A DNA stretch of 32,103 nucleotides from Streptosporangiales bacterium (GTDB lineage: Bacteria; Actinomycetota; Actinomycetes; Streptosporangiales; Streptosporangiaceae): NCBI GenBank assembly GCA_009380095.1, contig WHSL01000047.1, forward strand, positions 1-32,103, in the 5' to 3' direction. Below the pieces are notes generated by a model. The model was given only the letters and a program-made list of their open reading frames with translations, did no database searches and was not told the DNA's origin. The translations under genes were made by a program, and so were the position numbers. This document shows, piece by piece, positions 1 to 32,103 of the stretch (the stretch's first letter is position 1; each line of letters starts with the position of its first letter).

Positions 1-8
1 CCCCCGGC

Positions 9-24
9 CCCCGGCCCGCCGGGG
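9..24 (-). terminator. Possible terminator hairpin after the arsR-type gene
   Basis: A 6-bp all-GC stem (CCCCGG/CCGGGG) with a CCCG loop lies just beyond the stop codon of the minus-strand regulator. There is no T tract. The window edge prevents judging what follows, so this is tentative. Confidence 0.3.
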
Positions 25-29
25 CTTGC

Positions 30-389
30 TCAGCGCTGGCCGACGAGCAGTTGCCCCATGGTGCTGAGGACGCTCGGCTCGACGCGGTAGTAGACCCAGG
101 TGCCGCGACGCTCGGAGGTGAGGAGGCCCGCCTCCTTGAGCTTCTTGAGGTGGTGGGAGACGGTCGGCTGGGAGACGCCCACGTCGGAGATGTCGCAGAC
201 GCAGGCCTCACCGCCGGCGAACGACGCGATGCGGGAGAACAGCCGCAGTCGTACGGGGTCGCCGAGCGCGCGGAACATCTTCGCCGTCCGCTCCGACTCC
301 TCCCGGCTCAACGGGCGCTCGGTCAGCGGCGGACAGCACGGCTGCACGGCCTCGTCCCCCACGACCGGCTGCGTCTTCAAGTCCACCAT
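30..389 (-). CDS. ArsR/SmtB-family metalloregulator (arsenic-type CxC site)
   Basis: This is a 119-residue winged-helix repressor of the ArsR/SmtB family. Such proteins sit on DNA as dimers and release it when they bind a metal or metalloid. The wHTH core runs from about residue 36 to 110 and contains SQPTVSHHLKKLKEAGLL as the recognition helix region and RRGTWVYYR as the wing. The ACVCD motif (C63, C65) in the DNA-binding part is the arsenic/antimony-type thiolate site known in ArsR. A second vicinal pair, C18-C19, lies in the N-terminal tail. I chose the ATG at 389 over an upstream GTG at 407 because the upstream codon lies inside the operator-like dyad at 399-412. No clear Shine-Dalgarno precedes 389, so the message may be nearly leaderless. 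No arsenic transporter or reductase is visible; any partner gene would lie off the left edge. The family is certain, the ligand is inferred. Confidence 0.9.
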   Translation of the reverse strand: MVDLKTQPVVGDEAVQPCCPPLTERPLSREESERTAKMFRALGDPVRLRLFSRIASFAGGEACVCDISDVGVSQPTVSHHLKKLKEAGLLTSERRGTWVYYRVEPSVLSTMGQLLVGQR

Positions 390-398
390 GCGTCCATA

Positions 399-412
399 TT
401 GACACACATCAA
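399..412. promoter_or_regulatory. ArsR-type operator dyad
   Basis: The sequence TTGACACACATCAA is an inverted repeat of the form TTGA-N6-TCAA, the usual shape of ArsR/SmtB-family operators. It lies 10 nt upstream of the chosen start codon of the regulator, where binding would block its own transcription. The assignment is inferred from position and symmetry. Confidence 0.55.
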
Positions 413-458
413 AGCGATTCCCCCCTCCCCGGGGCGGCGGCGACCTCCACGGCTGGTC

Positions 459-824
459 TCAGCCGCACAGCTCGGCCGGGCCGGCGATCTTCTCCGCGAG
501 TTGCTCGGGGGCCGTCAGCCGCCACGCCTCGAATATCAGCTCGGCCAGCTCGTCGGCGTCGATGCCGTCGAGATACACCACCACCCACCCGAAGCTCTCC
601 GTCGTGAACTGCACCTCGAACACATCCGGCCGCTCCGCCACCAGCGCGGCCTGCTCACTGTGCGTCGCCTTCAGCCCGATCGTCCCCGTCCGCTCCCACA
701 GGAACCCGAACCCCTTGCCCCCGACCTTGTACGACACCCAACTCCCGGCGTCCCGCTCCTCGACCCCCGGCAACCGCCGAACCATCCGCTCACACACCGC
801 GACGCTCACGCCCATGCCCCGCAT
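459..824 (-). CDS. MmcQ/YjbR family protein
   Basis: This is a 121-residue single-domain protein of the MmcQ/YjbR (CyaY-like fold) family, common in actinobacteria and often called DNA-binding, though no biochemical role is settled. The family pattern is visible: an N-terminal VCERMVRRLPGVEE segment, the central FGFLWERTGTIGLKA strand region, and a C-terminal GWVVVYLDGIDADELAELI segment followed by a helix with an LTAPEQLAEK pattern. The frame stays open for 60 codons upstream, but I chose the ATG at 824 because a strong GGAGGGG Shine-Dalgarno (834-840) sits nine bases before it and the upstream residues do not resemble the family. The gene is divergent from the P-loop kinase gene at 1052, with a 227-bp AT-richer gap between them. 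Confidence 0.85.
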   Translation of the reverse strand: MRGMGVSVAVCERMVRRLPGVEERDAGSWVSYKVGGKGFGFLWERTGTIGLKATHSEQAALVAERPDVFEVQFTTESFGWVVVYLDGIDADELAELIFEAWRLTAPEQLAEKIAGPAELCG

Positions 825-1051
825 CGAGTCACGCCCCTCCGACAACCTCACCCTCCCCCACTCCGCCGCCGACCTCCTCAACGAATACGAACACATAAAC
901 CCCCGCAAGATCGCACAAAGAATTGCACGAATTCGCCACCCCACTGGAAGTCCGACCGACCATTTCGCCCTTGAGCGCACAGGCCACCGCGGAGCCTGCG
1001 ACATAATGCGTTCTCGCTCTCAGGAAGGCCGACCGGAAAGCAGAGCCCACC

Positions 1052-1585
1052 ATGAAGAAGGTCGCGGTGGTGGGCTCATGCGGCAGCGGCAAGTCCTACC
1101 TGGCACGCGCACTCGGCGAAATCCTGGACGCCCCGGTGATCCACCTCGACGCCATCTACTACAACGAGGCGTGGAACGAACTCCCGATGGAGCGATTCGC
1201 CGAGATCCAGCGCGAACTCGTGGCCGGCCCCAGCTGGGTCATCGACGGCAACTACAACGCGACATTGCCGATCCGACTCGGGACGTGCGACACCGTGGTG
1301 TTGATGGACGTGTCGTCGACGGCGGCCTTGTACGGTCTGCTCTCGCGGCGCATCCGTCACGGCGCCGGGCACAAGGGAGACGGCGTGCACAACCGCATCC
1401 ATGGGGGTGTGCTCAGATACACAGCGACGTACCGCCGGAGGATGCGCCCGCGGGTTTTGGCCAAGATCGAGCGGTTTGCGGAACACGCCGATGTGGTCCT
1501 GCTGACCGGCAGACGGCGGGCGCGGTGGTGGCTGCGGCGGGTCGGCGAGGGGGCGGGCGGCCGGCCCGGGAGTGGGGTCGGTTGA
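1052..1585 (+). CDS. Small P-loop nucleotide kinase-like protein (topology-modulation/AAA type)
   Basis: This is a 177-residue P-loop NTPase resembling small nucleoside or nucleotide kinases annotated as topology modulation protein, FlaR-like or adenylate kinase-like. The Walker A motif GSCGSGKS occupies residues 8-15 directly after the first beta strand. The segment HLDAIYY (about 31-37) and SWVIDGNY (about 61-68) match the substrate-binding and Walker-B-like regions of this family. The run of arginines (SRRIRHG, then TYRRRMRPR) resembles the lid and phosphate-clamping region. The last 15-20 residues are Gly/Arg-rich and probably disordered. The substrate cannot be told from sequence. The Shine-Dalgarno is poor. 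No operon partner is evident, as the next gene begins 545 bp downstream. Confidence 0.8.
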   Translation: MKKVAVVGSCGSGKSYLARALGEILDAPVIHLDAIYYNEAWNELPMERFAEIQRELVAGPSWVIDGNYNATLPIRLGTCDTVVLMDVSSTAALYGLLSRRIRHGAGHKGDGVHNRIHGGVLRYTATYRRRMRPRVLAKIERFAEHADVVLLTGRRRARWWLRRVGEGAGGRPGSGVG

Positions 1586-2129
1586 TCACGGTCTTGGTCA
1601 GGGTGGTTCTGACAGTTCCTGACTGGGGTTATGTGAAGCACTTCACTCACACGGCTCTCAGAAGCCACATGGATCCCGTGGCGTAAGAACGCCGCGCCGA
1701 GGTGTGTAACGAGTTAATGAAGCAGGTTGCCAAGCCCGGCGGCAGTATAAGCATGCAGAGTATCGGTCACATATCCCGGGTTTCGCCGTGACACAAATCC
1801 ATCTCCCGAGGTCCGTGAGCCGGCACGTACGGGCAAGAGTCTGAGCGTTCTTCCGGTCAGGATGACCAGCAGAGACTAGGATCGGCGGCCTGTCGAACCG
1901 ATGGTGTCGGAGGAGGATCCCGCCTGCCCTTGCCCGATTACGGGGAGCCGAACCTGTCTTGCTTTTTGTAATCGCCCTATTCACGATGAGGCTGAAGGCC
2001 CTCACCGACTACCGGTCGCGAGGAGGTTCGTGTAGTCGGCTTCACAGCACATCGGGGCGTTGTCCGTTCAGATCTAACGATCTTGACACCTTCCCCTTAC
2101 TGACCCCGACCCCCTGTGAGAGCGAAATC
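1586..2129. other. 544-bp intergenic region with lower GC
   Basis: I see no credible gene here. The stretch is clearly less GC-rich than its surroundings, especially 1690-2000, which fits a regulatory region or an old insertion remnant. The acyl-CoA dehydrogenase frame is open back to 1959, but those residues look non-coding (mixed third positions, no Shine-Dalgarno). A TTGACA hexamer at 2083-2088 has no matching -10 box at the right distance. A dyad at 1633-1646 is listed separately. Confidence 0.6.
1633..1646. promoter_or_regulatory. Dyad GTGAAG-CA-CTTCAC, possible operator
   Basis: This is a 6-bp perfect inverted repeat with a 2-nt spacer, about 50 bp after the P-loop kinase stop codon. 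The spacer is too short for a hairpin, so a protein-binding site is likelier than a terminator. No regulator is identified. Confidence 0.3.
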
Positions 2130-3629
2130 ATGACCAAGGAGCTTCTGTCCCTGTCCACGCATGACTTCATCGCAGGCATACAAACGGTCGCCCCCAAGTT
2201 CGACTCCGCGATCTATCCCCAGCAGAACCTTCCGGCCGACGACTGGGCCCTGTTGGTCAGAGCCGGGGTACTGCTCCCGACCCTGCCCAAGGACCACGGG
2301 GGGCGCGACAGCCACGTCGAGATGTGCCGCGTCGTGGAGACCCTGTCCGAGTGGAACCTGCCGCTCGGCATGTACGTAACGGTCATCACCGGCGTGGCCC
2401 TGCGGCCGATCGCCATGTTCGCCAGCGAGGAGGCCCAGCGGGAGGTGCTGCCGGCGTTCGCCGGCAGCGATCCCATGATCTGCGGCTTCGCGTCCACCGA
2501 GCCGGACTGCGGCTCGGCCATGTCCGGTATGGCCACCACGTTCGAGGAGGTCGACGGCGGCTACCGCATCCGCGGCCGCAAGCACTGGCAGGCCTTCAGC
2601 ATCAGCGCGCACTGGTGGCTGGTCAGCGCCAAGAACGACGATCACGGCCGCAGATACGGCTACTTCATCGTCAAGCGCAGCGAGGGCTTCCGTACGGTCG
2701 AGCCGTACGAGCCGCTCGGCCTGAAAGTGATCGACTACGGGCTCAACGAGATCGACGCGTTCGTCCCCCGGCACCGTCGGATCGCCGCCGGGGACCGGAA
2801 TCTCCGCCCCATGGTGGAGATGCTCATGGCGTCGCGGGCGATGATGGCGGCGATGGGATGCGGTTTCCTCCGCCGCGTCAGCCGCGAGGCGCACGCGTAC
2901 GCGGAGGGCCGCCAGATCGGTCCGGCGCCGCAGTCGGCGATACGGTTCGTGCGCTATCGCCTCGCCGCCATCGACGCCTCGTACGCGATATGCGCCGCGC
3001 TCAACCATCACCTGCAGACGAGCCTCGATATGAAGAAGGAGATGATCGACGCGTTCCCGACCGTTCAGGCCATCAAGACCGTCGCCACCGAGCGGATGCT
3101 CAGCGCGGCCCACCATTATCAGCAACTGGTGGGCGGCGAGGGCTACCGCTACGGATCCCCCACCAACATGGCCGGTCAGGCGTTCCTGGACGCCCGGGTC
3201 TACACCATCTTCGACGGCACCAACGACCTGCTCAGCCAGCAGCTCACCGAATACTGCCTGGCCAGACTCGAGGGTCGCTCCCTCAGCCGCTTCCTGGCCA
3301 CGTGGCCGCTCACCGCACCCGGGGTCGCGCGCCACGGCCTGGACCTGAACTTCCTCGACCGGGAACTCGACCAGGAGCACCTGGTGCTGGCGGGCCGGGC
3401 CATCGCGTACGCGTTCGCGATCACCGAGGTCATGCGGTGGGCCACCGAGACCGGTGCCGACCCCGAGCAGGCACGCGCGGCGATCGAGTTCCTCAAGGCC
3501 GACATCGCCGGGGTGGCGGCGGAGTTCGCCCTGCTCGACACGGGTCTGCTCGACGTAGGAGAGGACGCCGGGACGCCGGCGAACGGCGGGGGGCACTCCC
3601 GTTCCATCCCGGTCGCCGCACGGACCTGA
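2130..3629 (+). CDS. Acyl-CoA dehydrogenase-like flavoprotein with Asp at the catalytic-base position
   Basis: This is a 499-residue protein with the three-part acyl-CoA dehydrogenase fold: an N-terminal helical domain (about 1-115), a middle beta domain containing the flavin-contacting FASTEPDCGSAMSG segment (about 120-220), and a C-terminal helical domain ending with GGEGYRYGSPTNMAGQAFLD. It is longer than a typical member (about 380-400) because of an extra region of about 110 residues after the catalytic loop. The family motif IYEGT reads IFDGT here, placing Asp362 where MCAD-type enzymes have their base. The alternative Glu position used by isovaleryl-type enzymes (LDLER) reads LMASR, so no Glu takes over. 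Nitroalkane oxidase, a relative, uses Asp at this place, so the substrate may not be an ordinary acyl-CoA. The start at 2130 was chosen because the protein resembles the family only from there; the Shine-Dalgarno is weak. It is a single gene convergent with the conservon. Confidence 0.85.
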   Translation: MTKELLSLSTHDFIAGIQTVAPKFDSAIYPQQNLPADDWALLVRAGVLLPTLPKDHGGRDSHVEMCRVVETLSEWNLPLGMYVTVITGVALRPIAMFASEEAQREVLPAFAGSDPMICGFASTEPDCGSAMSGMATTFEEVDGGYRIRGRKHWQAFSISAHWWLVSAKNDDHGRRYGYFIVKRSEGFRTVEPYEPLGLKVIDYGLNEIDAFVPRHRRIAAGDRNLRPMVEMLMASRAMMAAMGCGFLRRVSREAHAYAEGRQIGPAPQSAIRFVRYRLAAIDASYAICAALNHHLQTSLDMKKEMIDAFPTVQAIKTVATERMLSAAHHYQQLVGGEGYRYGSPTNMAGQAFLDARVYTIFDGTNDLLSQQLTEYCLARLEGRSLSRFLATWPLTAPGVARHGLDLNFLDRELDQEHLVLAGRAIAYAFAITEVMRWATETGADPEQARAAIEFLKADIAGVAAEFALLDTGLLDVGEDAGTPANGGGHSRSIPVAART

Positions 3630-3637
3630 GCGGGCGC

Positions 3638-3666
3638 CCGGGTGCGGCGAGGATCGCCGCACCCGG
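3638..3666. terminator. Bidirectional terminator between convergent genes
   Basis: A perfect 13-bp stem (CCGGGTGCGGCGA and its complement) with a GGA loop fills the gap between the stop codons at 3629 (plus strand) and 3669 (minus strand). There is no T tract on either side, as is usual in high-GC actinobacteria. Its place between convergent genes makes termination from both sides the natural reading. Confidence 0.75.
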
Positions 3667-3668
3667 CG

Positions 3669-4247
3669 TCACAGGGCGTCCGGCAGACCCTCACGGTGGC
3701 GTAGCCGCCGCATGAGCTCAGCCGCGTGGTCCTTGATGAGGTTCAGGCCCGGATGGCCCCACGGGCGCGGCTCACGGTCGATGATGCAGATCGTGCCGAG
3801 GGCCGTGCCCGTGCTGTCGATCAGCGGCGCACCCACGTACGTCCGGATGCCGAGCTTGTCGACGACGGGGTTGCCTGCGAACCGCGGATAGTCGCACACG
3901 TCGTCCAGCACCAGCGCCTTGCGCCGCACCACGACGTGCGGGCAGTAGCCGTGGTCGAGCGGCACCTCCCGGCCCAGCTCCACGCTCTCGCCCGTCGCAG
4001 GGTCGGCCGGAGCGAACAGACCGCCGAGGTACTGCTGGTCCGTCACGAAGTTCACCATCGCGAACGGAGGCAGATCGGACCCCGAGATCCGCTGGGCTGC
4101 CTCGGCGAGCTCCCGGGCGAACCCGTCGAGCTCCGGATCCGGCTGCCCAAGGCCCAGCTCGCGCAGGCGCATCACCCTCCGGGGGACCTCACTGTCCATG
4201 GGCGTCAGCAGGTGGCCCGGGGGCTCGTATATCGGCTCGTATGTCAT
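3669..4247 (-). CDS. GAF-domain protein at the end of the conservon
   Basis: This is a 192-residue protein made almost entirely of one GAF domain (about residues 35-180). Family hallmarks are the central FVTDQQYLGGLF strand, the CPHVVVRRKALVLDDV segment with the conserved cysteine and His, and the closing GIRTYVGAPLIDSTGTALGTICIID. GAF domains bind small ligands or tetrapyrroles, or mediate dimerisation; no ligand can be named here. The gene begins 16 bp after cvnD with a good GGAG Shine-Dalgarno (spacing about 5), so it is most likely the fifth cistron of the conservon. It probably adds an input or an output to the CvnA-D GTPase switch. It has no DNA-binding, kinase or phosphatase domain of its own. 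Confidence 0.85.
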   Translation of the reverse strand: MTYEPIYEPPGHLLTPMDSEVPRRVMRLRELGLGQPDPELDGFARELAEAAQRISGSDLPPFAMVNFVTDQQYLGGLFAPADPATGESVELGREVPLDHGYCPHVVVRRKALVLDDVCDYPRFAGNPVVDKLGIRTYVGAPLIDSTGTALGTICIIDREPRPWGHPGLNLIKDHAAELMRRLRHREGLPDAL

Positions 4248-4263
4248 CGAATCTCCAGGAGGC

Positions 4264-4845
4264 CTAGGCGGAGGGGGTGGGCACGGCGGCGAGAAGGTGG
4301 TGGATCAACGACCTCAGCGCTGAGACGGCGGAGCCGCGTTCCCGGGCGTCGCACAGCACTATCGGCGCCCCCGGGCCGAGCCCGAGCGCGGCCCGTATCT
4401 CTTCCTCGTCGTAGCGGAACGCATCTTCGAACTCGTTGACCGCGACGAGGAACGGGATACCGCGATTCTCGAAGAAGTCCACCGCCTCGAAGCAGTCCTC
4501 GAGACGGCGGGTGTCCGCGAGCACGACGGCGCCCAGCGCGCCCGCGCACAGCTCGTCCCACATGAACCAGAACCGCTCCTGCCCGGGCGTGCCGAACAGG
4601 TAGAGCACGATCCCGTGCTGCTCGATCGTGATGCGGCCGAAGTCGAGGGCGACGGTGGTCGTCGACTTCTGCTCTATCCCGCCGAGGTGGTCGACGCCGA
4701 CGCTGGCGGTGGTGATGAGCTCCTCCGTGTTGAGCGGCTCGATCTCACTCGCCGCGCCGACGAAGGTCGTCTTTCCCACACCGAACCCTCCCGCGATCAA
4801 GATCTTGACCTGCGTGGGGAACTCTTCAGAGTCGTTGTAGGCCAT
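4264..4845 (-). CDS. cvnD: Conservon GTPase CvnD
   Basis: This is a 193-residue Ras-like small GTPase of the CvnD/MglA-like group. The P-loop GGFGVGKT covers residues 19-26. The switch region carries FGTPGQERFWFMW, where the usual DxxG of G3 is replaced by the T-PGQ pattern typical of this group. The G4 position reads VNEFED rather than NKxD, also typical of conservons. Known conservon GTPases work with a sensor-kinase-like CvnA, a roadblock protein CvnB and a DUF742 protein CvnC at the membrane, in a complex compared to eukaryotic G-protein-coupled systems. The start codon lies 20 bp inside cvnC, which implies translational coupling. Nothing is missing compared with the family. Confidence 0.95.
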   Translation of the reverse strand: MAYNDSEEFPTQVKILIAGGFGVGKTTFVGAASEIEPLNTEELITTASVGVDHLGGIEQKSTTTVALDFGRITIEQHGIVLYLFGTPGQERFWFMWDELCAGALGAVVLADTRRLEDCFEAVDFFENRGIPFLVAVNEFEDAFRYDEEEIRAALGLGPGAPIVLCDARERGSAVSALRSLIHHLLAAVPTPSA

Positions 4846-5197
4846 CGAGCAGCTTCTCCAGGAGAACTCGGTCCTTGGGGTCGGACGCCCGCCGCGGGGT
4901 CTTCGTCGTCATCGCGTCGCAATCCAGCAGGTCGGCAAGGATGACCTTGGTGACCACCACCGGGAGCCGGAGGTGCGCGGCGACCTCGGCCACCGACGTC
5001 GGGCGGCGGCACAGCCCGAGCGCCTGGGCGTGCTCCGGGTCCGACGTCTTGGGCGACCGGCCGGTCGTCATCACCAGCGACAGCAGATCCAGGTCCACGG
5101 ACGGTCTGGTCCGGCCTGAACTCACCGTGTACGGGCGGATCAGCCGGCCGGCCTGTTCGTCGAGCCACACCTCATCGTCATCGGCGGTCATGTTCAT
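4826..5197 (-). CDS. cvnC: Conservon DUF742 protein CvnC
   Basis: This is a 123-residue DUF742 protein, the third gene of a conservon. The N-terminal half contains RLIRPYTVSSGRT, a signature of the family. The C-terminal half folds as a winged-helix-like region (PTSVAEVAAHLRLPVVVTKVILADLLD) that is not thought to bind DNA in these complexes. The final RVLLEKLLDGLQRL is the usual end. The gene overlaps cvnB by 4 bp (ATGA) and cvnD by 20 bp, so all three are likely to be made in fixed proportion. Its specific job is not established beyond membership of the CvnA-D complex. Confidence 0.93.
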   Translation of the reverse strand: MNMTADDDEVWLDEQAGRLIRPYTVSSGRTRPSVDLDLLSLVMTTGRSPKTSDPEHAQALGLCRRPTSVAEVAAHLRLPVVVTKVILADLLDCDAMTTKTPRRASDPKDRVLLEKLLDGLQRL

Positions 5198-5625
5198 GGG
5201 GTCAGGCCACCCGGCGCGGCCGGCGCCGGCCTGGCCGCGGTGTCAAGGAACGGCCTGACCGCCTTGATCAGGCGAGCCATCTCGAAGCCGACCAGCGAGG
5301 GGTCCGCCTCGCCCTCCGCCAGCACGGCGAGAACCGAGTTGTGGCCCGCCCACGAGATGAACAGCTGGCTGGACTTGAGCTCCGTCACCACCTGCCGAAC
5401 TTCCTTGCTGTTGTCGAACTTCATCCCGGCGCTGCGCGCGATGGAGAAGAGGCCCGAGGCCAGCGCCGCCAGCTGCTCCGCGCTGACACGGTCGAGGCCG
5501 TGGGCTGCTTTCACCAGGCCGTCAGAGGTCAGCAGCACGCTGCCACGGACGACGGGAACCTCCTCGGCCAGACCCTTCAGCAGCCAAGCAAGATCCGCAG
5601 CCTGGTTCGGGGAGTCAGAGCTCAA
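5194..5625 (-). CDS. cvnB: Conservon roadblock/LC7 protein CvnB
   Basis: This is a 143-residue roadblock/LC7-family protein. The domain covers about residues 8-120, with DLAWLLKGLAEEVPVVRGSVLLTSDGL at its start and the SVLAVLAEGEADPSLVGFEMARLI stretch at its end. Roadblock proteins act as partners or activating proteins for small GTPases (MglB with MglA; CvnB with CvnD). The start is a TTG at 5625 with a clear AGAAGGAG Shine-Dalgarno about nine bases upstream; no ATG fits better. The C-terminus adds a short Pro/Ala tail. It lies 17 bp after cvnA and overlaps cvnC by 4 bp. Confidence 0.94.
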   Translation of the reverse strand: MSSDSPNQAADLAWLLKGLAEEVPVVRGSVLLTSDGLVKAAHGLDRVSAEQLAALASGLFSIARSAGMKFDNSKEVRQVVTELKSSQLFISWAGHNSVLAVLAEGEADPSLVGFEMARLIKAVRPFLDTAARPAPAAPGGLTP

Positions 5626-5642
5626 TGGACGCTCCTTCTGGG

Positions 5643-7349
5643 TTAGTGATGATCCGTCAGTGGAGTGCCTTCGGCATCGCGTGCCGAGTCCTCGTCCCCG
5701 CGGCCGCTGCGCATGCCCCGCTGGAAGGCGGCCATCAAGCCCGGGTTGTGGGCGGCGTCCGCATCCTCCTCCTGTGACACCGGAGCGTCGCGCAGCTCCG
5801 GTGCCAGGCTGGCCTGGGCCTGGCGTTGCGGCAACGGCGGGCGTTCGCCCTGGTCGCTACGGGGCGGACCGTACGGGTTGCCGCCGCTCGGCGGCGCGGG
5901 GGGCGGAGGCGCCACGGGTGCCGGTGGCTCCAATGGCTCCAGTGGCTCCGCCACCTGGGCCACGGGCACCGGTGTGCCGGCGGGCGGGGGCATGGGTGCG
6001 GCGGGGGGTGCGGAGGCCACGGCCGCCCGGGCGTCGGTGTCCGGCACCGGCGCCGACTCTCGCGTGCCCGGCTCGTCCTCGCCGTCCTGCTGCTCGCCGC
6101 CGACCAGCTCCTTGGGCACCACGACGATCGCCTGCGTTCCGCCGTACAGATTCGTCTGGAGCTGGACCGCGACGTTATGCCGGCGGGCCAGCGACGAGAC
6201 CACGACGAGACCGATGCGGCCGTCGCGCAGCAGCTCGTCGATGTCGCCCCGCTCGAAATCGGAGAGGAGGTTGTTCAACCGCTCGCGGACATCGCGCGGA
6301 ATGCCGAGCCCACGGTCCTCGACCTCGATGGCCAGCCCGGCGGTGACCGGCTCGGCGCGGAGCAGCACCTGCGTCTGAGGCGGCGCGAACTTGGTGGCGT
6401 TCTCGATCAGCTCGGCGAGCAGGTGGATGACGTCCGCGACGGCCCGGCCGTGCAGGGTCCCCTCGACCGGCGGGACCACCTTGACCCTGTTGTACTGCTC
6501 GACCTCGGCGGTGGCCGAACGCAGCACCTCGTACATCGTCACGGGCCTGCTCCACTGGCGCCGGGACACCGCTCCTCCGATCACCGCGAGGCTCTCGGCC
6601 TGGCGCCGCATGCGCGTGCTCAGGTGGTCGACCCGGAACAGGGCCTTCAGCAGATCCGGATCCTCGACCTGGTTCTCCAGCTCGTCCAGACCCTGGATCG
6701 CCCGGTGCGAGAGCGACTGCATCCGCCGGGCGAGGCTGACGAAGACCTCGACGCGCTGCTCGGGCCCGTGGCCGGGCGTCGAATCCGCGGCGGCGGCGTC
6801 CAGCACCGCGTTCCACGCGTCGTTCTGAGCCTGCTGCAGCTCCTGCGCGAGGCGGACGAGCGGCTCGGACGAACCGGTGTGCGCGACCTCCCCGGCGCGC
6901 CGGGGGAGGCCCTCCCCGCTCCTGACGCTCTTGGACAACTCCAGCAGGTCATGACGGCCGCGGGTCACCATGAGCGTCAGATCGCCGAGCCGTCGCCGCA
7001 TCTCCTCCGTCGCCGGGCCGGACGCCGGCCCGAAGACGGCACGGTTGACCTCGTGTTCGCGACGGGTCGCCGAGTCCGCCCCCAGGGCGGCGGCGATCAG
7101 CACACAGGCCGCCGCGGCGACGGCCATGATCAGCACGAGTTGCGTCCTCGGCGACTCGACGCCCTCGGTCACCAGGACCGCCACGGCGGCCAGCCCGAGA
7201 AGCGCCATCACGGCCGCGGGAAGGATGGCTATGTAAAGGTGGAAATTGCGTGCGCTGTTCGCATGGTGCCCACCACGGTTTCGCGGCTTACCGTGGCGTC
7301 GGACGTCCGTATGGTCGACACCCTGGGCATGCGAGGAGAATTCAGACAT
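5643..7349 (-). CDS. cvnA: Conservon sensor histidine kinase-like protein CvnA
   Basis: This is a 568-residue membrane protein that starts the conservon. After a cytosolic tail of about 38 residues there are two membrane segments (about 39-60 and 70-90) separated by only about ten residues, so there is essentially no extracellular sensor domain. Many CvnA relatives instead carry a large nitrate-sensor-type domain. Then come a dimerisation and H-box-like region (RVDHLSTRMRRQAESLAVI) and a HATPase_c domain with the N-box ELIENATKF, the G1 box VEDRGLGIP and a GRIGLVVVSSLARR box. From about residue 430 the tail is Pro/Ala/Glu-rich and disordered-looking. The start at 7349 has a GAGGA Shine-Dalgarno. 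Signals are probably sensed inside the membrane or cytosol, perhaps through the neighbouring GAF protein; this is inference. Confidence 0.93.
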   Translation of the reverse strand: MSEFSSHAQGVDHTDVRRHGKPRNRGGHHANSARNFHLYIAILPAAVMALLGLAAVAVLVTEGVESPRTQLVLIMAVAAAACVLIAAALGADSATRREHEVNRAVFGPASGPATEEMRRRLGDLTLMVTRGRHDLLELSKSVRSGEGLPRRAGEVAHTGSSEPLVRLAQELQQAQNDAWNAVLDAAAADSTPGHGPEQRVEVFVSLARRMQSLSHRAIQGLDELENQVEDPDLLKALFRVDHLSTRMRRQAESLAVIGGAVSRRQWSRPVTMYEVLRSATAEVEQYNRVKVVPPVEGTLHGRAVADVIHLLAELIENATKFAPPQTQVLLRAEPVTAGLAIEVEDRGLGIPRDVRERLNNLLSDFERGDIDELLRDGRIGLVVVSSLARRHNVAVQLQTNLYGGTQAIVVVPKELVGGEQQDGEDEPGTRESAPVPDTDARAAVASAPPAAPMPPPAGTPVPVAQVAEPLEPLEPPAPVAPPPPAPPSGGNPYGPPRSDQGERPPLPQRQAQASLAPELRDAPVSQEEDADAAHNPGLMAAFQRGMRSGRGDEDSARDAEGTPLTDHH

Positions 7350-7838
7350 CTACGTCCTCGGTACGGAATGGCGACAGGTCACAGCACCCGACAAACGTCA
7401 TGCGCCCGCCAACAACGCATGCTCAAGGGCATCCACATCGCTGCTCCTTCAAGAGTGTGCGCACGGTCCGACTCAGCACTGACAGTGCCAATTCACCCCG
7501 AAGAAGCCGTCACTCAAACCTCAACGCTGTAACGAACCCTACTGCGCCCCCTGGCCGGTTTCATCAGGTTCGCAGATACCCACCCATGTATCTCACTCGA
7601 CCCCCCAACCAAATCCCCCAACAAGGGCATCCCACACAAAGAACAAACCCCCCACCAGCCCACCCACCAGCAACGAACCAAGCCAGATCCAGACCGAAAC
7701 CACCAGCCACGGAAGGGGGGTCCGGGGGGACGAAGTCCCCCCGGGCGGGGGGCTCCGGGGGGTCGCCCCCCGGACAAGATGCGAAGAGGCCCACCGGGAG
7801 GAAGCAACCGCTTCCGACCAGGCAGACCTCAAGCCTCG
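7350..7838. other. Intergenic region between cvnA and tRNA-fMet
   Basis: The cvnA-side half (7350-7530) must hold the conservon promoter, but I cannot point to convincing -35/-10 boxes. The middle (about 7590-7710) is strikingly C/A-rich on the plus strand; on the minus strand it can be read as a short hydrophobic peptide with no Shine-Dalgarno and unusually low third-codon GC, so I do not call a gene. The paired hairpins at 7722-7774 are listed separately. Confidence 0.5.
7722..7774 (-). terminator. Tandem GC-rich hairpins downstream of tRNA-fMet
   Basis: There are two hairpins in a row. The first (7722-7744) has a 10-bp stem CCGGGGGGAC with a GAA loop. The second (7754-7774) has a 9-bp stem TCCGGGGGG with a TCG loop. 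They begin about 65 nt past the tRNA 3' end in the direction of tRNA transcription. There is no T tract. Read-through control of the tRNA transcript is the simplest role, with processing of the trailer as an alternative. Confidence 0.65.
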
Positions 7839-7912
7839 TAGCGGGGGCAGGATTTGAACCTGCGACCTCTGGGTTATGAGCCCAGCGAGCTACCGAACTG
7901 CTCCACCCCGCG
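7839..7912 (-). tRNA. Initiator tRNA-fMet (CAT)
   Basis: This is a complete cloverleaf on the minus strand with anticodon CAT at 7876-7878. The anticodon stem is CTGGG/CCCAG and so contains the three consecutive G-C pairs that mark initiator tRNA. Base 1 (C) does not pair with base 72 (U), and this end mismatch is the second initiator hallmark. The T-arm GCAGG-TTCAAAT-CCTGC and D-arm AGCAGTTCGGTAGCT are intact. The discriminator is A, followed by CGA in the genome, so the CCA end is not encoded and must be added enzymatically. Confidence 0.97.
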
Positions 7913-7992
7913 TCGGTGTGTGGCTTCAGTCTATGGGGTCCGGGGGCCGGTTGGCGAATCGGCCACGGGGCACCGTTGAAGATCACAGAACG

Positions 7993-8027
7993 TCGATGCG
8001 CCCCGGCACGGAGCCGGGGCGCATCGA
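7993..8027 (-). terminator. Second, distal terminator of the UPF0182 gene
   Basis: A perfect 15-bp stem (TCGATGCGCCCCGGC) with an ACGGA loop lies 45-80 nt past the UPF0182 stop codon and about 80 nt upstream of the tRNA. It forms a tandem pair with the palindrome at 8044-8071. It has no T tract but is very stable, and it would separate the long membrane-protein transcript from the initiator tRNA gene. Confidence 0.7.
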
Positions 8028-8043
8028 GCAGGAGCCCACCTCG

Positions 8044-8071
8044 GGCCGGGTCCGCCGCGGCGGACCCGGCC
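8044..8071 (-). terminator. Proximal terminator palindrome touching the UPF0182 stop codon
   Basis: This is a fully symmetrical 28-nt palindrome (GGCCGGGTCCGCC arms around a central GC). Its first base in transcript order overlaps the TAG stop codon at 8071-8073. As RNA it forms a stem of about 11-12 bp with a minimal loop. Being at the stop codon, it could also protect the message from 3' exonucleases. Confidence 0.6.
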
Positions 8072-10941
8072 TAGCCGCCTCCGCCGTTGCGGATCTCGGT
8101 GTCGGCCTTGTTGAGCGCCTCCTGCAGCCGCTTCTGGGCCTCGCCGTACGCCGCCCAGTCGCCGTTCTTGAGCGCCTCCTGCGCCGAGTCGTACGCGTTG
8201 GAGGCCTCGTTGAGCGCACTGCGCAGCTCCGGGCTGACCTGCCCGCCGTCGCCGGTGGGCGGTGGCTGCTCGCCGCCGTCCTCGGGAGGTTCCTCGCCGG
8301 GGGGCGCGCCCTGGAAGACCTGGTTGAGCGCGTCCTGGAGGTTGTCGCCGATGCCGACGTCGTTGCCGAAGGCGACCATCACCTTCCGCAGGATCGGGTA
8401 CGACGACTGCCCCGCCGCGGTCGATTTCACGTAGACGGGTTCGACGTAGAGCAGGCCGCCGCCGAACGGCAGGGTCAGCAGGTTGCCGAACACGGTCTGC
8501 GCGCCGCTGCGGTTGAGCGGCAGCAGTTCGGAGCTGACCGTTGTGTCGGACTGGAAGGCGTTCTGCACCTGCCGCGGGCCGGGGATCGCCTGGCTGCGCG
8601 GCAGCTCCAGGACCTGGATCTTTCCGTAGTTGGGCGAGGTCGGCACGCTGTCGACCGCCATGAAGGCGGACAGGTTCTCCCGCCCTCGGGGCACGAAGGT
8701 CGTGGTCAGCGAGAAGCCCGGCTCCTGGTCGTCGGGCATCTTGAGCGTGATCCGGTACGGCGGCTCGGGCGCCCCGCCGGGACGGGTCGGGTCCGCCGGC
8801 ACCTGCCAGAAGTCCTGCCCGCCGTAGAAGGACTGGGCGTTGGTGACGTGGTAGCGGGAGAGGATCTCGCGCTGCACCTTGAACAGGTCCTCCGGGTATC
8901 GGAGGTGCTGCATCAGGTCGGCCTTGATCTGGTTGCGCGGCTGCACCACGCCGGGGAATACCTTCATCCAGGTGCGCAGCACCGGGTCCTTGGCGTCCCA
9001 CTGGTACAGCTTGACCGTGCCGTCGTACGCGTCGACCGTGGCCTTCACGGAGTTGCGGACGTAGTTGACCTGGTCGCTGGGCTGGCCGCGGACCCGGCCC
9101 GCCTGGGTGTTGGTGTCCCGCGTGGCGTCGCCGAGGCTGACGCGCTGGGAGTACGGGTAGCCGTTGGACGTGGTGTAGCCGTCCACGATCCACACGACGC
9201 GGCCGCCCACGATGGCCGGGTAGGTGTTGCCCTCGAGGGTGAGGAAGGGCGCGACCTTGCGGACCCGCTCGGCCGGGGTGCGCTCGAAGAGGATCCGGGA
9301 GTCCTCGCTGATGGCTCCGGAGAGCAGCAGGTTCTTCTCCCGGAACTTCACCGCGAACAGCGCCCGCTCCAGCAGCCCCCCGACCGGCACGCCGCCCTTG
9401 CCGCTGTAGGTGTTGTTCTTCTGCCCGCCCTCGCTGTTGTCCGGGTAGTCCAGCTCGCGCGGCGCCGCCTTCTGCGGCGCGCCGACCACGGCGTAGTTGT
9501 TGGACTGCTCGCCGAAGTAGACCCGCGGCTCGAACTTGCCGAGGTCACCGCTGGGCGGGATGTCCCGCTCGGTGAAGTCGGGCCGGCCCTCGGTGTCGAC
9601 CCGGTTGCCGGGCGCGGCGACGAAACCGAAGCCGTGCGTGTAGACGAGGTGCTGGTTGATCCAGTTCTGCCGGCCCTCGGGCGGCCCCTCCATCTCCCGG
9701 ACGGCCACCACGGTGTCGGTCAGCACGTCGTCGGTCGGATACCTGTCGATGTCGAGTTGCTCGGGGAACTGGTAGAAGTTCCGCACCTGCTGCAGCTGCT
9801 GGAAGGTCTGCGACACGACCGTGGGGTCGAGCAGCCGCACGCTCGGGATGATCTCGGCCTCACCGGCCAGTTCGCTCGAGGACAACTCGGTCTTCGCGCT
9901 GTAGCTGGTGATCTTCGTGCCGTCGATCCCGTACGCCGTCCGGGTGGCCTTGATGCCGCGGGCGATGTACGGCGCCTCCTTGTCCGCCTGGTTCGGCCGG
10001 ACTTGGAACTGCTCCACGAGCGCCGGGTACACGCCGCCGATCAGCACCGCGGACAGCACCAGCAGGCCGAGGCCGACGATCGGCAGCATCGCGCCGCGCC
10101 GCACGACGTTCGCGAAGAACAGCACCGCACAGATCACGGCGATCACGGCGAGGATCGTCTTGGCCGGCAGCACCGCGTTGACGTCCGTGTACGACGGGCC
10201 GGTGAACAACGAGGTCCGGTCGGAGTAAGCCAGGCCGTACCGGTCGAGCCAGTACGCCACGGCCTTGAGCAGCACGAACACGCCGAGCAGCACCGACAGG
10301 TGGGCGCGCGCGGCGGGGCTCGCCCGCTCCCCCTGCGACTGCAACCGCAGCCCGCCGTACAGGTAGTGGGTGATGGCGGCGGCGAAGAAGGAGAGGATCA
10401 CGGCCGCGAAGACGTAGCCGAGGATCACCCGCAGGAATGGATACGTGAACGTGAAGAACGAGATGTCCACGTGGAACTGGGCGTCCTGCGCGCCGAAGGA
10501 CGTGCGGTTGGAGAACATCAGCCAGGACCGCCACTCGCCCGCGGCGGAGGAGCCGGCGAGCAGCGCCAGCACCCCGGCCACCACGGCCACGACGATCTTG
10601 CGATGCGGGTCGATCGCGACCCGATACCGCTCGAGCCCTTGCTGCTCCAGCGAGAGGGGGCGATAGGCGGGGCGCAGCCGGTAGGCCACGATCAGGTTCG
10701 CGCCCACGAACAGCGCCATGATCAGGCCACCGATGACGAAGAGCCAGATCTTCGTCCACAGCTGCGTGCCGAACACCGTGGTGAAGTTCACCGACTTGAA
10801 CCACAGGTAGTCGGTCCAATAGTTGGCGAGCACGCCGATCAGGGCGATGATCACGACGACGGCCGCGGCGACCGGGGCGAGCAGCCTGGGCCTGCGCGGC
10901 ACGCGCGCGGCCCGGCCGGCACCGGGCGTTCGGAAGGTCAC
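8071..10941 (-). CDS. UPF0182 family large membrane protein
   Basis: This is a 956-residue protein of the actinobacterial/cyanobacterial UPF0182 (COG1615) family, related to Rv3193c of M. tuberculosis. The N-terminal third holds about seven membrane segments. The first (residues 20-42) is followed by the family hallmark NYWTDYLWFKSVNFTTVFGTQ; the later ones end near residue 320. A large, probably extracytoplasmic region follows (about 330-880), including YTDVNAVLPAK and ELSSSELAGEAEIIPSVRLLD. The C-terminus is Pro/Glu/Gly-rich and then ends in an Ala/Glu-rich helix. The start is a GTG; the MTFRTP beginning resembles the start of Streptomyces homologues, although the GGGGGAGG Shine-Dalgarno is unusually close. 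Function is unknown. The gene is divergent from the PPA1309 gene with 185 bp between them. Confidence 0.92.
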   Translation of the reverse strand: MTFRTPGAGRAARVPRRPRLLAPVAAAVVVIIALIGVLANYWTDYLWFKSVNFTTVFGTQLWTKIWLFVIGGLIMALFVGANLIVAYRLRPAYRPLSLEQQGLERYRVAIDPHRKIVVAVVAGVLALLAGSSAAGEWRSWLMFSNRTSFGAQDAQFHVDISFFTFTYPFLRVILGYVFAAVILSFFAAAITHYLYGGLRLQSQGERASPAARAHLSVLLGVFVLLKAVAYWLDRYGLAYSDRTSLFTGPSYTDVNAVLPAKTILAVIAVICAVLFFANVVRRGAMLPIVGLGLLVLSAVLIGGVYPALVEQFQVRPNQADKEAPYIARGIKATRTAYGIDGTKITSYSAKTELSSSELAGEAEIIPSVRLLDPTVVSQTFQQLQQVRNFYQFPEQLDIDRYPTDDVLTDTVVAVREMEGPPEGRQNWINQHLVYTHGFGFVAAPGNRVDTEGRPDFTERDIPPSGDLGKFEPRVYFGEQSNNYAVVGAPQKAAPRELDYPDNSEGGQKNNTYSGKGGVPVGGLLERALFAVKFREKNLLLSGAISEDSRILFERTPAERVRKVAPFLTLEGNTYPAIVGGRVVWIVDGYTTSNGYPYSQRVSLGDATRDTNTQAGRVRGQPSDQVNYVRNSVKATVDAYDGTVKLYQWDAKDPVLRTWMKVFPGVVQPRNQIKADLMQHLRYPEDLFKVQREILSRYHVTNAQSFYGGQDFWQVPADPTRPGGAPEPPYRITLKMPDDQEPGFSLTTTFVPRGRENLSAFMAVDSVPTSPNYGKIQVLELPRSQAIPGPRQVQNAFQSDTTVSSELLPLNRSGAQTVFGNLLTLPFGGGLLYVEPVYVKSTAAGQSSYPILRKVMVAFGNDVGIGDNLQDALNQVFQGAPPGEEPPEDGGEQPPPTGDGGQVSPELRSALNEASNAYDSAQEALKNGDWAAYGEAQKRLQEALNKADTEIRNGGGG

Positions 10942-11126
10942 GCCTCCCCCTTGCTATGCAGGAGTTCGGGAAAGTCAAGGGTCTTCTGTGAAGGCAACTT
11001 ATCGAGCCGGGCCGAGGTTCCCCAGCACGCGGCTCTTTCGTGGCGCGGGAGATCACAAGATCGCAACGCCCGGGCGCCGTACCGTACGGACGCCCGATTC
11101 CTCATCGGCCCACGCTATCGGGGACG

Positions 11127-11642
11127 ATGGCTTCCGTGCAGATGCTCAGCGAGGTCGTAACGGCACTGGAACGTCGGCTGGCGCGGGACGGCTGGGACCG
11201 CCCGCCCCAGCTGTTCGCGCTGGTCACCTCCGCCGACCTGCGCGACAGGGAGCCCGCGCTGGCCGAGTCGCTCGGCATCACCGCCGGCACGCCCGGGCCC
11301 GACCTCGTCCCCGTCGCGCAGGATCCGCTGTCCGCGGAGGCCGCGCTGGTGCCCACCGTGGAGGGCATCGTGTGGCCGGAGACCGTCGCGGGCTGTGCCC
11401 TCGCCGCCGTACGGGTGCTCGCTCCGGACGGTGCCGCGCCCCCCGCCGGCGAGGACGAGGCCGCGTGGGCGGCCGCGCAGCCCGGCAGCCGGGAGGTGCG
11501 GCTCGTGGCGGCGGCGCTGCGCGACGGTTCGCACTACGCGGCGCTACGGTTCCGCGACCACGACTCCGACGACGCGGTGCTCTCCGGCGCCGGCCTGCTG
11601 CCCGGCCTGGAACAGGCCCTGGCCGGCAGCCTGGAGGAGTGA
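11127..11642 (+). CDS. PPA1309 family protein
   Basis: This is a 171-residue cytosolic protein of the uncharacterised PPA1309 family, found in actinobacteria next to UPF0182 genes. Recognisable blocks are VTALERRLARDGWDRPPQLFALVTSADL near the N-terminus, PTVEGIVWPETVAGCALA in the middle, and a C-terminal HYAALRFRDHDSDDAVL before LLPGLEQAL. The frame is open further upstream, but the ATG at 11127 is where similarity begins. There is no signal peptide or membrane segment. It lies head-to-head with UPF0182 and tail-to-tail with the YlbL-type protease gene, separated from it by a single base. Function unknown. Confidence 0.88.
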   Translation: MASVQMLSEVVTALERRLARDGWDRPPQLFALVTSADLRDREPALAESLGITAGTPGPDLVPVAQDPLSAEAALVPTVEGIVWPETVAGCALAAVRVLAPDGAAPPAGEDEAAWAAAQPGSREVRLVAAALRDGSHYAALRFRDHDSDDAVLSGAGLLPGLEQALAGSLEE

Positions 11643-11643
11643 G

Positions 11644-12690
11644 CTAGTCGCAGGAGGGCACCGCGCCCTTGCCGGTGCGCAACGCGTCGAGCGCCTTCAT
11701 CGCCGCGTCCAGCGTCTCGATCTTGACGACGCGGAGGCCCTCCGGTGCGGCCGCGGCCGCGTCCCGGCAGTTCGCGGCCGGCGCGAAGAAGACCTTGGCG
11801 CCGTCGTGCGCCGCGCCCACCACCTTCTGCTGCACGCCGCCGATCGGGCCGACCTTGCCGGACGGGTCGATGGTGCCGGTGACGGCGATGTTCTTGCCGC
11901 CGGTGAGGCTGCCCGGGGTGAGCTTGTCGATGACCGAGAGCGCGAACACCAGCCCCGCGCTGGGCCCGCCGATCTCGCCCACCGCATACGACACGTCGAA
12001 CGGGAACTCGTACCTCTGCTGCACGGTCACGCCGACGATCGAGGTGCCCGGCTCGTCCGGCGACTCCACCGTGGTCATCGCGACGTCACGGGTCTGCCCC
12101 TTGCGCTCCACGGTGACCTCGACCTGGGAGCCCGGCCTGTGGTCGCGGATGCGCTCGGCCGCTCCGGAGGACGTGGTGACCTTCGTGCCGTCCACGGCGG
12201 TGATCACGTCGCCGGGCTGCAGCCGCCCGTCGGCGGGCTTGCCCTTGGTGACCGCGGCGACGCCGACGATGTGGGCGTAGTCGACCTCGAGCTCGGTCAG
12301 CGCGGCCGCCGTCGCGGTGTCCTGCGAGTCGGTCATCTGCTGGTCGATCTGTTGCTCGGTCTGCTGGTCCGACTGCTCCGGGGGGAAGATCGCCTCCCGC
12401 GGGACCACCGCGTCCTCGGGGTTCATCCAGGAGCGCAGCGCACTGAACATGTCCAGCCGCTGCCCGGGCCCGCCCAGGTACGCCACCGTCACCATGTGCA
12501 GCTCACCCTTGGTGGGATACACCCGGTGGCCCTTGATCGTGATCGGCGCCTCCTCCTTGCCGGAGGCGAGCATGTCGGTGGTCGGCCCCGGCTGGAGGAT
12601 CACGTACGGGACCGGCAGCAGCACGCTCATCACGCCCAGCCCGACCACGAGCAGGCCGGCGAGCAACAGGGTGACGGCACGTCGCGACAT
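11644..12690 (-). CDS. YlbL-type PDZ/Lon-like serine protease
   Basis: This is a 348-residue membrane-anchored protein matching the YlbL family (Rv3194c in M. tuberculosis). An N-terminal signal anchor covers residues 5-28 (VTLLLAGLLVVGLGVMSVLL). A PDZ domain covers about 130-205, with the ligand-groove region ADGRLQPGDVITAVDGTKV. The C-terminal part (about 225-345) is a Lon/S16 protease domain in which Ser244 (EIGGPSAG) and Lys289 (GGVQQK) form the expected catalytic dyad, so the enzyme should be active. A Gln-rich linker (residues 108-118) precedes the PDZ domain. I chose the ATG at 12690 rather than the longer frame because the anchor starts immediately after it. It follows the small membrane protein gene by 10 bp. 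The target protein is unknown. Confidence 0.92.
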   Translation of the reverse strand: MSRRAVTLLLAGLLVVGLGVMSVLLPVPYVILQPGPTTDMLASGKEEAPITIKGHRVYPTKGELHMVTVAYLGGPGQRLDMFSALRSWMNPEDAVVPREAIFPPEQSDQQTEQQIDQQMTDSQDTATAAALTELEVDYAHIVGVAAVTKGKPADGRLQPGDVITAVDGTKVTTSSGAAERIRDHRPGSQVEVTVERKGQTRDVAMTTVESPDEPGTSIVGVTVQQRYEFPFDVSYAVGEIGGPSAGLVFALSVIDKLTPGSLTGGKNIAVTGTIDPSGKVGPIGGVQQKVVGAAHDGAKVFFAPAANCRDAAAAAPEGLRVVKIETLDAAMKALDALRTGKGAVPSCD

Positions 12691-12700
12691 GGCCGGAAGC

Positions 12701-12925
12701 CTATTGGATGCGCCGGGCACCGCTGCCGTCGTGTGGTGCGTCCTCGGAGTCCGCGCTGCCGGTCTGCGCCCCGAGCGCGGAGCGGAAACGCTGGAAGTCC
12801 CGTACGGCGGCGTAGTTGTCATCGCCTCGGCCCGGCCGGCCCCGGAGGTAGACGGCGATCGCCGCGATCAGCGTCACCAGCACCGGAAGGATCAAGTACG
12901 TCAAGACGGACAACGCCGACCGCAC
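12701..12925 (-). CDS. Small single-span membrane protein upstream of YlbL
   Basis: This is a protein of about 74 residues with one membrane helix (about 7-26, YLILPVLVTLIAAIAVYL) followed by a positively charged RGRPGRG stop-transfer and a soluble, polar tail. Similar short proteins occur beside YlbL genes in actinomycetes, but I cannot name a family. The start is uncertain. The GTG at 12925 has its AGAGGGG purine tract almost touching it, while the TTG codon four codons in (12913) would have that tract 12 nt upstream. The 10-bp gap to the YlbL gene suggests one operon. Confidence 0.65.
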   Translation of the reverse strand: MRSALSVLTYLILPVLVTLIAAIAVYLRGRPGRGDDNYAAVRDFQRFRSALGAQTGSADSEDAPHDGSGARRIQ

Positions 12926-13081
12926 CCCCTCTGATCACCGAAGACCGGCCCATCACATTATCCCGGCCGGAGACGGCGCATCCCACGGGATGCCGCAGAC
13001 ATTCCCTGGCACGCAAGGGCTATTCGGGACGGCCGGTCACGAGATGGTCATCAGCGGCCACACCCCTCGCGGCGAAGCCTC

Positions 13082-13507
13082 TCAGCAGGCCCCGACCCAC
13101 TCGGCAGTGCCGTCAGTGAACACCTGATGCTTCCAGATCGGCACCTCGGCCTTGAGGTCATCGATCAACCGACGACAGGCCTCGAACGCCTCACCTCGAT
13201 GCGGACAGGCAGCCGCCACCACCACCGCCAGGTCACCGATCTCCAGGTCACCGACCCGATGCACGGCCGCAATGGCACGCACACCATGGTCCGCCGCCAC
13301 CTTCTCCACCACGCGACGCAACTCGTCGACGGCACTCGGATGCGCCGAGTACGACAGTCGCCTGACCGCGCGGCCATGGTCATCGTCACGCACGGTGCCG
13401 ACGAAGATGGCGGTGCCACCGGAGCCCGCGTCCGACACGGCGGAGAGCACCTCGTCCACGGAGAGCGCGGTCTCACGCAGCCCGATCAATCTGATGACGT
13501 CGTCCAC
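13082..13507 (-). CDS. moaE: Molybdopterin synthase catalytic subunit MoaE
   Basis: This is a 141-residue MoaE. With thiocarboxylated MoaD it converts cyclic pyranopterin monophosphate to molybdopterin. Family blocks are GGTAIFVGTVRDDDHGRAV, the VHRVGDLEIGDLAVVVA strand pair, ACPHRGEAFEACRRLIDDLK, and the active-site segment KAEVPIWKHQ, whose two lysines correspond to the essential pair of E. coli MoaE. Its length is normal. No moaD or other molybdenum-cofactor gene is in the window, so MoaD must come from elsewhere. It stands alone on the minus strand between the small membrane protein gene and the SDR gene. Confidence 0.95.
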   Translation of the reverse strand: MDDVIRLIGLRETALSVDEVLSAVSDAGSGGTAIFVGTVRDDDHGRAVRRLSYSAHPSAVDELRRVVEKVAADHGVRAIAAVHRVGDLEIGDLAVVVAAACPHRGEAFEACRRLIDDLKAEVPIWKHQVFTDGTAEWVGAC

Positions 13508-13587
13508 GCCACCGACGTTACCCGCCCCCGGTGACAGCGGGCATCCCCGAGCGACGGGACGGAACCAGCGGCGCCGCCCCTTGGAAC

Positions 13588-14691
13588 CTAGAGGCCGCGC
13601 CGACGACGCCGAGCCCGACGCACGATCGCCGCGGCACCGATGACCGCGACCGTGGCTCCGGCAGCGGTGAGCGTCGCCTCCTTGCGCCCCACATGCCGCC
13701 CCACCAGCGCATGCCCGGTCCGCGCAGCGAGCAACGTACTCAACGCCTCGGCGTTGTCGTGCTTAGGACGCCAGCCGGCCTCACGCAGCGCCCCGCACTC
13801 CACCACCCACGGATAGACCACGTAATGCAGGTCCGTGGCAGGCGCCGGCGTCACCCCGAGCCGATGCAGCCGCTGCGCGGTGCCAAAGGTCACCGCCGCG
13901 GGCAGCTCGATGCGCCGCAACCCGGAGATCTCCTCCGCCTCCTCGTGCTCCAGCCACCCATCCGCGCCAACGGCGAAGTCCCCCTCAACCCGCCCCAACG
14001 TGGCGAACTCGAGCGCCGTCACCAGATCGTCGACATGGCAGAACTGCCACCGCTGCGCCACACCCTTCACGGTCAGCAGCCGTGGAGACTCGAAATGCCG
14101 GGTGACCACGGTGCCCATGCCCGGTACGACCAGAGCGGCCGGCCGCGCCACTGTGACCTTCAGCCCCGGATGCGTACGCCGCGCCTGCGCGGCCAACTGC
14201 TCGATCTCCAGCAGATCGCCGACGAGGCTCGGGTCGGGGTCGGCCCGCAGCGGCGAGTCCTCGGCGAGCGGGACCTCGTTGTCGGGGCGGGCCCCGTACA
14301 CCATCGCCCCGGTGACGAGGACCACGTGCGGCACGCGCTCGGCCGCGGCCGCGGTCAGCACGGTCTGCGCCCCACGCACGTTGTACGACCGACGCTCCCG
14401 CGACGGGGTCTCCAGCGACCGGTCGAGATCCAGGTGGACGACCACGTCGACGCCGGAGAGCCGCCCCGCCACGATCGGGTCCCGTACGTCGACCACGCGC
14501 CAGGTGACGCCCGCCACGTCGCCGCGCTGCGCGTCGATGGCGATGACCTTGCTCACCTCGGGGCTCGCGGCCAGGTGGGTGGCCAGCGCACGGCCCAGCC
14601 CGTCGGCGGCTCCGGTGACCGCGACGACGGGCCCGCTCCCCCCGGCGTCGCCTCTGCGCCGAGGGCGAACCCGGCCCTTCGAAGTACTCAC
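13588..14691 (-). CDS. Atypical SDR (NAD-dependent epimerase-like) without the YxxxK pair
   Basis: This is a 367-residue extended-SDR-like protein. The dinucleotide-binding motif VAVTGAADGLGRAL sits at about residues 23-36 and the acidic IAIDAQRGD at the end of beta-2, so NAD binding is plausible. The VLVTGAMVYG strand is present, but where extended SDRs have the catalytic YxxxK this protein reads VGDLLEIE, so both the Tyr and the Lys are gone. From memory, streptomycete relatives carry the same VGDLLEIE, so it is a family trait rather than damage. The C-terminus has a hydrophobic helix (about 340-355, ATVAVIGAAAIV) followed by RRARRRRRG, suggesting a tail anchor. It is divergent from the DUF2342 gene, 62 bp away. 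It may be a binding or scaffold protein; substrate unknown. Confidence 0.88.
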   Translation of the reverse strand: MSTSKGRVRPRRRGDAGGSGPVVAVTGAADGLGRALATHLAASPEVSKVIAIDAQRGDVAGVTWRVVDVRDPIVAGRLSGVDVVVHLDLDRSLETPSRERRSYNVRGAQTVLTAAAAERVPHVVLVTGAMVYGARPDNEVPLAEDSPLRADPDPSLVGDLLEIEQLAAQARRTHPGLKVTVARPAALVVPGMGTVVTRHFESPRLLTVKGVAQRWQFCHVDDLVTALEFATLGRVEGDFAVGADGWLEHEEAEEISGLRRIELPAAVTFGTAQRLHRLGVTPAPATDLHYVVYPWVVECGALREAGWRPKHDNAEALSTLLAARTGHALVGRHVGRKEATLTAAGATVAVIGAAAIVRRARRRRRGL

Positions 14692-14753
14692 CCTGGGCGG
14701 CTCCCGACTAACGTGGCTGTTGTGACCCTATCCATCCTGCCTGAGGGCTGCAG

Positions 14754-16139
14754 ATGAGTGACATTCCCTTCGGGTTCGGCAAGCCGAACGATCCGGATGA
14801 CGAGTCGGGGCGCGACCCCGACAAGCCGCGCGGCGACAAGCCCGCCGACCCGTTCGGGATGTTCGGGGACTCTCAGCAGATGGCCGACATGCTGCGCCGC
14901 TTCGCGGACATGATGTCGTGGCAGGGCGGCCCGGTGAACTGGGATCTCGCCAAGGACATCGCCCGCCAGGTGGCGGCCGAGGGCGGCGACCCGACCGTGG
15001 CGGAGGCCCGTCGCGCCGCCGTCGCCGAGGCGCTCCGCCTGGCCGACCTGTGGCTGGACGACTCGACGACGTTCCCGTCCGGCATCTCGGTCACCGAGGC
15101 GTGGAGCCGCGCCGAGTGGGTGGAGCACACGCTCCCCGTCTGGTCGAAGCTGTGCGACCCGCTCGCCGAGCGCGTGGTCCAGTCCATGGGCGAGAACATG
15201 CCGCAGGAGATGCAGGCCATGGCCGGCCCGCTGCTCGGCATGGTCAAGCAGATGGGCGGCATGATGGTCGGCCAGCAGTCCGGCCAGGCCATCGGCGCGC
15301 TCGCCCGCGAGGTGGTGGGCTCCACCGACGTCGGGCTCCCCGTCGGGCCCGAGGGTCACGGCGTGCTGCTGCCGTCGGGGGTGGACGGCTTCGCCGACGG
15401 GCTCGAGGTGCCGCTGGACGAGGTCCGGCTGTACCTGGCGCTCAGGGAGGCGGCGCACCACCGGCTGTTCGTGCACGTGCCGTGGCTGCGCCAGCACCTG
15501 TTCCGCGCGGTGGAGGATTACGCGCGCGGCATCTCCTTCGACATGTCCCGGCTCGAGGAGAGCATCGGGCGGATCGACATCGCGAACCCGGAGGCCATCC
15601 AGGAGCTGCTCAGCGGCGGCGAGGCGCTGTTCCAGCCGGAGGACACGCCGGCGCAGAAGGCGGCGCTGGGGCGGCTGGAGACGGCGCTCGCGCTCGTCGA
15701 GGGCTGGGTCTCCACGGTCGTCGACGCGTCCGCGGCCGACCGGCTGCCGCACGCCGTCGCGCTGGCGGAGGCCGTACGGCGTCGGCGCGCGTCGGGCGGG
15801 CCCGCGGAGCGGACGTTCGCCTCGCTCGTCGGGCTGGAGTTGCGGCCGCGGCGGCTGCGGGAGGCTGCGACCGTGTGGGCGTCGCTCACCGAGGCGCGCG
15901 GTGTCGCCGGGCGGGACGCGGTCTGGGCGCATCCGGACCTGCTGCCCTCCGCGGAGGACCTCGACGACCCCGAGGCGTTCATCCAGGAGCGCGGCATCTC
16001 CGACGCGCTCGACCTCGACATCTCCCAGCTCACCGACGGCGATTCCGACGGCCCGGACGCGGCCGGTGGCGATGGCGGCCCTGGTGAGGGACCCGACGGC
16101 GGCGACGACCCGAAAGGACCGGCCGGAGGCCCCGCGTGA
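14754..16139 (+). CDS. DUF2342 (putative zinc-dependent metallohydrolase) protein
   Basis: This is a 461-residue member of the actinobacterial DUF2342 family (TIGR03624-type; Rv3195 in M. tuberculosis), annotated as putative hydrolase or zinc-dependent metalloprotease. The N-terminal 45 residues are Asp/Pro/Lys-rich and disordered. The central region has the Gly/Met-rich helix MLGVVKQMGGMMVGQQ-like stretch (here LLGMVKQMGGMMVGQQSGQ) and QAIGALAREVVGSTDVGLP. Near residue 225 the motif LREAAHHRLFVHVPWLRQHL carries the His/Glu residues thought to hold metal. The C-terminus (about 435-461) is a Gly/Asp/Pro tail. No activity has been established, so I keep the product general. Neighbours match the mycobacterial order around Rv3195. 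Confidence 0.88.
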   Translation: MSDIPFGFGKPNDPDDESGRDPDKPRGDKPADPFGMFGDSQQMADMLRRFADMMSWQGGPVNWDLAKDIARQVAAEGGDPTVAEARRAAVAEALRLADLWLDDSTTFPSGISVTEAWSRAEWVEHTLPVWSKLCDPLAERVVQSMGENMPQEMQAMAGPLLGMVKQMGGMMVGQQSGQAIGALAREVVGSTDVGLPVGPEGHGVLLPSGVDGFADGLEVPLDEVRLYLALREAAHHRLFVHVPWLRQHLFRAVEDYARGISFDMSRLEESIGRIDIANPEAIQELLSGGEALFQPEDTPAQKAALGRLETALALVEGWVSTVVDASAADRLPHAVALAEAVRRRRASGGPAERTFASLVGLELRPRRLREAATVWASLTEARGVAGRDAVWAHPDLLPSAEDLDDPEAFIQERGISDALDLDISQLTDGDSDGPDAAGGDGGPGEGPDGGDDPKGPAGGPA

Positions 16140-16230
16140 CCTGCGACCACCGCGCGGCCGGTGGTGACAGCACGGCCGGCGGTCGCCGCATGACTCGCCG
16201 GCGGCGCACCTGGAGGCGCGGGAGCGGGGG

Positions 16231-16788
16231 TTGCGGGTGACGTTGCACGCGGCGGCGTACGCGGAGCTGGATGCTTGGCGGGCGCCCGAGGCGGAGCAGG
16301 AGCGGTTGCGCCGCGACTACCTTGCGCACCTGGACGAATACGTCGACGGCATGTGGCGGGAGTGCCTGCCCGGGCATCTCACCGCCAGCGCCGCCGTCCT
16401 GGACGCGTCGGGCGAGCGGGTGCTGCTCACCCTGCACCGCAAGCTGCGCATGTGGCTTCAGCTCGGCGGGCACTGTGAGCCCGGCGACGGCTCGCTCGCC
16501 GAGGCGGCGCTGCGAGAGGCGGCCGAGGAGTCCGGCATCGCCGGGCTGAGCATGCTCGCGCCCGGACCCGTACGGCTGGACCGGCACGCGGTGCCGTGTG
16601 GCGGCGGATCCTGGCACCTCGACGTGCAGTACGCGATGATCGCGCCGGCCGGGGCGGAGCCCGCCATCGATCCGGAGGAGTCGCTCGACCTGCGCTGGTG
16701 GCCGGTCAGGACACTGCCCGAGTCGGCCGATGCCGCGACGCGTGGCCTCGTACGGGACGCCACGGCCCTGATTCACGCGTCCCGCTAG
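16231..16788 (+). CDS. Nudix hydrolase
   Basis: This is a 185-residue Nudix protein that would cleave a nucleoside-diphosphate-linked compound with a divalent metal. The Nudix box runs from G80 to I103 and ends in the canonical REAAEESGI. The middle is unusual: the consensus Gx5Ex7R reads G-HCEPG-D followed by eight residues before R, so the first Glu is Asp and there is one extra residue. Metal binding through EE should persist. A WHLDVQY strand and a WWPV motif complete the fold. The start is a TTG at 16231; a GTG six bases later is possible. A stop codon 64 bp upstream in frame excludes a much longer protein. It follows DUF2342 by 91 bp. Substrate unknown. Confidence 0.85.
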   Translation: MRVTLHAAAYAELDAWRAPEAEQERLRRDYLAHLDEYVDGMWRECLPGHLTASAAVLDASGERVLLTLHRKLRMWLQLGGHCEPGDGSLAEAALREAAEESGIAGLSMLAPGPVRLDRHAVPCGGGSWHLDVQYAMIAPAGAEPAIDPEESLDLRWWPVRTLPESADAATRGLVRDATALIHASR

Positions 16789-16925
16789 GTTCCTTCTCCT
16801 CCGCTCCCGCTCCACAAAAGGCGCATTCCGGGCACTGGTACGACGGCTACGGAGGAGAAGCCGGCTGTCATCGTGCCGCCCCGGGCTGTAGAACGCCGTT
16901 CGGGCAGCGGCGTACGATCCGGAGC

Positions 16926-18686
16926 ATGAGGCCTTATCTCGAGGAGCCGGCCGACCGGCTGCCGTTCGGCACGCCGGACAAGGCGCGCCGCTACGCCACC
17001 GAGCGCTACCAGGGGGCGGCGGGCCTCAACTGGTACACCGCGGACCCAACGCTGCGGAACCTGATGCGGCGGCACCTGAGCGCCGAACAGCTCACTTGGG
17101 CGACGCCGTACCTGGAGCGCGCCGGCGCGCTGATGGGCGGCACGATCGAGGACTGCGCCGCGCGCACCGACCGCGACCCGCCCCGGCTGGAGCGCTACGA
17201 CCGCTGGGGTCGGGACGTCAGCGAGGTCGTCATGCCGGAGTCGTTCCACACGGCCCGGCGGGAGCTGGTGGCGGAGTCGTTCGGGAACCCGGCGTTCGCG
17301 AAGGCCGCGGCCGAGGCGGGGGTGGACACCGCGCCGCTCAACGTGGCCTGGAACCACCTGCTCTGCCAGGCCGACATCGGCATGCTGTGCGCGCTCGGTA
17401 CCGGCGGCGACATGGTCGTGAGCCTCACCGAGCAGTTCGCCCCGGCCGACGTGAAGGCCCGGGTCCGGGAGATCTTCGCGGACGGCCCGTCCTCCGGCGA
17501 GGCGGCGCAGATGCTGACCGAGCGCTCCGGCGGCTCCGACCTGGGCGCGCTGGAGACCACCGCCACGCGGGACGGGGACGCCTGGCGGCTCAACGGCTTC
17601 AAGTGGTTCGCCTCCAACGCCAACGGGTCGGCGTTCGTGGTGCTGGCCAAGGCCGAGGGCGGGGCGGACGGCGTACGGGGCATCGCGCCGTACCTCGTGC
17701 TCTGGGAGCGCCGCGACGGTGGCCGCAACGGCGTACGGATCCGCCGGCTCAAGGACAAGCTCGGCACCCGCTCGGTGGCCTCGGCGGAGATCGAGTTCAC
17801 CGACGCGGAGGCGTTCCTGCTGGCCCCGGCGTCCTCGGCGGGCGAGGGCGGGGACGGCAAGGGGCTCGCCCGGATGATGGAGCTGACGAACGGCGCGCGG
17901 CTCGGCATCGCCTCGATGGGTCTCGGCATCGCGCGCCGGGCGCTCGTCGAATCACTGCTGTACACGCGAACTCGCGAGGCTTTCGGGCGCCCGCTGTACG
18001 ACCAGCCGCTGATGCGTCGGAAGCTCGCCGAGCTGATCGTGGAGACGGAGGCGGCGCAGGTGCTCGTCTTCGACGGCTATCTGGACCGGCCGCGGCTGCG
18101 CATCGGGGCGGCGCTGGTCAAGCTGCGCACGGCGCGGCTCGGCGTGACGGCGGCGAGCGACGCGATCGAGATCCACGGCGGCAACGGCTACATCGAGCAG
18201 TGGCCGGTGGCGCGGCTGCTCCGGGACGCCCAGGTCAACCCGATCTGGGAGGGCGGGGACAACATCCTGTGCCTGGACGTACGGCGCGGCATCCTCAGGG
18301 AGGAGGCGCACCTGCCGTTCCTGGACCGGCTGCGCCGCGCCGTGAACGGCGCACCGGACGTGGACGAGGCCACGGCTTCGCTGGTCTCCGGCCGGATCGA
18401 GCGACTCGCCGAGGCGCTCGAGCGGTGGCGGGGGCTCGACGCGGAGGTCGCCGAGGCGCGGCTGTTCCCGCTGGCGCAGGCGATGGCGGACACGTACGCG
18501 GCCGCTCTGCTGCTCGAGCAGGCCGGATGGGAGCGCGCCGAGCTCGGTACGCGCCGCAAGGCGCTCGTCGCGCGGCTCTACGCCCGCGCCCACCTCACGG
18601 ACGCCGGCCCGCTCGGCGCCATCGACGCGCCCGCCGAAGACCTCGACGCCTTCCCCACCCTCGCCGAAGGCGCCCTCTCCCTCTGA
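16926..18686 (+). CDS. AidB-like acyl-CoA dehydrogenase family flavoprotein
   Basis: This is a 586-residue protein of the AidB branch of the acyl-CoA dehydrogenase superfamily. E. coli AidB (about 540 residues) binds FAD and double-stranded DNA and belongs to the alkylation response. AidB-type features are the long N-terminal region with RTDRDPPRLERYDRWGRDV, the flavin-region motif LTERSGGSDLG, EIHGGNGYIEQWPVARLLRD, and the signature NPIWEGGDNILCLDVRRG, in which the acyl-CoA dehydrogenase Glu is present. An ATG at 16926 with a nearby GGAGC Shine-Dalgarno fits the family start; the upstream open frame is Arg-rich read-through. No ada, alkB or alkA lies beside it. The 137 bp upstream of it should hold its promoter. 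Whether it detoxifies alkylating agents or acts on another substrate is not visible. Confidence 0.88.
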   Translation: MRPYLEEPADRLPFGTPDKARRYATERYQGAAGLNWYTADPTLRNLMRRHLSAEQLTWATPYLERAGALMGGTIEDCAARTDRDPPRLERYDRWGRDVSEVVMPESFHTARRELVAESFGNPAFAKAAAEAGVDTAPLNVAWNHLLCQADIGMLCALGTGGDMVVSLTEQFAPADVKARVREIFADGPSSGEAAQMLTERSGGSDLGALETTATRDGDAWRLNGFKWFASNANGSAFVVLAKAEGGADGVRGIAPYLVLWERRDGGRNGVRIRRLKDKLGTRSVASAEIEFTDAEAFLLAPASSAGEGGDGKGLARMMELTNGARLGIASMGLGIARRALVESLLYTRTREAFGRPLYDQPLMRRKLAELIVETEAAQVLVFDGYLDRPRLRIGAALVKLRTARLGVTAASDAIEIHGGNGYIEQWPVARLLRDAQVNPIWEGGDNILCLDVRRGILREEAHLPFLDRLRRAVNGAPDVDEATASLVSGRIERLAEALERWRGLDAEVAEARLFPLAQAMADTYAAALLLEQAGWERAELGTRRKALVARLYARAHLTDAGPLGAIDAPAEDLDAFPTLAEGALSL

Positions 18687-18740
18687 CCCGGTGGGCGCCC
18701 ATCACGAGTGCCGCGCTTCGAGGAGGGCTCGGGCGTGGGT

Positions 18741-19439
18741 TCAGCCGAGGGGGTGGCCGGTGAGGAGGGCGCGGGTGGCGTCCCAGCCTTCGAGGCCGGG
18801 GTCGAGGCGGGCCAGGTCGGCCGGGCCGCGTACGCGGTGCCAGCCCGGGCCGGTGCCCAGGTCGCGGCGGCGTGGCGCGCGGTCGCGGAGCGTTTCCAGG
18901 GCGAGCGGGTTGTCCAGGCCGACGCCGTGCGCCCACGTGGGGAAGGGCAGCCTGCCCGCGAGCGCGACGAGTCCGCCGCCCTCGGCCTGGCAGACCGCCA
19001 CCTGCGCTGTACCGAGCGCCCGGAACAGCTTGCCGACCAGCAGACCCGGCAGGTCGGGCGCGTCTCCGGCCACGATCACGGCGGTCTCCGCGCCCCGATC
19101 GGCCAGCTCAGCGAAGAGCGCGCGCTCGGCTCCCCCGGGACCGCCGCCGTGCTGTGCCTCACCCACGCCTCCGGCCGCCCCCGGCGACACCTTCGGGTGG
19201 GATGCCTCCTCCGGTTCTCGCGGAGGCAGCGGGATGACCGGGGTGCCGGGCCAGACGATCTCCTCTGCCTGGGGCAGATCCTCGGGATAGGCCGCGACGG
19301 CGGGGGCGACGAGATCGAGCCCGGCCACGACCTCGTACGTGTCCTCGGCCATGGCCAGCCGGAACGCTTCCGCCGCGACCCCCGGCGGCGCGAACCCCGC
19401 ACCGGACCCGATCAGGACCGCGACAAGCCGCGACGCCAT
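18741..19439 (-). CDS. Nucleotidyltransferase-like protein (DUF2064/CofC-like fold)
   Basis: This is a 232-residue protein with the outline of the small nucleotidyl/glycosyl-transferase fold of the DUF2064 and MobA/CofC type. The central motif VIVAGDAPDLPGLLVGKLF corresponds to the xGxDxPxL metal and nucleotide site. It is followed by VAVCQAEGGGLVALAGRLP and DNPLALETLRD, both typical positions in that fold. The N-terminal half has an acidic and Gly-rich insert (about residues 75-105) that looks disordered. I preferred the ATG at 19439 because a GAGGTG Shine-Dalgarno precedes it; an in-frame ATG at 19457 is possible. It lies 92 bp after the YgjP-like gene on the same strand and converges with aidB. 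The fold assignment is moderate and the substrate unknown. Confidence 0.65.
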   Translation of the reverse strand: MASRLVAVLIGSGAGFAPPGVAAEAFRLAMAEDTYEVVAGLDLVAPAVAAYPEDLPQAEEIVWPGTPVIPLPPREPEEASHPKVSPGAAGGVGEAQHGGGPGGAERALFAELADRGAETAVIVAGDAPDLPGLLVGKLFRALGTAQVAVCQAEGGGLVALAGRLPFPTWAHGVGLDNPLALETLRDRAPRRRDLGTGPGWHRVRGPADLARLDPGLEGWDATRALLTGHPLG

Positions 19440-19531
19440 CGGCACCTCATTCCTCATGCTCGGCCGTCCACAGAGGGTGTACGAGCATCCTCCCAGCACC
19501 CGAGTCCTTCGCGGAGCGTGCCGGTACGGCG

Positions 19532-20047
19532 CTACTTGGTGCCGTTCATCCGGGCCGCCGCGGCGATGCCTTCGAGGTAGCCGCGGGCGCGCTCGGCCTT
19601 GGGATAGTTGTTGACCAACTCCCAGAAGTCGGCCCCGTGGCCGGGCACGATCAGGTGGGCGAGCTCGTGGACCAGCACGTAGTCGACGACCCACTCGGGC
19701 AGGCCGATGAGCCGGCGGGACAGCCGGATGGAGCCGTCGGCCGGGGTGCACGACCCCCATCGGGTGTTCTGGTTGTCCACCCAGCGCACGCTCACCGGCT
19801 CGGCGCGACCGTCGAGATAGCGGCCGGACAGGTCGATGGCCCGGTCGAGCAGGGTGGCCTCGCTCGGCCGGCGACGCCGGTCCCGTGCGGCGAGCCGCTC
19901 CAGCATCTTGGCCACCCAGCGCTCCTCCTCCGCGGGGGTGAAGCGCGCGGGCACAAGGATCACCGTGCGATCGCCTTCACGGTACGCGGAGACGGTCCGG
20001 CGCCGCCGGTGGCTGCGCCGGACCTCGACCTTGGGCTCGGGGGGCAC
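19532..20047 (-). CDS. YgjP-like (DUF45/M48) zinc metallopeptidase
   Basis: This is a 171-residue soluble protein of the YgjP/DUF45 metallopeptidase group. The zinc motif HELAH occupies residues 127-131, with the third ligand probably His137 in GHGADFW. The family signature RWGSC (residues 96-100), preceded by VDNQNT, is intact. The N-terminus (RRSHRRRRTVSAYREGDRTVILVPARFTPAEE) forms the beta hairpin found before the catalytic domain. There is no membrane helix or signal, so it acts in the cytosol. Its substrates are unknown. It is the first gene leftward from a 477-bp region rich in DnaA-box-like sites and is divergent from the ThiF-like gene. Confidence 0.9.
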   Translation of the reverse strand: MPPEPKVEVRRSHRRRRTVSAYREGDRTVILVPARFTPAEEERWVAKMLERLAARDRRRRPSEATLLDRAIDLSGRYLDGRAEPVSVRWVDNQNTRWGSCTPADGSIRLSRRLIGLPEWVVDYVLVHELAHLIVPGHGADFWELVNNYPKAERARGYLEGIAAAARMNGTK

Positions 20048-20524
20048 GATTGCACGGTAGCCGACACATCGGTCTCACCACAGGGGCAGCGTGTCCGGCC
20101 ACCTGCCGGACACCCGGCGGTCACCTCGAAAACATGGGTCCACAGGGATTTCGCCTGCTCGGCCGGGGCGACACGCCAACCCGTCCCCAGGGTTGTCCAC
20201 AGAGTTATCCACAGGCTGGGCGGCCGCTTTCTGGGCTCCGTTGCCCCTTCTGCCTCCGGGTGTAACGCACGTTCGCGACGGGTAGCGGCGGGCGGCCCTT
20301 CGGACTGCGCGATAGCAGGCGAGACCCGCCTCAGGTGGGCGATTCGATACGTGACGTGGACCACTCCACCTACCGCGGAAGCGCTCGCGCCGGGCCGCGT
20401 GGCCGACTTCGGCCAACACGCCGTACGGACCGTTACCCTTCGGCCGACACGCTCCGTCGAGCACTTATCCACAGCCTGCCGATGACCGCCGCGGCCGCCC
20501 TGCCGTGGGTGCGACGCTTGCCGC
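20048..20524. other. 477-bp divergent intergenic region with DnaA-box matches
   Basis: I see no gene in this stretch. It must contain promoters for the YgjP-like gene (leftward) and the ThiF-like gene (rightward), but no clear -35/-10 pair stands out. Its distinctive content is a set of DnaA-box-like nonamers: TTGTCCACA at 20193-20201, TTATCCACA at 20205-20213, TTATCCACA at 20465-20473, and a degenerate GGGTCCACA at 20136-20144, all in the same orientation. Confidence 0.65.
20193..20213 (+). promoter_or_regulatory. Pair of DnaA boxes
   Basis: TTGTCCACA, the form preferred in high-GC actinobacteria, and TTATCCACA, the E. coli consensus, are three bases apart in the same orientation. Both are exact matches to consensus versions. 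A third exact box is at 20465-20473. The region is not oriC, as no dnaA or dnaN is near, but it could bind DnaA as a regulatory or titration site. Confidence 0.5.
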
Positions 20525-21952
20525 ATGCGCCCGCTGCTGGATCCCGCCCTCCCACCGCTACGACGCGACGCGTCCACGGTGCAGTTCGGCGCGCACCCGA
20601 GTCGGGCGATCGGGGTGACGGGGCTGCCGCCGGGCTCCTGGCCGTTCCTCGCCCTGCTCGACGGCACCCGCACGCTCGGCGCCCTCCTCGAGCAGGCGAC
20701 GAGCCTGGGGCTGGCGGCCGGCTCCGTGCACCGGCTGCTCGCCCTCCTCGCCGCCCGCGGCCTCCTCCTCGACACCGACCACGCCCCACCCCCGCAACCA
20801 CCTCAAGCCCTCACCACCCCCTCACTCCACACCCCATCCGCCACCTCACAGGAGGGGCCCACCGAGCTCCACCAGGCCGACCCCTCAGGGCCACACCGCG
20901 GTACGCCGGGGTCAGGGCGCCCCTTGACCTTGGGGTCGCGGTCCTCGGGGTCGCGGTCCTCGGGGTCGCGGTCCTCGGGGTCGCGGTCCTCGGGGTCGCC
21001 GCCCTCCGAGGCGCGGCCCTCGGACGCGCGGACCTCGGGCACGCGGCCCTCCGAGGCGCCGACCTCGGAGGCGCGGTCCTCCGAGGCGCGGTCCTCCGAG
21101 GCGCGGTCCTCCGAGGCGCGGTCTTTGCCGCGGGGTTCGTCTGTGGAGGGGCGGCGGGGGGTGGCGGCGGAGCCGCGGGAGGATCCGGCGCAGGTGGAGC
21201 GGTTGTGGCCGGAGGCGCTGGCGGCGGGGCTCACCATCGGGTCAGGCGACGCGGGTGCCCGGGCGCTGGCCCGGCGGCGTGCCGCGATGGTGCATGTGTT
21301 CGGCGGCTGCCGGGTGGGGGCGACGTTGGCGTTGCTGCTCGCCGCGGCGGGTGTGGGCGGGGTGACCGTGCGGGACACCCAGGTGGCGGGGCCCGCCGAC
21401 GTGGTGCCCGGCGGGCTCGGCTGGGACGCGGTGGGCCGCACCCGCTCCCTCGCCGTGCACCAGGCGATACGCCGGATCAACCCGGCCGTGCGCGCGGACG
21501 CCCGGGCCCTCCCCGACATCGCCGTGCTCGTCACCGACTTCCCGCCCGACCCGCTGCAGGCGGCGCCCCTGATGGATCAGGGCGTGCCACACCTGGCGGT
21601 GACCGTGCGCGAGGCGGTCGGCACGATCGGCCCGCTCGTCGTCCCCGGCGCAACCGCCTGTCTGGGCTGTCTGGAACGGCTCCGGCGCGATCGCGATCCA
21701 GGCTGGCCGGCGATCCGCGCGCAGCTCGCGGAGCGACGGGTGCCGCCCGGCGACGTCACGCTCACCGCGGCGGTCGCGGCCCACGCGGCGGCACAAGTGC
21801 TCACTTACATTCAAGGAGGTGAAACGGTTGTGAGAAACGGCACAGTTGAGATCGTCCTGCCTGTTTGGGCCTGGCGGCGCCGGTCCTGGTCGCCCCACCC
21901 GCGATGTCGCTGTGGAAGAAACGATCCCACATACCTGAGAATGGCGGCGTGA
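20525..21952 (+). CDS. ThiF/E1-like protein with RiPP leader-binding-type N-domain
   Basis: This is a 475-residue protein in three parts. Residues 1-85 (LRRDASTVQFGAHPSRAI, LLDGTRTLGALLEQA) resemble the N-terminal domain of E1-like proteins that partner YcaO cyclodehydratases in azoline RiPP pathways. Residues about 90-215 are a low-complexity Ser/Arg/Glu linker built from 15-bp repeats. Residues 250-475 are a ThiF-like Rossmann domain (VFGGCRVGATLALLL) in which the usual adenylation residues of the E1 active site are not recognisable. Cysteines C379, C382, C461 and C463 form a CxxC...CxC zinc site. No YcaO or precursor peptide is nearby. Its neighbours (ABC1 kinase, whiB7, DUF2342) match the Rv3195-Rv3197A order, so it corresponds to Rv3196. 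It ends in a GTGA overlap with the kinase gene. Function unknown. Confidence 0.82.
   Translation: MRPLLDPALPPLRRDASTVQFGAHPSRAIGVTGLPPGSWPFLALLDGTRTLGALLEQATSLGLAAGSVHRLLALLAARGLLLDTDHAPPPQPPQALTTPSLHTPSATSQEGPTELHQADPSGPHRGTPGSGRPLTLGSRSSGSRSSGSRSSGSRSSGSPPSEARPSDARTSGTRPSEAPTSEARSSEARSSEARSSEARSLPRGSSVEGRRGVAAEPREDPAQVERLWPEALAAGLTIGSGDAGARALARRRAAMVHVFGGCRVGATLALLLAAAGVGGVTVRDTQVAGPADVVPGGLGWDAVGRTRSLAVHQAIRRINPAVRADARALPDIAVLVTDFPPDPLQAAPLMDQGVPHLAVTVREAVGTIGPLVVPGATACLGCLERLRRDRDPGWPAIRAQLAERRVPPGDVTLTAAVAAHAAAQVLTYIQGGETVVRNGTVEIVLPVWAWRRRSWSPHPRCRCGRNDPTYLRMAA
20931..21121 (+). repeat. 15-bp tandem repeats inside the ThiF-like gene
   Basis: There are two related repeat families in frame. 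About four copies of GGGGTCGCGGTCCTC (20932-20995) encode a GSRSS repeat. After a diverged middle, about four copies of CGAGGCGCGGTCCTC (21066-21121) encode an SSEAR repeat. The period is a multiple of three, so copy number can change without a frameshift. The repeats lie in the linker between the N-terminal and ThiF domains. Confidence 0.9.
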
Positions 21953-23319
21953 GTGAGCGAAGCGAGCGAGGTAATGATCTGCCTCGACGGGCGGTCACCC
22001 GTACCGCAAAGCTGGCATCGCTTCCGCTGGGATTCGCCGGTCGCACCGCTCTGGGATTCGGCAAGCGGATCGGGGGACGGCCCGCAGAGATCGTCGCAAC
22101 CGAGATCCAGCAACGGACGGCCGAGCAGATCTTCAAGGTTCTCGGCGAGCTCAAGGGCGGGGCGATGAAGCTCGGCCAGGGCTTGTCGATCTTCGAGGCG
22201 GCACTGCCGCCGGAGATCGCGGAGCCGTACCGGGCCACGCTCACGAAGCTTCAGGAGGCGGCGCCGCCGCTGCCCGCGGCGACCGTGCACCGCGTGCTCG
22301 AGCAGGGTCTCGGCCCGGACTGGCGGGACCGCTTCCAGGAGTTCGACGACGAGCCGTCCGCGGCCGCGTCCATCGGGCAGGTGCACAAGGCCGTCTGGGA
22401 GGACGGCCGGACGGTGGCGGTCAAGGTCCAGTACCCAGGCGCGGGGAAGGCGCTGATCAGCGACTTCTCGCAGCTGGCCCGGCTGGGCCGGATGTTCTCC
22501 TCGCTGATGCCGGGGCTGGAGGTCAAGCCGCTCCTCGCCGAGCTGCGGGAACGGATCGTCGAGGAGCTCGACTACGGGCTGGAGGCCGAGGCGCAGCGCG
22601 CCTTCGCCGAGACCTACCGTGACGACCCTGACTTCGTGGTCCCCGAGGTGGTCGCGGACGCGGAGAACGTGCTGGTCACCGAGTGGATCGAGGGCACTCC
22701 GCTGTCCGCGATCATCTCCCGCGGGATGCCGGAGGAGCGCGACAACGCGGGGCTGCTCTACATCCGCTTCCTGCTGTCCGGGCCGTGCCGCGTGCGGATG
22801 CTGCACGCCGACCCGCATCCCGGCAACTTCCGGCTGATGGAGGACGGGCGCCTGGGGGTGCTGGACTTCGGCGCTGTCAGCCGGCTGCCGGAGGGGCCGC
22901 CGTCGGCCATCGGCAAGCTGCTGCGCATCGGGCTGCTCGGCGACGCGGAGACGGTGGAGCGCGGGCTGCGCGCCGAGGGCTTCATCCGTGAGGGCATCGA
23001 GGTCGACGCGCAGATGCTGCTCGACTTCCTGCTGCCCAGCGCGGAGCCGGCGCGGTACGAGACGTTCCACTTCAACCGGGAGTGGTTGCGCGAGGAGACG
23101 GCGCGGATCACCGAGCTGCGGCCCACCAACGTGTTGCGGCAGCTCAACCTGCCGCCGTCGTACATGCTCATCCACCGGGTGATCACCGCGGCGACCGGGG
23201 TGATGTGCCAGCTCGAGGCGGTCGTCGCGCTGCGCGGCGAGTTCGAGGACTGGCTCCCCGGCTTCATCGACGAGGACGCCGTCAACCGCGACGAACCCGA
23301 CGCCGAAGTAGTCGGCTGA
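21949..23319 (+). CDS. ABC1 (UbiB/ADCK) atypical kinase, Rv3197-like
   Basis: This is a 456-residue ABC1-family protein kinase-like protein. Motifs in order are the KLGQ signature (residues 74-77, within MKLGQGLSIFEAALPPE), the Ala-rich loop AAASIGQVHKA that replaces the Gly-rich loop, the VAVKVQYPG lysine, the EELDYGLEAEAQ helix, the HADPHPGNF catalytic loop and the LDFGAVSRLPEG metal site. All key residues are present. The start is a GTG at 21949 sharing four bases with the ThiF-like stop codon (GTGA), which implies translational coupling; the frame is open further upstream. The first residues (SERSERGN) come from a repetitive GAGCGAAGCGAGCGAG sequence. The mycobacterial equivalent is linked to WhiB7 and macrolide tolerance, and whiB7 lies 970 bp away here too. 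There is no membrane helix. Confidence 0.93.
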   Translation: MSERSERGNDLPRRAVTRTAKLASLPLGFAGRTALGFGKRIGGRPAEIVATEIQQRTAEQIFKVLGELKGGAMKLGQGLSIFEAALPPEIAEPYRATLTKLQEAAPPLPAATVHRVLEQGLGPDWRDRFQEFDDEPSAAASIGQVHKAVWEDGRTVAVKVQYPGAGKALISDFSQLARLGRMFSSLMPGLEVKPLLAELRERIVEELDYGLEAEAQRAFAETYRDDPDFVVPEVVADAENVLVTEWIEGTPLSAIISRGMPEERDNAGLLYIRFLLSGPCRVRMLHADPHPGNFRLMEDGRLGVLDFGAVSRLPEGPPSAIGKLLRIGLLGDAETVERGLRAEGFIREGIEVDAQMLLDFLLPSAEPARYETFHFNREWLREETARITELRPTNVLRQLNLPPSYMLIHRVITAATGVMCQLEAVVALRGEFEDWLPGFIDEDAVNRDEPDAEVVG

Positions 23320-23397
23320 CAGAGGCCCCGACCGGCCGCCCAACCACGCCGTCCCAAGCCCGGCCGTCAAGTCCCGGCCCTCCAATCCCGGCCGCTC

Positions 23398-23490
23398 AAC
23401 CCCAGCCCGCTCAACCCCAGCCCGCTCAACCCCGGCCGCCCGGCCCGGCCGTCCAAGCCCGGCCCCCCGGCCCGGCCGTCCAAGCCCGGC
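23398..23490. repeat. Short C-rich direct repeats
   Basis: A 14-bp unit (CTCAACCCCAGCCCG-like) is present about two and a half times in 23398-23435. A 23-bp unit beginning CCGGCCCGGCCGTCCAAG occurs twice, at 23440-23462 and 23468-23490. They lie just downstream of the ABC1 kinase gene and are not coding. Confidence 0.75.
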
Positions 23491-23606
23491 GGCCCAGGCC
23501 CGGCCGCCTAAGTCCGGCCGTCGTCACCCGATCGGCACAGCGGCGAGCATGGCCGCGGGCTCATTCGGACTGCGGCTCGGTAGGGCCGGGGGTGCGAATT
23601 TGTGAA

Positions 23607-23637
23607 GGGTCCCCGGGAGGTGACCTCCCGGGGACCC
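23607..23637. terminator. 31-nt perfect palindrome, likely terminator
   Basis: Two 15-nt arms (GGGTCCCCGGGAGGT and its exact complement) flank a single G. As RNA the stem would be very stable, with a loop of three to five bases. It lies 288 bp past the kinase stop codon and on the downstream side of the convergent small gene, so it could stop transcription from both directions. There is no T tract. Confidence 0.6.
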
Positions 23638-23734
23638 ACTTCCCCCTTCACCGCGGGGCCGCACCAGCCGGCGGCGGCCCCGGCCCCCCTGGCGTCGCGC
23701 GATGACGGGGCGGGAACGCCGTGCGGCTTCCCGA

Positions 23735-23858
23735 CGCTCCCTTCCGACGCTTCCCTCCGACGCGCCCTTGCGGACATGCCCTTGCCGACATGCCCTTGCC
23801 GACGTGCTCTTGCCGACGCACCCTTGCCGACGTGCCCTTGCCGACGTGCCCTTCCCGG
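23735..23858. repeat. Tandem array of nine 13-14-bp units
   Basis: Units begin at about 23735, 23748, 23761, 23775, 23789, 23803, 23817, 23831 and 23845. The consensus is CRTGCCCTTGCCGA; the first two units are 13 bp and more diverged, and the last is degenerate. The period is not a multiple of three, so the array is not a protein repeat. It lies in the gap between the ABC1 kinase gene and the small gene downstream of whiB7. Confidence 0.85.
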
Positions 23859-24034
23859 TGCCCCTTTCCGGGTGCTCGCCCCCCGGCGTCCCTAACGGGC
23901 TGCGCCGTCTCCGGCCCTCTCTGCGGGTTCACGGCAGAAAGGCCAGGGGAGTTCACGGTTCACGGCGCCCGGCGTCGCCGTGTCGCGGATGCGCAACGAC
24001 GACGCCGGTAGCCAGGAGTGCCGTGCCCTGAGGG

Positions 24035-24196
24035 TCAGGGCATGATCGACATGGCGTAGCGGAGCCGGATTCCGGCCTCCTCCACGCGCCGGCGTGCCCG
24101 GCGGATGGCGATGAGCCGCGCTGCCCTGCGATGCTCTTCGGCCTCCTGCAGGAGCCGTTGTATTCGGTCTTCGACGAGTTCTCGATGCATGTACAT
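24035..24196 (-). CDS. Small basic helical protein downstream of whiB7
   Basis: This is a 53-residue protein, MYMHRELVEDRI at its start, then one long amphipathic helix rich in Arg, Glu and Ala (EEHRRAARLIAIRRARRRVEE). I recall small actinobacterial proteins with a similar start but cannot name a family. An AGGAGC Shine-Dalgarno lies nine bases before the ATG at 24196. The same frame is open to a GTG at 24292 that overlaps the whiB7 stop codon by four bases (GTGA), giving an 85-residue alternative; its extra residues are Pro/Gly-rich and come from two small hairpin sequences, so I favour the short form. It is probably co-transcribed with whiB7. It could bind nucleic acid, judged only from charge. 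Confidence 0.6.
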   Translation of the reverse strand: MYMHRELVEDRIQRLLQEAEEHRRAARLIAIRRARRRVEEAGIRLRYAMSIMP

Positions 24197-24288
24197 CTGC
24201 GGAACGCTCCTATTCGCCCGCCCGGAGGGCAGGTTCGGATACGGCCGCCCTACGGGCAGGCCGTCGATCTTGTGGTCGGGTCGGTTCG

Positions 24289-24576
24289 TCACGCCGCCAC
24301 CTCCGCGGCGGGGCGCTCGGTCTTGCGCGGACGGCCACGAGGACGCTTCCGGGCGGCGGTGACGCCCCGGACGAACAGCTCGCCGCCCCAGACGCCCCAC
24401 GGCTCACGCCGGTCCAGCGCGGCGGACAGGCACTCGGCCATGACCGGGCACTCCCGGCAGACCGCCTTGGCGGCCTCGACGTCATGGGGGGACTCCGCGA
24501 AGAACAGCTCGGGGTCGGTGCGACATGGCACGTCGACGTCCTCGAGCCACGGCTCCGCGGTGGCGGGCCAGTACAT
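24289..24576 (-). CDS. whiB7: WhiB7/WblC iron-sulfur transcriptional activator
   Basis: This is a 95-residue WhiB-family protein. Four cysteines (C18, C40, C43, C49; the last three spaced Cx2Cx5C) hold a [4Fe-4S] cluster. EPWGVWGGE (58-66) is the turn that contacts the sigma factor. The AT-hook KRPRGRPRK (77-85) identifies it specifically as WhiB7, which binds AT-rich DNA upstream of -35 boxes together with the principal sigma factor. It activates intrinsic resistance genes against ribosome-targeting antibiotics. The ATG at 24576 was chosen over one ten codons upstream because AAGGGAG sits seven bases before it. Control is through a leader with an upstream ORF and terminator (24647-24974) and a promoter carrying an AT-rich element that WhiB7 itself would bind. 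Its neighbours uvrD2 and ABC1 kinase match mycobacterial synteny. Confidence 0.96.
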   Translation of the reverse strand: MYWPATAEPWLEDVDVPCRTDPELFFAESPHDVEAAKAVCRECPVMAECLSAALDRREPWGVWGGELFVRGVTAARKRPRGRPRKTERPAAEVAA

Positions 24577-24646
24577 CAGGGTTCTCCCTTCGTTGCGACA
24601 CCTCACGTGCCGTCGCGGGTTGCGCGAATCGGTTCGGACATGACTA

Positions 24647-24677
24647 AGGCCGCGGCCCCTGGTGGGGTCCGCGGCCT
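24647..24677 (-). terminator. Attenuator terminator in the whiB7 leader
   Basis: Arms AGGCCGCGG and CCGCGGCCT (9 bp) enclose a further CCCC/GGGG (4 bp), one bulged base and a four-base loop, giving 13 pairs. In transcript order it starts 24 nt after the uORF stop codon and ends about 70 nt before the whiB7 start codon. The 3' flank is TTAGTCATG, only weakly U-rich. Its 5' arm, GCGGACCCCACC in the RNA, can alternatively pair with GGTG and GGGTCCGC in the last codons of the uORF (24725-24740), which would prevent the terminator from forming. Confidence 0.8.
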
Positions 24678-24692
24678 GAAGGGAAAGCCCTC

Positions 24693-24710
24693 CCGATCTT
24701 GTTAGATCGG
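24693..24710 (-). promoter_or_regulatory. Small hairpin over the uORF stop codon
   Basis: CCGATCT and AGATCGG form a 7-bp stem with a four-base loop that contains part of the TAA stop codon of the whiB7 upstream ORF (24702-24704). A terminating ribosome would melt it. It sits between the antiterminator segment and the terminator and may time ribosome release or act as a pause hairpin. Confidence 0.5.
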
Positions 24711-24974
24711 TGGTCTCCCTGGATGCGGACCCACTCCACCATCGATTCCGACGACGGACGGGGCCTCGAGCTGCTTGACGAGGAAGGCATTCACGCGGGC
24801 GCTCACACGGCTGGTGTGGACCTCGGCGGGAATGCGGGCGCCGCCGCTACGCACGGGCAGGTAGCCGCCCACGCGAGCGAGGCCTGCCAGCTGCAGGCCG
24901 CGGCGGTCGACGTCACGGAGCACGGAGGTGCCCGGCATGACGCATGCCGACGTGAAGATCGTCATGTTGCCCAT
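24702..24974 (-). CDS. Upstream ORF (leader peptide) of whiB7
   Basis: This is a 90-codon ORF in the whiB7 5' leader. GAGAGGAGGT, one of the best Shine-Dalgarno sequences in the window, lies six bases before the ATG at 24974, so it is surely translated. It begins MGNMTIFTSACVMPG and ends HPGRPPI. It resembles no family that I know. Most codons have G or C in the third position, but near the end the run GGA-ATC-GAT-GGT-GGA-GTG-GGT has several codons unusual for this genome, followed by CAT, CCA, AGA and CCA. The same bases form the antiterminator segment. Known whiB7/wblC leaders use translation of such an ORF to sense ribosome inhibition: completed translation favours the terminator, stalling favours read-through. 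That this ORF works so is inference from the layout. Confidence 0.8.
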   Translation of the reverse strand: MGNMTIFTSACVMPGTSVLRDVDRRGLQLAGLARVGGYLPVRSGGARIPAEVHTSRVSARVNAFLVKQLEAPSVVGIDGGVGPHPGRPPI

Positions 24975-24997
24975 CACGGCACCTCCTCTCAAGACAT

Positions 24998-25015
24998 CGC
25001 AGGGGGACCCCTGCG
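24998..25015 (-). promoter_or_regulatory. 5'-end hairpin of the whiB7 leader
   Basis: CGCAGGGG and CCCCTGCG form a stem about ten bases downstream of the predicted transcription start and directly before the uORF Shine-Dalgarno (24981-24990). It might stabilise the long leader or keep the ribosome-binding site free of other pairing. The loop is tight (two to four bases). Confidence 0.45.
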
Positions 25016-25030
25016 GAAGCGTGCGAGATG

Positions 25031-25069
25031 AGCTTATGAGGCCGCCCAGATCGCCGCAACAAATTTTCG
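25031..25069 (-). promoter_or_regulatory. whiB7 promoter with AT-rich WhiB7-binding element
   Basis: On the minus strand a -35 box TTGCGG (25054-25059) and a -10 box TAAGCT (25031-25036) are separated by exactly 17 bp. One base upstream of the -35 box lies AAAATTT (25061-25067), the only such AT run nearby; this is the placement known for WhiB7-dependent promoters. The start of transcription should be near 25024, giving a leader of roughly 450 nt. Further upstream, GGGAAA and TTTCCC (25075-25091, 5-nt spacer) form a dyad that may bind another regulator. Confidence 0.8.
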
Positions 25070-25105
25070 ACCTGGGGAAACGTGATTTCCCTTCGTCCCC
25101 GGTGA

Positions 25106-25134
25106 GCCGCGTGGCCGGGTCAGGCCGCCGCGGC
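25106..25134 (-). terminator. Probable terminator after tesB
   Basis: GCCGCG/CGCGGC (6 bp) and GGCC/GGCC (4 bp) form an interrupted stem with a small internal loop, just after the tesB stop codon and before the whiB7 promoter. It would separate the uvrD2-tesB transcript from whiB7. There is no T tract. Confidence 0.45.
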
Positions 25135-25151
25135 CGGGAATGGGGACGATC

Positions 25152-26030
25152 TCAGCCCGAGGGCCCGGACGGCTCCGACGGCTCCGGGTCGGTGATCCGC
25201 AGCAGCCCCTCCTGGACCACCGAGCAGACCAACTCGCCCTGCCGGTTGAACACCTGACCACGCGCCAGACCGAGCGCACCCGAGGCGTTCGGCGCCTCCT
25301 GCGCGTACAGCAGCCAGTCGTCGGCACGGAACGGCCGGTGGAACCACATCGCGTGATCGAGGCTCGCCCCGCTCACGTCGCCCCAGGCCTTGCCGTGCGC
25401 GAGCAGCACCGTGTCGAGCAGCGTCATGTCGGAGGCGTACGTCATCAGGCAGACGTGCAGCAGCTGATCGTCGGGCAGCTCACCCACGGTCTTCAGCCAG
25501 ACCCGGTTCTCGTCCGTGGCGAGGCTCGGGTCGCGCTGCGCCTCCCAGCTGAGCGGGCCGACGAAGCGCAGGTCGAAGGGGCGCTCCGAGAAGCTCGGCA
25601 CCTTGCCGAAGACCTCCTCGAGCCGCTCGTGGTACGGCCTCAGCTCCCCCGGCTCCGGCACCTCGGGCATCGCGGCCGCGTGCTCCAGGCCGGTCTCCGG
25701 GATGTGGAACGACGCCGACAGCGTGAAGATCGTCTTGCCGTGCTGCACGGCGGCCACCCGGCGGGTGGTGAAGGACCGCCCGTCCCGCACCCGGTCGACG
25801 AGGTAGACGATCGGCACCGCCGGATCCCCGGGCCTGATGAAGTACGCGTGCAGCGAGTGCACCTGCCGGTCGTCGGGGACCGTACGGCCCGCCGCGACCA
25901 GCGCCTGCCCGGCGACCTGCCCGCCGAACACCCGCTGCATGCGGTCGTCCGGACTGCGGCCGCGGAATATGTCGACCTCGATGCGCTCCAGGTCGAGGAT
26001 CTCCAGCAGATCCTTCAACGACTCACTCAT
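25152..26030 (-). CDS. tesB: Acyl-CoA thioesterase II (TesB family)
   Basis: This is a 292-residue double-hotdog thioesterase that hydrolyses acyl-CoA to free acid and CoA. The N-terminal hotdog carries RVFGGQVAGQALVAA and SLHAYFIRPGD, both TesB signatures. The C-terminal hotdog carries the catalytic positions: Asp in SLDHAMWFH, the hydroxyl residue in PNASGALGLARG, and Gln in VVQEGLLR. The last dozen residues are a Pro/Ser/Glu tail. The ATG at 26030 has a GGGAGGA Shine-Dalgarno at good spacing. It starts 39 bp after uvrD2 on the same strand, so the two are likely co-transcribed. In mycobacteria uvrD2 and whiB7 are neighbours; here tesB stands between them. Confidence 0.94.
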   Translation of the reverse strand: MSESLKDLLEILDLERIEVDIFRGRSPDDRMQRVFGGQVAGQALVAAGRTVPDDRQVHSLHAYFIRPGDPAVPIVYLVDRVRDGRSFTTRRVAAVQHGKTIFTLSASFHIPETGLEHAAAMPEVPEPGELRPYHERLEEVFGKVPSFSERPFDLRFVGPLSWEAQRDPSLATDENRVWLKTVGELPDDQLLHVCLMTYASDMTLLDTVLLAHGKAWGDVSGASLDHAMWFHRPFRADDWLLYAQEAPNASGALGLARGQVFNRQGELVCSVVQEGLLRITDPEPSEPSGPSG

Positions 26031-26069
26031 CGACTCGGTCCTCCCGCAGCCCACATCCGCCTGACGCGA

Positions 26070-28154
26070 CTAGTCGTGGATCTCCCCGGTTCCGGGCTCC
26101 CGACCCGCGCAGAGATCGAGCACGGCGGAACCGTACCGGTCCAGCTTGACCGCGCCCACCCCCGGCACACGGGCGAGCCCCGCCGAGTCCTCCGGCCGCG
26201 CCTCGGCGATGGCCTGCAGCGTCGCGTCGGTGAGCACCACGTACGCGGGCACCTTCTGCTCCTGGGAGACGCCGAGCCGCCACTCCTTCAGCCGCTCCAG
26301 CAGCACCTCGTCGTAGTCGGCCGGGCAGTCGGCGCACCGGCCGAGCTTGCGCTCCACGGCGGCGGTGAGCGTACGGCCGCAGACCCGGCAGGGCAGCGGC
26401 CCGGCCCGCTGCGCCCGCCGGCGCGTCCGGCCCTCGGCGGCCAGCGACGGCGACGCGGGGCGCAGCCCGTCCAGGAAGCGCGAGGGCTTGCGGCCGCGCC
26501 GCCCGCCCGGCGAGCGGGCCAGCGCCCAGGACAGCCCCAGGTGCACGCGCGCCCGGGTGACGCCCACGTACAGCAGCCGCCGCTCCTCCTCGACCTGGTC
26601 GTAGGTCTCGGCGTAGACGATCGGCAGCATGCCCTCGGTGAGTCCGACGAGGAACACCGCGTCCCACTCCAGACCCTTGGCGGCGTGCAGCGAGGCGAGC
26701 GTGACGCCCTCCAGCGCGGGCGCCTCCTGCGCGGCGGCGCGGGCCTCCAGCTCGGCGACGAAGCCGGCCATGGTGGCGTCGCCGTCGTCGGCCGCGACGT
26801 CCTCCGCGAGCTGGGCCAGTGCGGCCAGCGACTCCCAGCGCTCCCGCGCGGCGCCCGCGCCCTGCGGCTGCCTGTCGGTGAAGCCCATCCCGCCGAGCAC
26901 GTGCCGTACGGCCGGGACCAGCGGCTCGCCGTCGTACGACCGGATGGCGGCGCGCAGCAGGTGCACCGCCTGCTTGACCTCCTGGCGCTCGAAGAACCGC
27001 TCCCCGCCGCGCAGCACGTACGGTACGCCGACGTCGGCGAAGGCCTGCTCGTACGGCTCCGACTGCGCGTTGGTCCGGAACAGTACGGCGATCTCGCGCG
27101 CGGCCACGCCCGACTCGATGAGCGCCCGGGCCCGCTGGGCGACGGCCGCCGCCTCGGCGAGCTCGTCGTCGTACTCGGTGAAGCTCGGCTCCGGGCCCTC
27201 GTCGCGCTGCGCCTGCAGCTCCAGCCGGTACCGCCGGGCCGGGCCGCGCGCCCCGCCCATCACCCCGTTGGCCAGCCGCACCACCTGCGGCGTGGACCGA
27301 TAGTCGCGGGCCAGCCGGACCACCGTGGCCTCGGGGTGCTCCTGCTCGAAGCCGAGCAGGTAGGACGGGGTGGCGCCGGTGAAGGAGTAGATGGTCTGGT
27401 TCGGGTCGCCGACCACGCACACGTCGTCGCGGCCGCCGCGCCACGTGTCGAGCAGCAGCTTCTGCAGCGGGTTGACGTCCTGGTACTCGTCCACCACGAA
27501 GTGCCGGTACTGGTCCCGGACCTGCTCGGCCACGTCGGCGTGCTCGGTGAGCATGGCGACCGTGAGCTCGAGCATGGACTCGAAGTCGAGCAGGTTACGG
27601 TCGCGGCGCAGCTCCTCGTACGCCTCGAAGACGCGCGCCACGTCCCGCGGCCCGATCGGCGGCGTACGGCCCGCCTTGGCTGCGGCCTCCTCGTAGTCGG
27701 CCGGGCGCACCTGGGTGACCTTGGCCCACTCGATCTCCGCCGCGGTGTCGCGCAGCTCGGGGCGGCCCAGCGACAGGCCGAGCCGGTTCGCGGTCTCCGC
27801 GATCGCGCCGGTCTTGCGCTCGAGGATCTTGGGCGGCGGGCCGCCCACCACCTTGGGCCAGAAGAACGTGAGCTGCCGCAGGGCCGCAGCGTGGAACGTG
27901 CGCGCCTGCACGCGCGGGGCGCCGAGCCGGCGCAGCCGTCCGCGCATCTCACCCGCGGCGCGGGCGGTGAAGGTGACGGCGAGCACCCGCGGCTCGTCCA
28001 TCACGCCGGACGCCACCCCGTACGCGATCCGGTGCGTGATGGCGGAGGTCTTGCCGGTGCCGGCGCCCGCGAGGACGCAGACCGGGCCGCGCACGGCGCG
28101 GGCCACGGCGCGCTGCTCCGGGTCCAGCCCCTCGAGGATCGCGTCCGGCTCCAT
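26070..28154 (-). CDS. uvrD2: ATP-dependent DNA helicase UvrD2
   Basis: This is a 694-residue superfamily 1A 3'-5' helicase. Motifs in order: Q-motif-like PEQRAVARAV, Walker A AGAGTGKT near residue 32, DEYQDVNPLQ (Walker B), GDPNQTIYSFTG (III), then SLHAAKGLEWDAVFL (V) and EERRLLYVGVTRAR (VI). After the helicase core a tetracysteine module (C589, C592, C607, C610) and a C-terminal HRDC domain (about 620-690) identify it as UvrD2 rather than UvrD1 or PcrA. The mycobacterial enzyme needs its tetracysteine region for helicase activity and is essential there. The length matches Rv3198c (about 700). It starts at an ATG with GGGGGG upstream. Probably the first gene of a uvrD2-tesB unit. Confidence 0.96.
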   Translation of the reverse strand: MEPDAILEGLDPEQRAVARAVRGPVCVLAGAGTGKTSAITHRIAYGVASGVMDEPRVLAVTFTARAAGEMRGRLRRLGAPRVQARTFHAAALRQLTFFWPKVVGGPPPKILERKTGAIAETANRLGLSLGRPELRDTAAEIEWAKVTQVRPADYEEAAAKAGRTPPIGPRDVARVFEAYEELRRDRNLLDFESMLELTVAMLTEHADVAEQVRDQYRHFVVDEYQDVNPLQKLLLDTWRGGRDDVCVVGDPNQTIYSFTGATPSYLLGFEQEHPEATVVRLARDYRSTPQVVRLANGVMGGARGPARRYRLELQAQRDEGPEPSFTEYDDELAEAAAVAQRARALIESGVAAREIAVLFRTNAQSEPYEQAFADVGVPYVLRGGERFFERQEVKQAVHLLRAAIRSYDGEPLVPAVRHVLGGMGFTDRQPQGAGAARERWESLAALAQLAEDVAADDGDATMAGFVAELEARAAAQEAPALEGVTLASLHAAKGLEWDAVFLVGLTEGMLPIVYAETYDQVEEERRLLYVGVTRARVHLGLSWALARSPGGRRGRKPSRFLDGLRPASPSLAAEGRTRRRAQRAGPLPCRVCGRTLTAAVERKLGRCADCPADYDEVLLERLKEWRLGVSQEQKVPAYVVLTDATLQAIAEARPEDSAGLARVPGVGAVKLDRYGSAVLDLCAGREPGTGEIHD

Positions 28155-28255
28155 GCAGACCCCCCATGCGTCGCTCCCGTTTCGCGGGGGTCATCCTCTC
28201 AGACCCGTGACTCCGCCAGCCGCCCACGCGCCAGGGACTTCAGCAGCCACATTTT

Positions 28256-28310
28256 GGGGGAAGGATTTTGCGACCGCGACCTGCGGTTTCTCCCACAAAA
28301 TCCTTCCCCC
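28256..28310. repeat. AT-containing inverted repeat between copC and uvrD2
   Basis: Perfect 15-nt arms GGGGGAAGGATTTTG (28256-28270) and its complement (28296-28310) enclose a 25-nt spacer that has its own small hairpin (CCGC/GCGG). It lies 29-83 nt after the stop codon of the CopC gene and about 100 nt upstream of uvrD2, both on the minus strand. It could be the terminator of the copper operon. Its A/T-containing arms differ from every other hairpin in the window, so a repeat element or protein-binding site is also possible. Confidence 0.75.
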
Positions 28311-28338
28311 GATTTGTTGGGCCCGGGTCCGTGGTCGG

Positions 28339-28911
28339 TCAGGTGTCGCGGCGGCGTAGGAGGAACAGGGCGATGGCGCCGGCGATGACCACGGCCGCGG
28401 CGATGCCCGCCGGCCAGACCCAGGACGAGTCCCCGGCGCCCGCCGGGTCCGCCCGCGGGCTGCTCGGCGTGGCGGGCGCGGACGACTCCGGTGCCGCGCT
28501 CGCCTCACCGCCGGACCCGGCCCCGGCCTCCACCGCGGCCTCGCTCAGCGTGAACGTGACCTCGCCGGTGACGGGGTGGCCGTCGGCGGAGACCGCGCGG
28601 TACCCGACGCGGTACTCGCCCGCCTCGGTCAGCGCCTTGAGCGGCTGGACCACCTTGTTGTCGGTGACCTGCGGCGCACCGTCCTCGACCCGCGCGTCGC
28701 CGGGCCCTTGGACCACCACGCCGGTGCCGTCCCCGCCGATCGCCTGGTCGAACGTCAGCACCACCTGCTCCGGCGCCGCGTCGAGCGTGGCGCCGTCCTT
28801 CGGATCGCTGCCGGTGAGCGTGTTGTGCGCGAACGCCGGCAGCGCCGAGCCGAACAGCAGGGTGGCGAGCGTGGCCGCGGTGATCAGCGCCCGTGTCAGG
28901 CCTCGCCTCAC
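28339..28911 (-). CDS. CopC-domain copper-binding membrane-anchored protein
   Basis: This is a 190-residue exported protein. A signal peptide (about 1-28, ending AFA) leaves a mature N-terminus beginning HNTLTGSDPKDG, so His1 of the mature protein can form the copper brace known from CopC. The CopC domain continues to SADGHPVTGEVTFTLSE, the classic second copper-binding segment with its own His. A Ser/Pro/Ala-rich spacer is followed by a membrane helix (about 162-183) and an RRRD tail, so the domain is held on the outer face of the membrane. It overlaps the YcnI gene by 4 bp (ATGA) and is translated after it. No CopD domain is fused. A role in copper binding or delivery is inferred from family. 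Confidence 0.93.
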   Translation of the reverse strand: MRRGLTRALITAATLATLLFGSALPAFAHNTLTGSDPKDGATLDAAPEQVVLTFDQAIGGDGTGVVVQGPGDARVEDGAPQVTDNKVVQPLKALTEAGEYRVGYRAVSADGHPVTGEVTFTLSEAAVEAGAGSGGEASAAPESSAPATPSSPRADPAGAGDSSWVWPAGIAAAVVIAGAIALFLLRRRDT

Positions 28912-29642
28912 TGCTCACCACCCCTGCGGCGACGCCCGGCGACGAGCCCGCCGACCCCGGCGAGCAGCCCGATCACGCCGGCCACGAGCCCGGCGACGGC
29001 GAGGTTCCGGGTGCCGGAGTCGGCACCACCGGCCGTGGAGGCCGCGGCGGCGGGCGCGGGGGTGGCGGTGGCCATGCCGCCGCCGTGCGCGTGCCCGTCC
29101 GCGGCCGGGGTGAGGTCCACGAACGGCGCCGGGTGCTCGGGCTCCTCGCCGCCCTCGGGGGTGGGCTCGTCCCAGCGCACGACCTTGTCGTCGTCGTACG
29201 TCTGCTCGGCGGGCAGCGTCAGCCGGCCCTTCTCGGGCAGCGGCCCGGCCGAGATCGCGAACTCCTGGAACTCGCCCGGGGCGATCTCGGCGCCCTTCTC
29301 GGCGGTCCAGGTGATGGACGTGACCGCCTCAGTGAGGTTCGCCTCGCCGGTGTTCACCGGCTTCTTGAGCTTGGTGGTGTGCGCCTCGGCCTTCCAGCCT
29401 GGCACGGGCTGGACGCTCACCGAGGCGAGCGGGGTCTGCTCGGGGATGCTGACCTTCAGCTTGATGGTGCTCGCCGAGTCGGATTCGTTCGGCACCCGGA
29501 AGGTGAGCTTCTCGAAGCCGCCCCCGGCGGCCTCTTCGGGCGTGACGCGGACGTGCGCGAGCGCGGGCGCGGCGAGGGCGAGTACGCCCGCGAGCGCGCC
29601 GGCGGCGATCACGGCGGTACGGCGTGCGGTGCGATGTGACAT
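28908..29642 (-). CDS. YcnI-family (DUF1775) copper-associated protein
   Basis: This is a 244-residue exported and anchored protein of the YcnI/DUF1775 family. The signal peptide ends ALA, and the mature chain begins HVRVTPEEA, giving the N-terminal His that binds copper in YcnI of Bacillus. Family segments KLTFRVPNES, VSVQPVPGWK, ITWTAEKGAEIAPGEFQEF and VVRWDEP (with the conserved Trp) are all present. A His/Gly-rich stretch (DGHAHGGG) and an Ala/Pro spacer precede a C-terminal membrane helix and an RRRRG tail. Both this protein and the coupled CopC protein start with His after cleavage, a strong pointer to shared copper handling. The Shine-Dalgarno is weak. It lies 143 bp after the membrane-protein gene on the same strand. 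Confidence 0.93.
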   Translation of the reverse strand: MSHRTARRTAVIAAGALAGVLALAAPALAHVRVTPEEAAGGGFEKLTFRVPNESDSASTIKLKVSIPEQTPLASVSVQPVPGWKAEAHTTKLKKPVNTGEANLTEAVTSITWTAEKGAEIAPGEFQEFAISAGPLPEKGRLTLPAEQTYDDDKVVRWDEPTPEGGEEPEHPAPFVDLTPAADGHAHGGGMATATPAPAAAASTAGGADSGTRNLAVAGLVAGVIGLLAGVGGLVAGRRRRGGEQ

Positions 29643-29785
29643 GAGGTTATGACGACCTTCCCCGCGGCCGCGCGGCCGAGCAAACGGCGCGCCGCGACCA
29701 CGGCCGTAGGGGACACGGCCGGACGTCCGGCCGTGCGGGACCACGTACGCGCGAACGCCCAGGGCGGCCTGCGTCGGCGGACCCC

Positions 29786-30379
29786 TCAGCTCGCGCCGGC
29801 CACCACCGGCGGGCCGCGGCGCTGGACGGCCGTCGCGAGACGCTCGCCGAACAGCGGAAGGTCGTCGCCCGGGCGCTCGGGACGCACGCTCGGCGCGTCG
29901 GACAGCGCGGGCCAGGTCAGGATCGTGGGCCCGAACAGGGCGTGGAAGACGAGCCGGAGCAGCCGCCACAGGGCCGACTCGCCGTACGCGAGCAGGCCGG
30001 CGGCGACGACTGCGGCGAGCTCGTGGCCGAGCGCCATGCCCCAGCCGCCGAGCACCCCGCCGGTGGACAGCACCGGCGGCGCGGCCCCGTACGCGTGCGC
30101 GTGCGCGGCGAGCGGATGGGCGCGCTCGGCCACCTCGAAGGCGAAGTGGAAGGCCAGCTGCGACCAGCCGATGACCGAGAAGACGCCGAGGAACGTGCCC
30201 CGGTGCCGTGCGAGCGTCACGCTCACCGCGCCGATGACCGCGCCGATCACGACGAGTGCGCTCAGCGGTGGCATGCCGCCCTCGCCGAGCAGGTGACCGA
30301 CGAGCGCGAGCAGCGTGCACGTCGCCGCGAGCACCCCGCCGCGGATGCGGCGGAGGGCGCGATCGTGGCGGGCGGCCAT
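29786..30379 (-). CDS. Multi-span membrane protein of the copper cluster
   Basis: This is a 197-residue membrane protein with about four to five membrane segments (starting LRRIRGGVLAATCTLLALVGHLL, then LSALVVIGAVIGAVSV, LGVFSVIGWSQLAFHFAFEV, and two more toward GLLAYGESALW). Histidines are frequent within or next to the membrane segments (GHLLG, AFHFAFE, ERAHPLAAHAHAYG, LGHELA), a pattern suited to metal binding. I do not recognise a named family; similar proteins lie beside YcnI and CopC genes in actinomycetes. The ATG at 30379 was preferred to one 13 codons upstream because the extra residues are polar and unlike a membrane-protein start. A metal-related role is inferred from context and histidines only. 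Confidence 0.75.
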   Translation of the reverse strand: MAARHDRALRRIRGGVLAATCTLLALVGHLLGEGGMPPLSALVVIGAVIGAVSVTLARHRGTFLGVFSVIGWSQLAFHFAFEVAERAHPLAAHAHAYGAAPPVLSTGGVLGGWGMALGHELAAVVAAGLLAYGESALWRLLRLVFHALFGPTILTWPALSDAPSVRPERPGDDLPLFGERLATAVQRRGPPVVAGAS

Positions 30380-30579
30380 GCCCCGAGGGTACGACCGAAT
30401 AGGCCGCGGATCATCCATGAATCCGGCCGTCCGTTCCCGGCCGGTCCCCGCCCACGTCGGAGGGGTGCGCGCGGCCCGGCCATGCCCGCCGCGTGCCCGC
30501 CGGCGGGCGTCCGCATCGTCGGCGAATCGCCGGACCGGGGGACTTTTTCGACGTGCTTACGCCGCACAGGGCACAATGC

Positions 30580-30606
30580 GGGAAGTTGAGGGGGCCTTCC
30601 GGTGTT
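30580..30606 (+). promoter_or_regulatory. SigR/SigH-like promoter of the mycoredoxin gene
   Basis: GGGAAG (30580-30585), an 18-bp spacer and GTT (30604-30606, in GTTGG) match the thiol-oxidative-stress ECF sigma consensus GGGAAT-N18-19-GTT except for the last base of the first hexamer. The expected start near 30612 gives a leader of about 40 nt with GGAGGA before the ATG at 30652. Mycoredoxin genes are known targets of SigR/SigH. Confidence 0.6.
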
Positions 30607-30651
30607 GGCAATAGCCGGTTCCCCACTCGCGCACGACGGAGGAGACGACGG

Positions 30652-30912
30652 ATGGCGACGCCCACGACGGCGCAGATCACGATGTACACCACACCGTGGT
30701 GCGGCTTCTGCAGGCGCCTGAAGAGCCAGCTCAGCAGGGAGGGCATCGAGATCGCCGAGGTCGACATCGAGCAGGACCCGAGCGCGGCCGACTACGTGAT
30801 GGAGGTCAACGGCGGCAACCAGACCGTCCCGACCCTGCTGTTCGCCGATGGCTCGGCGATGACCAATCCTTCCGTCGCACAGATCAAGGAAAAGCTGGCC
30901 GAGCTGGGTTGA
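30652..30912 (+). CDS. mrx1: Mycoredoxin (glutaredoxin-fold, Mrx1)
   Basis: This is an 86-residue glutaredoxin-like protein. The active site is C17-G-F-C20, preceded by TTPW, and the cis-proline loop is QTVPTLLFADGS. The sequence and the position near uvrD2 and whiB7 match mycoredoxin-1 (Rv3198A), which reduces protein-mycothiol mixed disulfides with electrons from mycothiol. Its length is normal. GGAGGA precedes the ATG at 30652 with good spacing; an open frame further upstream is promoter sequence. The SigR/SigH-like promoter at 30580-30606 fits a thiol-stress role. An ANTAR gene follows 24 bp downstream. Confidence 0.94.
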   Translation: MATPTTAQITMYTTPWCGFCRRLKSQLSREGIEIAEVDIEQDPSAADYVMEVNGGNQTVPTLLFADGSAMTNPSVAQIKEKLAELG

Positions 30913-30936
30913 AACCCGGCCGCCCAACCCACTGCC

Positions 30937-31392
30937 ATGCCTGACCCCGTGGCCGACGACGAGCTGACGATCCGCCGCACACCCGCCGGATGGCGCGTGT
31001 GCGGCGAGGACGTACCCGACCTTGCCAGCGCGATGGTGCTGGCCGACCTGCTGGCGGCCGAGCTGCCGCCGGCCGAGCGCCCGCCCCGCGCGCCGGACGA
31101 CGCCGGCGAGCTCGACCGGCTGCGCGTCACCGTGCAGCAGCTGGAGCACGCGCTGACCGCGCGGGTGATCGTCGAGCAGGCCATCGGCATCCTCGCCGAA
31201 CGGCAGCGCAGCACGCCGCGCCGGGCCTTCGAACGGCTCCGCCAGGCCGCCCGCTCCCGCGGCCGCCGGGTCGCCGACCTCGCGGGGGACGTCGTCGCCA
31301 GTGCGACCAACCCGCTCCTCCCGCTCCCCTCCGAGCTGAGCCGCCCGCAGGTGGAGAGCCCCGAGCCCGCCACGCCCTCCGAGCCCGGCTGA
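30937..31392 (+). CDS. ANTAR-domain protein
   Basis: This is a 151-residue protein. The C-terminal part (about residues 55-118; LEHALTARVIVEQAIGILAERQRSTPRRAFERLRQAARSR is the core) is an ANTAR domain, a three-helix RNA-binding module that prevents transcription termination by binding paired hairpins. The conserved VIVEQAIGIL and the AFERLRQAAR helices are intact. The N-terminal 50 residues do not contain a receiver, PAS or GAF domain; they read as a short beta-rich stretch (TIRRTPAGWRVCGEDVPDL). The tail is Pro/Glu/Ser-rich. The ATG at 30937 has no Shine-Dalgarno, so translation may depend on mrx1 upstream, 24 bp away. Its RNA targets and its signal are unknown. Its stop codon abuts the remnant of the channel gene on the other strand. 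Confidence 0.82.
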   Translation: MPDPVADDELTIRRTPAGWRVCGEDVPDLASAMVLADLLAAELPPAERPPRAPDDAGELDRLRVTVQQLEHALTARVIVEQAIGILAERQRSTPRRAFERLRQAARSRGRRVADLAGDVVASATNPLLPLPSELSRPQVESPEPATPSEPG

Positions 31393-31574
31393 GCAGCGTC
31401 ACCAGGGTCCGGGAGTCGGCCCGCTGCACGTCGAGGTGGTCCGAGCCGAGCACGATGACGTAGTCGCACGCCCCGGGGTCGGCCTTCTCGAGCACCACGC
31501 GGTCGGCGGTGTCACCGCCGGTGAACGTGACGGCGAGGTTGTCCGCCCGCATGGCGAGCCGTTCCTTCTCCGCG

Positions 31575-31619
31575 TCGGGCGGCTCCGGGTCGGGCGGCTC
31601 CGGGTCGGGCGGCTCCGGG
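31575..31619 (-). repeat. Three 15-bp tandem copies inside the channel remnant
   Basis: Exactly three copies of TCGGGCGGCTCCGGG (plus-strand reading) encode a DPEPP repeat in the remnant. It looks like a recent in-place expansion. Confidence 0.9.
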
Positions 31620-32078
31620 TCGGCGATCACGTTCAGCGACGAGCCGGGCTGGACGTACGCGGCCGGCTGATCGGTGATCATCGGCGCGCGGGAGTTCCAG
31701 CCGAGCATCAGGATCCGTTCCGGCGCGGCCGGGCAGGGAGCCGATGCACGACGAGCCGCGCGGCGATGTCGCCGGAGTCCACGATGTGGGCGTCCGGGCC
31801 GCCGGCGATCAGGGCGGGGGCCAGGTTCGCCGGCGCGCCGACGGTGGCGACGATGTGGCACCGGCCGCGCCGCCCGGGCGGTTGTTGACCGCGAGCAGCG
31901 TCTTGATCACATGCGCGTCCGGCTCGTCCTCCTCCGGGGTGAGCACGATGATGGAGCGCGCGGCGTCGGGGTTGACGATCTCCAGATCGGCGGGGTCGAT
32001 CGGGTCGCCGGTGCGGCAGACCACCCGGGTACGGCGCGTGTCGCCGACCCGCTCCCGGATCTCGTCCTCCATCTCGAC

Positions 32079-32102
32079 CTTGTCCTTGTCCTTGTCCTTG
32101 TC
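32079..32102 (-). repeat. Hexanucleotide repeat at the window edge
   Basis: Four copies of CTTGTC (plus strand) reach the end of the window; on the minus strand they read as Asp-Lys pairs directly before KVEMEDE. The family normally has one such pair here, so this is an expansion, and more copies may lie beyond the edge. Confidence 0.85.
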
Positions 32103-32103
32103 C

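Follow-up and report, generated by a model that had tools for sequence, protein, structure and literature searches.

The window analyzed in the present study, which is a stretch of 32,103 nucleotides from a Streptosporangiales bacterium, represents the entire contig C282 of a draft genome of 413 contigs and 6.09 Mb. On its minus strand, from the stop codon of an ANTAR-domain gene (31390-31392) to the end of the window (32103), parts of a CASTOR/POLLUX-type channel gene are present as three pieces in three frames (Table 1). The gene upstream of the ANTAR gene is presumably a mycoredoxin, as judged from its CGFC motif. This mycoredoxin-like and ANTAR pair (30653-31392) adjoins uvrD2 in 5 of the 20 stretches from relatives that were searched using tblastn.

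Table 1. Features of the ANTAR/nudC junction and of the intact channel gene located elsewhere in the genome. Coordinates refer to the window unless another contig is given.
Feature	Coordinates	Strand	Remarks
Mycoredoxin/glutaredoxin-like gene (presumed)	30653-30912	+	Upstream of ANTAR; open frame; CGFC motif
ANTAR-domain gene, intact	30937-31392	+	Pfam ANTAR, 56 bits; convergent with nudC in relatives
Third piece of the remnant	31388-31750	-	Model positions 388-494; 81.7 bits; translation; intact-paralogue protein search; holds the 15-bp repeat
15-bp tandem repeat	31568-31623	.	3.7 copies; TRF score 105
Second piece of the remnant	31744-31878	-	Model positions 246-290; 30.1 bits; translation; different frame
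First piece of the remnant	31869-32103, on into C342:27-52	-	Model positions 165-247; 125.6 bits across the join
6-bp tandem repeat at the contig end	32078-32103	.	At least 4.3 copies; TRF score 52
nudC (NAD diphosphatase), intact	C342:179-1099	-	NCBIfam, 253 bits
Intact CASTOR-type paralogue	C250:1-1296 and C222:12574-13278		Spans two contigs, the ends of which share 141 identical bp

Regarding the identity of the three pieces, their scores were obtained with a profile of 636 positions, which was built here from 47 family members and left out the remnant, L107, L119, L117, L110, and L106. None of 100 Markov shuffles of the remnant stretch scored above -2.3, and the pieces are collinear with the family profile, which indicates CASTOR/POLLUX descent and bears out the three conserved channel segments in three frames that a preliminary description of this DNA had claimed. 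Since the second piece stops at model position 290 and the third starts at 388, 97 model positions (291-387) are absent between them, in agreement with the gap of about a hundred residues given in that description. The remnant also lacks 164 model positions at the front and 142 at the back, and the homology of the third piece stops at the ANTAR stop codon, where the end of the gene had been described as cut.

In the intact paralogue, the region of the first piece matches TrkA_N and a Slo-like RCK domain in Pfam, and, judging from its location, the third piece probably corresponds to the beginning of the second RCK domain. According to the report on CASTOR (PMC6697748), two tandem RCK domains make up the gating ring in the soluble part of this channel, and the layout given there suggests that the 164 absent front positions would correspond to the membrane part. 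PF06241 (Castor_Poll_mid) covers residues 267-367 of the paralogue and lies almost wholly within the middle gap (approximately residues 277 to 382 of the paralogue), which explains why Pfam (E 0.01) assigned no family to the three pieces. A search of the first and third pieces against NCBIfam also returned no family, and a search of the genome for PF06241 found C250 as the only match and nothing at the remnant. Regarding the features of a functional channel, helices and a pore ahead of the RCK region would be missing because the front positions are unmatched, the PF06241 domain is absent, and three frames are present in place of a single open reading frame. The remnant makes no channel because it has lost the pore front, the mid domain, and the last part of the gating ring. 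On the other hand, the translations of the three pieces contain no stop codons, and the GC contents at codon positions 1, 2, and 3 are 0.752, 0.470, and 0.966, respectively (pooled, 234 codons); the intact paralogue has 0.676, 0.452, and 0.944, and the overall GC content of the window is 0.714. The break looks recent because the pieces are free of stop codons and GC at the third codon position is still 96.6%.

The contig ends at position 32103 within the 6-bp array, the unit count of which is a lower bound because the contig end interrupts it. Contig C342 starts with the same 26 bases that end the window, a 20-base stretch of the array occurred nowhere else in the assembly as an exact match, and the match of the first piece runs across the join as far as position 52 of C342 (joined coordinate 32129). 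The next 126 bases of C342 are without a match and are followed by the stop codon of nudC. The join is supported by the array being unique to both contig ends, by the protein match that crosses it, and by the neighboring positions of ANTAR and nudC in relatives. The space between the two stop codons amounts to 863 bp (711 in the window and 152 in C342). A comparison of window positions 31331-31440 with C342 positions 27-260 for signs of insertion gave a longest common word of 10 bp, and the borders of the remnant showed neither a mobile element nor a long duplicated end. Contigs C222 and C250 also have their exact 141-bp end in common, which suggests that the draft was made by a k-mer assembler.

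The genome keeps a full-length CASTOR/POLLUX-type gene of 621 aa on these two contigs, so that the search for an intact second copy proposed in the preliminary description was successful. Its product matched PF06241 at 97.6 bits, and the closest PDB entry was CASTOR (E 3.3e-72). Among the aligned proteins, the nearest to this paralogue was L123 from a linear Streptomyces plasmid (66% identity), which was its sister in the tree. Related genes matched the first piece of the remnant at E 1e-6 in 157 of 297 genomes of the order and at E 1e-12 in 13 of 396 genomes in a phylum-wide sample, the present genome being included in both counts. In one relative, the channel gene (L092; G083:C1, 324-500 and 496-2190) has its last approximately 60 residues in another frame; this is perhaps another gene starting to break or a sequence error.

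Regarding the descent of the remnant, its identity to the paralogue of the same genome was 45.9% over 229 columns. The highest identity over 229 columns was 52.0% (L121 and L069), with 53.3% in an earlier alignment (L078), and identity to L106 was 52.1% over only 165 columns. The identity alignment left out L077 and L046, which repeat other rows; a further set of rows also left out L107, which equals L108, and the partial L106, and the tree with the AU test left out 11 of 51 rows. That the remnant is a recent copy of this paralogue was ruled out by the identity of 45.9% together with an AU test, which rejected a tree joining the two (p = 0.000113). No starred set of the tree contains the remnant. 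For the first piece, the highest identity (76%) was to genes from a different class of the phylum; a gene on a Deinococcus plasmid had 69%, and the best value in the order sample was 68%. The tree gives the remnant no definite position, so that a transfer from a distant lineage is a possible origin. None of 600 stretches of viral contigs matching a pattern encodes a relative.

The neighborhood of the ANTAR gene was surveyed at 39 loci, which represent 35 distinct genomes. nudC lies convergent beside ANTAR at 26 of these loci (22 distinct genomes), and no channel match was found between the two genes in any of the 22. The two stop codons are 4-330 bp apart in 20 of these genomes; in the other two (G021 and G061), ANTAR and nudC overlap according to an automatic stop-codon walk. 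At the remaining 13 loci, the stretch examined contained neither nudC nor a channel match, and, thus, the ANTAR/nudC arrangement is not universal. The remnant's own pieces, with the repeat residues left out, also found nothing significant at the 39 loci (best E 0.22). A second survey by tblastn covered 20 stretches from relatives, each 3.7-8.5 kb long, and 8 of these 20 genomes were also part of the 39-locus survey. uvrD2, mycoredoxin, ANTAR, and nudC occurred together in 4 stretches and ANTAR with nudC in 7; 17 stretches contained nudC, and none contained a channel gene. Conversely, nudC, ANTAR, mycoredoxin, and uvrD2 were absent from all 7 stretches around channel genes with flanks of approximately 3 kb and from all 40 channel loci, 29 of which had flanks of only 0.3-1 kb and some of which repeat the same gene.

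The remnant is, thus, placed where the examined relatives have none, and we consider it probable that it is a pseudogene fragment of a channel gene that arrived at the ANTAR/nudC junction in this lineage and then broke. The principal alternative is that an ancestral channel gene stood between ANTAR and nudC, was cleanly deleted in most relatives, and is still being lost here. The presence of a related gene somewhere in more than half of the order genomes and the codon signature of a gene that the remnant retains are in line with this history, but neither the 22 junctions nor the 20 stretches gave a channel match, and channel genes elsewhere are without these neighbors, albeit in mostly short flanks. 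A loss in place is therefore regarded as unlikely, and arrival at the junction is inferred instead of loss by all relatives. Considering that the 41 relatives sampled include no genome of the same genus, an older residence of the channel gene at the junction may have preceded the present state. The recent loss of a channel that many relatives keep, as stated in the preliminary description, accordingly stands in part: the family is kept by many genomes of the order at other locations, but the reading of this locus as the loss of a kept channel is unsupported because the examined relatives have no channel here and the genome retains a complete member.

A fault of sequencing or assembly, in which a whole gene would be disguised by base errors and a collapsed stretch near the contig end of a draft, is more doubtful still. 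The contig does break inside a repeat, the array length of which is only a minimum, but the absence of the front, middle, and end positions would all have to be explained, and intact genes close the stretch on both sides on two different contigs. Moreover, protein searches of the assembly for the absent parts found only the intact paralogue and a weak match on C74 (E 7.6e-6, 32%, within a frame of 421 aa), and other genes in the window are open across hundreds of codons.

That a piece is still expressed, for example a short RCK1 frame serving as a regulatory fragment that acts on the intact channel, would agree with the lack of stop codons and with an 87-residue open frame that starts from an ATG on the minus strand (31809-32072), but the piece represents no more than a portion of the first RCK region and was assigned no family by Pfam or NCBIfam, which makes such a role highly improbable.

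Regarding the two expanded short repeats that had been reported, both are present, and their significance differs. The chance level was defined by shuffling the window 30 times under an order-1 Markov model. No array in these shuffles reached a score of 105, so that the 15-bp array exceeds chance, whereas arrays scoring 52 or more occurred at 0.47 per shuffled window and, thus, the 6-bp array does not by itself exceed chance. When the other 52 aligned proteins were searched for the peptides encoded by the repeats, as three DK or KD units or as two PDPEP or PEPPD units, none contained them. A 15/45-bp array of approximately 12 units (20937-21123; score 241) lies within a frame of 475 aa, which we take to be ThiF/cyclodehydratase-like, and reads as SRSSG and SEARS repeats; growth of repeats is, thus, not peculiar to the remnant. 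Two 14-bp (28-bp) tandem arrays (23332-23522 and 23727-23857) are also located just past the end (23319) of a presumably ABC1/AarF-kinase-like gene, and are probably non-coding because 14 is not a multiple of three. Slipped-strand events, to which the decay had previously been ascribed, are plausible for the 15-bp repeat; however, slippage leaves the missing ends unexplained. It would be a bold speculation, to which we assign hardly any probability, that the ANTAR/nudC junction is a settling place for foreign or stray genes in this family and that in-frame 6- and 15-bp arrays in the gating-ring part toggled the channel gene by slippage before its death.

Under the preferred reading, i.e., arrival at the junction followed by breakage, a divergent channel gene of the CASTOR/POLLUX type, either whole or in large part, would have entered the short convergent space between ANTAR and nudC, and this gene would not have been a recent copy of the intact paralogue. 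We infer that it was longer on arrival than at present. The remnant would then have lost its front, middle, and back, with at least two shifts of frame, and would have gained tandem repeat units. The break appears to have proceeded more by deletion than by point changes, and the remnant is presumably untranslated. The description of a gene in decay with an internal deletion and frameshifts is upheld because both ends and the middle are absent and the frames shift. Taken together, an ordinary gene remnant, namely, a dead fragment, is the most likely state of this locus. As a caution, an apparent loss in progress at a contig edge became a remnant once relatives and the adjoining contig were compared. 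The present results also show that one genome can carry traces of two distant members of the channel family, the distribution of which is patchy.

Among known systems, the closest are channels of the CASTOR/POLLUX/DMI1 type with an RCK gating ring, such as CASTOR of Lotus (PDB 6o6j; PF06241), and their bacterial relatives, parts of which are matched in order by the pieces of the remnant; in contrast to these channels, the remnant is out of frame and is without the membrane front, the mid domain PF06241, and the final 142 positions of the model. The remnant differs in no notable manner, its tandem repeats being a minor feature, from bacterial pseudogenes left by insertion and deletion, and resembles them in being cut at both ends and in having an internal deletion, frame shifts, collinear homology, and intact family members elsewhere.
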